Below are positions 1-64,000 of a DNA stretch of 64,000 nucleotides, piece after piece (within the stretch, counting starts at the first letter, position 1; every line of letters starts with the position of its first letter). Under the pieces are notes generated by a model. It saw only the letters and a program-made list of their open reading frames with translations, was not told where the DNA came from and did no database searches. This DNA comes from Anadara kagoshimensis (Eukaryota; Mollusca; Bivalvia; Arcoida; Arcidae), in contig CM037864.1 in assembly GCA_021292105.1 (NCBI GenBank), positions 40,972,514 to 41,036,513 of the forward strand. The letters run 5' to 3'. The position numbers and the translations under genes are program-made.

Positions 1-1424
1 AAAAACTGCTAATATTGCAATGTAATTTATTTATTTCATTTTATATATCCAATTGTTTACAAAATTTGGATATCTATAAATGGTCCATTGAGAATCAGGC
101 AATTCAGGTAGTTTAGCTTCAAAATAACAATGATTTTAAATATTTATTTAAAATAAGTAAGAAAAATTGCTAATGTTGCAATGTAAATGTACTGATTGTA
201 CAGCCATGGTGAGAAAGTAATGTTAATGTTTAATGACCTAGGTCCAATGTTCAAAGTTATCCTTGTTTAACAATATGGCTGGTGAAAATACACAAAAAAA
301 TATCAATTATTGATTCATATTTCTCACTTAAATTGCTTCCATTTGCTTGAAACAATAACTGTATGCTTTATTTCTTGTAAAAAAAAATTTTCAAATATAA
401 ATGTTAATTACTAAAGAAGATGCAACTTTTTTTACTTGCAAACAGTTAAGTCAATGGAGCTCTGAGCATTATGGAATTGTTGTTCAGTATTTGACAATTA
501 GCCACACATCCTTAAGACATGTAGAATTAAATTACGTAAAATTGCAATAAAGCTTTTGATTACTTTGCCACTTCGCATATTGGCACATTATTTTGAAGTC
601 CCAAAATCAGTTTCTTCTAGTTTTTTCCCCATTATTTATCAGCAAAACCCTTTATAATACTAAAATTTGAATGAACAAATGGCAGTGACGAATCAAGGTT
701 TTACTTAAGTAGTAATATTGAGTGATAAAATTATAACATTATAAAATTCAATTTAACAACAATCACTATAAACATACAAACCAGCAACTTTTATGATTTT
801 ATTACTTCAAAGTGCCAATTGTTTTACATGCAATGAAAATGTCTTAAAGAAAAATAACATTTAAAGAAAAAATTATAAAAAAGGAACAAAATGTGTATTG
901 TGATACAAGCACCTGCTTATAACAATTAGTGTTCTTGTATAATGTAATTTAACTGCTCGTTCAATACTCGAGTGATGTCTTACATAATGTTCAATGATTT
1001 TTCAACAAAGTACGTCTTGTAACTTGTGAAAAAAAATAATACATAATGTGTAAGGCTACATGTAATTAATTTTTCAATTCTTGGCTTGTCTTCTTTAACT
1101 CTTGCAAAGAAAGATACATTCATCAATATTTGAAATTATTAATGGCAAAGATACAAATGTAGCAATCTAAGCTTCAAATGAAATCCAATCCTGCTCATCC
1201 TGTTTATAGTTTTTCCTGCTTTGTATTCCAGTCTATCTGAACTGGATTCTTGGATTCTGGAATGTGGAACAAAGGCTAGTAATGGTGTTTTAAACGCAAA
1301 TCATGTTTTTTATGTTACAACAAGGTAGTCAGTTCAGTCCTGGGAAGGTGGAGCACACCAAAGTATTCTGAGAATACCATCAACCTTTTGACAAGAAAAC
1401 TATTTAGTATTTGTCAGTTTATGA
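1..1424. other. AT-rich stretch without recognisable gene
   Basis: I see only AT-rich DNA with short A and T runs. If the reading frame ending at 1425 on the minus strand is real, the left part would hold its 3' untranslated region. No repeat family or RNA gene was recognised. Confidence 0.5.
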
Positions 1425-1686
1425 TCAGACTGCTCCATGATGGCATTTGTCATAAATTTTAACCAAGCTGAAGGAGATTAAAATAATGCCTGTATTTGTA
1501 ATCAAGGCACACAACTTCGAGATGCCATCATCAACAAGTAGGAGGGTTGCAATAGTGAGCACTAAATCTTGGAGGTAAGGCTGGATATAGCTGACATTGA
1601 TAGAGATCTTAATGACAGTAGCTATCAAAAGAAATAAAACCATAAAATGTGCCAGAATCCTCACTGATTTTGAAATAAATTTTGTC
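1425..1686 (-). CDS. possible terminal exon of a small multi-pass membrane protein
   Basis: Seen: on the minus strand an open frame runs from an acceptor-like site (GTGACCAG, exon beginning at 1686) to a TGA at 1425-1427. It would encode about 85 residues with three hydrophobic stretches, broken by polar turns such as YLQD and VDDGISK, ending CHHGAV. The composition is richer in C/G third positions than the surrounding DNA. Inference: it could be the last exon of a small membrane protein. I do not recognise the family. The early RILAHFMV segment recalls the first helix of TMEM107 only faintly. No upstream exon was found, and AT-rich DNA can give hydrophobic frames by chance. Confidence 0.25.
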
Positions 1687-2143
1687 CTGGTCACAATCAA
1701 ATAATTAAATTTGCATGGCCTGAATATCTAAAATGCAACTTGCTTCAAATTGATGTTTCATGAGACTTATTAAATGCACAAATTGCATAATCGCCATATG
1801 TTAAGCTTTTTAATGTAAATTTCACACTTTATAACCCATTTTTAATGATCGCAGCTGGATATCAATTCAGTAACCCCCTATAGTCGGAAACTATTTGGTT
1901 CATTTGTCAAGAGTTCATTATATACAGATGTGCTTGTAAAAGATCCAAGTGCTATGTTCTTTCAAAGTAAAAAACCTATCTTAAAAGCATATACTGCTGC
2001 ATATGTACATGTTATTAATATAACAGCATCAAAAGGTTCTTTATTAAAATAAAATTAGAGCAACCAAGAAACAAAACATTGTGGAAAATATTATTGTTGG
2101 TTACATGAATGTTGTTTTCTGTCACATCAACAATTTTAGCCAT

Positions 2144-2720
2144 TCTCCACGAAACTATAAGAATCAATTATGAGTATCCATGTAAGATAGGGAAATTCCA
2201 CCAAAAGGATTGAACAATTCAGTCAGAGACCACAGACTTGCCATGTCTTTGGCAGAAATGTTCAACCTTCTCGGGTGAGATTTCCTATCCTTCATGGAAA
2301 AACTCATAATGGATTATTTTTTCTTTCATTCCTCCTCATGTGAGATTAATAGAATCTATCGCTACTGGTCATATGAGATAGGGAAATCTCAACCTAAGGT
2401 CTTATATATTTGGTCCAAAATGAGGCTTGCAGTCTTCAAAATTCAGAAATTCTGTGATTTTAGAATAATTATTTTCTCTATTTTATACATTCTGTATAAA
2501 CCAAAACAAGGTTTATTCTTTCCAACAGTCATATTTATTTTGTTGTAGAATGTTGAATAACAAAGTAAAATGTGACAAACATGGTGTCAACATCTATGCA
2601 AATCATATTTGAATAAAAAAAATAAACATTAATTGGAATATAGGATAGGGAAATCTCGCCCTTGAGGTTGAATATTTCTGGTCAGATTTAATGTCAAATT
2701 TTGGCTTCAACTATGATTTA
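2144..2720. repeat. dispersed inverted-repeat element and related fragments
   Basis: Two arms in opposite orientation (about 2151-2226 and 2254-2325) share the core GATAGGGAAATCTCACCC followed by GTTGAACATTTC. Further single copies of the core lie at 2370-2400 and 2642-2690. A better preserved single arm lies at 17345-17430. The arrangement fits a decayed non-autonomous DNA transposon family. No target-site duplication was identified. Confidence 0.5.
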
Positions 2721-3628
2721 TGCAAAAATTGCTGCATGACACCATGTTTGTAAAATCTAAACTTGTTGTTGTTTAATGTTCTACATTAAAATGAAAATGA
2801 CCATTGGAAAGAAAGTACCTAATTTTGGTTTATACAGGATGTATAAACTTGAAAACAAAGTTCACACTAATCTCTCAGAATTAACATTTTAAACACATTG
2901 AAAATGTCTATATTTGGAGACTGGGATGTCATTTTCCCACAAAATGACATCATCTGAGATTAATCAAATATGCACTGATGTGTTGCACATGTATTGTGTA
3001 TCTGACTTGCTTCCTACAAGTGCATACTCATGGCAACTGTTAATTGCTAATACATTGGCTCAGCCAAAATGTAAATTCTAAACATCAAAGACACTTAGTC
3101 CATCATTCTGGGACCAAACTTGGCCGGTAGAGGCCTACGAAAAAAAAAAATCAAACCTTTTTCACATGGTGTTGAGCCGGCTGAGCCAAAACATACTATG
3201 TACAAGAAGAAAAAGTTTTTTTCTAATTTGGAAATAGCTTATTTATGCTCACAACCCCACCATTCTTAATCCATCTGACATTATCTATGTTTATTCCTGT
3301 AAATGCATGAGATATAAAGTCATTCGGTTTTGTTTCTGACAGATTTAGGACATCTACAAGATTTGTCAAGAGCCCAAGCCATGAAAACTTCAATCATATT
3401 AGAAATAAAAAACCCTTATATTCATCTTCTTGTATGTTTGCTGAAAATTGTTTATAAACTATTTTGCCTGCCAAATAATATATTAATTACAATATACTTC
3501 CTGATTGCAGATTAAAACTTCCTGGTTGAAAAAGACTATTGTCATGTGACTATTGTCATGGTAGCAGTGATGGCCAAGATTTATCAGCGCAACTATTGTT
3601 GTGTGTAGCAGTCAAAGGGTTAAGCCAA

Positions 3629-3783
3629 TACAGTAGAATCTCATTATAATGCCCCTTTATAACTTTGACACCTTTCTTTGTGTTCTTCTTTATAAGCTTC
3701 CTTTGATTTATCACCAAACTCCTTTATAAAGTCAAAATATGACTGAACAAATGGTGTCAATGAATGGAGTTTTTACTGTACTT
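3629..3783. repeat. decayed pogo/Tigger-like MITE fragment
   Basis: The segment begins TACAGTAGAATCTCATTATAATG and ends with an inverted relative, GGAGTTTTTACTGTA. Ends of this kind (CAGT..AACCTC..TATAA) with flanking TA are typical of Tc1/pogo-derived MITEs. Its right end merges into the tandem repeat that follows. Confidence 0.45.
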
Positions 3784-4360
3784 GAATATGAAAAGCCTTA
3801 TGCTGGCAAGATATAAAGAAAATGGTTATTGCATCTTTTAGATAGGTCTGTCTAATAAGTTAATGCTGAATAAATCATTCAATATCATAAAATTGGGAAA
3901 ACTATTGTTTGAAGTAGTTCAGCTCAAGTATCTGTCTGAAAAATTGGTGATATTGAAAGGAGTTTTTTCTGTACTTTAAATATGAAAAGCCTAAGCTGGC
4001 AAGGTATAAAGAAAATGGTCATTGCATTTTTTAGATTTTTCTGTCTAATAAGTTACTGCTGAATAAATTATTTCTATAATGTAAAAATTGGATAATTCTA
4101 GATATTGTTTGAAGCAGTACAGCTCAAATATCTGCCTGAAAAATTGGTGTCAATGAATAGAGTTTTTACTGTACTAATTAGAATATGAAAAGCCTTAAGC
4201 TGGCAAGGTATAATGAAAATGGTTATTGTATTTTTTAGATTGGTCTGTCTAATAAGTTACTGCTGAATAAACCATTCAATACAGAACCAGTACCAGTCGT
4301 AACATTCAGAAAATTTTGGATATTGTTTGAAGCAGCTCAGCTGCAAGTATTGGTGTGCAG
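3767..4360. repeat. diverged tandem repeat, three copies of about 195-200 bp
   Basis: Three successive units start with GAGTTTTTACTGTACT or a close variant near 3767, 3959 and 4158. Each continues through AAAAGCCT.AGCTGGCAAG, TCTGTCTAATAAGTTA.TGCTGAATAAA and TATTGTTTGAAG.AG..CAGCT. Units differ by substitutions and short indels, so the amplification is not recent. The first unit begins in the right end of the MITE at 3629, which suggests the repeat captured that end. Confidence 0.7.
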
Positions 4361-5400
4361 ATGGCTGGATAAACCTCACAATTCCTCTCCAGTTAAGATG
4401 ATATTGGAATACAATTAAGAATTAATTGAACAATTTCTCCAATAAAAGATTTTCATTATCACTCATAAATTGCTAGTGGTTATGCAAAACCCATTTAATG
4501 AAGTGCATTAAATATCCTCTTCTACTATTTTCTCTCTATCATTCAATTTGCACTAAAAAATCTATAAATAAAAAGTTATGCGAGTGCTATTTGATGAAAT
4601 GAGGATTTATTGAGATTAGAATGTAGAGTAACATAGTGTAAATGACAGCCAGGGTTAATGGAATTGACAATCAATGCTGTACACTACGGCACCTCAAAGA
4701 TGTCATGGGAAAAAAGGTACATTTACATTTACTGGAATACTGTGAAGGGTTTATCAACATCAACTCACAGGAGTACTTGTGTGATGTAGCTTCTCACAAG
4801 GACTTATCAAAAGAGGTTAAAAACAGAACAGTTAAAACTATTTACATTAGTTACTGTTATAGCCACTGTGTTTGTGGCAGTGATTTATACTTAATTTCCA
4901 TAGAAAATTTGATTAATTTCATATGTGCTTGAAATTGTTCATTTACTCAAGCCTTAGTAATAACTAAAATTGCTATAGCATCCACAATTGCTTTAAATTA
5001 TTTCTGTATGAAAGGAAAATGTTGCCACTATGGGGATTTTACATGTCAGAAATTGTGATGTTTACTCCAGAAATGATACCCTTGGTGATGTTTTATGCTT
5101 TGTGAAGGATCAGACATGTGCCTGATTTTCAACATGCAGAATCCCTATAGCAGCAATTTTTCATTATAGGCAGAGAAACAGATGTAAACAGAAATTTCCC
5201 ATTATTGTTACTTAAAAATATCAAACTTAATTCAAGGTTATTGAATTTCTTATTGAAATTTAGCATAATGCACTGTCACAAACACACTGACTCTGAAAGT
5301 AATTATACACCATTAGTCATCAAAACCAGTACATTTTCCACAGGAAACCTTTTTTTAGATATAAGTGTATGGCATCATGATAGGTTTTGGCTTTGGTAAT
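4361..5400. other. no recognisable gene
   Basis: AT-rich sequence. An open frame at 4642-4932 (+, 96 codons) has no splice or homology support that I can see. No repeat family was recognised. Confidence 0.4.
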
Positions 5401-5411
5401 CAAATTTAAAA

Positions 5412-5712
5412 AGACAGCTATATGGAAGGACTGGGTTCGAACCTTGGCTGTTTCTGACCAAGACTTGAAAATAGATAGTGACTGTTTTTTGACAGATACT
5501 CAGCATTAAAAAAAAGTCATGGTAATTTGAAAGAAAACTGATTATAGGTATGGTTTTACATGCTAAAGAACCCACCTTGTAATTGCCCCCAGTGCACTGT
5601 AATGGTAAAAATTTCTACCATTTCACCTATTGCTGTTAACATTTTGACATAAATAAAATATTCTTGACTGGGGCATATAAAACCCATTTGATCAATCAAT
5701 TACTCAATCAAA
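5412..5712 (+). mobile_element. tRNA-derived SINE
   Basis: A clean pol III B box (GGTTCGAACC, 5434-5443) lies in a tRNA-like head. It is followed by a body ending in a conserved segment (AATATTCTTGACTGGGGCATATAAAACCC) shared, in inverse orientation, with the SINEs at 16047 and 32123. The tail is a short (ATCA)n-like run near 5690-5713. The A box is degenerate. Confidence 0.65.
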
Positions 5713-5913
5713 AGATGACAAAAGAAAAGAGTTTAGGCATGCAAAACTATAACTTCTAATTACTCATAATTCAATAAAACAATGTTACCATTTTCAGTTT
5801 TATTATATTTTGATGATTGTGTAAAAATGCCACAACTGACAGTTCCATACCAATTATTACTTTAAATGTAAAAAAGTGTTTCAATTGGCATTTCTATGGA
5901 TCTGCAATATAGG

Positions 5914-6130
5914 CACAGTACAGACCTGCCGAAAGTTAAACACTAAGCTAACAGATGACACAACTTATCTCACCCCCTTGTTAGCTAAATATCGGAAGCT
6001 TTTCTGTTGCTGCTATCTATCTCTCGGCAGGTTTTTAAGCTACTATCTATCCATATCACGAGTCATTCAGCAACCAAATTTCGACTCCTTTTCAACAGCT
6101 AAGCGTTAAACATTCGACAGGTCTGCACTG
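5914..6130. mobile_element. MITE with about 38-bp imperfect terminal inverted repeats
   Basis: The left end (CAGTACAGACCTGCCGAA..GTTAAACACTAAGCTAACAG) and the reverse complement of the right end match over about 38 bp at roughly 80 percent by eye. The internal part is unique. The element abuts the next MITE at 6131. No transposase is encoded. Confidence 0.6.
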
Positions 6131-6312
6131 TACAGTACAACCTGCCTTAAAGGTCACCTCTATAAAAGGGTCACCTGCTTATAAAGATCAGTATAATTGT
6201 ATCCCAGTGGTTCTTCATTTATATTATTTGAACATGTATATAAAGGCCACCTTTATATAAAGACCACTTTTATTGGTTTTCTTGGATAACTTTATAGACA
6301 GGGTTGACTGTA
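6131..6312. mobile_element. TA-flanked MITE, 182 bp, full length
   Basis: Ends are TACAGTACAACCTGCCT on the left and AGGGTTGACTGTA on the right, an imperfect inverted repeat bounded by TA. The interior carries several copies of GG.CACCT.TATAAAG in both orientations. A second copy of almost the same length lies at 17684-17867, and a fragment at 40258-40320. Terminal TA and size fit a Tc1/mariner-type MITE. Confidence 0.65.
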
Positions 6313-7125
6313 TATGGGTACAGTCTTGTTTTATTGTCTTTATTTTTGATTTGGCATCCATCAATCAAAATATGAACTCCATAAACTTGGAAAATTGGCA
6401 TTTCTCAGAAGTGTGTCTGTTGGTCTCTACCATACCAGAGACAAAACCAAATAAAGTCAATATATCCATGCAGTAGCTGATACTAGAGGCAAAATTAAAC
6501 AAAGTCAGACTCTAAATCTTCTGGTATTAGCCTTACTTATTGCAGACGACTTATGAAGGTTTTTTTATGCTGCAGACTGCATTAGAATAGCAGCTTTTAC
6601 TCAACTTATAACAGATTCTTAAACGTATTTAATTTCTCATGTATTTAGACATATCCAAGTAGTTAAATTTTCGCATATTTAAAATGTGCTACATAACACA
6701 ATAAGCATAATATTATTTTCGCTTGATATTAGTTTTAAAGCAAAACAAATGACCGTGAAATAAGTAAAAATTAGTACACCGCGAAAATAAATATGTTTAC
6801 AGTTACAGTTAAACCTAGTTACAACACCAACTTCAAAAAACCAATACATTGTAAACTCAATCTTCATCAGAATTTGTAAAAGTCCCACAATCAGTTTTTG
6901 TTTCTTTTTCTTTTTTTCTCTCCTTCTCTTAATTTGAAATCCTTTTATGCTAACATTTTACTAAACAAATACTTTCAGCTCAGGTGAGCTAAAATTCAAG
7001 TGCATTAATACACCTGAAATGACAACTATTTGAAATAATAACTGCCATTTTGGCCAAATAAATTTACTTCATAAGCATTAGGTAAGGATTTTCCAGCCCA
7101 AATTTGGCTTCTATTATCCAAGTGG

Positions 7126-7467
7126 TTTCAGAGAAGTTTTTGCATGCACAGATGTTTTGCTATGCAATAAGTTCAGCTAGCTATAACAATTAGAGCAAAA
7201 AAAAACATTGGAACAAATAACAATGATGACTTAAAGTTTCCCATGATATTCAAGAAAATGATGTCATATTAACAGAATTCTACTGTATGTTCTTGAGCTG
7301 CAACTTTAGTTTCAGAGAAGTTTTTGCATGCACAGATGTTTCGCCATGCAACAACAGCTGGCTATAACCAATTGAGCAAAAAACAGCATTGGAACAAATA
7401 ACAATGATGACTTAAAGTTAGACAATGGTGTCATATTAGCAGAATTCTACTGTATATCTTCTTGAGT
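7126..7467. repeat. tandem duplication of about 170-180 bp
   Basis: Two neighbouring units each start GTTTCAGAGAAGTTTTTGCATG and end near GAATTCTACTGTAT (units from about 7126 and 7309). A third, partial unit sits at 7619-7700. Copies differ by point changes and short deletions. Confidence 0.7.
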
Positions 7468-7560
7468 GAGTGAATTATTGTTTAAAGCCGCATCAGCAAT
7501 ATTGCAGCTATTCGCGCCTAGAAAAAGTAAAAGATACAATAGTTTCAATAACACAAACTA
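7468..7560 (-). repeat. degenerate molluscan SINE tail (Nin-like domain)
   Basis: GAGTGAATTATTGTTTAAAGCCGCATCAGCAATATTGCAGC resembles the conserved domain of molluscan SINEs (GTTTAACGCC..TCAGCAATATT.CAGC). Only this piece is visible, so the call rests on my memory of the domain. Confidence 0.35.
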
Positions 7561-8284
7561 TTAAAATGTAAAACTAAAAATAACAAAAAACAATTATATT
7601 TTATTATACAAGTTAATGTATATGTTCTTGAGCTGCAACTTTAGTTCCAGAGACACACACGTTTCGCCATGCAAAAAGTTCAGCTGGCAATATATGTTCT
7701 TGAGCTGCAACTTTTTATATTGTATTTAAAATATTACATCATAGAATTTGGTTTCAAATTTTTGTATTATACATTTTTTTAGAATTAGGTTTCAAATTTA
7801 TTGGTAAGTACATATTGTTGTACTTTGCATTTTTTTTTAATTTGTAAAACATTTATAGTCTGGAACAATGTATAAAATGAAAGAAAATGAGACAAATTAA
7901 TTTTTTGCACGACAAAAATGTTGTCAAATGATCTTATCTTGTCTGTAAAATGTTGTAATGAAACCCCTAACTTCTGAATATGATTTCAGTTTGTCTGTAA
8001 CTTACACAGCATGCTGTAGTGCAACCGTAAGTCTGAAATAGATATATTTTTTCATGAACATATATAAAAGATTTAGTATATAAAACCTAATCACAGAAGT
8101 ATTACTATTATTTTGTGACTGAATATTATTAAGTTGAATAATCTGGATTTATCTCTCCTCGTAGGGCCACGCCTTGATAATTTATAAACTTGAACACGGA
8201 ACTTGATAAATGAACGAGGAATATCAAATCATGAAATACTAAAGTTTGACCCAGTGACCTTTAGGTTTGAAAGTTAGTTTGAGG

Positions 8285-8480
8285 GGGTAATCGGAATTTT
8301 TATTTATCTGTCTGTCCTTGTACAACCTTGTCCATTCTATAATTTTAAATGGATTTTGATCAAACTTGGAACAAATGCATACCAGCATGACACAATGTGC
8401 CACATATAGATGTGTAGGTCAAAAGTCAAGGTCACAAGGTCAAATCTTAATTTTAGTGTCCGGAGTTGTGAGAGTAAACC
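8285..8480 (+). repeat. dispersed repeat with TGTCTGTCC and TTTGATCAAACTTGG signature
   Basis: This segment (Tc1-like or unclassified; common in bivalve DNA in my experience) has TCTGTCTGTCCTTGTACAAC, then GGATTTTGATCAAACTTGG, then AGGTCAAAAGTCAAGGTCAC. A related segment in the other orientation lies at 14641-14800. It does not encode a protein. Confidence 0.5.
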
Positions 8481-9349
8481 TTTCTTATCAAACCAGGACC
8501 GAGTTGTACAAAGCCTAATTAGATTAATCATTAATTAAACAATTAGTGCAATGATATATTACTTGCTAATTATTATGCTTAATGAATGATTAAATTTAAT
8601 TAAGTTTTTTGCAACTCAGTCCAGAGATTTTACATTTGTTTGGTTTGAATTGTTAGTTGCCAATCTGGTTTATCAAGCATCTTCAGAACATTAATACTTA
8701 AACATCCTATCATAAAGCAAAACATATTCTTATTTCAAAACCAAGCATATTAATTCTGTCAAAATTTCAAAAACAAGCCCATTAATTCTGTCAAAATAAA
8801 GATTATTTCTTTAAAATCAATATTAAAAACAAAATTTACATCTGATGTAAATAAGAAGTTTTAAACAGATTTTATCAGAAGCAAAAAATGTTTATACATC
8901 AGACAAGTACCGTAAATAAGCTAACAGAATCAATCACTCTTGCTGAAACTTATACAAAGATTTATGTATTGAATTAAATATCTCTAAATGATACAAATCT
9001 ACCAATTATCCAGTTGATGCTCTTGAATAAAATAAATTGTTTCTTTAAAAAAAACTTTAAACTTGCATGTTTTCATTAAATTGTACCTATTGTGGCTTAA
9101 TAATACAGGGTAAAGAATTATCAGCCACATGTCTGCATATCATACAAAAATGTATCGTTTTTTACAATGCCTAGAGTAACTCAATCTGCCTCAATTACAT
9201 GCTTGTAAATGATCCATATGATGACCTATTGTCAGCTCAGTCAAAGGTGTTCTTATAGGTACGAAACATAATCCTGACCCCGGAAACAATACCCAATTTT
9301 ATCGGAGTTTTGAACATGCTGCGACATTTGATGTGATGCAGATCAGTAA

Positions 9350-9559
9350 ACATTTAACGATACAATACGACACCAAGGCGAGCGATTTGAAGGGAACACG
9401 AACACAGGTTTTATTTTGTCTAGATATAACTGGGTGTGTTTTATATGTGCGTATAAAAAATCATTAAATATCGGATAAGATAAAATGCACATGCAGACTA
9501 ATTAGGCTAAATTTGGATTAATATGTAAAAACCAAATTGAATGCAGATGAAAGGAAAAG
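9350..9559 (+). other. possible non-coding or short first exon with strong donor
   Basis: A locally CpG-richer patch (9280-9400) precedes a consensus donor, GGAAAAG|GTAAGTAAATG, with the exon ending at 9559. Two ATGs lie just before the donor (MQMKGK). No partner exon was found, so this remains a guess that some transcript starts here. Confidence 0.2.
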
Positions 9560-10218
9560 GTAAGTAAATGATTATTTTCACTACATTAATTTAAAAATGT
9601 TTCAGACACTGTACATATTTTGAATGACTAACAGTTCAGGAAAAGAACCTGCAGTTCAAAAGTTCAAACAAGTATGTGTATGGACAAAAGATTTAAAGGA
9701 CAAGAGAAATAGTATTTATGGTGGTAGTAGTAGTAGTACCTAGTAGAAATGAAACAAATGCAAAAGACATTTTACTAGGGCTGTCACAATAAAATCAAAT
9801 GTGTACCAACAAATATTTTAAGTACATTGTACCACAGTACATATTGTTTTATGTTAAATAAAACACTTGCTGTAAAGCATTATTAGCATTTGTCTTCCCT
9901 GTACTTCTTTACTTGTAATAAATCAGGTGAAATCTGTATTTGTATACCCTGTATTTGTACTTCAGAGCTTAATATATGTTTGAAACACTTATAACATGAA
10001 TTACCTTAAAGGTAGACCGACACAAAAGACCTCCAGATTCTGACAAAATTAAAACACCAAAAATCTAATTAGTGGTGGAAATGCTACCTCTAAATATAAG
10101 TAATTGGCGCAAAAGGCACTTCCCAATAAATCAGTATGACTTGATTAAATGCAAATACAACATTGTACAACCTTATTCTACCACTCTAATATTCAATCTA
10201 ATGCTTAAAATAACAAAA

Positions 10219-10241
10219 AGGAGAGAGAGAGAGAGAGAGAA
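10219..10241. repeat. (GA)n microsatellite
   Basis: Uninterrupted GA dinucleotide run. Confidence 0.9.
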
Positions 10242-10639
10242 AGCAGATATGGCTAAGCTATCTATAATACTGTTGTAATTTGCAATACAATATTGTTTTA
10301 TTAAATATTGCAATTTATATTATGGTGTACCACTCCTTACTGGGTTTTATGCAGAATGGGTGTAGAAATCAAGAGAACAATGACTGCTGAACAAAAAGGC
10401 TCATAATACTTTGTGCTATCTGACAGTCCTAAGGTCCTCCATATGCCATTATTGAAAAGTTTTTAGTATTGTATTTGGTTATCTAGATGTACTCTGACAA
10501 TACATGACAATATGTAGGTTATCTCCCTTGTACTCCGTGACAGGTGGAAAAAAACAACATGGTTGAGATGATTTAAATGCCAAACTATGAAAAAAAAAAA
10601 AATTGCACATTACAAAAGATCTACATTACTTCCACATGT

Positions 10640-10715
10640 TTAATCTGAATTGCCAGCATCAAAGTTTTTACTTTGCTTTGGGATTGTGGTTTAAACATGG
10701 ATTGGTATGTACTGT
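10640..10715 (+). repeat. dispersed repeat C copy
   Basis: Contains AATTGCCAGCATCAAAGTTTTTACTTTG and GGGATTGTGGTTTAAACATGGATTGGTATG. This is the same unit that is tandemly amplified at 18961-19157. Other copies are at 15895-16010 (opposite strand) and 55428-55510. Confidence 0.65.
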
Positions 10716-10719
10716 TTTT

Positions 10720-11964
10720 GATTCATAAGAATATAGATAAACAGAAAGAATTATCAACACAATTTTTACCTGAACTACCTATCATAAGCATGAAAATACT
10801 CAAAATTCATTATTATTTTTCCCCCCAAAAAAAAAAGGAATAATCAAACTGAATTGTAAAAAAACCACCTAAGGGATTTAAACAACCCCTAAGTTCATAA
10901 AATTGCCAGTTTTCAAACCCTTTATGAAATGAATAAATTTTTAGCACAGTATATTTAAGCTGTGCTAATATGACATATATATTTTTTTCTGTAATGTTTA
11001 AAACATTTTTTATTAGAACATTTGAAATTAACAAAATTAGCAGCATCGCCTGCAGATGATTTCCATGTGTCATTCTTCGTAGTTACAATACAAATTTGTG
11101 ATGAACAAATGCTAATCATTCATTATAAGATTAATCAGAAAAAAGGAACACCTAGTTATGTCACCTAATGTTCAATTTCGCCATCCGTCTCTGAGATCGT
11201 AATCTGTTTTATCATGAAGAAATCCAAAGAATACTAATCAATTTCAGGAAGTTCCATACCATCTCCTCTAGAAAAGAATAAATTGCGGCACGAATCTCAC
11301 CAGGGTTTTACGTAATTTCTTTGTGCGTTGCACATGATAAAGGATCATATCGTGTTTCATTATCGAGAGAAGTTGTTCATCATGTAGTGTGATTTCCATA
11401 AATTAATTATCTTTTCACTTCATAATCACATTACATGCTTTTCCGTGCTTAACACATTAATAAGATGCTTAAAAGGCATGTGCTTGAAGAGTCTTAATGT
11501 CATGACACTTCAATACAAATAGAATTTTTTTTGGCTTCTAGAGATGCCGTAGAATTTTGAAAACCTAAATATTGTTTTCTTGAAAACCAGTCATCACTTG
11601 ATCCAAATTTTGGTTTCCTTTGTATTTTTGTCATTCAATATCTCAACAACCCAAAAATTCACTATTAAGTTCCAAACTTGAGTTTCTGAAGTTTGCAGTA
11701 GAAGTATGATTATTTGCATTATCCTTGCACAAATTGTCAGATGGGGTGTACAGTTTTCATATTATTTTAGCTATATATAGCACTTACTTGAAGCAAAATA
11801 ATAGTTGTCATTTACAAGCTGGGATCAGATAAAGTCTGGAAAATTAACTATTTCTATACAACATTGTCTATTTCCTATAACAGGCAATAGAATTTTAAAA
11901 TAGCAATCATCAAGTATAACGATTTTTCATAATCAGATATGACAAAAATCTTGGGAGCATTTCA
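10720..11964. other. no recognisable gene
   Basis: AT-rich DNA. The minus-strand open frame at 10813-11073 starts in an A/T homopolymer zone and has no splice support. Nothing else was recognised. Confidence 0.4.
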
Positions 11965-11967
11965 AGA

Positions 11968-12185
11968 CAGCTGGAGTGGCTGAATGGTTAATGGTTAAGG
12001 CTTCAAACCTTAGGTATGTCAACGCTTTAGGTTTCATCTTGATCAACTATAAATGAGAACTATGCATTCCCTGGGTTTAACAAATGACACTAAAATTTTT
12101 ACACCAGGGTTGGCTCTGAATGGGTTTCAAACTTTTGAAGCAATGTGCCAACTGAAATAATCATCCATCCAGGTAGTAAAGAAAT
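11968..12185 (+). mobile_element. tRNA-Ser/Leu-like SINE, degenerate
   Basis: The head GGAGTGGCTGAATGGTTAATGG matches the A-box region of serine or leucine tRNAs. A weak B box follows (GGTTTCATCTTG). The body has the mollusc-SINE type segment CCAGGGTTGGCTCTG. No intact tRNA fold is expected after the head. Confidence 0.5.
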
Positions 12186-12397
12186 GTAATTTTTTTAGCT
12201 TGATGGTACTATAGAGAACTTAGCATCTATGCTAAATTAATTAAGTATTTGGTCCTGGTGTCACACTGGTATCTGCACTATATATACAAAAACTTTGTTT
12301 TATTTTACATTAATTTTGAAGTAGGTGGATTGTAGTTTACGGTGATGCCCAGTTTTCATAATGAGAAATCTCTAGGTTTTAATTACTAATCTTCACT

Positions 12398-12460
12398 CTC
12401 TACTGCATCCACTCTCTGCTGTAATTATCATCATCATCATCATCTTCTTCAGATTCTCTA
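12398..12460 (-). CDS. possible terminal exon, acidic tail
   Basis: On the minus strand an acceptor-like TTTACATTAG precedes a frame reading ESEEDDDDDDNYSREWMQ and a TAG. The acidic run comes from a short ATC/GAT trinucleotide repeat, so chance is a real alternative. It lies 3' of the candidate exons at 16844 and 18406 on the same strand, but no exon linking them was found. Confidence 0.2.
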
Positions 12461-12469
12461 ATGTAAATA

Positions 12470-15400
12470 TTTACACTTTGGTCAAGATATGGAGGCATCT
12501 GTCTGAGACCAAACTGACTTTGTTATTATTAATACACATGAACTAATTACTATAGTTTCACCATATTTCACTGACCAGTATTCAAAATAATATCAGTAGT
12601 TACAGTAACCATACCAAACCAAAATGTTAGGTTCCTGTCTAGAAAAGCAATGTTAAAGCCGTTTAGAACCTAGTATAGACTAGAGTGCGTCTTCAGTATA
12701 AGGATCCTTGCAAATTTGTATCTAACTTAAATAAAACAATAGCAGCACTAGACAAAGCAAGAAAGGATCATTTACATTTTTTTCATGAAACTATTGATAA
12801 AGATCACAAAAAACCAAGACTAAAATTTAAAAAAGCACAACTCTTAGAAATTTGATCAGTAAAAACATGATTGGCACAACTCTAAGTTACCACCTCTTCT
12901 TGCACACACAGTGCCATACTAGTATCTTAGTAATCATGAATACAAAGCTAAGAAAAAAATTATCTTCAACACTTGAAAAAGTTTATCAGACACACTTTTA
13001 TGGACAGACAGAAAACACCTCACTATGTAATATACATGTACACCATTTCTAGAAACATGCACTTAAAAGAAATATCGAAAACATAAATAACTGCCTACTC
13101 TAGTATTCTGATCATGAACAACAGCTGTATGTTTGTTTGGCCTCTTATATATAATACATGTGTATATCAAATTATGTAGACCACATTGCCAATATTATAT
13201 TATTATCATTTTTGAATAATGGACACTGGTCAATAAGGATGGTCAGTGCTAATTAATATGACCTCGCTGAATATTGTACACTAATTGAATCAATCAACAG
13301 ATGTTTTGAGATTGGATTTTGAGGCAGGCATGCTGTAATATTGCAAATATTGACAAATTATAGTTTTTTTACATAAGGTAAATGGAATAAAGTGAAATAA
13401 ATCATATACCCTGCAGTCAGGATTATTCCATTTATATTGAGATGCCACCAGCTGTAGGTAATGTTTCAGAAGCTGATATACTTATTGCAAATGCTCTTAT
13501 TGACAATAAATCTATAAGTCTTAACCAATGTGCACATGTAAGTACACGGAAAATTTGAAGCAGTATATTGTGGTTTTACTGTCAATATATATTGACAAAT
13601 ATACTGTCGCAAATTTTTTACATCAGCCAATGAAAACGGGTGTTACATACAGAATGAATTTGAATTCTGAATACTTAGTGCAGTTACCCATCCCAGATTT
13701 AGAGACCCTATCAATTACACTTACTATGACCTAAAATTAAAACTTGAATGGTGTTCTGATATAAAAGTGAAAGTACATTAATATTCATCAATATCTAAAT
13801 ACAAAGATAATTTGTAGGTTTTTTCTTCCGATTTTTATCACTCACAGACAGACAAACAGACACGTTAAGTGCCAGAAATGATAGGCACTCAATTACGATT
13901 ACTGGTAATATACTCCAAATGATGCAAACACCACAGTTTAATTATCTTACAAAAACTAAAACGACTGATCAGATCAATCCACTGCAATAAACGATAGATA
14001 ATGACTTAAATATCACAGATATAAGTAATAAAATATTATCGGAAATAAATGTGCGGAGAAAAAACAGGTACATTAAATGTAGTTTGAATATCAAGGCTCT
14101 GATATATGCCAATAAAATATTATCAGAAATTAATGGGGGAAAAACAAGTGCATTAAATGAAGATCAAATCATGCTTTGCTATGGTATATGCCAATATTCA
14201 AAAACTGATAAATATCTGTAACATGTTATACCATAAAGTTCTGCTACGTTAAAAACTGTGAGAAATATTGTATTAAGTGTTTGATAGGGATACCAATCAG
14301 AGGAAAACAGCAAAAAATCAACAGAATGTAACGAGAATTTAATCCGAGTATCAATTTTATATTCAAATAATGAAGCAGGCTTAAAATTGATGTATCAGAT
14401 ACAGAGCTTTTTGGTTACCGTGGCGATATATACAATGTATATTTCCAACCTAACTTAATTCCATAATTTCATTTAAAGTATGCCATAAATCTTTTAAGAG
14501 GCTACAAATATATTTTAATTAGGGAACTTTGTAGTAATATGTTCTATGATTTACCAGAAAACTGACTTGCACAAGATGTTCACATGTTACTTAGAGTGGA
14601 GTAATGGAGTTTTATGCCCAAGTCAATATTACTTGTTTAGAACACCCTCTGGATTGGGTCATGACCCTTGACATATGCATCTAAATTTTGTATGCGACAC
14701 ATCATCTCATGCTGGCTTACATTTGCCAAGTTTGATCAAAATCCATCCATAAACATGGACCATATGGAGCAAACATAAGACAAGACAGTGCAAAGACAGG
14801 GTATAAAAGCTAAACCTGACTATGACCTTATAATATTGACTTAGTCCAACTGATATCAATTTCTTCAGGTGTAAAATAACAGATTTATTATATTTTATTA
14901 TTTATCTATAGACTTTATGGTAAACAGGGGTCATTCAAACCAATATAAATAAATACACCAAAAAGGACATTTATAACTTCAAATATGATATATCATTAAC
15001 TTTTGCTATCCCATGCATTCAACAGTTCTGCCCTTGTACTTCATCCATCATGGGGGGGGTGTCATTCAAAGCAATATAACCAAATATGGATACACCAAAA
15101 ACACATTTATAACTTTAAATTTGATATGTCATTAACTTTTGGTATCCCATCATTCAACAGTCATGCGGCTGTATCTCATCCATCATCCAGTCGATATCAC
15201 ACATACCTTATCACACTTTACATGATAAGATGATATCACTGATATCGCCCTGGTGATGATTGACATAACTGATATCGACTGACAAAATTGATTCCAGGTT
15301 GAGGTACCGTATTCTATAATGAAACTTGCGATACACTGCAATGTTTATGTGGTACTAATGGTTCTACTGGCAATGTTACAACTTTAAGGGATGATGCCAT

Positions 15401-15890
15401 TTTATTGCGAAACTGTCAAATCATGCAATTCCATTTCCAATGGAAATAAATAAGTTTTGCACAACCTCTTTTTACATTATTTGCTCTAGGAGCAATCTGT
15501 ATGTTGTTTGTGTTCATGTAGTTTCTCAACCTAGCTACTGTCTTATTTGCTGCAATAGGTCAGTCAGTAAATGCTTATTCTATAAAAGAAGGCCATGCAG
15601 TCAACCAGGCCTGGCAAAAACATGAGCACAGTAGACCGTTTTTTCACCAAGCAGTAAGCATTTCAACAATTCCAATAGATGAGTTGTGTATAGTCTATGC
15701 TTTAAGTGTTAAAGGGTACAAAAAATTATTGTAGCTGATAGCATCTCCATAATACCAGTAAAATAATCTTCAAAATATGTAAAATCACATTTGATCAATC
15801 AATTCATTATCCCTGCCTTTACTACATTCGACAAATTCAACCAGTTCTCTTATGACTTATTGACATCAAATCAAACACAAACATACTAAT
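12470..15890. other. long stretch without supported gene
   Basis: Mostly AT-rich DNA. It contains an inverse copy of the dispersed repeat described at 8285 (14641-14800) and a poorly conserved duplication at 14925-15160 (two copies of CATTCAA..CAATATAA..AAATA.ACACCAAAAA). No convincing exon was found. Confidence 0.45.
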
Positions 15891-15894
15891 TCCT

Positions 15895-16035
15895 GGTCCA
15901 ATCACAATCCCAAAGCAAATCTTTGAAAGCTGGCAAATTTAGTTAAACATGTAAACTTCCGGTAAGGAAGTGAGGCCAAGTGCTTCAGAAGGATAAACAC
16001 TTCCTGTCTAGCTAGCTACACCTGCCACATGGGAA
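15895..16035 (-). repeat. dispersed repeat C copy, inverse orientation
   Basis: Reads CACAATCCCAAAGCAAATCTTTGAAAGCTGGCAAATT and then AAACATGTAAACTTCC. This is the reverse complement of the sequence around 18910-18980. Confidence 0.6.
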
Positions 16036-16046
16036 ATAAAAATCAA

Positions 16047-16335
16047 GTTGAGTTGAGTTGGATAATGGTGTTTAACATCCCAGTCAAGAATATTTCACTT
16101 ATATCAAGATGTCATCAGCTATAGGCAAAGGTGCATAAATTTTGCCTGTGTTTTGTCCTCATGGCATTATATAGCACAGTTCTTTATCATGCCACCTCCT
16201 TTATTTCAAACTCCCATACGAAAGAACTGCGACTTACATTTCAAATTGCTGAGTGCTTGGCCACAGAACAGTCACTACCCATTTCGTTTTGGGTAAGACC
16301 AGGTCGTGATTTGAACCCACAATTGAAAATAGAAA
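16047..16335 (-). mobile_element. tRNA-derived SINE (family A), 5' truncated head
   Basis: Lies on the minus strand and is closely related to the element at 32123. On the plus strand it starts with the (GAGTT)n tail, then TAACATCCCAGTCAAGAATATTTCACTTATATCAAGATG, CATCAGCTATAGGC and AAAGAACTGCGACTTACATTTC. It ends in a B-box remnant (ATTTGAACCC). The tRNA A-box part is missing. Confidence 0.75.
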
Positions 16336-16843
16336 CAAACAATGGGACATTAAAATAATTCAAAAGCATCAAAAAATCAAATATTCTTTTCCCAAATATT
16401 ATAGAAAACTGAAGTATGTATAAGTCTCATCTTATCAGTGTTTACAATTCCAAGACACTTTCAGCCAGAAACAATAGCAACATTTTTTAAAGACATACAT
16501 ATGGAAAATGATTCAAAATTCTGTAGACAACAACATGAATCATGTGGAGTCAATATTACCCAGAATGCATTTCATCAAAGCTCAAATTTCCTCACTTATT
16601 CTTGAATATTCATTAATCTGTGTAAAATGACAAAATAATGAATTATTGACAAATTACGCAACAAAGGAAAAGTTCTCACTTTTCATTTTTTTCACAAAAA
16701 AATCTGCAAAACTGATTATTTCCCCATTTAATCGAAAATAAACCCAGTCATGCAAACAATGAAATAATTGCAAGTAATCTATCATTTTTAACAGCAAACT
16801 TAAAATTTGATACCCCCAAAAAAGTAGCTTGACTGACATTTAC

Positions 16844-16986
16844 CAAGGCTGTATCTTGTTTTTTATTGGATATTTCTTCTGGCAAACTGACAAGACAACT
16901 AATGATTCTGCCAGATGACAGATGGGTTCCCTGACATAAATCTTCTAACTCTTCTGCTCCCAGGAATCTGAAGGAAATCAGTGAAG
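16844..16986 (-). CDS. candidate exon 2 of the unrecognised minus-strand gene
   Basis: 143 bp, start phase 1 and end phase 0. Acceptor CTATAG on the right side and donor GTAAAT on the left. Forty-seven codons are open, with mixed polar and hydrophobic residues. Confidence 0.45.
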
Positions 16987-18421
16987 CTATAGAAGTGAGT
17001 TTAATTGTTGTCTAAATGCTGCATAACACATAAAAACACATTATACTTCAAGATCAGGACAAGATAGTCCCAGTTAGTAAACATGAAAGACTGGAAAAAA
17101 GTTATAGAGAAAGAAATGAAACAATTGTCAGGGGAGATAATCTTGATTGATCAGTGGTATGTCAGATTGATATGTGACCCAGGTGCTATTAATTTATTAT
17201 GAAACAATGTATGCTGAACATCTGTGTATGAGTTATCATATAGGAAGATGCTAAAAACTAGAGTACATGGTATCATGTGTACTTATATTGGTAACCCCAC
17301 TAACTGGTCATAATATTGAAGTTTTGAGTAGAGTCGATTATCTCTATCTCCCTGGTCTCTGACTGAAATGTTCAACCCCTCGGGTGAGATTTCCCTATCC
17401 TACATGGATACTCATAATGGATTCTTATAATCTTTATCTCTCGGTACAACTCTTCATCCTTATGGAGTACTCCGAGTTGGGTGCGCTGCTGGTTTAGGAG
17501 TAAAAGAGTAAAATAATATAGTGTGAAAAATTTCTAAAGTTTAAAAAGAGATGGTGGGTTAAAAATTAGATTAACATAGTTTTATGCCCCAGTCAAAATT
17601 TTTCACTTATATTGATTGAGGCAGTCAGTTCAAAGATGGTGGAAGAAACCAACACAAAACATAAACAGAAAGAGAAATAATAATACAGTCACACCTGTTT
17701 ATAATGGCCATCCAAGGGAACCAGTAAAAGTTACCTTTATGGGCAGGTGGCCCTTTATATACAGGTTCAAATAGTATGAATAAAGAACAGTTGGGATACA
17801 ATTCGACTGGCCTTTATAAGCAGGTGGTCCTTATATAGAGATGGCCTTTAGGCAGGTTGGACTGTATATAGCCCACACTTTAGACCACTCAGCCACCAAT
17901 GCCCTGCCACTAGATAGGGAATATCATGTAAATTATATAATCAAGTTGATGTTTTCCTGAAAAAAAATTTATTGTGGTAATCTATGACAAAAATATTTTA
18001 CTAAACATTCCAAACAAAAAATAATTGGTAAGTGATCACTGTGTATGGTGGTAAACCCAATTTATTCACCGGTGCCATTTGAAAAAACACATAGCGGTAA
18101 CACCTAAAAAATCGTTCATGTAAACTTTAGAATTAGCTGACCCAGCATTGTTAATTTATATTCCACATTTTAACTTTTTATCAAAAGCATCAAAGTCATT
18201 ACTGGGTAAGGTATGGGTTATATCAAACTTGTTTTTCAACAGACTAATAAAAAAAAGAAGTTGCAAAATCCTACAGAAATAGTCTGATCATCAAAACCAG
18301 CGAAAAAAATAGAGAGAAAAAAAATATGGCGAGAAGTTATAATATATGGGAAATAAATTGACTACTGGTATGAATCTTAGCACTGGTACTGAGATAACAA
18401 ATTACCTCCTTCTCGCTGCAT
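16844..18421 (-). CDS. candidate 5' end of an unrecognised host gene (two exons)
   Basis: Seen: the minus strand has a short start exon (18421-18406) reading M-Q-R-E-G and one base, with donor GGAG|GTAATTT. A second exon (16986-16844) begins after TCTATAG and ends TTG|GTAAATG. Joining exon 1 (phase 1) to exon 2 keeps one open frame of 53 codons. The frame contains GAEELEDLCQGTHLSSG and LVSLPEEISNKKQD, has balanced amino-acid use and runs in richer GC than its surroundings. It ends in phase 0. Inference: these are the first exons of a soluble protein whose remaining exons were not found. A possible last exon is at 12398-12460. I do not recognise the family. An alternative acceptor (CCTTCAG, at 16975) would need another upstream exon. 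Confidence 0.4.
17345..17430 (+). repeat. single arm of the inverted-repeat family at 2144
   Basis: Contains TGGTCTCTGACTGAAATG, TTCAACCCCTCGGGTGAGA and CCTATCCTACATGGATACTC. These are the same parts as both arms at 2151-2325. Confidence 0.55.
17580..17910 (-). mobile_element. SINE (family B) split by a MITE
   Basis: The left part (17580-17683) has the SINE tail motif TATGCCCCAGTCAAAATTTTTCAC and GATGGTGGAAGAAACCA. The right part (17868-17910) read on the minus strand is a serine/leucine-tRNA-like head, GGTGGCTGAGTGGTCTAAAG. The two halves are separated exactly by the TA-flanked MITE at 17684-17867. Confidence 0.55.
17684..17867. mobile_element. TA-flanked MITE, 184 bp, full length
   Basis: Ends TACAGTCACACCTGTTTATAATGGCC and, inverted, TACAGTCCAACCTGCCTAAAGGCC. 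Same family as 6131-6312. It lies within a SINE copy, so it inserted after that SINE. Confidence 0.65.
18406..18421 (-). CDS. candidate start exon of the unrecognised minus-strand gene
   Basis: Sixteen coding bases, ATG to a GGAG|GTAATT donor, ending in phase 1. This matches the start phase of the exon at 16844-16986. The ATG choice rests only on that phase match. Confidence 0.3.
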
Positions 18422-18960
18422 GTCGTAAATTCACCAATCAAATCTCGGGAACAAAAAACAGATAAGAGTGCCAGGAGTAAGAGAGATTGTGTCATTCAAA
18501 AATTGCAGTTGGTAAACACCTTTTGTAACTTATTAACATAAACAATACATTGGGAGATATATATATATATTTATATATTATGTAATTTTCATCTCGTTTT
18601 CATATCTTGGTTTTTGGATTTATTTTTAATTTTTTTGCTGGCTATCAACAACAGTAAGTAATAATTCTTTTTATATTTATTTTATTTTATTTATAAGTAA
18701 ACATATATATAAGTATATAAACTAAGAAAGCATAAGTACTTCATCTTAATTGATTCATCTCTTCCTAAATCCGCCAATTTGTCGCTGGCTATCGACATCA
18801 CAGCGGAAATAAATTCATTTAAATATTCCTTTCATTCCCAATTATGATTTTACACATGGTGGGTTTGTTAGCTAAATAGAAGTTGTTTACTCTCCCAGAG
18901 TACCCAGCCTCACCTTTGATGGAAGTTCACATGTTTAACTTAATTTGCCAGTTTTCAAAG

Positions 18961-19157
18961 TTTTTACTTCACTTTTGGGATTGTGATTTGGACATGGATT
19001 GGTATGTTTGTTTTTACTTTGCTTTGGGATTGTGATTTGGACATGGATTGGTATGTTTGTTTTTACTTTGCTTTGGGATTGTGATTTGGCCATGGATTGG
19101 TATGTTTGTTTTTACTTTGCTTTGGGATTGTGATTTGGCCATGGATTGGTATGTTTG
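18961..19157 (+). repeat. 49-bp tandem array within repeat C, four units
   Basis: Four head-to-tail units of 49-50 bp (starting 18961, 19011, 19060 and 19109) of the type TTTTTACTTTGCTTTGGGAT..GGATTGGTATGTTTG. Units differ at one to four positions. The open frames seen on both strands here are by-products of the repeat. Confidence 0.9.
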
Positions 19158-19199
19158 CTTTGATTCATATGCAAGTTGTCTATCTGCAAGTTGCAAGTT

Positions 19200-20590
19200 T
19201 TTTTCATTTTTTTAAAAATTTTATGGTTATCAACATGATTTTTGGGCTACATTTATTAGTGTTTAAAGGATTTATGAGTTTTTGCAGTTTTGTTGAGATA
19301 AAGGTATAAAGATATCCTATTAAATTTGTATAGATGTGTGAAATGTGGTAAACAGGTGACAATCAAATAACCAAATAACTGTAGGGCTTGTTTATAACAC
19401 ATATCTGACTTTAATAGACCTGTATAAACTTGTTAAAAATCACTATCTATTGATGACAAATTTCTGTATTTTTACCAGATATCTGTAATATGGATCTTAC
19501 TTACCATATTTGTTATTTTTACAAAATTTTACATCTTTCTAAACAACAAAGTGTCATGACAGATATCTGCTTTTTCATCAAAATATCTTATTTGACAGAT
19601 TTTTTTAGGTTTTTCTATTCTCTTTTTATTTCTTTTTATTACCTGTATTTCTACGTTTGTTTTAATACATTTTTTTACTCGTTTCCTTAACGACCATTAA
19701 TATGTAAAACATATGTCATTTCCCACACCTGTCAATATTTATAGCATTGCATTATTTATCTTACCTATTTGTATTAAAGGTGTCTGCATTAATGATTGAC
19801 ACTGTATAATAAGATAACATTTATTATTGCATGTATTATTTTTAACGTAAAATTATTTCTTTTTCATACACTGTAAATCGGGAAAATTTTACAAATGTTT
19901 TATTTCCGCGAGACTACCAAAACCTGAAAATAAAACATTCACTAAAATAATTAACTGATGAACAAAGTCCACTGTGACTTCTATTTATCAACATGTATGA
20001 ATTATCAAAATTTGAAAAGATTATAGAGAAAATCCACTAGAACCATGCAATATGACTTCAAATATAAAGCAGAGACTTGCCACAAATTCAAGATATAGCT
20101 AGATATAGATATTTTACATTTATTTGATTCTTCGTGACACCAAAGATCAAATTATCAAACAAACTATTACATACTAAATTACTACAGTATCATATGTTTT
20201 CTATACATCATGTATATTATTTTTGGTCATTTTGGGAATATAATATTTTCAATAAAACAAATTGTCTATTAGATCTCTGAAATAGGATACATTTCTCTTG
20301 GGTATATTCAATCGATTCCTCCTTTTTCACTGACATATATAAACATTGTAGTTAACACCTCTCATGTAAAGAACAAAAAACAAGTTTTGCTTTTTATCGA
20401 AGTTAGAAAAAAGGGCAGATATAAACAATAAGCAGTTAATTTGGGTTTTTTCTTTAATTTTAATTAAAGGAATTTAAAAATGTTTGGTCAGAATGTACAA
20501 TTGCTTCTTGATTGATTGATTGGTGTGATACATTCAATTTGCAATTTTTACTAAATTTACTTTATTTATTTATTTACTCCTTTATTTATT

Positions 20591-20621
<31 letters not shown>

Positions 20622-21370
20622 TTATTTAGTTACAATACACTCAATTTGTCATCATACAAGAAAATACCTAACCAACGATGATATTGATATTGACGATTGG
20701 AATCTGTAAGAAAAGAATGAATTAACATTTTTTCTCTGAAAATAATCATGATATAACATATAAAAATGATGATATTTTCCTGTATATAATGGCCAGTTTA
20801 GTTCTAAACACAGTTCATTAAACCTTTCTTAAATAATTCTCTTAAATAAGACCACCCAGTGTTGGTTAAGACCATCATACAAAACTGCTTCAATGCAGGC
20901 TATTAAAATGTATGCTTGACCACACAATAAACTCATAATTCTGAAGTTTTGGCCCTGGAGGGGGTCATCCTGGAGTTTTACAAATGATCTGCTATCTTTG
21001 TTGTAGCCTATAGGGATAATCTGACACTGAGAGCACAATAACTGACCAATCAAATTCTTCACTCACTTATCAAATGGGGGCAGCTTCACACTTTATGTGG
21101 TAACACTCACACTTCAGACTTGTACTGTGTGTATGTATAGCCATTAGGTATATTATTTTGTAAGTAGAAATGTGTATATGTTTTAATGGATTTCACGGTT
21201 TTTACTTAGACTTTATCGACACAGTTTTTCATAACTTAAAAAGTTTTTATCTATATAAGTTAAGAGGTAAGTTAAAATTGTATAATTTACATCTGAACTT
21301 GTAAATTTAAATTTAATACTTTACATGTGCATACACAAGGTGTGTGTATTTGTTTACAGTGATACACATC
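19200..21370. other. no recognisable gene; contains a (TTTA)n run
   Basis: AT-rich DNA. A (TTTA)n microsatellite with interruptions runs from about 20560 to 20625. Other open frames here are short and lack splice signals. Confidence 0.5.
20560..20625. repeat. (TTTA)n microsatellite
   Basis: Tetranucleotide run with one or two interruptions. Confidence 0.85.
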
Positions 21371-21387
21371 ATTATAAGAGAGAGAAA

Positions 21388-21423
<36 letters not shown>

Positions 21424-21520
21424 AAAGATGAAGATAGAAAGAGAGAAAGAGCGAGCGAGAGTAGAATGTGTGCAAGAGATAGAAAGAGAAAACAATGTAT
21501 GTGATAGAGAGAGAGTACAT
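21388..21520. repeat. (TG)n microsatellite followed by GA-rich tract
   Basis: About 16 TG units (21388-21421), then GA-rich, imperfectly repeated sequence. Frames across it on both strands are low-complexity artefacts. Confidence 0.85.
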
Positions 21521-22027
21521 GCTAATAAGTTGCATTTAGTTAAAATTTTGGAATCATCTTAGCACTATATAGGATAAAAGAAAAAAACAGTCTTCATAAA
21601 AAAGTTATTACTAAAATTCTGTCATTTTTATGCTTTTTTAGTCCATATAAAAAGTATTAATGAAGGGTAAAAATGAAAATTCTTTTCTTGAACAAAGTCT
21701 GACTCAGTAACTTCTATATTTCATTCCATGGTCTAAGTACTACTAGTAGTTAGCCATTGGATTAATTTCTATCAGTTATGCTGATGGACAGTGGATGATG
21801 AGATCTCTAAAGAATGGAACAAAGGAATATTTTAAGATATGACCATTACAATGTATATATTAGTTTATCATCTTTAAATATAGGACACAGCTTGAGGAAT
21901 GATAACTTTGTGTTTGGTCAGCTGGTGACTTTAATCAATAATGATAAAATGGTCAATACCAGATGGCTGCTGACCTTTAAATATATTGACCAGCTGGTCA
22001 GTGGTCAGTTTGCCCTTCTAAAAATTC

Positions 22028-22285
22028 AACCATACTGTGTGCTATCTGACAAAAGAAGTATAATTATAAGCATTATATCTGAATACTAGAAAAGGGGATA
22101 TTAAAAACTGGGACAAAATTTTGGGATATATTTTCTAGGATAGGGTGTGTCCAAATGCCGAAAACTGTACTGTACTGTGCATTATCTGATGAAAGGTTTG
22201 CATATTACTGTAGAAAAAGGTGTTATTAAAACCTGAGACAAAAATTTATATATAGCTTGCTAGGGTAGGAGTGTACAAATGTCAA
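22028..22285. repeat. diverged two-copy tandem repeat of about 130 bp
   Basis: Units share CATACTGTGTGCTATCTGA/CTGTACTGTGCATTATCTGA, then TATTAAAAACTGGGACAAAA and TAGG.TAGG.TGTG..CAAATG. Copies differ strongly, so the duplication is old. Confidence 0.55.
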
Positions 22286-22596
22286 GAAAATTTTCCGCAG
22301 TAAGTAAGATCTTTTGTTGAATGAGGAGTCCTAATGCCAATGTTAGATGTGGTCAGTTCAAAAGTTATATTTTACTGCAATAATGCTTAAACGGAGTTTT
22401 TCATGTATAAGTAAATTAAGAATAAAGTCTGCCACAAGCCAGTATTAGATGATTAGACTGGAATTTGTCAAATTTTGATTATCAATATACATCACTCTCC
22501 TTGAATTGGACATTAGTCACTTTCAGCAAGTACCCATATATTTATCAAATACTTGTACTGGAGGTGTCTTTCTCAAAAAAAATTGAAAATATATCA

Positions 22597-22890
22597 TAAA
22601 ATTGCCAAACTTAAACAACCCATCATCCTTGCCAAGTTTCAAGTTCACAACTTTATCCCTGTAAGGTAAATTTATACTTCTGCCAAGTTCTTAAAACTTC
22701 ATGGAACAAAATGTCTTGTGTCTTCCTTATAAAACTTACTATAACTATATTGTCAAGCTTAACCACCCCATTCTTTTCTGGATTTTCAGCCCACAACTTA
22801 AGTCTCTAAAGCTATAGCATGCAAGATAAATAGATATTTTTGAAAAGTTCTTAAAACTTGATACAACGGAATTGTTAGTGTCTTTTTATC
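22597..22890. repeat. diverged two-copy tandem repeat of about 165 bp
   Basis: The parts AAGCTTAACCACCCCAT / AACTTAAACAACCCATC, CACAACTTTATC / CACAACTTAAGTC, and AAGTTCTTAAAACTT recur in the same order in two adjacent blocks. Confidence 0.55.
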
Positions 22891-23899
22891 ATATGAAATT
22901 AAAATGGTACATATGTTATTTAGACAGAATGTTGTAAAAACTGTCACAAAACTCGCGAAGCCATCTGTAAACTTTACGGGATATTTATGGTTCCATTAGA
23001 TTTAAAGTGTCGTTAATTTCGCTTGCGGAAAGTGAAAAAAAATGGATGCACATATAAAATGTATATATCAGTCGAGATCTAGACATAAGAAAGCATTGAA
23101 ATTATCCAGAAGGCATGTTGAGATAAACACCAGACTGGAATTGTTGATAATTTGAAAATAAAGCAAGGCGGGATCTCAACAGATGTGATGACATGCCACT
23201 TAATTCCTGCAATCGGAGAACTTTATCATCAAGGAGGATAAGATAAAACAAAAGAGTAGTTACGTTTTTTGTTTAAAAAACCGTCGTTCATATCCTCCGT
23301 CCAATTATATCTCGCTTCCTCTACTTCTTAAGAAATTACAAACAAAAATAAATTCAGAGCCTCTAATGGTTTAGATGTAAATAAATTTGTAAAAACACAT
23401 GTTTTAAAAAAATAAATTTTTACGTTTAAAATAATCATGAAGATAACCATATTTTCAAAGCTGTTGTATAAAAGAAATTTGCACTTTCAAATTTCAATAC
23501 ACTGGTACTTTATCTTTCAGTTTAATACTAACGAAAAGGATCCATCTCATCATCATTTTTGCTTGTTACCCAGATTTTAATCAATTTAGAGAAAAGTTGT
23601 GTTTGAAACACAGAAAACACAAGGGCAAAGGGGCAGGGTTCTCAGTGGCCCACACAGGATGGTTGGTACAAGTTTTGTCTCATTCTATTGCATTGTGTAA
23701 TGCTGGTGGTAAAATCACAAGATTGACTGGCATGTTTCCTATACGGCTAGTTTTAACTCTCGGTCACTTTATTTCTAAGATACAACAAAAATGTAACATT
23801 TTCCTAGTACTGTACTATACTGATATCCAAAATAAAGGATATTTTCATTGAAGGACTATATACCAAAATCAACAACATGTGTTGAACAGTTCACCTCTG

Positions 23900-24340
23900 A
23901 TACAACAAACAACACTGTCCATGTGTTTCCCATTTCTACAACTATAAAAGTTTATATAAAAACCCAACAACATCCCTTGAGGTTCCTAATCTCTATACAC
24001 TTGCTTTGATACAACAGGTTTGGTCAGTTTAAAATGTATTGATTTGTTTTCATGGTTGCAATGTGTTCCCTATTAAAATTCATGCATGCATAAAAAAAGA
24101 CAACATTCCTTGATGTTCTTAATCTCTCTCTAAACTTGTATTGATAAAACAATATTGGTCAGTCTCAAATGTATTAATTTGCTTTCATGGTTGCAATGTG
24201 TTCCCTATTAAAACTTATACAACCATAAAAAAGCCAACATCACCAACATCACTTGGAAGTTTCGGTATTTCACAGAATTGGTATTGATTGGATTAAGTCT
24301 GGTTCTGGTCAGTTCCAAATGAAATTAATTTACTAATCAA
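23900..24340. repeat. diverged tandem repeat of about 135 bp, about three copies
   Basis: Successive blocks repeat CAACAT.CCTTGA.GTTC..AATCTCT, then TTGGTCAGT.T.AAATGTATT and CATGGTTGCAATGTGTTCCC. The best pair is around 23960-24210. Confidence 0.65.
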
Positions 24341-24892
24341 TTTCTGACAAACAGCTAAATGGTTTTCCATTATAACACATCATTACGGCCCTGGTATCAT
24401 GCTTGTGATGTTTTTATGCTATAGATATGCTTGGTTAGGCTCCTACGGGCTGACTCACACTCTCCCGTTGTCGTGGTAATTGGATAATTTCCTGAAATAC
24501 TGAGATTAAATGAAGTTTAAAGTTAACAGTTTTTTATCAACTGCTTATCTTTCAGTGATTGTATAATTGCACTGTATTGTATAAAACTGACGTTTTAGGA
24601 TTTTTTTGCCAAATCAAACTCCGCTTAAATTTCCTCCAGTCAGACGCAATAAAAAACCTGAATGGCGGACTTGATAAGAAAGAGTTTTATAGCTTCTAAT
24701 CTAGACACAAAATATCAGTCAATTCTCAGTAATAAAGTAGAAAAACTGTTTTATAGTAAAATCTGTGAAAATTAAATATTTTATGGATGTTCAAATTACA
24801 AAAATATTTGAAATCTGATACAAACTGAAAATCAGTGAAAATGTCAGGAATTTAGAAAGTCTAATAAATGTACAAAATCTAATAGATGACGT

Positions 24893-25030
24893 AAAATAAA
24901 AGTCTAGGTAATTTTATTATATTGGTAAAACTAATTTAAGGCATCGTATAGGGGTACAGTATAGTAAAATAAAAGTCTAGGTGATTTTATGACATTGGTA
25001 AAACTAAGGCATGGTTTAGGGGTACATGTA
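24893..25030. repeat. 73-bp tandem duplication
   Basis: The blocks at 24893 and 24964 share AAAATAAAAGTCTAGGT, GATTTTAT, ATTGGTAAAACTAA and GGCAT.GT.TAGGGGTACA. Confidence 0.75.
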
Positions 25031-25039
25031 GTATCAGGG

Positions 25040-27950
25040 TAAGAATATATTTGCAGAATGTTTTAACTATATGCAACAATTTTAGACGAAGAGGTTTTAG
25101 GATCAAATACAGTATCGGTATCCAAACTCTCAGCATTTCAACAAATGAAGGAGAAATGAGAATTCATGGTATATATGTCTTTGTATCTTTTGATGTCTAT
25201 AATGGTGTTTTACATAAAAAAAATTCTTTCACTAAAAATATATCTACAGTAGATGGATGGCAGAGGAAACCAGAGTAACCATAAGTAAACCACAGACAAG
25301 TGAAACGACAAAATTTCTGAATGCAGCAGTGAGAAGTACCGTGATCATTATAAAGACAGTAAATTAGACCACTAATGTCTTCAGAATATATAGATATCCC
25401 TGTGCAGTTTAGTTCCATCCAAATTTGAAATTCCACTCGCAAACCCTAGTCTTAATAAAAACAAGAAATAAAAATCAATTTTTTTCAATAATTGAGTAAT
25501 TGAGTAGTTCCACTTATGAAATCGAAATGCAACGTTGAACTTTCTATGATACAAATTATGTGCAGTGAATGAAAATGATTTGATTTGATTTGACATGTGC
25601 AATGAACGCAACATGTTGTAATCAACAACTGTACTGCATGCATTCATATCAATTATATAGCGATACATACAATGATATGTCATTGCAGCGCTATATTAAT
25701 TGTATTTTTAAATGATATAGCAACATGTCATAACAGCTATAAAAATGATTTTTTTGAAAAAATTACATCACACAAAGAAATGATAACAATGTTCACACAT
25801 TTCAATTTAATTACAATTTATATCGACAAACAATCTCCCACCGAGCATCAAAATCAATTTTTATCAAAATTAATTAATTTTCCAGGAGTGATTCTGAAAC
25901 CTTTATATTGGGATAAATGTTTCTACATGCCTCTATTGTCACACACATAATATCATACCTTCCGTAAATTATTTATTAAAACCCCTGTTGCTACTCAGTA
26001 TAAATCTCTGACAGTCGTTAATCAATATAAGATTCCCTTCAATATTTTATAGAAAATTTTACAAACTTTGTGTTATGTGTTATGTTTATTTTAGAGCACA
26101 GTGTAAATTGAAGGTGTAACAAAAAGAAGGGATATGCAAGTTTACAGTGGTTATTTTCTCCGTTCCTCCGAAAATAAATATTTTCTTGACTAACTATGCA
26201 AATAAAACACAAACAATTAAAATAGGATGCCTAGTTGCAAGCTCTTTATCTATTTATATATCCACAAACATGATTATATAATATTAAAGAAACATTTGTT
26301 TAAAATATTTAAAGCATGGTACATATAGAGTACAAGGGAAAAATAATAAAGGGGAAGGGGCAGGATGGGTTTTTGCCCCCTTTTTCCACGCCTGGATTCC
26401 CTATCTGAATCAGAGTGAGACATACTCTCAGCTTGCAACCGGTTCGAATAACTTAAAAACACGCGTGTTACTTATATACCCTACCCAGAAAAGCGTGCAG
26501 TAATATACAACACGGAATCAACCACCCGTGAAAATATTCAATCACGAGTGAAAATCTTCGTATACAATAAAAACGAATAAGCTCAGAAAGTAAATTTAAA
26601 TATTCATAGAACGTAAAGAAATGAATGTCTACAGTGGGATTCAAGCCCCCTTTGACATTGTCTATGACAAGATTCCTTTAATACTTTGTGTTATGCTAGT
26701 GCACAGTGTAAAAGTATAGTGTCTGTTGTTGAAAAAATGGTGTTGAAATAAGTAATGATGGCTTTCTGTGATCATTAGAGTAGCTCAAAATGAAAGCAGG
26801 ACAAAACGACATGAATGACATGGGTAATGGAGAATGACATTTTTTTAATGGGCTGGGCTTGGTTCCTTGAAAAATGAGATATAATACCAGAGGTCTCATG
26901 TTAAATGAAGATAGGAATTTTTCTCTCCAACAAAGTCACAAGATCAGTGACTATCAGTCTTCAAGCCTGGCATGGCCCCCATTTCTTTTCTGACTCTTAA
27001 ATTGTAAGTTCAGCTACTTAATGACGGCCCCAGGCTTTCTGTTGATAGGATGCTGGTTAGGTTACAGTGTCAAAAAGTCAAAATGTCTAAACTAGAATCT
27101 CCTGTAGACACATGTTTTATATATCTCACCTTTATAAAAACATTTTACACCTGAGGTTGCCAGAAAAAATGTTGATCTTGCACCAAAATGGCATATCTTA
27201 TGTGATATTATCATTTGTACAAACATATAGGGACTGTAAATAAAGTCTTAATAATAAACCAAAATGATAAGTAAACAAAAATCTGTCAGAATGTACACTT
27301 TATACTAACAATACTCAACCTTTTAACACATGAGACTGATAAAACTTGTCATGGGTAAACCTTGCCTACAGACAGAAAATAATGCTGGTAATTAAGGTTG
27401 CCCTTGGGTTATTTATGTGCAATAACTTGTAAATGTCACACTATTATTTCTGATATCTTCATTTCACCTTTAAACCACCAAATTTATTGTTTTAAAAATG
27501 TCTATAAAAAATTTATTTTTTTACGTTTTTTCGGCACCTCATCATTTAAAAGTCTTCATTTTTTGGGTGAATAATTCTACTAAAGTTTCTAAACTTTCTG
27601 CACCTATGGTATAAGTCTTCCCTCACCCTAACTTTATACATGTAGCATCATGTTAAAGTGTAGAATTGATGAAATGAACCCTGTCTTAACAAAATCAGAT
27701 GCCATATGATTGGAAAGAATTGGTCTAAATGGACAGGTGACTCTGGAGGCAAGTGGTGTTAAATAGGACTCAAAAATCACAGTTCCACCGTCTGTAGTGT
27801 TCAGTTCTCTCACTCTGGTCAGTTTTCATCTGTTTGATGGTTTTATTTATGTACTTCAGGTTTCCTCCACCATTTCAGAAGTGACTGTACATAAATCTGC
27901 ATTGAGCATTAACTTCATCTATCTGTATCAACAAGTCTTATTGTAAATGG
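25040..27950. other. no supported gene
   Basis: AT-rich DNA with overlapping open frames on both strands between 25051 and 25950 (up to 100 codons). None has a splice site or residue pattern I trust. A faint SINE-like segment (GGATGGCAGAGGAAACCAGAG, 25253-25275, minus) and another near 27825-27900 (TTCAGGTTTCCTCCACCATT) are family B remnants. Confidence 0.4.
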
Positions 27951-27951
27951 T

Positions 27952-28012
27952 TGAGAGAGAGAGAGAGAGAGAGATGGCTATATTTCAAGTGAAAGAGAGA
28001 AGAGATGGTCAT

Positions 28013-28062
<50 letters not shown>

Positions 28063-28106
28063 TAAAATTTTAAGTAGTTGAGAGAGAGAGAGAGAGGAGA
28101 CAAAGA
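27952..28106. repeat. compound (GA)n microsatellite
   Basis: Three long GA runs separated by short unique pieces, including an uninterrupted run of about 40 bp at 28018-28058. Confidence 0.9.
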
Positions 28107-28754
28107 GAGAGACTTTAAGTAACAGATTGAGTCAGACATCTGATATTATATTGAGATTTTAACATTATAATTATTTGTAAGCACAATGATTTAGTGTGGG
28201 TAATAACATTTATTCCGATAGGCGAGATAATTATGGGTTGTCACAACTCCAGTTTGATATACAGATACAAGTAGCTCACCCCAGACAGACAATATAGATC
28301 TAATTTACAACATTTAAGTATCATCCTATAATTTATACTAGACACAAATCATTTGAATTAAAAAAAAATTTAAATATTTGTTTTATTCTGTTTAAATTCA
28401 TAAAATAAAATCAATATATAACTGCAGTTAAACCTCGATTCATCACCACTATCATCAGTTCAGTGAGATTTTGGTGTTATAATTGGTTTTGTGGACCGAT
28501 ATAGAAATATACTTTGGAACTTCAAAATACTGTGGTAAAAATGCCAAACATTATTAACAAGGTTATAGAGAGAAAGAGTGATGTGCAAACCATTGATTTA
28601 GGGGACAATTTTTGGCTTCTTCACCAAGAAAGTGGGGGCACACTGTTGTTGTTGGTACACATTTTGTGACAACACCAGATATTAGATGTAGGTTGAAATG
28701 CTCCAAAGCAAATGCTATTTATTATAAAGTAGAGTAAGGTTATGTGCGTTCATG

Positions 28755-28780
28755 CCCCCCCCCCCCCCCCCCCCCCCCCC
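28755..28780. repeat. poly-C tract, 26 bases
   Basis: Uninterrupted run of 26 C. Its length is probably uncertain in the assembly. Confidence 0.95.
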
Positions 28781-28795
28781 ATTTAAAACAAATGT

Positions 28796-28982
28796 CTCCA
28801 AATTGCAGATAAAAATAACTAACTTATCTCGTATTGTCCCCACTATTTTTCTTGCACATGTCCCCACTTTAAACTGTCAAAATATCCACACAAGTGCAGA
28901 TAAAATAACTAACTTATCTCGTATTGTCCCCACTATTTTTCTTGCACATGTCCCCACTTTAAACTGTCAAAATATCCACACA
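28796..28982. repeat. tandem duplication of about 91 bp
   Basis: Two adjacent, nearly identical units contain AACTTATCTCGTATTGTCCC, TTTTTCTTGCACATGTCCCC and CTGTCAAAATATCCACACA. The identity points to a recent duplication. Confidence 0.85.
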
Positions 28983-29544
28983 CACAGAATTTCAATATGT
29001 TAAATTCTATATCACAAAGACAGTAACAATCTGTAAAGAATCCTAATCCAGAAATATCAGAAGAGAGAGAGAGAGAGAGATTGTTTCAATATGTTAAGTT
29101 ATACACTGTATCACAAAGACAGTGTCCTTATCAAGTAATTTCAGACATGAGAGAGAGAGAGAGAAAGAGAGAGAGAGAAGCAAGTTTCAATATGTTAAGT
29201 TACACACTTGTAACATAAATGTTATTTACAGACTGTATCACAAAGACAGTAACAATGTCTAAAGAGTCCTTATCCATCTAGTTATCATAATACATATTCT
29301 CAGACATAAGACTGGTTGCCTGGTTAATAATCAGATATCCTACAGTATAAAAAATTAGGTAAAATACCAACAGTAACAAATACTGGGAAACAATAACAAC
29401 ACAATAAAATTCTTAAAATGGTATTTTGTTTTTAAACAAGTCCCCAATAACCTCCATTCCTAAATAAGATAAACCATAGTATCATGAATGGCATACAGTT
29501 GTCAATGTATTTTATCTAAGACATACTTTTCTTCAATAAGTACA

Positions 29545-30345
29545 CCAGACCATCACAAAATGTGGCGTCTGCTCCAAGCCAAAGGCACAGCAAACCATCA
29601 CAAAATGTGATGTCTGCTCCAAGCCAATAGGGGCAATAGACCATCACAAAATGTGACGTCTGCTCCAAGTCCAAGTCAATAGGCACAACAGGCTATCACA
29701 AAATGTGACATCTGCTCCAAGCCAATAGGCTCTTGTTGTTACAGACCATCACAAAATATGATGTCTGCTCCAAGCCAATAGGCTCTTGTTGTTACAGGCC
29801 ATCACAAAATATGATGTCTGCTCCAAGCCAATAGGCTCTTGTTGTTACAGACCATCACAAAATATGATGTCTGCTCCAAGCCAATAGGCTCTTCTTGTTA
29901 CAGACCATCACAAAATATGATGTCTGCTCCAAGCCAATAGGCACAACAGGCCATCACAAAATGTGCCGTCTGCTCCAAACCAATAGGCTCTTGTTACAGA
30001 CCATCACAAAAAATGACATCAACTCCAAGCGAATAGATGCAATAGACCACCACAAAATGTGGTGTCTGCTCCAAGCCAATATGCACAAGATACCATCACA
30101 AAATGTGACGTCTGCTCCAAGCCAATATGCACAAGATGCCATCACAAAATGTGACGTCTGCTCCAAGTAAATAGGCACAACAGACCATCACAAAATGTGA
30201 TGTCTGCTCCAAGTCGAGGCACATCAATGTGATGGTCTTAGTCAATAGGTGGCGCAACACATCATCATAAAATGTGATGTCTGCTCCAAGCTAATAAGCA
30301 CAACAGACCATAACAAAATGTGACATCTGCTCCAAGCCAATAGAT
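29545..30345. repeat. minisatellite, about 16 units of 45-55 bp
   Basis: Each unit has CCATCACAAAATGTGATGTC, TGCTCCAAGCCAATAGGC and a variable link (CACAACAGA or TCTTGTTGTTACAGA). A longer unit type with the TTGTTGTTAC link clusters at 29700-29900. Open frames on both strands (29895-30178) only follow the repeat. Confidence 0.9.
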
Positions 30346-30349
30346 GTGA

Positions 30350-32120
30350 TCTGAAGTGACTGCAAGTACAGAACACCCCCCCCCCCCATATTTTTACCTA
30401 TGTCAACTCACATTTTAAAGCAATTGTGAAATGAATTGTCTTGCCAAAGGACAAACCACCCAATATGGCTAGAGCTTGAAGCCACAACCCCTTGAACCTA
30501 TTAACCCACTTTGAGCCACATTTCTTCAGATTGCTGGGTTTCAACAACTCTACTTAGTAGTGAAGTAGAAAAAAATTATATACTTCAATCTTTCCCAGTA
30601 AAATACATGGATTTTATGAACAAATTGATTTTTTGTAATCAGAATAACGGATTTTATAAAAAAATTGATTTTTTGTCACCAAAGTAATGTATTATCATCC
30701 TTCTGAAAAAGCATATCAATTTTGGCGACACAAGTATGAAGTAGATGCCTAAATCTAGTGGGAAGGAAGCGAGGGGTCAGACGAAATTTATTGCATGGGA
30801 TCAGTCACTTGGCTACCTTATGACGCCCTACTGATCAACAAATATAAATATATGGCTTATCTATCGGAGTTTTTACCTGTATGGTATTACATGATGTAGA
30901 TTGGCTAGAAGTGTTATTAAATCTAAAGGTGTGAACAAATATACACTAAGTCCACATTTTGATTACACCTCGTAAAAATCATGACTGTTTGAATTGGATA
31001 CAAGATTACGACTGTATCTACACTGAGCAAGGTAAGTTTGAGAATATGCACTGGCTAAGTTTGAAAATATCGGCGGGCAAAATTTGTTTTTGTTCTAGAA
31101 AATTTTAAGAAAGGCAAAACTTATACATTTATGAATTGGTGTTGTGAGACAAGTCTTAAATTTAGGTTCAAAGAAAACGGATTATTTATAATGGACAAAG
31201 TCTTGATGTAATATGTACTCGAGTTCACAAATAATGCTTCAGTCAACTCAGTTTAAAAGAGTACCGGGCTTGGGTTAATGAACTAAGTCACTCATTGTAT
31301 GTCTTGGACACAGAAACTGGGTTGGTTGGTTGAATGTTGTTTTGCCTCACAATAACAATTTTTCAGCTAACACCTGAACCACTTGGCCACTGTTGTGTCC
31401 AGATACTGTGATTAACACCACACTAATGAGTCTCTATGATCAGGATATAATTTGGAAAATTGACAGAAATCAGAAATCTTTTTTAATATGTGCCAATTTA
31501 ATCAGCTTTTCCAAAGCTAGAAGAGTCCCAAAATGCCAAGTGTTTTTTTTTCTGTTCAGGTCTTAGCGAGTTAACAAGTTTTAATTGATAATCACCAGTT
31601 TGTTTATTTCTAAGAGTACATTAGCATGCTATTTTTATCAAAACTATCAATCATTTAGCCGAAATAAAGGACATCTATTTAAATTCTATGCACATAAAAG
31701 AAGTTGCAAACTATATTTATAAACATTTAAATTGTGCAAATCATTATGCACTTGGAAGACATGATTTTCTATTCAAATTAACACTTAACATAAATAGTTA
31801 AGATCTTACCAGAATACATTTAAAATCCATTTAAAAACAATGGGTATTGATAGATTAATTAGTTTACTTTTCACAACAGGTAAACTCAGGTATGTCATTT
31901 AGTATTTATGTTTAGATCTGACTTAAAGTTCTTATCCTGGTTTTCAGAACGTGAAGTGACTTTTGGAGAAAGACTAGGCCATCACAAGATTAACCCCAAT
32001 ACCTCTACTTATTTCCCAAAATGTCTAAATATTCCCCCAAATTATTTCCGCTCCATTATTTTTACAGGTGTCCATTTATTTATCATTTTGGTTGATGGGG
32101 CCCAACCTATAATCAGAAAT
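30350..32120. other. no supported gene
   Basis: Contains a short poly-C run (30376-30387) and a possible non-coding exon with donor GAGCAAG|GTAAGTTTG at 31029 that has no coding potential. A SINE-like fragment lies near 31320-31400. Confidence 0.4.
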
Positions 32121-32122
32121 CA

Positions 32123-32473
32123 GAGTTGAGTTGAGTTGAGTTGAGTAATGTTGTTTAACGTCTAAGTCAAGAATATTTCACTTATATCGAGACGTCGCCA
32201 GCTATAGGCGAAGGTGCAGAAAATTTGCCTGTGTGTTGCGCTTATGGCATTATACAGCAGGGTTCTTTAACTTGTTAAGCCCATCATGACACGGGACCTT
32301 GTTTATTTTAAGTTCCCATCGAAAGAACTGTGACTTTCATTTCGTAATGCCAAATGCTTGGCGAAAGAACAGTCACTACCCACTTTCAAGTCTTGGGTCA
32401 GACCCGGCCGGGTTCAAACCCATGACCTTCCACTTACAGAGCGAGCACTCTACCAACTGAGCTACCCCAGTGG
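32123..32473 (-). mobile_element. tRNA-derived SINE (family A), full length
   Basis: On the minus strand it opens with a well preserved tRNA-like head. The A box is TAGCTCAGTTGGTAGAG (32464-32448) and the B box is GGTTTGAACC (32420-32411). The body includes GCCTATAGCTGGCGACG and the segment ATATAAGTGAAATATTCTTG. The tail is a (CTCAA)n run (32123-32145 on this map). Pol III transcription by the internal boxes is expected for the family. This is the best reference copy in the window. Confidence 0.9.
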
Positions 32474-32507
32474 TAAGAGATCAAAGAAAAGCCTTAACCA
32501 CTGGAAG

Positions 32508-32781
32508 GGACTTCCATGGCCAAGTGGTCTAGAGCATGCACTAACTGCATGGTCACAGTGGGTCTTACCATCCCAGTTCAAATCCCACATGGGGTAGATC
32601 CTAGTGTGAGAAAGTTTGTCAGTTTACTTAATGAAGGTTGTTTGTTTGTTTCCTCTTGGCACTCTGGTTTCCCCCACCATTCCTGAACAGGCTACTTGAA
32701 TCTAGACTGAAGAAAAACATCAATACTCCATGCTTCTTACCACTGGCAACCACTTAACAAGTTGGGTATTGAAGCTTTTTC
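32508..32781 (+). mobile_element. tRNA-Leu/Ser-like SINE (family B)
   Basis: The head GGCCAAGTGGTCTAGAGCATGC fits an A box of a class II tRNA. The B box is GTTCAAATCCC (32576-32586). The body carries CTCTGGTTTCCCCCACCATT and ends near GGGTATTGAAGC. It lies head to head with the SINE at 32123-32473. Confidence 0.75.
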
Positions 32782-32789
32782 AAATAAAT

Positions 32790-35095
32790 TCTATATCAGA
32801 AAAATACCCTTATGTTAGCTTGATTAAAAATTTGAGATCAGTATGATTTTTTTAAAAGCATTCAATCAAATCAATATGATGCAATATGTTACCTGTATTG
32901 AACAAGTGACAAAGAACCAATTATGTTTGTCAAAAATTATACCTGGAAAAAATGAATAAAAAATTCAAAGGCTTGCTTGATTAATATCTTGTAAATGAGT
33001 ACAGCTATTACAAGATCAAATGAAGTCAAGAAAAAAAGGAAAGTGTATCAGTTTTTTTAATCTATTACCCGTTATACTGTAATCAATATTTAATGATTCC
33101 CTGTAGATTACTACTGCTTTTTTATTTTATACACATTGAAAAAATGGGATGAAAAAATATGTGATTTCTGAAAACAACAAAGACCTATTAATATGTCAGA
33201 ATAAAGATTAATTTCTTTAGGGGTGTTTAAAATGAGTCGATCTATTACACATTTTTGATCTTGTCAGTTGATGCATTGTGGGTAACAGGTTCACTGCACG
33301 AAAAATACCCATCTATCTGTTTCGAATCAGTAAGGCATAAAAATAGGTGAGTACTTGAGCAGAAAAATGGCTTATTTCCACTATATGCATGTTCTTTAGT
33401 ATATGACCATAGTGTTCAATCAGAATTATAAAAGAAAGACGGGATAGTAGCTTGTTAACCCATGAATGTTACTTTGTAGTAGCCATATTTGGAATAGCTA
33501 TGCAAAATATTATGTTTTGGATTGTTTTAAAGAATGACTAGAAGATAGAATTTTTATAACATATATTTGGGTAATAACATTTCTTGGAAGTCAATATATT
33601 CCAATTTGTTAAATCTGAAAAAGCTGTGTACCTTAATTTTGGATCAGGAACAATGGTTCACTATGTAGCGCTATATATATCCATATTGTAACAGAGTAAT
33701 GGTTCTGCCAGTAAAATTGTTTCAAAGGATAGTGTTTACTAGAGATGGAATAAAGCCACTAGTCATTTCTACTCCAGGGATTTCATGTATTGGAACATTT
33801 TCACATTGGAAAATAATTATGTTTACATGTACAGTACCTGGAATACTAAGGTAGGAAATATAACTGTGTAGTCTCTCAACACTCCATATTATTCTATTAC
33901 TTTATTGAAGAATTCTGTATGAAAATTGAAGTCATAAAGAAGTGAGACTGTATATTTTGGGAGAGTAAAATAGCATGCCCATTAGGTCTTTTGTACCTGT
34001 AAATATTATAGAATTTTTTGAAAAATTATTGTTGATTAAAGTTCAAGAACATGTTTAATAAGTCATTTTTAGACTGTTTCAGTCAAAATTTAAATTTTAG
34101 TAGAGGGTACATATGGAAGATAGAAAAGAATTTTGAATTAACATAATCTATTTTTGGTAAACTGAAGTTTAAAATTAAGATAAATTTAATGCTTAACATA
34201 ACAATTGAGTTGGAGCTTTTAATTGATTTTTAAAAGCATTATAAGTTAAATAGATGTAGTTTTGATTTTGCAAAAAAAAAAAAATAAATAAAAACAGAAA
34301 TAGTGGAAAAATTCATGCACTGCATAATAAAGTCACAAAAAATCCTGTAAATTATTGAGTCACATGTGTGCCAATATTTATCTAAATTTTAAATCAGAAT
34401 ATAGATCATAAAATATTATATTTTATCACTGTTCATAACATTTAATATCTGTTAACAATAAAACAATATTGAACTGTCTGCTTGACCTTTCATTAGGAAT
34501 ATTCATATAGGAGGATCCACCTAAGACATAGGTAGTATAAGAGGTCGCAGTTAATACATTCACTGTACATTTCCATGATGTAGACAATATACACACTGTT
34601 TCACCTATATTTAGATGTACTGGTCTGTGATAAATATTTCAAATGAAGGTCAAACGGCCAGGTCAAACTTAACACACTATATGTTTCACATGATTACATG
34701 ATCTATTGTCATTACACCTGTTATTTCTAATATTTCAAAAAGAATATAGGTAATAAATTAATTTTTTTTCTCTTAAAAATAAAATATGTACTAAGGGAAC
34801 ACAGGTGTTCTCACACACAAGAAATTCTATATCGCCCTGACACTTTTAAAAATATTTTAGATATCAGTATGTAACCCCTCACATCTGGATATTGAACTTT
34901 CCATGAGTAAGATACTAAAACGAAAAAAATAAAGATCCTGTTTCAAAACTGAAAAGAGAAAAATCTAAAAACATAGACATAGCTTTTTGAATTTTGAACC
35001 ATTTATTATTTATATTATAAAAAAAAAAAAATAATTTTTATCAGGTGACCATAAAAATCAATTATGCATTCAAAAAACATAGCAAATACAAAATT
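32790..35095. other. no recognisable gene or repeat
   Basis: AT-rich DNA with A and T runs. Nothing with splice or repeat structure was seen. Confidence 0.45.
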
Positions 35096-35099
35096 TGAA

Positions 35100-35322
35100 G
35101 AGTGGGTGGTATGTGGGTTTTATGCCATCTTATACTTTTGAATGGTGGTGGAAACTGGTCAAACCAGAGAAAAACAACCTGACCTTCGGAGAACCAAAAG
35201 ATAAACAAATTCAACTTTAGCAAGCAGATTACTGACAAACTATCTCACAGATTGGTATTTGAACATAGACAGTGAAAGGTAGTTTGCCTTTTAGACTTCT
35301 TGGCCACCAAGCGGAAGGCTTA
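35100..35322 (-). mobile_element. degenerate SINE (family B)
   Basis: The minus strand has the head GGTGGCCAAGAAGTCTAAAAGG, a B-box remnant and GGTTTGACCAGTTTCCACCACC, corresponding to the parts of the element at 32508. It is heavily mutated. Confidence 0.5.
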
Positions 35323-36045
35323 TAATGTTAAACGACTTATTAATCTTAGTTGTAGATCACTTGCAGATGGTCACGATCCCTCAAATTTAAATAAGTGGTC
35401 AGACTTAACATTTTACCACTTAACACTTCAAATCCTCGAGAGTACAAAAATTATACTTGGTTTGAAAACAAATTTTTAAAATACACTGTTAAAAGTTTTC
35501 AATACCTCACAAACTCCAAAACAAAAAGTTGTTGATAAAATAAAGGTTGAAATGGGATTTTATCAGTAAAGTTACGACATAAGTGGAATATTTTTGGTTG
35601 TGTATAAACCTTCAGATTCTAGTCTACAGTTTGCTTTGGCATAATGAGTGGTCTTGATGTGTAAATTTATGTAAATATAGCCCATTAGGTTTCAATCATG
35701 TCAAGTAAAGTGTATGATATCTCGTTACAGGTGCGATATACTCAGGTGTTACAGGGTACACAGGTACACATTAAAATCTATGCATTATAAATGTAGAGTT
35801 GCAGTTAACTCATTAATGCACTGTCAATATGCACATTTATTTACAGACTGTGGGTATTGTTAGCAGGTGCTTTTTATTTATATCGCCATATAATTGATAG
35901 GTATTTTAAATACACATTTTATTTGAAAGATAAATTTCTCACTGATCAGGATGTTCACATCACCTGCAACATTTCAGCTTTATGTTTAAAATAGAACCCT
36001 GAGTAAATAAGTAAGTTAATATTTTTAAAACTCAGCTAAATGAGA

Positions 36046-36432
36046 TCTCTGTCAAATTCTCATAGTGTTTACTTTAAACAGGTGCCACTGTGTCAGTTTC
36101 TCATGGTGTTCACTTTAAACAGGTACTGTGTCAGTTTCTCATGGTGTTCAATTGAAACAGGTGTCACCGTGTCAATTTCTCATGGTGTTCAGTTTGAACA
36201 GGCGTCACTGTGTCAGTTCCTCATGGTGTTTAGTTTAAATAGGTGTCAGTTTAAACAGGTGTCACTGTATCAGTTTCTCATGGTGTTCCATTTAAACAGG
36301 TGTCACTGTGCCCGTTTCTCATGGTGTTCAATTTAAACAAGTGTCACTATGTCAATTTGTCATGGCGTTTGATTTAAACAGGTGTCACCATGTCAATTTC
36401 TCATGGTGTTCAGTTAAGACAGGTGTCACTGT
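36046..36432. repeat. about 41-bp minisatellite, about ten units
   Basis: Unit CAGGTGTCACTGTGTCAG plus TTTCTCATGGTGTTCAGTT plus TAAA, with one short unit near 36240. The 98-codon frame on the plus strand is created by the repeat. Confidence 0.9.
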
Positions 36433-36779
36433 ATTAATACATAGGAATTTGATAAGGATATAAGGATATTTTTTTATTTGTTATGTCATTAATTTTAACA
36501 CATGTATCAGCATTTTTTTCTTTCTGAAAAAAAGATTAAATAAACAAAGACATGTACATGATAAAAATATATAATATTCTAAGTGATTTGATATTTTTAT
36601 ACATGTGTATGACAGATTAAAATTGATGAGATAGAAGACATATCAGTTATGTATCCTCAGAGTTAACCCTTTATTGTGACTGCTACCTAAAATCGCAGGG
36701 GGCGGGGATCTTACTATTCAAATGGTAAATTCTTATTTCTGCTATACAGGAGGAGAACAAAAGTAAAGGATATTGATAG

Positions 36780-37475
36780 AATGTAACCTGCTGTGTTTAT
36801 ATCCCAATCACGAATACCCTGATGCCTAATTAAAATGTTCATAGTAGGGGTGTAGAGGGGTAGGACTGGAACCAACTGGCACAGTTATTTCACTTATATT
36901 GAGATGGCACCAGCTAATAAAATGTAATCTGCTGTGTTTATATCCCAATCACGAATACCCTGATGCCTAATTAAAATGTTCATAGTGGAGGTGTAGAGGG
37001 GTAGGACTGGAACCAACTGGCACAATTATTTCACTTATATTGAGACAGTACCAGCTATTTGAATGTAATCTGCTGTGTTTATATCCCAATCACGAATAAC
37101 CTGATGCCTAATTAAAATGTCCATAGTGGGGATATAGAGGGGTAGGACTGGAACCAACTGGCACAATTATTTCACTTATGTTGAGATGATACCAGCTAAT
37201 GGAGTGTAACCTGCTGTGTTTATATACCTATCACAAATACCCTGATGCCTAATTAAAATGTTCATAGTGGGGATATAGAGGGGTAGGACTGGAACCAACT
37301 GGCACAATTATTTCACTTATGTTGAGATGATACCAGCTAATTGAGTGTAACCTGCTGTGTTTATATCCCAATCACAAATACCCTGATGCCTAATTGAAAT
37401 GTTCATAGTCTGGGTAAAGAGAGTCTATACTTCTTCCACTGGCACATTTATTTCACTTATATTGAGACAGTACCA
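36780..37475. repeat. 141-bp tandem satellite, five units
   Basis: Units start at 36780, 36921, 37062, 37203 and 37344, each exactly 141 bp apart. The last unit decays after its first half. Each unit holds TAACCTGCTGTGTTTATATC, CCTGATGCCTAATTAAAATG, GTAGGACTGGAACCAACTGG and ATTTCACTTATATTGAGATG followed by CCAGCTA. The last two parts match the conserved body of the family A SINE at 32123 (TATTTCACTTATATCGAGACG..GCCAGCTATAGG). Confidence 0.9.
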
Positions 37476-37479
37476 TTCC

Positions 37480-40015
37480 ATCAACAACTAACACTGGGCT
37501 AATATTAGTCCTTTGTACCTGATAGAACCTAGCTAAAACTGAAAGTGGATTCTTAATGTTGTATGATTTGTGAGAGACTAGTCATGCATAGACCCTTTTA
37601 ATACTAAGAACAAACTATCAATTGGGATACTGCTATGTTTTTGTTTTTATCCCACACCCATGGTATGGTAGATGCTATACATTTATATAATAGATCTTGA
37701 TAACAAGTTGTTGGCTAGAAGGCATTTTTCTAATTAACCTTTTAATCTGTAGGTATTTACTAGTAGATGGCAAATATCCTCACACAACAATGAATTGGAT
37801 GCTATCCCAACTCGCATTATCTTGTTCATTCAATTTTCTTGTTCAGCAAAAACCCAGACACCTTGTAAACATCTTTTAATTTGTGGTTATATGGAACAAG
37901 GGTTAGTTGCAAGTTGTGAGAGTTAAAGTCATAGGAAAGTATGTGAACCAAACCACTGCAGGCTTCAGAATTTTTCAAACCACTCATCTATGTTGTATCT
38001 TTTATGCCTTGTTTTGTTATGCTTTCAGCAAATGATCAAGCACATGTCATGATGTCAATGTCTTATTATATGACCAATTGTTTTGATTTCTTTGATTTGC
38101 TGAAAATGTGTTTAAAATACCTGATAAAAAGCCTTATTCACAGTAAATACATAAATAGTTTGTACATTAAAAAGGGATTTGGTGATAAATAAATAGATGC
38201 TTATTAAGAAAAATTACTAGAAACAGATTTCCAGTGGCAAAGTCATCAAGGGGCATTACAATAACGTTTAACTATATAACCAATTTACAACCAGCAATAA
38301 AGTAAGTGAAACTTTAGAAATGTCTTAGCAGAAATCAAATTCTAAAACTTTTACAAAATTGATAATTAGATTGGCTAAAAGTTACAAGAAAGCATTTTAA
38401 CAAAACCAATGGCCGCCAATTGCATATAATGAAAGAGCACCTTCCTTTCTTTTAAACATTACAAACTCAAAACTTTTTTGTGATATGGCTAAAGATTTCT
38501 CTTTTAATATTTCTGATTTATCTTCATAAGTGCACTCTTTGCCATTTAATCACATGATGAAGACAATTTCATACATTTTTCAGATAAATTCAAAGACCTT
38601 CTACACCTTCTACTCGAAATTCCAGAAATTATTTCAAATATATCATAGATAATAAGGGTTATTTAAACTGATACAGAAAATAAATCCACAATATACAGAT
38701 TATAATGAGCCGCAATGATACGCTAAGTAGTAACCTCCAGCTTTTTGGCAGATACAAAAAGTGTAACATCAAAACAGATACAGAAAGAAAAGAAAAAAAT
38801 CAAATTATAATAGATTTATAGATTATAAGAAGTTTAAATGATACACTAAGTAGTAACCTCCAGACTTTTGGCAGCAACAAAAAGTGTAACATCAAAAGGG
38901 TATATAACTATGTGTAGATAATCTGTCAGTCCTTTGATCTTCTCATTACCATCACATAGTCCACCATTAAACCTAACAACATCTTGGTGCTCTAGTACCA
39001 CTAAAACATACTTCACATACACCTGTACTTACTAAATAACATCATAATATACTAATTACTCTAACATGGACATTGTCTTAATTTCCGATTTTCGAGTCTT
39101 TTATTTAGCTCACTTGCAAAAAGGCAGTGATGAATTTCCTTTCTCTTGTCTAACTTATTAGCTCATTTTCAAAAAAAAGCAGCGAGGCACTGTGATTGAT
39201 AAACCTGCTTTTTAACCTCTTGGTCTCTGGGACACTAAATGCTCAGAAGTATAAAATCTTGTTAGGAAAGTCAAGTCAATTTCATTCAATGTTTTGGATC
39301 TGTCTGACTGACAAGAATATATCTCCATGTCCTTTTGGGACAACATCAGTAGGACTGGACCTTATTTTATAGAATAATGCACATTTTACTTTTATCTTAA
39401 TTTACAGGCTATCATGTTGTACTGGAATTTCATTATCAAGTTAATGGTGAAATAATGTTAATTTATGAAATTTAAACACATTTTCAACAACTGAAAATTT
39501 GAAACTTAATGCAAACATCTGTAATATTGCTGGTGGACTACACATTTCAATGGAACTGAACTATAACTTAATGTACTCTCTTTGTCCAGATGAGCAATAA
39601 AAGGCCCATCATACCTTATCATGTTATCAAATCCTCTTATAATATTTATTTACTTTTCTGATATCAGATTTGTTGATTTAACAAAACCTTATGTCATTCC
39701 TGTATAAAATAATGCTGTAATATGAATAACTCTTACATCAAGAATATAAGACTTATCCTTGATTAAAAACCTCCAACAGAATTTCTTCACCTCTCGTTTG
39801 CCCAGATCTTATTAGCCGTCTAAGTATTCATGTTATTCACACTGTAATATATTCACCTTTTTCCAAATGTTACCATTTTTTATCACTTAAGAACATATTA
39901 AAAGCAGGGAAAAAATCAATTTTTTTCTATACATATTTACAAAACACTGAGAAAATTATTGTATAAAAAATTAATTACAGCATATTGCTGATGCACATGT
40001 GTACATGAAGGCATG
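37480..40015. other. no supported gene
   Basis: AT-rich. Contains a loosely repeated pair of blocks at 38680-38900 (CTAAGTAGTAACCTCCAG.CTTTTGGCAG..ACAAAAAGTG) that indicates an old duplication. No exon was recognised. Confidence 0.4.
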
Positions 40016-40017
40016 CA

Positions 40018-40018
<1 letters not shown>

Positions 40019-40100
<82 letters not shown>

Positions 40101-40101
40101 G
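40019..40101. repeat. (GT)n plus (GA)n compound microsatellite
   Basis: About 14 GT units followed by a GA run of about 45 bp with one interruption. Confidence 0.95.
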
Positions 40102-41480
40102 TGGCTACAGATACAAAACACAAGAAATTGCAGTGGAAATAATTTTAATCAGTTCTTATTGCCTTTTTGACTAATTTAAACTGTTTACACATTTTGATTT
40201 TCATATTATAACAACAATATCTTTGCATTTTACAACAATTTCTTATTATCAGTAGTTACTCCTGTCTATAAAGACCACCTGCATCAACATGCAACTATAT
40301 CTGAATGGTCAGGTGGCCTAAATTTTAATAAAAGTGAAAATAATACCTAAAATCCAAGTCAAACTTGATCTCAATATAGCAGTGTTAGTGAGGCAGATCT
40401 ATCTGTAACATTAATTTTTTAACACATTACATGTCGATTTTGATAAATCAGCCGATATTGATGAATCAGTCACCCGCTCCTTTAGAGCCCCGCTCCTTTA
40501 GAGCCCCGTTTAACTTTCTTATACTACATAATTTATTTTGTGTCTTTTATTTCTTTGTAGACATATAAAGCCTCAGTGTGATACTACAGAAATGTGAAAG
40601 AATATCTGGCAGTCTACGATGATGGCAGCATGAGAATTCACATCCATTTGCCTGTCATCAAAATACGCGTTTATTATCGACATCATATCAATGACAACCT
40701 GCACTACATTATATTATTCTCATAGAAGAAGAAATGAAATATTGGAAATGTGTCGGAATTATATTATACCAAGTTATTGTAGGAATCGAAATTGCTGTGA
40801 ATAAAACAACAGAAATTTTTTTGCTGATAAATATTTAAATGTTGGATTTTAAATACTGGTAGTGCGGAATAATAACAATAAGCAAGTGTTCAAATGTTAA
40901 ATTAATATACAGTATTGACAATCACAAGTAGATTTAGCGGAATAACGAAATAACTTTCTTTTAGAAATTTGAATATTTGATTTATCAAATGAAATTCACA
41001 GTGGAATAAGGACAGCAAAATTATTCCGACTGATAGATATTGGAATGTAAGATTAATCAAATATTTTGTACGACCAGATATTGAAATGTCAGATTAATAT
41101 GTACTGGCAAATCACAAATCGTCACTTGAGTCGGAGTTATAAAATTGAAAAGCCTCTTCTACTTATATTTACAAAATGTAAATGAGAAAACATGAGTAGA
41201 AATAATGAATAGAAAGACAAGTTTAATTATAAATTTTAATTTGAAGTGAACAAAAGAACGGGAAAACAGTTCTATGTCTGTGCAATTACTATGTAAACTC
41301 AAATATCAGAGCGTTTTTGAATTGGACTAGCTTATGTCAACAACCTGTACCATCTATATTTACCAGGATTCATACTCGAGTATTTTAAATATAATTACTT
41401 TAAAGTGTTAAGTAAAAATTCCCTAAGTTTGTAAACACAGAGAAAAGCAAATTTACAGTGTCTTTCAATTGACAAAAAAA

Positions 41481-41700
41481 TCCATTTTGTGTTGATGAAC
41501 TTTGGATAAAATTGTAGCTGCATATAACAGCAGCTTTTGAAGAAAAACCGTTTTGTTTTTCAACATATAAAAATCCATTTTGTGTTGATGAACTTTGGAT
41601 AAAATCGTAGCTGCATGTAATAGCAGCCTTTGAAGAAAAACCATTTTGTCTTTCAACATATAAAAATCATTTTGTGTTGCTGTTATACTGACAAGATGAA
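41481..41700. repeat. 93-bp tandem repeat upstream of four-jointed
   Basis: Units start at about 41481, 41574 and 41667 (third partial). They share TCCATTTTGTGTTGATGAAC, TTTGGATAAAAT.GTAGCTGC and TTTTGAAGAAAAACC. The minus-strand frame across it is a by-product. Confidence 0.8.
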
Positions 41701-42055
41701 CTTTGGATTTTTTTACCGGCTGCATAGCGTTTGAAGAAATCGTATTTTATTCCCAAGGATCTAATCTACATGTAATTGTATTGTGATATATCGGAGAGTA
41801 ACGGCAAGTCAAGATTTTACTGGATCTATATAAACAGTGATTAATTATTTAACAGGAATATTATTCCATGAGAGGTGAGCGAGCGAGATGATGTGGAATG
41901 GAATATCAAGAATATAGCTTTACAACCCCCTTGAGAGTTGGAGAATTGATAAATTTGACAATTAATGAATTATGTTTTGATCTAGATATTGTACGATACT
42001 GAGTTTATATTGATCAGAGAGATCTACTACTCTTGTGACCATGTTCTTCTGCCGC

Positions 42056-42065
42056 TATATAAAAG
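42056..42065 (+). promoter_or_regulatory. possible TATA box of four-jointed
   Basis: TATATAAAAG lies 39 bp before the chosen ATG. A second TATATAAAA directly abuts the ATG. A start site 30 bp downstream of the first would leave almost no leader, so the true promoter may be further upstream. Confidence 0.3.
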
Positions 42066-42094
42066 CTGTCACCTAATACTTTTCTCTATATAAA

Positions 42095-42882
42095 ATGCAT
42101 CTTTCAAGACTCTGCCGACCTCGAGGTTTTTTAATTACGATATGTGCATTTGCTTTAAGCTTTGTAATTGTTTTAAATGTAATGGTTAATCAACTTCAGA
42201 GCAACGAAGCTGGATTAAGAAGATCGAGTTCATTGTTTGTGAAAAAACAGCGAGAGAGCCATGGTGTTGTAGATCTGGAATTTGAACATTATGTTGCTAA
42301 TGGAAATCGGAAAATAAAAGCTGCTAATGATAAGATATTGAATGACGGTAACAATAATGTTAAGGTCAAACTGACAAAAAGAAAGGCGGTTCCCGCAGCG
42401 AAGAAATTGAATTTTAAATTCCAAAAGGATCAAGAAATTGAAACATCATTGGATGATTATAAAAATACAAATAATTTACATAATGAGGATGAAAATTATT
42501 CTGATGACATTAACAATGTCGTAATCGAGGACGATGATGATGAGGAGGATAATGATGATGATGAAAATGATAAGGATGATGACAAAATGATGATGATGAT
42601 GATGATGGTGATGATGAATATAGTGATGATAAAAAAATTAAAACTGATGTGAAAAATAAGGAAAATTCTATTTTCAAACCCAAAGATTTCTTAAACAAAT
42701 CTAAGGCTGTTTTTACAAAACCTCCAATTCGTTACCAAGAAGTTGGAAAAATTAACCAAAGAAACATGAAAATTCTAAAGTATTACCAGGTTCAAATGTT
42801 GGTGTTGTGAAATTTATGAATTCTAAGAAAATCACAAATGGAATATATTGGTCTCAAGAAGCAGAAGACTTGGTTCCCAAAG
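42095..42882 (+). CDS. fj: four-jointed exon 1 (signal anchor, stem, start of kinase homology)
   Basis: 788 bp, about 263 residues if the two A4 runs are A5. Without them the frame from the ATG ends at 42652 after a Met run. The homologous block [18 protein letters not shown] lies in the third frame near the end. Confidence 0.85.
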
Positions 42883-45800
42883 GTATGTTTTAAAATCTAT
42901 ATATCTACATACATTTATTTATTTGTTAGGTGAGAATTTTACCCCTGTTAATATATTGTTCAACTATATGACAAACATGAATTTTTACAATAGTGTAAAT
43001 TTTCTGCTCCAGACAGAAAAAATCCCAAGGGACTCAAGTCTGTTTACAAATTTGGTACAAACTCATTATTTCTGAACAATAAATGTATTTCTGTAATTGT
43101 TTACATTTGGCAAATATAGACAGCTTTACAAATTATTGCTTACACAAACACATATCATTCTTGTACTTTCAATGGGAGCCCGAGTAGGTTGTTTGGTTGG
43201 GTGGTTGGTAGATTGGTTGGTTGGTTGGTTGGTTGGGTGGGTGATTGGTAGATTGGTTGGTTGGTTGGTTGGTTGGTTGGGTGTGGGGTTGGTTGGTTGA
43301 TTGGTTGGTTGTTTGGTTGGGTGGTTGGTAGATTGGTTGGTTGGTTGGTTGGTTGGTTGGTTGGTTAGTTGGTTGGTTGGTTGGTTGGTTGGGTGGGTGA
43401 TTGGTAGATTGGTTGGTTGGTTGGTTGGTTGGTTGGTTGGGTGGGTGGTTGGTTGGTTGGAATGGTGTTCCAAGAACGTTCCATTTATATCAAGTCAGTT
43501 AGTTCTGAAATGGTAGAGGAAACCAGAGTTCATAGATAAATATGTCCAGCAAGATGACAAAGTTTCTAACACTAGGATCTGCCCCATGTTTGCCTGGTTT
43601 CTGTGAGGACTAAGTATTTTAGAAAATTAGAATTTGCTTTAAAGGTAGGCAGAATGTATTGGTTGTTGTCTATCAAACATATGTTAAAACATTTTTCCTA
43701 AACGGTTGTTTAATTTAAAATAAAAAATAAAATTGATTTTTTTCATGTATCAGACAGAATTAAATCAATATAAGTAAGGATGGAAAAATTATAAAGTTTT
43801 AAATAAAAGAAATTAAAATGATATAATCAATAGAGATAACAACTAAATTACAAAAACCCACAAAAAAAATTGTAAATAGAACTCCAAGATGTTACTAGCT
43901 AAATTGTATGACATATTGGTATAAATCAGCGACAGATATCGGACAGATATTGACATGAATCTTATTTATTGTATACAGTACTTATATCTTTAACAACAAC
44001 TGTCAGCTTTTATATCAATCCCATAGCAATCCTACCCTGTCGAGAATCAGTTCATGAACTGATGAACTGTTGATGAACATTCATGAACTGTTCATGAACA
44101 TTCATGAACTGTCTGTCACAGTTCTTCAAAAATTCATCAAAGTAGTTCATCAAAAGTTCATCAACCAAAGTTCATGAATATTTCATGAACGTTCATCAAA
44201 AGTTCATCAAAACAAATTCATGAACCTTGTGCCATTTAAAGTTCATGAACTCTCCATAATCAGTTCATCAAAACATTACCGTAGTTCACGAACCTTAAAT
44301 GACTGACTGCCATTTGAAATTTTAATCTTGCAAGGTTCATTAAATTGTTAGTTCATGAACTAATGGATCTGATGAACCGTGTAACATGATTCAAAAGATG
44401 TGATGACAAACATTTTTATTTTTAACAAAGGGAGGTAATTTAGATGAAAATTTTAGCTCCAGAGTTATCTCACTTGATTCTGTATACATTGTATATGTCA
44501 TTCTGATGGCAAAAATAACTGAAAATCTTTGAAGGAAAGACAAAATTATGAACTGTAGCAGAATGTATTAGAGTCCAGACAATGTGAAATAATAAGTGAC
44601 CCAGTGACCTAGTTTTTGACCCAAAATGAGCCATATTTCAACCTGACTCATCTAGATACAAATTCTGACCAAGTCTGGTGAAGATAGGATGAAAACTGTT
44701 TGAACTAGAGTGCAGACAAGGTTTGTGACAGACAGACAGACAGACAAACTGAAGCAAATCAATTTGTGGTGGGAGACATAATAACCAAACCACCAATTGC
44801 TGTTTTAACTATACGTTTACTTAAACACTGCATGACCATGAATATTTGGTGGTCTTGCAATGATGCAGTTACCACCAGAAACATTTATAAACCATATATT
44901 TTCATCCAAGTTTTGTGCTGAAAACAACTGACATTCATTTCCAATTTTTCCAGGAACAAGATGTTTCCCTGAATCATTCACCAAGTAATTGTCATTTGTT
45001 TCTACTGTAAGGGTTACTGCAAACACTTCCTTCACATCTGGATGGAAAACGTAGTATAAAACTACTACAACTTCACCAGTTTTTGTCAACACTGTGTAAC
45101 AGTTCTTTTTCTGCATTCTGTTGTAACTTCTGGAGTAAAAACGTTTTCCATTTCTAACAATTCGCAGTGCTTTTCTAATATGAAATACACTTTCAACGTT
45201 AAAATTATTTAACACTACAGGGGTATATGTATCCTCATGCAGCACAGATATAGTTCCTGCTAACTGGCAATTTTGGGCCTCCTGTAATTTCTTCCAAGTC
45301 TTATCATTTGATTCAAGCTGTAGATGGTTTCTGAGTAATGACTGGGCTTGTTTCAACTTCATTATCTGCTTTGTAACATTTCCAGTCCCATGCACAGTTT
45401 TTGTAACCATAGAGTTAATGTCTTCAAATGGAAAACAGCTCCAACTCCAAAGTGGGCCAAACAACTTCACATAATAAACCATATGACATCCAATGTTATG
45501 AATATTTAGCCCACAAGACCCTTCACCATATAATGCTGGGAACTGGGAGTGAAATTTTTGCAGCAGAACATCTGCTCTTTGTAATTCATGGAATGTAATG
45601 GAATCTCCTAGAAGTAGATAAATCCCTTCAGACAACAACGCAAAATGATCTAGATAGAGCTGTGGCAAAATTCCTTTCAAACATGGAAGTCCATAGTACA
45701 ACAGCCATGCCTGTAGCTCTGTTGCCTTCAGAGACGAGTAGTTTTTTTCCATGTCTCTTGGTAGTCTCTGCATGCATTCTGGTGGTTGTATAGACTTTAA

Positions 45801-48800
45801 TCTTGCAGATATTTCATTCAATTTGTTACCTACAAAGTATCCTTCTTTGGCATTAACTGGGGAAAACCATTTAGAAAGAAGTAATTTTGTTACCCCTAAA
45901 AGCACACAGTGCATGTAATCGGGCACCATTCCTTTCACAAGTGGAAAACCTTTAAGTTCTGTTAAACCAGATAAACCTTTAAACCCTTTGACTGGATGAC
46001 GTTCAGTAGACTGGGTCATTTGTTGTCTCACTCTGGCCTCTGTCCTTAAACTGCTTTTTTCTTGTTCTTCTCTGAAAGGAAAATATCTGCTGTAACCTTT
46101 TCCTTGTTTCACAGTTTTCCCAGGATCTTCGCAAGTAATGCACGAATCAGAACCATTGTACTGTTTCATGTTTAATACTGCTGCCTTGGCTGGCAAGTCA
46201 GCAGTTCCACAAATAACAGAAAGTTTGACACATACTGTCTCTAGGTCAACATTAACGTTCAAACCAGTATCATAAAGTTCATTTAATGTAGAAGCGAATG
46301 CTTTCAAATATGTTCCCATATTTGGTTTACCTTTGCCTTGCCAAATGCCAGCGATTATCATGTTTTCACGTGCAAACCTCACAGCAGGACTCAGTTCATT
46401 TAAAGCTATATACAATGGCCACAACTGAATATGACTGGAGGAATACAGACACATTCCATCGGTATTGAAGATAGCTGTCAAGTTATTTTCATTCAATAGA
46501 AAGTTATCTTCTAGTTCTTTATAAAAAGCACCATCTGTGATATCTGTTATTAAATTGGGCATTTCAACTTTCCTTCTTTGTCTGAGTGCCTTGTTTAGCT
46601 TGATATTATCCCATATTCCTGAAATGCAAAAGATTAATTGATTAATTACTCTAAAACACTGAATAACAATCAAGGTTAAATCAAAGACAAATATACAGAA
46701 ATAAAACTCTTATTAATCATGAAACCGGAAGACTGAAGGTGATAAATAGCACTGTCACAAGTAGAAATTGAGAAATATCTAGCAGGCTGAAACCAGTGAG
46801 AGATAGACGGACAGACAGTTCAGCTATATTGTTTAGTTAGGTTTGTTTTTGTTTTAACGCCCGTTTTCTACATTTTTCAGTTCTATACAGGCAGGTAGTT
46901 TAACAAGAGCGATCTATGATCACCTGTGTCCCCTGATGATAGCCAATTAAAGAAAAAAAGTTTTTATTCAAAGGCCATAACTCTGACGAAAATCATTGAA
47001 GTGGAAAATGCTGACAATATGCACAACTAGACTTGGTACTGATCATTCCTGTACAGTACAGGATGAAATTGCACAAGTAGTTTCTGAGGAGTAGTCCGGA
47101 CAAGTTTTGTGATGGACGGACAGACAGATGGACAGACAGACGATGGAAAAGTGATTCCTAAATGTCACATCTACTCTGTAGCAGGCAACACAAAAATATA
47201 TACAAAGATTTCAGGTTATTTAGAATGACATACCTGGGGCTTGAAGAAGATTTGTCAATTGTTTCTTTATATTTGCAAGTACAAAACTTGCTCTAGGTTT
47301 TCCAACAATATGCTGATTTGGTCCCAAATATCGAATGCCATCACATCCAGGTTTCACACATGAAAAAATTTCAGGATCATTTGGAAATAGTTCCCCACAT
47401 TTCTCGCAGTAATGTATTTCATTTGCATAATCAGAATCTAGGACTGCCCACAATGCCTCATATTTTATTTCCTTAAGGGCTACATCATATGGGAAACACC
47501 TTTTGAAGGTTGAAAGTATATCTTTACATGCAGTGGCTGGCAAATTATTTCTTATAAAACAAGACAATATGTTCAGTCTTGCTTTTGAGGGAGCACTTCC
47601 AGTGATATCAGAGTAATTTGAAGAACAACTGTCATCAAACTGGTCACTACTTGCACTGTCACTATTTGTACCCAATCCTTCGCTTTCAGTGTCTGAGTCA
47701 TCTGTATCAAATATTTCACTATAACTATCTGCATCATTTGTAGTTGTACTAGAGCTATCACTTTTTCTCCAGTCATCCTGATCTTCAGCAGCTTCATTTG
47801 TACTGACAGAGTCACAGTTTTCAAAATGTGTACATGTTTGTCCATTTTCAGTTTCATCCACAGTCATGTTTTCATTTAGTTCTTTATCATCTGAATATAA
47901 ACAGGAACTAGATTTGCTAAGGTTCTCACTCATGTCTGTGTTTACCAACCTGGAGGCTTCATCTGAAAATAAGTAAAACTCTCAACTAGAACTACGTATT
48001 TTCAATTTAAAATGAAAAAACCCAAGCCCCATTGGACACCAGAGTCCTAATTTGAACAATCTTGGTCATCCTGTGAGCACAAAAGTTTCAAACTAGTTAA
48101 TAAGTTTCAGACAAGAAGATTTATTTAAATACTTTACTTTTCCTCTTCAAAAGTCTTTATATAAAAGAGACCTGAGAGCATTTGTAAATTATTTTCATTA
48201 TCATAAAGGCCCATTAGTTTCTGACAAGAAAGGTATTTTAACGTTTTATACAAAGTCTATATAAAACTAAGAATCCTGGTATGGGCCTGAAACGAAACAT
48301 TTTATGACACCGATGAGAATCTTGCAGGGGCATAAAAAGAGCCAAAGAGGTCAGCCACAGGTCCTGGAATCATGATTAATCTAAATGATATTTGCTTAAT
48401 AGATTGGAATTAAACAAGAGCGGTCAGAGGAACCACACGCTCGACTATTCTCAGTGCTGGATAGTAAAACATAAGCTTGATAGTATAACATAAGCTTAAT
48501 AAGTTGCATGTTAAATCTTTACCAAAATTTCTAAGTTAAAGAGGGGCATAATTTTGACAAAATGCTTGATAGAGTTACCTCCTCTTGTCTACATGTTGGG
48601 GTCATTGTGGCAAACAAGTGTACAAAGTTTCAAAGCAATACCTATATGGACTTTGAAAATATTTGACTTTTTAAAAGAAACTGGTACGCAAAATCTTAAC
48701 ATTGTGCAACGTGTATTCTTCGAATAGTCAAGCTAAAAATAATACCTTCAGGTACCCTTGAATCACTGAATTGCAACTTTCGCTTTCGATAGTAAGCTGT

Positions 48801-51800
48801 ACTCTTAGGAATATCTATACTGCCATCCATCTCATACTTCTTATACTGCTTCTGTACTGGACCTGAATAAGAAGAAGTATCAAATTTTAGTGAAACATAA
48901 TTATGTACATGTATATTTATTTCATGGCTGTCAAGACAAAGTCTTTCTTTGGATGGAAAGTAGTTTGCTTTTGTGTGATGCCAGCTTTGAACCACCAAAA
49001 CACTGGGTCGCTCAACTGCAGACTGTCATGACTGGCAATAGCACAAATGTCAACACCATTTATTCTTAATTTCATGTGTCAAGTACACTGTATTCATATA
49101 TTTATGGCATCAAAAACTCGCCTATTATGGAGGTGTCCGCGTACTGGTAGTGTCCGCATACTGTTCCGGTCTGTCTACATAGGCCACAGACCCCAATTAA
49201 TTTCGTAGTGCATTCTAACCAAAAGTTGAGGCAAATTAAAAAAATCGCACCAGCTCAAACGAAATGAAACTTTGCAGGCACGAAGTATACCATAGTGTCA
49301 ATAAAATATTGAATTGTCAAAAAAATCGACCGCTGGTTTTTGCCGTACTGGCACAAAATATTTTTTTCATGAGTGACACTCCATTTTAGTGAAATAAACA
49401 CCAGCTTTATTAACCCTTGAACTTAGGTCACTTTACAACTTTCTGTTCAAAAAATGTTAATTTCAGGCAATCAAAATCACATTTCAAAGTGTATTCAGTA
49501 AAAAAATACTGGCAAAAATAAACGTTGTACTAGTATTTACGCAATTAAAATTTAAAAGAAAACACACTTTACAAGATAGGGGATTATATTCGTAGACCAC
49601 GAGCAAAGGGATGTAATTGGGATCTGTAGCCTACATGTACAATTTTCTAAGGAATGGGCGCAGCCATGTTTAATCGTAAATTTCATCTTTACGTACTCAT
49701 TTTATGTGCAGAATTCAAGTGATACAAAACAATGCGTCTTGAAGATAATTTACGATGACACAGTAAACACTCAAATCTCTGCCTCCCATTTTCTTCAACA
49801 ACACGATACTTGTTTATTTTATGCTCCATTGCTACTTTCACTTTAATACACAGAAGAGCGCCCTGCGAAGGTAAGGGAATCCCCGGAAAAACACGAACAT
49901 GTACGAACATAAAAAGCATACTCACCACAGCATTTCTGGTCTTTCTTGATACAAATTTTCCGTTATTATTTTTTGTTTTGTTTCCGATATAGAGGATAGA
50001 ACACAGAAGAGAGGCATAGCAAAAAAATATATAGTAATCCGTCAATGGCCGAAACAACTCGTACTTTCTCGGTTACGAGCATGCGCAGAAAACTCGGTTT
50101 TGAATTATGGCGGCCGAACGAAATTTGGTGTTTTGGCCGAAAGAAAATGCATGGTCAGTGGTTTCGAAATCAGCTATCAGCAATTCTGACAACAATGTTG
50201 GTTCACTGACATCAGCCAAATACGGTGGAAAGTTATACCCGGCTCTTATTATTGCAAGTAAGTGACATATTGTAAATTATGTAACAATCAAACGGTTGAA
50301 GATGAAAACCATTTAATTTTTTATCATCAATGTAAATATTTATGCCTGTATTGATGAGTGTGTGTATAGACATATATGTATATGTATGTGTTTATATTAT
50401 TCTGTTTATATATTTAATATTGCTGTATTATAAATAATGTATACATAGACACATGATATTTAAATTATTAATGTTTCTAATTATCAATTGTTGCTGATCT
50501 TTTTATTATTTTTATGCCGCCACTAAGAGGGGGGGGGCATTTAGATTTGCCCTTGTCCGTCCGTCTGTCCGTCCGTCACAAAACGTTGTGTCGCGTGTAC
50601 AGCCAAAAGTATTTGACCTACAGTCATGAAACTTTACAGGAATGTTTGTCAGCATATGTAGTTGTGCACCTGGGGTTTTGCGTTTGGATTATTTCAGTAT
50701 TGGCAGAGTTATTGCCCTTGAATTAGTAAAATTTCAATAATCAAATTTGTGTCGCGCATAACTCCAAAAGTATTTGACCTAGAGTCATGAAACTTTACAT
50801 GTAGATCCACAGGCTTGTGAACCGATGGTGGCCGGTCAGAGCCCGGCAGGTCCGACTCCTTGTTGCGACAATCTTTTGTATTTAGGTGTGAATGACACTT
50901 TCGTGTCAATTCCTGAATGCTCCAAACAAAACACTATATAATATCTTTTTACCAAACTTGTTATTTACTGAAACATCAATTTTGTAATGTGATATTCATA
51001 ATTGAGGGCAAATGTAATTTCAGCGGTTTTAAGACACACTAAAAAATTATAGACTGGAAAATCCTTACTTATTAAAATGTGCACTAAACTAAACTGTCAT
51101 TTACATTCCAGGGGGTTCAGACAAGATCCTAAATGTTGAAGGACAGAAGTTCCAAACATTCTTGAACGAAATATTGTTTGAGGAGACAGATGAGGCAGCA
51201 ATAATAAGAAGAGTAAAGGAAGAGTATCGTAAGTAATGAGAACAATTAAGGGCACTTTTAATAAAAATGGCACCAAAACTGAAAATGCAGGTCAAAATTC
51301 AAAACGAATCAATATATGTATATTATTTTGAGAAACAATCCTCGGACGTCATACTTTTAGGAAATGATTATGGGAAAGGTGAAACTTAAACTTAAAGCAT
51401 GAATTCGTTTTAGAACTTTGTCTTTAACTGGTAACAAAACTGCTATTAAAATTAAACATGAAAAACCACAATAAATTTGATTCAGATCAAAACAATAATA
51501 TTTAAGCTTTCTTAAATATTAAATGAGGATAGGGATATGTTTTATGCAGTTCCCATGTATGATATTTTCTCAGTATTGAAAAAAAACTTACACTTTTGCC
51601 GAAAACTTTCAGTTGCAGAGTCAAAGTCTTCAGTTGCTGACAATGCACCTACCCAGAACTCTGATGACACTGCATCTACCCAGAACTCTGATGATACCGC
51701 ACCTACCCAGAACTCAGATGACACCACACCTACCCGGAACTCCGATGTCACCAAATTAACTGCACCTACCCAGAACTCCGATGACACCAAATTACCTGCA

Positions 51801-54800
51801 GCTGTAGACTTTCAAGTTGCAACCATTGTTTCTTCTACTTCTGGTTAGTATTGCATGAGTAATCATGTTGACATTATTCCTACACTTGTCTTTTGTAATT
51901 TGAATATATATACCACTGTAGTATCATTTAATTTCACTGGCATGAAATTTTGCTAAAAGGCTACAAACTGCATTTTTGTGGTCTTAAAGTTGCACATTTT
52001 GATCCAGATGATGGCGCTTAACACATTCAAGATTGCAATATTTGCATTGTTTTAAATAAGCGCATAGATCTATGCGTGAAATACTGGAAATCAATCTACA
52101 CACAAAAATGATTCTACATAATTAGCCATCTCTGCGTTACATCACTCGCGGGTAATGAGGATATATCTGGTGGGCAGTGACCAAATGTTGCATTTACAAT
52201 GTTTAGACATGGGATAGGAATTTTTGAATTCAATTAACTTTCTGACTGTTTTATGGATTTTCACAATTTCACTCCATTATTTCTTGCACTATACAGCCTC
52301 ATGTAGTTTGTATGGCAGTATTGTTTGACCTATATAGTAGTAGTTAGGGACAAATTTTGCTAGAAAACAATATTTGCTGATGTTTTTCAGATTCTGTTAC
52401 TGCTGAGAGCTCTGCTAACACCAAGGCTTCTGATGCAGATGACAAACGTAATCAACCTGCAGCAGAATCCCCCTTCATAAAAAAAAGGGCACATGAATCG
52501 TCCAGCATAAGAGGTAATTAGGCAATTTTCTGAAAGCCAGCAAGTTAAGCTTAAGTTTTACTACATGTTGAAGTTCGGGACCATGGCCATTAAGCGATTT
52601 GATAAATCCACCGCTATCGCACCAACAGCTTGGATCATATTATGGAGCCTAACAGGAAGGAATTGATTTTGGCTACTCTCACATGTGAAACATTTCACAT
52701 TGAAGCAAAACCACCCACCTGCCATCGTCGGAAACCCACGGTTGATTACGTGTCGTTCCTATCTCCATCACCCGTGGGTCCATTCATACCAATTCGCTCG
52801 TTCTCATGAATAATTAATGAGACAATTTGATTGGTCGCTCTTGATACACCTAAAGCGATATCGTCCAATGAGGTAGCCCCTTTCAGTGCTTTTTCGCATT
52901 ATTCATCAAAATTACAGGTTACAGAAATTTTACCTTCAAAACAGGAGAGTTCTTCTTATCTACAACGGCTAATTTCATTGGACAATAAATTTTATGAATA
53001 TTCATGAGAAACGAGAGCATTGGTATGAATGGACCCATGGGTGATGGAGATAGAAACGACACCTAATCAACCGTGGGTTTCCGACGATGCCCACCTGCTG
53101 AACTCCAAGAGTTATCAAGACCCTAAAAAAGGTGGAATGGTATTTGATAGGAGCCTGTATGTTTATGACCAAAAGCTGCAAAATTCAACATTGTGATTTT
53201 GTGTATGCATTAAAATCTCATACTGTCTTTGGGCACTCTAGCAATAGTTTTGGTCATTAAAACTTTGTAAGCCTATGAAAAGTCTGCCTGGGCTCCATAA
53301 CCAGTACAAGTCTAACTCTTGGTTTTACTGGAAGTGACTGACACCCAATTAGTGGTGGAATGGAATGACCTCAGAAAGATTTTATTGACATCACCAGAGA
53401 GGTCATACCAGGGCTCAAACTTGCCTTTCAAAACAAAATTTTTACTGGACTTAGCACTATTGATGCAAAGCACCATATGGTTTATATCATAGTTAACATG
53501 TTTTTGTCTGTGTGTCTGTGCGCCTGGCATATACTTTTTCCTTGAACTACATTTCTCCGAAACAAACCGCCTGAAATTTGATGAACTTCACACAAGATAC
53601 TAAGACTGAAGTCCCGACTTTTGACAAGATTCTATATATCTACAGGAACTAAAATTAATGTTTTACTTCTGATATTTTTGGATAAAGCTAAAACCATACA
53701 TGTACTTGGATGCAATATTGTCTGTTATTATTTCAGCAGCAGGACCAAATTGGAGCGAGATGTGGACTATCTTATGGGTGAAGTGAAGAGGCTGAAAGGC
53801 AGAGTGAAGAAGCTTGAACATGTTGGAAGTCCTGAAACACAGAAGATGGAAACTCAGAATGGAAACTCAGAAGATGGAGAGCAAGGAAGCCAAAACATGT
53901 CAGCCCCAGGAAACCACTTCAAGTGTAGTGCAAATAATTGAAGGCAGTAACAATGTCTCCCAGGCAATTACAACATTATTGAAAACTTTGTTTACCAATG
54001 AAGAACTGAAGTCTTGCTCAATCACTGGCAAGAAATCTCCAAAATGCATTGGCCAGCCTAGACCACCACTGGATCAAGGGAAGTATGAAAAATTGTGCGA
54101 GTGTGTAAGGGCAAAGTTCCCGGGGACAGAAAAAAAAATTATCATAGAAAAAATACAGAACATCCAAAAAGTTCTCAGGAGGCAGTAGGAGGAGGAGTTA
54201 CACACTTTGTATACTAGTCTACTGACATAATTTACTAAAGTCATGTATTATGCAAACTCCATATTAAAACACTTAAAAAGTCTGTGTCTCATTCATTATG
54301 TCTCCCCCAAAGGTGACCTTAACGCTCTAATGGTCATAGTTTTGATCCAGTCTTCACCAGCTTGGTTGGAATGTTCATTCTCACTGGGTCATGTTACTTA
54401 GGGTAAAAACTAGACCACTAGGTCAAAGAAAAAGCAAGTTTACATTCTTGATGTTGGAGCTTTGACCCAATCTTCATCAGTTCTGTCCGAATGTTCATCA
54501 GACGTCAACGTAAAGTTTGAATAATCGGTTAAACAAAAACAAGGTCACTTAAAGGTCAAATCAGGTTCATGAACTTGTGAGGTTCATGTGTTCATGAACT
54601 TGTGAAGTTCATGAACTTCATGTTCATGAACTTGTGAAGTTCATGTATTTCAAGTTCATGAACTTGTTAAGTTCATGAACTTGTAAAACAGTTCATGAAC
54701 TCAATTTGTCCAAATTGCTGTTCATGAACTGTTCATGAACTGTTCATGAACTATTCATGAACTTTGTTCATGAACTATTCATGAACTGTTCATTAAATTA

Positions 54801-56256
54801 TCGACAGGGTATTAATATGAATTGTAGACCTATACAAATATACAAATTGGTTTTCAACCTACGTTAAAGGAAAATTCTATATTCTATTGTCCAGAGACAC
54901 AAATGCTGTTTATGTTTTTCCTATTCGATGTAAAATTTTGACATCCAGCACAAAGTGTATATATATTCTATTACATGTATCTGGATTTACAAACTCTGTT
55001 AGTGGTTTTTTTCCTATTAGATGTAGATGTAAATTAGGGAATCAAGCTCAAAGTATATACTCTATTGTCCCAAAGTATCAATCGCTAACATATTGTCCCA
55101 AAGTAACAATGGCTATTAGCGGGTTTTCCATTAGATGTAAAATTATGGAATCTAGCACCAAGATAAATATTATTAGACAAACATAGACTGTAAAATAATA
55201 AGATTAATTAAGCAGTGATCAATTATTTAGGCTCTAACTTAACAGGGTTCAAATTTTAGGCCATTTCTATAGCTTGGAGACCTGAAACTTTTCATTTAGA
55301 TCTGTGATATGTTGTAAACTCTACTTTATTGTTTCTAGTAGAAAATATCAAAATTTGAGATTCAGAGGCTGGTAAAACATTCAGTCTCACAAAAGGTGTT
55401 TATCCTTGGAGAGCAACCGGCCTGACTTTCCTGATGTTTTTACCAAATTTGCCAGTTTTTCAAAGTTTTTACTTTTGCCTTTTGGATTGTGGTATGAACA
55501 TGGATCAGCATATTATATTTGTTTTTTATTCAGACACTGAAACTTAATATAAGTATAATGTTACTTAGCAACAAAACAAGCTTCCAAAGTCACCAAAACA
55601 CTTGCTTCAGTTTAATATTGGCAACGCTTTAAAGGCCTAACCAAAAAAAAAATTCCTAAAAACAGCTCAATTTATCAGAAACACAAAAGTATTTTATCTG
55701 ATATGCTATGAAAATTGATGTGGCATACATTTTAGGGGTAGCTTAATAATCATTAAAGACATTGCTGAAACTGACATACTGGGACAAGGTTCTTAGTTCT
55801 CCTTGGGAATGTTTCTCATTTGAAAACAGGAATAAATATCCAAGGTTATCTCAGGAAGTGGACAAAGGTCATTTAGCTTTACTGATCCCTAAAATCACCT
55901 TAAAACTATCCAGAAACCCAAGTATGAAACAAAGGTCAATGTTCTATTCAACCAACAGTTTATCACTTTTATTCCAAGATAGGATGGCTATGACACTAAT
56001 AAGAACCTGGCTTTAAACACATGATAAAGTATTGTTTTAATCTGTAATATCCCTTAATGTTGTTAATGACCTCTGTCTCAGGATTGTTTCAGGGTTGATT
56101 TACAATGTGTCCGCTTTAACTTTCAACTTCGGACATTCAACTTGTGATGGCCAGTTATCTACTTTTAGCTCACCTTTCTGTGGGAAAATTCACACATACC
56201 TCAAGTGGACCAGTGGATGTCCAGACTACTAAAGGTCACACTGTCAGATTTCAAAA

Positions 56257-56354
<98 letters not shown>

Positions 56355-57588
56355 ATGACTTCACTATAAACCCTCAACTTTGGACAGGCACCAGATTTAA
56401 TAAAAGTAAAGTGGTGTTCAGAAGTGTGGGTATAGGGAGAGAAAAATTTTTATGAAACTAAACCTCATTTTTAATCTGACATTCAGCCTTTCTATTTAGA
56501 TAATGTATGCATTTTTGTTTAGATTCTTAGAGGAAATTTATTCCATTTTACTCAAGTTAAATTCTCCACTTTAACTTACCATTGGGGTAAATTTATTGTT
56601 TATTTTACAATGTAAAGTTAAAAACATAAATAACAATTAAGCCGTCTATAATATAAATATGTTGGAGAGAGAATTACTTAAAATTCTACTAATTTATCCC
56701 AAATGTAGAAACTACACTTTGCTCACTGGCTCTTGATTTAGTTGTTAAGATGCTGGTACATTACATGTAGTTTAAGTGAAGGTGAGATTTTTACTGATAG
56801 ACTACACATGGTGAAGAACATCTCCGAGATGATTACTATCTGTTAAAACATCTTGGGAACTACTATAAATAAAATTAAAATCTACTTTATCTTACATAGG
56901 CTCATTACAGGCATGAGGTCCAGGTGACAGATCACATGTTTTAATTAATTATCAAGATTTAGTGGTAATTGGAGAGAGCACCTGTTTATGTCTGTAACCG
57001 TGGATCCCATAATTTATAAACACTCGAGTTTTTGTAAACACTGTAAATATGACAGCAACAGTCTGGATACTAGCTTAGTTGATTATGCAGTTGCCAGCAT
57101 TGAATTCTCATTCAACCTTGTTTTCCCAATGAGACAGGGGGAATCAGTTTTTATGGTCTCTTTCAAAGAACCCAATGACTTTCATTTCCAAATGCTAAGT
57201 GCTTGTCTAAAGAACAGTCTCTACCTATTTTCAGACCTGCCTTCCCACATACATGTACTGAAGTGAGCACTCTATCAATGAAGCTGCTATAATGGTTACA
57301 GAATTGCTAGAACACTTGTCTTAATTGGTACTAGCTCAGTTGCTATAGAAATTGGTACCAGTTCAATTCCTAGACAGAGTACTTGTCTGTATATGGCAAT
57401 ACCAGTGGCCCTCTTTGGGTTTGGTTTCTGATCTAATCATGTTTTTCTCTTTTCTGTAGACATACCACTTGCCTATGTGATTATGACAATGGGGTTCCCA
57501 GGGTTTGATCCATGAACAATATTCTTCTCTCTCAATACTGTTTTTACAAGGTGACAAACAACATTATGGATACCATAGCTTAGTAAAT

Positions 57589-57628
<40 letters not shown>

Positions 57629-60600
57629 AGTGATCAAGTTTTACTCCTGGTCTAGTAATATATTTCTGAATCCTGTACTACTTTAACTTCACACAACTGG
57701 CCTGTTTTGATACAAACTTACAAATAGTCACTTGAGCAAACATAAACATAAGTATCAAGATATATGTGTCAAATACTAAACTATAAAATGTGAAAATCTA
57801 TACCTTTTCTTTAGAATATAAATTTCATAGGTAGGATGCATCAAGTTTGACCTGGTCATTTGACCTTAAATTTGAATATTCAACAGACATATCCATTGTG
57901 TAATTAAGGGCTATATAAAGTTAATATATAAGGACAGATGATAGTGATACTTGGAACCGGGTGTTTATGGTAATGAGACATGCTGTCTTACCTATATCAA
58001 ACAGTCTATTTTCCCAATCTAATATTCAAATTAAAGGTCAAATGGCCAGGTCAAACTTGATGCACTATATTATATATAATCAAAAACCCAGGGCTAAAAT
58101 TTTCATTCTAATATCACTAGGGGACGATGACAAAGAAACTGCATCCATGAGTAGGAATATGTATGTGTTCTTCAGGATTTACTTTAAAGGGGTGTCATTA
58201 ATTCTATAACAATGTGCGAGGTATTGAGAGATGAAAATCTTACAAGTCAAAGATCATGTAATAAATGAATACTTACTGTAAATAGTCTCATAAAATAACA
58301 TTTTCTCATGCACTTTATAGGATAAAAATCTAAACATGGCCTAAAGGTAAATATGGACTTGGTTGTACTGACTGTACTACCACTGAAAGGGTTAGTCCTG
58401 AACCCAAAAAGGATTCAAATGCAAATCTCAAAAACAAACCACTAATAGGGTAAGACTGAAAGTACTTAAAAGATTCTGTGGGACTGGTCATGATGTGGTT
58501 TAATACTAGGGTTTCTCCCACCATCTTAGAGCCGGCAGCTTTAAAATTAGTGAAAAAATCTCAGATGGTTTTGAAAACACCATAACCATTCAACTCTGTA
58601 TTTACTGAACAGCTAAAATAAATCTTGAGCTGTATCAAGGGAGTTAGACAATCTGATATCTCTCCTTTGAACACACAACTTTTCTGCTGTATACATGTGT
58701 GTAATCAACTTCTGAACTCGCTGGTGATGAATATCTTAAAAAAATACAAGTATTCACCATAATCTTTGGTTGTATCACTAAATTTAGTAGCTTATATAAC
58801 TTGATATCAGACTAGAATACCATGATGGTGATATCGATTGACCCCACCAGGTTTTACGTTTGACCCAGCGACTTTTACACAAAGAATATAATTATGTTAT
58901 CATAAAGATACCAGATACAGTACCTTTACTTCTGGGGTCGGGTTTCTGTACTGCATCTTATTATGTACTGACTGATAAAAAAATACATAACTTCAGGTAC
59001 GATGTCTCCCATATTGCAAAATAATATCTATATGGCTCGACTCGATAAGAATGATGTTTTGATGTTTAAATTTCTGGTCATATTCAAGGCAGTAAGTAGG
59101 TTCTAGATTCATAGAGGAAACATGATCACAAAAAGAAAAAATGGCCTGGTACATGTATTGTAAAACTATTTAAAGATAATGTATTTTATAAATTCCTGGT
59201 CAAATTCCAGGCAGCATGGAACAAAACTAGATCACCTCAACAAAAATAAAAACTTGCATTGTAAAATAATATCTATACATCCTGATAAAAAATTATGTTG
59301 TTTTAATTCCTGGTCAGATTCAAGGTAGAAAGGTTCTGGATTTATTGAGAAAACTAGATAACAAGAACAAAAAAAAAATACCTGGTATTGTAAAATAATA
59401 TCTACTGAATGAAAAGTACATAGCTCAGGTTAACAAAAGTACATCCCACCTGGTGATGCATTTTCTTACAGGTAAAAAATCTGGACAGGTAAATAAAATA
59501 TATATCACAATGTTAATTAAAAATTTAACGAATTTGTTGTAGTTGTTCATTATTTATTGATTTCTAGAAGGAACAGATTGACAACTTGATTGAGCATTAA
59601 AGTGAGTCTGTCCAGATTGTAAAAATACTTACACTATGTACAGAGTAGATCAGTAAATGGATAGAAAGAATAAGTGAATACCTAGAGTATAAATGACTTA
59701 GTGGGTGAGCCACTGAGTGAGTGGGTGAGCCACTGAGTGAGTGAGTGAGCCACTGAGCAAGTGAGTGTTACATATTGTTCAGAGTGTGTGACCAGATGAG
59801 GGAGCGCAGTCAGAAATTATACAATTTCTTTTTTAATATCAAGATTCCACACCAGAATAACTTGTTGCAGATTGGTAATTATATCACAAGTGACTTTCCT
59901 TCCAATTATACCATCATTTCCATAATTGCAACATAAAATAATTGTAAGCAAAATGTACCTGAAGATATGTCAGAAATTGTATGTTGTAAAATTTTCACAG
60001 TTTAAATGCCAAACATGCACGTGCATCTCAACTTCAAAGAATAATATATGGTGCTATAAAATTATTTTGTCCTAAATAAAATTGTATCATTTATAGTTAT
60101 CACAGTCATGCCACCAAACATCAAAGACTATAAAATATATAAAAGTTATATAATATAAGCAAAATATCTTGTAAATCATGACTTATTAAAGTTTTTCAGA
60201 CCTACATGTACTCAAATTGTAAGAAAATTGACACTAAATTCAACAAACAAAATTATGGAAACATTTATTATCAAAATGCTACTAAAGAAAGCCCCCTTGT
60301 GTCATTAACATTCCTTTGTGTTGGGCCCCTCGTATCATTACCAAATCATAAGATCCTTTAAATGTCAGTTACTGTGCGGTCAGATATTTTTATTGGTAAA
60401 ATGAGAAGTTTTAGTACCGTGAATCATGCATGAAATGTACCATTAACATTTTAACCCTACTCATGCATGTTTTAATCAATCTAATGTGCAAATACGATCC
60501 TTGTATTTAAACGACTTTATCAAGGTGCACAGGATTAACAGGATTATAATAAAACAAGGGTGTAAAATCTGTTATGTGTGCATAATATTACAATATGCTA

Positions 60601-63533
60601 ATGCTAAATTACGAGCAATTTCATTAAATTACAGTTGATTTCATCGTAATACTTTATGAAAGCATGGAAATCATGGTACCAAAATTTTTATGGCAGCTTG
60701 TTCAACAAAAAAATAATTTTATGGGGCAGTAAAAAACAGACAATAAGGGCATAAAATCTTAACATTAGATTATTGGTGTTTTCATTATACTGGATTTAGA
60801 AATGGTGGTACCAAAATTTGAAAGAGGGCATTTTGGAGATTTTAAAGAATTTGGTTCACAAAAATAATATTTTATGGTTCATTAAAATAAGACAATATGG
60901 GCATCCAAATCTTGTATCATTAAATTATTTGCGTTTCTATGGTACTTTGCATTAGAAATTGTGGTACCAATATTTGAAAGAAAACAGTAGGTACAAGAAT
61001 TTAGTTCACAAAAATGACTGATTTTAAGGAGCAGTGAAAATAGACAAAATGGGCATAACAAAGCTTAAGACTTTAAAACAGTTGGAATTTCCATTGTACT
61101 GGTGGTACCAAAATTTGAGAGAAAGTATTATGTACAAGAGGTTTAGTTCACAAAAAGCTTATTTTATGGAGCAGTAAAAACTGACAATATTGGTATTAGT
61201 CTGTACATCATTGGGGCAATAAAGAATTCCCTAGCCACTATATCTGTCACTGGCAGTACTATATCACAGCAGAATTCTTAATTAGATGGATGACTGCAAG
61301 AGAAAAGAAAACAAGGATAAACAATTTACTGGAGCTGGAGGATATGTGTACTCTTTCTATCGTCAGCTACCAACTTAGGACTATCATTCATTATAATTTT
61401 TTTGGCCTTTGTGTTTTGCGAGAAAAGGTTTTGTGCTTACCAAAATTGTGAAAATGAACATTATTGTTAAACAAGAGCACCGCCGAGCGGAGCATTATAC
61501 GCCCGTGTTATATTGATCGAGTAGTACTATTTACTGAGAAGTATAAGTACAACTAGGATATATGTATGTAAAAACATATTACCAACTCCGTGTTCAGGCC
61601 ATAACTTGTAACCCAAAAAAGTTGTAATTCAAATTTGCACGAGATATTACCATGATTAAGGTGTAACTGTATAACAAATTTCATTTAAATCCATGTTTGT
61701 ATTGTCTACTGAATGGAATACAAACCACATGGTCATACATACAAAAATTTCTAAGTTAAAAAAGGGGCATAACTCCTCAAAAATAATCTGAAAAAGTTGT
61801 AATTCGAACTTGCACCAGATATTAACATCGTAAATGTGTATACCAAATGTATAACAAATTTCATTTAAATCCATGTTTGTATTGTCTACTGAATGGAATA
61901 CAAACCACATGGTCATACATACAAAAATTTCTAAGTTAAAAAAGGGGCATAACTCCTCAAAAATAATCTGAAAAAGTTGTAATTCGAACTTGCACCAGAT
62001 ATTAACATCGTAAATGTGTATACCAAATGTATAACAAATTTCATTTAAATCCATGTTTGTATTGTCTACTGAATGGAATACAAACCACATGGTCATACAT
62101 ACAAAAATTTCTAAGTTAAAAAAGGGGCATAACTCCTCCAAAAATAATCTGAAAAAGTTGTAATTCGAACTTGCACCAGATATTAACATCGTAAATGTGT
62201 ATACCAAATTTCATTTGAATCCATTAATAGTGGTAGGCTCTAATGATCGGAAACCACATGGTCATACATACAAAAATTTCTAAGTTAAAAAAGGGGCATA
62301 ACTCCTCCAAAAATAATCCGAAAAAGTTGTAATTCGAACTTGCACAAGGTATTACCATGGTAAAGCTGTATACCAAATTTCATTTGAATCCATAAATGTT
62401 TGTGGTCTCTATTGAACGGAATACAAATTGTTAACAGATGCCCGCCCAGACGCCTGCCCGCCCGCCCGGACGGACAGCACCGTAACATAATACGTCCCGT
62501 CATATGACAGGCGTATAAAAACTCTAAAATAGACAGATAAAACATGTTTAATGAGGTTATAAAATTTACTTAATTCAAATATATATTTACTTTAGTACTA
62601 ATTTTTACACGATTTTATGCAAACTCTGGTGGTGCACAAGATTCTTATTACGGAAAACTGTTTATTTCTGAAACCGAATAGATTCCAAATAAAAAATAAT
62701 AAATAATGATTTGTTTTGAAAAAAAACAGGAGGCTATTTGAATTCTATAACACATTCTGGTTTTGGTTGGAGTACATACTCCATTCTGAATCTTTATAAA
62801 TATGTACTCGTTATAAATATATACTCATTACATATATATATGATTACTCGTGCAACAATTTACAAATGCATTTCAACTCAAGATCTAAAAAACTTGTCAT
62901 CAAAAAGTCAAAAAGATCATACAATGTATCATATTAATATTATAAAAAATGCTAATATGATGCATTGTCTTTCTTATACTTTGAAATAGGAGCTAGAAAT
63001 TCTGTTATAACACACTAACCAATTACCCATAAACATTTCATTACATGTAGTACTAATTAAGACAACCAACCACTACTACAATAACAACTATCAAGTACAT
63101 CAGAGTTATCCCCCTTAGTTGAAATAAAAATCTTGATTCATGGAAAGTCATCCTATAAATTTCAATCAAAGCAAATTCAGAAATGTTGATTTCATCAGGC
63201 ACTGGTCACTCCCTGTACCTGTATATCATGGTACTGAGTCAAGTGATATCAGTAGTATATACTGGTAATATATCAATGACAATGCAGAGACAACTAGTAT
63301 CTCTAGCTATATTACCATAAGTTCTGGATTAACTATTTAAATTTCAATTGTTTCAGGTATGACATCAACTGAAGTAAAAGATTATACACAGACAGCACAG
63401 AAACAAAATGTAAAATCTTTGTATCCACCTACCTGGAACAAATGTGGAAGGCCAAAGAATGGATTTGTGGTTCTTCAAGATGGTAAATCCATGTGTGCTC
63501 GATACAGAGACCCACATAATAAACTTGTACTTG
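42095..63533 (+). CDS. fj: four-jointed (FJX1-type Golgi kinase), exons 1-2, partial at 3' end
   Basis: Four-jointed phosphorylates cadherin repeats of Fat and Dachsous in the Golgi and tunes planar polarity and growth. Seen: exons 42095-42882 and 63357-63533, with donor CCCAAAG|GTATGT, acceptor TTTCAG and donor CTTG|GTAAGT, all phase 1. A hydrophobic signal anchor sits at residues about 12-32. A long basic/acidic stem follows, containing a (GAT)n-encoded Asp run. Then come [16 protein letters not shown] and [18 protein letters not shown], which align with the FJX1 stretches GGVFWSRGLEEQVPRG and CGRSSNRLARFADG..CVRY with the same spacing. Kinase-core exons lie beyond the window. Odd: two one-base losses in exon 1 (A4 at 42584 and 42769) break the frame. 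Vertebrate and fly genes have this region in one exon. Identity is firm on the two motifs. Start chosen as the first ATG before the anchor. Confidence 0.88.
42510..42622 (+). repeat. (GAT)n trinucleotide repeat inside four-jointed exon 1
   Basis: Imperfect GAT/GAC run coding for an Asp-rich stretch of the luminal stem. The first of the two frame breaks lies in it. Confidence 0.85.
43182..43462. repeat. (TTGG)n microsatellite with interruptions
   Basis: TTGG tetranucleotides with GATTGGTAGA and GGGTGGGTGA interruptions that themselves recur, giving a higher-order pattern. The frames of 67-115 codons on both strands are artefacts. Confidence 0.95.
44033..44043 (+). repeat. left terminal inverted repeat
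   Basis: TACCCTGTCGA. It matches the right end exactly for 11 bp. The next bases, GAAT against TAAT, match at three of four positions. Confidence 0.75.
44050..44360. repeat. left subterminal array of GTTCATGAAC palindromes
   Basis: Exact palindromes at 44050, 44090, 44241 and 44351. Variants include ATTCATGAAC at 44079 and 44100 and many half sites (GTTCATCAAA). The layout matches the repetitive subterminal protein-binding regions of CACTA elements. Confidence 0.8.
44575..44765. repeat. dispersed repeat with (CAGA)n end, inside the transposon
   Basis: AGTGACCCAGTGACCTAG, TTGACCCAAAATGAGCC, then GACAGACAGACAGACAAAC. A bivalve-type intergenic repeat, related in style to 54296-54560 in opposite orientation. 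It sits between the array and the transposase stop codon. Confidence 0.55.
44817..46618 (-). CDS. transposase exon 4 (tnp2 catalytic core)
   Basis: Begins after TGCATTTCAG with GA-ATA-TGG (phase 1) and runs 600 codons to a stop at 44817. Carries all catalytic-core motifs. Confidence 0.85.
44817..49829 (-). CDS. CMC (CACTA/EnSpm, tnp2-type) transposase, 926 aa, four exons
   Basis: Predicted to cut and rejoin element ends in the nucleus. Exons on the minus strand are 49829-49697, 48862-48746, 47962-47234 and 46618-44817, with GT-AG introns all in phase 1 and no stop. Residues 21-42 form a C2H2 finger (CX2CX12HX4H). Residues about 108-206 are acidic and Ser-rich. C269, C272, C285 and C290 form a zinc-ribbon-like cluster. 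Exon 4 holds the tnp2 core: NTDG (D380), TADLPAK (D467), CITC (C486, C489), PDYMHC (D560), then [13 protein letters not shown] and FPFEDIN (E725) with HGTGN. By family knowledge D380, D560 and E725 are the likely catalytic triad. The start is the ATG just before the zinc finger. It diverges from the BEN gene. It appears intact and could be active. Confidence 0.85.
46905..47175. repeat. dispersed repeat inside transposase intron 3
   Basis: Starts ACAAGAGCGATC, includes GGCCATAACTCTGACG and ends in GGACGGACAGACAGATGGACAG. This type of non-autonomous repeat recurs at 48416 and 61472. Confidence 0.5.
47234..47962 (-). CDS. transposase exon 3 (acidic region and zinc ribbon)
   Basis: 729 bp, phase 1 to phase 1. 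Acceptor TTATTTTCAG, donor CCCCAG|GTATGT. Confidence 0.85.
48416..48665. repeat. dispersed repeat inside transposase intron 2
   Basis: ACAAGAGCGGTCAGAGGAACC opens it. AATTTCTAAGTTAAAGAGGGGCATAA in the middle is the same core found in the 180-bp repeat at 61681-62290. Confidence 0.55.
48746..48862 (-). CDS. transposase exon 2
   Basis: 117 bp, phase 1 to phase 1. Acceptor CTTATTCAG, donor CCTGAAG|GTATTA. Encodes a basic stretch with [14 protein letters not shown]. Confidence 0.8.
49697..49829 (-). CDS. transposase exon 1 (C2H2 zinc finger)
   Basis: 133 bp from ATG to donor AAAATGA|GTACGT. Encodes 44 residues with [10 protein letters not shown] and YHLNSAH. The open frame continues upstream of this ATG, but without any feature. 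Confidence 0.8.
49830..50106. promoter_or_regulatory. shared bidirectional promoter of the transposon genes
   Basis: 277 bp between the two start codons, richer in CpG than its surroundings. GCATGCGCA at 50079-50087 resembles an NRF1 site. TTATGGCGG at 50105-50113, overlapping the BEN ATG, resembles a YY1 site. Neither has been tested. No TATA box is evident for either gene. Confidence 0.5.
50107..50257 (+). CDS. BEN gene exon 1
   Basis: 151 bp from ATG to ATTGCAA|GTAAGT, phase 1. Encodes the [22 protein letters not shown] module. Confidence 0.75.
50107..54188 (+). CDS. transposon-encoded BEN-domain protein (frame broken by a 13-bp duplication)
   Basis: Likely DNA-binding partner of the transposase; BEN domains bind DNA in chromatin factors. 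Exons 50107-50257, 51112-51228, 51613-51843, 52391-52513 and 53646-54188, introns in phase 1. The N-terminal block has [11 protein letters not shown] and [12 protein letters not shown], a module I associate with BEN proteins. Exon 3 encodes about five repeats of APTQNSDDT. Exon 5 gives a coiled coil ([23 protein letters not shown]) and then a BEN-like domain ([37 protein letters not shown]) to a stop at 54188. A 13-bp tandem duplication (53846-53871) shifts the frame, so this copy stops at 53941 after about 305 residues, against 383 without it. The exon 5 start is uncertain: TTATTTCAG at 53736 looks better as an acceptor but is out of phase. Confidence 0.7.
50510..50815 (+). repeat. dispersed repeat inside BEN intron 1
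   Basis: ATGCCGCCACTAAGAGG and a G run, then GTCCGTCCGTCTGTCCGTCC, then two similar blocks with AAAAGTATTTGACCTA.AGTCATGAAACTTTACA. A known style of bivalve intergenic repeat. Confidence 0.6.
51112..51228 (+). CDS. BEN gene exon 2
   Basis: 117 bp, phase 1 to phase 1. Acceptor ACATTCCAG, donor GAGTATC|GTAAGT. Encodes [20 protein letters not shown] and an acidic helix. Confidence 0.75.
51613..51843 (+). CDS. BEN gene exon 3 with coding minisatellite
   Basis: 231 bp, phase 1 to phase 1. Acceptor AACTTTCAG, donor ACTTCTG|GTTAGT. A unit of 27 bp with longer variants encodes the PTQNSDD repeat. Confidence 0.7.
52391..52513 (+). CDS. BEN gene exon 4
   Basis: 123 bp, phase 1 to phase 1. Acceptor TGTTTTTCAG, donor ATAAGAG|GTAATT. 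Contains [10 protein letters not shown], a small basic patch. Confidence 0.65.
52723..53089. mobile_element. MITE with about 95-bp inverted repeats and 9-bp target duplication
   Basis: 367 bp. Ends are CATCGTCGGAAACCCACGG and its inverse, extending about 95 bp with few mismatches. It is flanked by CCCACCTGC at 52714-52722 and again at 53090-53098. The long inverted repeats and 9-bp duplication fit a Mutator-type (MULE) MITE. It lies in intron 4 of the BEN gene, so it is a later, nested insertion. Confidence 0.85.
53646..54188 (+). CDS. BEN gene exon 5 (coiled coil and BEN domain)
   Basis: Acceptor TATCTACAG at 53645 keeps phase 1, but its first 30 residues are hydrophobic and unlike coding sequence. 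The coiled coil starts near 53743. The BEN frame runs about 53872-54188, offset by the 13-bp duplication. Confidence 0.6.
53846..53871 (+). repeat. 13-bp tandem duplication breaking the BEN frame
   Basis: ATGGAAACTCAGA occurs twice in a row (53846-53858 and 53859-53871). Counting one copy only, the coiled-coil frame runs straight into the BEN-domain frame. Confidence 0.9.
54296..54560. repeat. dispersed repeat between BEN gene and right array
   Basis: Two similar blocks (GGTCATAGTTTTGATCCAGTC/GATGTTGGAGCTTTGACCCAATC, then TTCA.CAG.T..GT..GAATGTTCA). Same repeat style as 44575-44765. Confidence 0.5.
54565..54775. repeat. right subterminal array of GTTCATGAAC palindromes
   Basis: Eleven exact copies start at 54565, 54590, 54607, 54622, 54654, 54671, 54691, 54720, 54731, 54742 and 54766, mostly 11-32 bp apart. 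Degenerate copies and TTCATGAACTTGTGAAG spacers lie between them. Denser and cleaner than the left array. Confidence 0.9.
54801..54811 (-). repeat. right terminal inverted repeat
   Basis: TCGACAGGGTA, the exact complement of 44033-44043. Confidence 0.75.
54812..56250. other. four-jointed intron sequence without gene
   Basis: AT-rich. Includes a loosely repeated block at 54880-55170 (TATTGTCC and CATTAGATGTAAAAT.TT.G.ATC.AGCAC, about three times) and a copy of repeat C at 55428-55510. Confidence 0.5.
55428..55510 (+). repeat. dispersed repeat C copy
   Basis: TTTGCCAGTTTTTCAAAGTT, then TTTTGGATTGTGGTATGAACATGGATCAGC, as at 18940-19010. Confidence 0.6.
56265..56352. repeat. (GA)n microsatellite, about 88 bp
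   Basis: Uninterrupted GA run. The Arg-Glu frame across it is an artefact. Confidence 0.95.
57090..57295 (-). mobile_element. degenerate SINE (family A)
   Basis: The plus strand shows AAAGAACCCAATGACTTTCATTTC, CTAAGTGCTTGTCTAAAGAACAG and GAGCACTCTATCAATGAAGC. These correspond in order to the minus-strand SINE at 32123-32473. Confidence 0.65.
57325..57545 (+). repeat. tRNA-like SINE remnants
   Basis: An A-box-like TAGCTCAGTTGCTATAG (57339) and B-box-like AGTTCAATTCC (57360) form a short tRNA-like head. A second B box on the minus strand (GGATCAAACCC, near 57503-57513) suggests a second inverted fragment. Confidence 0.4.
57590..57626. repeat. (CT)n microsatellite
   Basis: CT dinucleotide run of about 37 bp. 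Confidence 0.95.
57640..58980. other. no supported gene
   Basis: AT-rich intron sequence. 57835-57880 and 58035-58065 hold short pieces of the GGTCAAATGGCCAGGTCAAACTTG repeat also seen at 34650. No exon was recognised. Confidence 0.45.
58990..59415. repeat. diverged tandem repeat of about 120 bp, about three to four copies
   Basis: Blocks share TATTGTAAAATAATATCTA, TTCCTGGTCA.ATTC.AGG and a GGTTCTGGATT..TAGA..AAACTAGAT piece in the same order. Confidence 0.65.
59698..59766. repeat. short tandem repeat GTGAGCCACTGAGTGAGTGG
   Basis: About three units of 20-24 bp with a (GAGT)n sub-pattern. Confidence 0.8.
60640..61190. repeat. diverged tandem repeat of about 130 bp, four copies
   Basis: Each block has GGTGGTACCAAAATTTGA, GTTCACAAAAAT, TTTTATGG.GCAGTAAAA and GACAATATGGGCAT. 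Copies have drifted. Confidence 0.75.
61472..62525. repeat. non-autonomous repeat element with expanded 180-bp tandem core
   Basis: Opens AACAAGAGCACCGCCGAGCGG..TTATACGCCCG and closes with GCCCGCCCGCCCGGACGGAC and ACAGGCGTATAAA. The tips TTATACGCC and GGCGTATAA are inverted. The core has 180-bp units: 61681-61860 and 61861-62040 are identical, a third starts at 62041, and two more diverged units follow to about 62440. The 183-codon minus-strand frame merely repeats itself every 60 residues. The core motif TTCTAAGTTAAA..GGGGCATAA recurs at 48520. Confidence 0.75.
62530..63356. other. end of four-jointed intron 1, no gene
   Basis: AT-rich, ending in the acceptor TTCAATTGTTTCAG at 63356. Nothing else was recognised. 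Confidence 0.5.
63357..63533 (+). CDS. fj: four-jointed exon 2
   Basis: 177 bp, phase 1 to phase 1. Carries [14 protein letters not shown] and [15 protein letters not shown], matching the FJX1 segment before its SYYLARLLG helix. That helix must lie in the next exon, outside the window. Confidence 0.85.
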
Positions 63534-63592
63534 GTAAGTTCCATTATTCATCATTTACACATTTCAGTTTCTGAAAGCTGTAAAATAAATAA

Positions 63593-63784
63593 CAAGGTCA
63601 TTATAAAATTAAAGTTAAATGTAAAAGAAAAGATTACTCTGTTGAAGCAACTCTGGCCAGTGCTGCTAAATTCAAATATGAAGTTGCTATTGCTAAAGTT
63701 ATTATAAGCGAATTTCCTCATCTTCAAGCCTGTAAAAACCTTTTCACAAACAAACATGAGTTGATGGAAGAACTGCTTGTGTGA
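63593..63784 (+). pseudogene. orphan coding-like fragment, 63 codons
   Basis: An open frame between an in-frame TAA and a TGA at 63782-63784 reads KCKRKDYSVEATLASAAKFK, then YEVAIAKVIISEFPHL and FTNKHELMEELLV. The balanced composition and good GC at third positions look like real protein. No acceptor fits four-jointed (phase 1 needed), and there is no own start codon. It is probably a relic of a transposon or processed gene. I do not recognise the family. Confidence 0.35.
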
Positions 63785-63850
63785 TTTACCAGGGCATCTT
63801 CTCAAGCAAAATACATTTGACACTTATGCTTTTGCTTTGGGCATCTTATT

Positions 63851-64000
63851 ATAGCTTAGTTGGTAAAGAGTTTGCTGTAAGTTAAGATGCGAAGTTAAGG
63901 TTCTAACCCTGGCTTGGTCTGTCAAAGACTAAAAATGGGTAGAGAACATTCTTTCACCAAGCATTAAATATTTAGAAATGAAAAGTCATGGGTCACTTGG
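63851..64000 (+). mobile_element. SINE (family A) head, truncated by window end
   Basis: A box TAGCTTAGTTGGTAAAGAG and B box GGTTCTAACCC, then GGTAGAGAACATTCTTTCACCAAGCATTAA and GAAATGAAAAGTCATGGG. These are the inverse of the matching parts at 32330-32470. Confidence 0.7.

Follow-up and report, generated by a model that had tools for sequence, protein, structure and literature searches.

Do a transposase gene and a divergent BEN-domain gene in the genome of the bivalve Anadara kagoshimensis form a single two-protein transposon, and if they do, what would the BEN protein contribute? The original prediction, made from a 64,000-nucleotide stretch (here called the window), was a complete two-gene transposon of the CMC type. 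We place the transposon at window positions 44035 to 54809 and consider it probable that it is a recently active, cut-and-paste animal element of the Mirage/TRC branch of CMC with two divergent genes, the BEN protein acting as a TnpA-like end-binding factor. The ends, arrays, transposase, and BEN domain of the predicted element are all present, but its BEN gene is incomplete, with two frame breaks. The features are listed below.

44033 to 44034: TA, probable left target-site duplication (2 bp), beyond the sequence common with copy C3; counterpart of the TA at 54810 to 54811
44035 to 44043: left terminal inverted repeat CCCTGTCGA (9 bp), common to the copies
44050 to 44360: left subterminal array of 12 GTTCATGAAC sites (at most one mismatch; motif scan)
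44820 to 46618, minus strand: transposase exon 4, with the DDE core and a C-terminal BAH-like predicted fold, followed by the stop codon at 44817 to 44819
47234 to 47962, minus strand: transposase exon 3 (predicted; consensus splice sites)
48746 to 48862, minus strand: transposase exon 2 (predicted; consensus splice sites)
49697 to 49829, minus strand: transposase exon 1 (predicted), with the start codon and a C2H2 zinc finger
49830 to 50106: gap of 277 bp between the two start codons (by position)
50107 to 50257, plus strand: BEN gene exon 1 (modeled from copy C3)
51112 to 51228, plus strand: BEN gene exon 2 (modeled from copy C3)
51613 to 51843, plus strand: BEN gene exon 3 (modeled from copy C3)
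52391 to 52513, plus strand: BEN gene exon 4, one base short relative to copies C3 and C13 (frame break)
53737 to 54188, plus strand: BEN gene exon 5, with the coiled coil and BEN domain; second frame break in a tandem repeat at ~53834 to 53878
54565 to 54786: right subterminal array of 13 GTTCATGAAC sites (at most one mismatch; motif scan)
54801 to 54809: right terminal inverted repeat TCGACAGGG (9 bp), counterpart of CCCTGTCGA
54810 to 54811: TA, probable right target-site duplication (2 bp; copy comparison)

Genes, ends, and arrays of the element

The four predicted transposase exons splice into a stop-free minus-strand frame of 926 aa, in agreement with the intact tnp2-type protein that had been claimed. 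Of its two Pfam matches, the better is to DUF1258 (E = 1.8e-9; 38 bits, cut-off 33.1) and the other to Transposase_21 (E = 7.8e-8; 32.2 bits, cut-off 28.6). The motifs NTDG, DLPAK, CITC, HNIGCH, and FPFED follow in this order, giving D, D, C(2)C, H(4)H, and E, and these D, D, C, C, H, H, and E residues, among which we take the catalytic ones to lie, are invariant across 14 aligned sequences. The catalytic part has a RAG1/Transib-like predicted fold, a match that is not exclusive of other folds. The Pfam matches, residues, and predicted fold bear out the assignment to the CMC type; the residue definition, D, D, C(2)C, H(3-4)H, E, was taken from an excerpt of PMC12730594. The C2H2 finger of exon 1 is also found in the relatives P0003, P0007, P0020, P0058, and P0083. 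Searches by tblastn yielded no transposase relatives in viral contigs (queries, one protein and alignment A1) or in a general genome-contig collection (query, alignment A1).

The predicted BEN domain lies on the plus strand (Pfam PF10523; E = 2e-12), and the predicted fold of its relative P0121 matches BEND6, Insv, and NACC1; the predicted N-terminal part (208 aa) had no Pfam match above the cut-off. The missing base in exon 4 and the tandem-repeat shift in exon 5 place the coiled coil and the BEN domain of the window copy in different frames, so the claim of a divergent BEN-domain gene holds for the domain and its strand but not for a continuous frame. A 13-bp duplication as the source of the exon 5 break was rejected, since the repeat unit in C3 and C13 is 15 bp long and exon 4 holds a second break. 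To judge from its position between the two starts, the 277-bp gap is likely a bidirectional promoter. In BEN intron 4, two 80-bp inverted repeats (52723 to 53089; 94% complementary, with 207 bp between them) occur in all three known copies and are likely a nested small transposon.

The terminal inverted repeats had been described as 11 bp and perfect, and comparison of copies shortens them to 9 bp. The outer TA, which C3 (left flank, ATT) does not share, is most plausibly a 2-bp target duplication. The flanks are TA/TA in the window copy and TT/TT in C3, so that two of the three window-family copies have a 2-bp duplication; those of C13 (TA and TG) show no clean duplication. All three copies have the CCCTGTCGA terminus, which starts with CCC. 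There are two exact TACCCTGTCGA sites in the 64 kb, one at each element end, and three exact sites of the left-end sequence CCCTGTCGANAATNNGTTCATGAAC genome-wide, one per copy. Palindrome arrays just inside both ends were also as predicted: with at most one mismatch, GTTCATGAAC has 31 sites in the whole window against 2.87 expected, a count reached in none of 100 shuffles, and 25 of them are inside the element, split between the left end (12) and the right end (13) with none in the middle. The commonest spacing was 10 or 11 bp, close to a turn of the helix (12 of 30 intervals with at most two mismatches). An open frame of PT disordered repeats (43126 to 43494, minus strand; Pfam E = 1.1e-24) adjoins the element.

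Further copies and other families in the genome

In the host genome (1.115 Gb, 36 contigs), copies were located via the left end, and all copy numbers are lower bounds. There are at least two further copies, C3:63940588-63954044 (13.46 kb) and C13:3631421-3645652 (14.23 kb). A search for other copies had been proposed as a check on the ends, and both start and stop at the same bases as the window element. Neither has boundaries that exclude the BEN gene or the arrays, C13 retaining the first part of the BEN gene with its right array deleted. C3 pairs an unbroken BEN gene (predicted 357 aa) with a broken transposase. In C13 the transposase is intact, with 2 of 926 residues changed, and the BEN domain has been lost along with the array. 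The transposase frame is thus full in two of three copies, and none of the three was found with both genes intact. If BEN acts as a TnpA-like factor, the window copy could now be mobile only with BEN protein from elsewhere.

Outside coding parts, the copies are 0.13 to 0.14% apart (window-C3, 7/5397 sites; window-C13, 7/5050; C3-C13, 7/5049), a count that omits the ends and two rearranged intron stretches; positions ~50474 to 51100 were omitted because the MAFFT three-copy alignment misplaced them. The corresponding differences are 2/2767, 4/2778, and 4/2767 in transposase exons and 5/1064, 2/817, and 1/817 in BEN exons. C3 and C13 carry ~1.4 kb (at ~47079, adjoining a direct repeat) and 753 bp (at ~49113) that are absent from the window, either through deletions in the window copy or through insertions common to C3 and C13. 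In BEN intron 1, C3 has ~1.0 kb of different sequence instead of ~50474 to 50971, which C13 retains, with ~1.25 kb extra ahead of it.

The BEN search with P0121 as the query gave 31 rows, merged into 27 loci (58 of 58 candidates scored), and the transposase search gave 75 rows, merged into at least 61 loci (73 of 224 candidates scored). At 21 of the 27 BEN loci, an opposite-strand transposase lies 7.2 to 16.9 kb upstream, as in the window. The expected number of BEN loci with a divergent transposase within 20 kb is ~0.015 in this 1.1-Gb genome, under uniform placement and with copies counted singly, although family copies are not independent (~0.05 if all 224 transposase candidates were loci). 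Paired loci make up 3/3 of the window family, 3/4 of group B, 4/5 of C, 9/10 of D, and 1/1 each of E and F; group A, group G, and a relic on C9 have none within 20 kb (0/3). The divergent transposase-BEN pair therefore occurs in six groups of one genome.

Groups B, C, and D comprise 4, 5, and 10 near-identical loci (98 to 99.97% identity in compared pairs). The BEN matches of D are weak (E = 3.7e-4; two stops within the matched stretch), and L045, the sole D locus translated, is open for 175 aa across the coil and BEN domain. Of the unpaired BEN loci, three (C15:37100567, C14:69291599, and C18:15225139) lack any scored transposase in the 40 kb upstream; the group A locus C9:27419933 has one 28 kb away on the wrong strand, and C9:14076255 and C14:69256628 have one ~30 kb away on the right strand. 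From the transposase side, 21 of the 61 scored loci are paired and 40 lack a BEN match of this kind within 20 kb; some branches may have no BEN gene, or its sequence may have drifted beyond the reach of the query. Adjacency of the transposase relative P0025 and the BEN relative P0132 was set aside as evidence; each is found on three contigs (longest, 3,092,853 bases), which are perhaps identical.

Palindromes lie downstream of the BEN exon at all 25 of the 27 loci counted (C13, with its array deleted, and one row without locus sequence were omitted). Within 1.5 kb of the BEN match, the group motif has 4 to 25 sites on the downstream side and 0 or 1 on the upstream side; the window outside the element has 0.06 to 0.17 per 1.5 kb. 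As the motifs were picked from the same loci, the counts serve as description, for which the upstream halves are the control, and as one mismatch was allowed, related motifs overlap in them. The window family, A, and B have the GTTCATGAAC motif (weak in B, with four sites, where the locus sequence may end within the array); C and the C9 relic have a mixed GTTCNNGAAC motif; E, F, and G have GTTCTAGAAC with AA/TT forms; and D has RACCATGGTY. In a blind count of every 10-bp palindrome, with shuffles as the control, the window family and A, C, C9, D, and E showed an excess; B, F, and G showed little or none, their signal being the named motif. BEN protein and palindrome appear to diversify jointly between families.

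The C9 relic (G000 C9:14076255-14077565; L018-L019, L040) was first spotted by its array alone: 16 GTTCNNGAAC palindromes, with no others in the 40 kb analysed, come after a degenerate BEN exon. By copy comparison, right ends end in GGG in 6/6 C loci (including the C9 relic) and 9/9 D loci, and those of A, E, F, and G, read by eye, also contain GGG. In all six D copies whose left end was analysed, that end has CCCAGACG, likewise starting with CCC, and 11 D-type palindromes, and the 2-bp duplication is exact in all five D copies with both flanks.

Possible roles of the BEN protein

The best reading, in our view, is that the BEN protein is a TnpA-like factor that would bind the subterminal palindromes of its own family and be needed for transposition; we infer both activities because BEN group and motif go together. 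The protein would dimerise via its coiled coil, with the BEN domains occupying the 10-bp palindromes. Arrays so loaded might then pair the two element ends and, at the short CCC termini, attract or control the transposase, as TnpA does alongside TnpD. The suggestion of an En/Spm-like design with a different second protein is in keeping with the recurrence of the divergent pair and palindromes in other families, the likeness to TnpA being one of functional analogy.

The element might alternatively carry BEN as an Insv/ELBA-like repressor or chromatin insulator with which it limits itself or evades silencing; BEN would then bind the arrays to control transcription and be dispensable for excision. 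This is a possibility that we take seriously while thinking it somewhat doubtful. BEN-solo proteins are described as repressors and insulator factors in excerpts of PMC6911014 and PMC6317261, En/Spm TnpA is credited with suppressor and promoter roles in those of PMC1636069 and PMC2613891, and the window copy combines an intact transposase with a broken BEN gene; the arrays, however, adjoin the terminal repeats rather than the central promoter region, and control and transposition roles can coexist, as in TnpA. That a host BEN gene was caught by chance in one element as accidental cargo, with the palindromes bound by the transposase zinc finger, is unlikely. The C2H2 finger and the 40 of 61 scored transposase loci without a detected BEN partner would suit such an origin, which is largely refuted because the divergent pair recurs in five further BEN groups (B, C, D, E, and F) with differing palindromes 3′ of the BEN exon. 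That the region is a fossil, or unrelated repeats brought together by chance, is more improbable still: the two frame breaks and the nested inverted repeat could be so explained, but hardly the low noncoding divergence, the common ends, and the two full transposase frames.

Under the reading of BEN as an end-binding factor, animals gain a counterpart to En/Spm that likewise uses two proteins. Because different BEN proteins stand beside differing palindromes in several families of one genome, experiments can directly address how BEN chooses its DNA and what subterminal arrays do in CMC transposition. To our knowledge, the BEN family has been known solely as chromatin and viral proteins, and the finding raises the question of the origin of animal BEN genes. 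We see an even chance that there is an animal CMC lineage in which BEN proteins are dedicated end-recognition factors co-diversifying with 10-bp palindromes (GTTCATGAAC, GTTCTAGAAC, other GTTCNNGAAC, and RACCATGGTY), the transposase has a BAH-like chromatin-reader fold, and BEN genes may have passed to or from host insulator and repressor proteins.

Comparison with known systems

Like Insv, Elba, BEND6, and NACC1, the second protein combines a BEN domain with palindromic DNA (targets there, arrays here); those are host regulators, whereas this is a transposon gene. NACC1 BEN binds a CATG palindrome with 10 bp covered, according to excerpts of PMC11472053 and PMC7764960; CATG recognition does not account for the C, E, F, and G motifs, whose cores are CTAG, AA/TT, or mixed. 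The original prediction knew of no description of this combination; we found no BEN gene in a transposon among the literature matches listed (most subscription journals, the original BEN paper, and Repbase being outside their scope) or in passages of PMC5704228, PMC11075544, and PMC4574769.

In excerpts of PMC2613891 and PMC1636069, plant En/Spm likewise has a catalytic tnp2-type protein (TnpD), a second protein (TnpA) on subterminal repeats, and family-variable repeats at both ends, second proteins and repeats differing among plant families (PMC2613891). The window element differs in having CCC rather than CACTA termini and a 2-bp rather than 3-bp duplication, and two divergent genes instead of splice forms, the second protein being BEN by Pfam and predicted fold. 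CMC-like lineages have duplications of 2 to 5 bp (PMC12730594, in part). DUF1258, the better Pfam match, marks the Mirage group of CMC in excerpts of PMC3985635, where, unlike here, no second gene is mentioned. The animal TRC/CACTA elements (SmTRC1 of Schistosoma and its Aedes and Tribolium relatives; PMC1636069, in excerpt) share Transposase_21, CCC-starting repeats, and 2-bp duplications (7 of 14 copies there), and the Aedes element is similar in size (9.2 kb, with 10-bp repeats). They differ in that SmTRC1 yields several proteins via alternative splicing and that the excerpt mentions neither BEN gene nor palindrome array. Membership in the Mirage/TRC branch is thus supported, with the C13 flank as one exception. 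What is new is a CMC two-protein design with BEN as the second protein; in its CCC ends and its 2-bp duplications the element agrees with animal TRC/CACTA elements already published.
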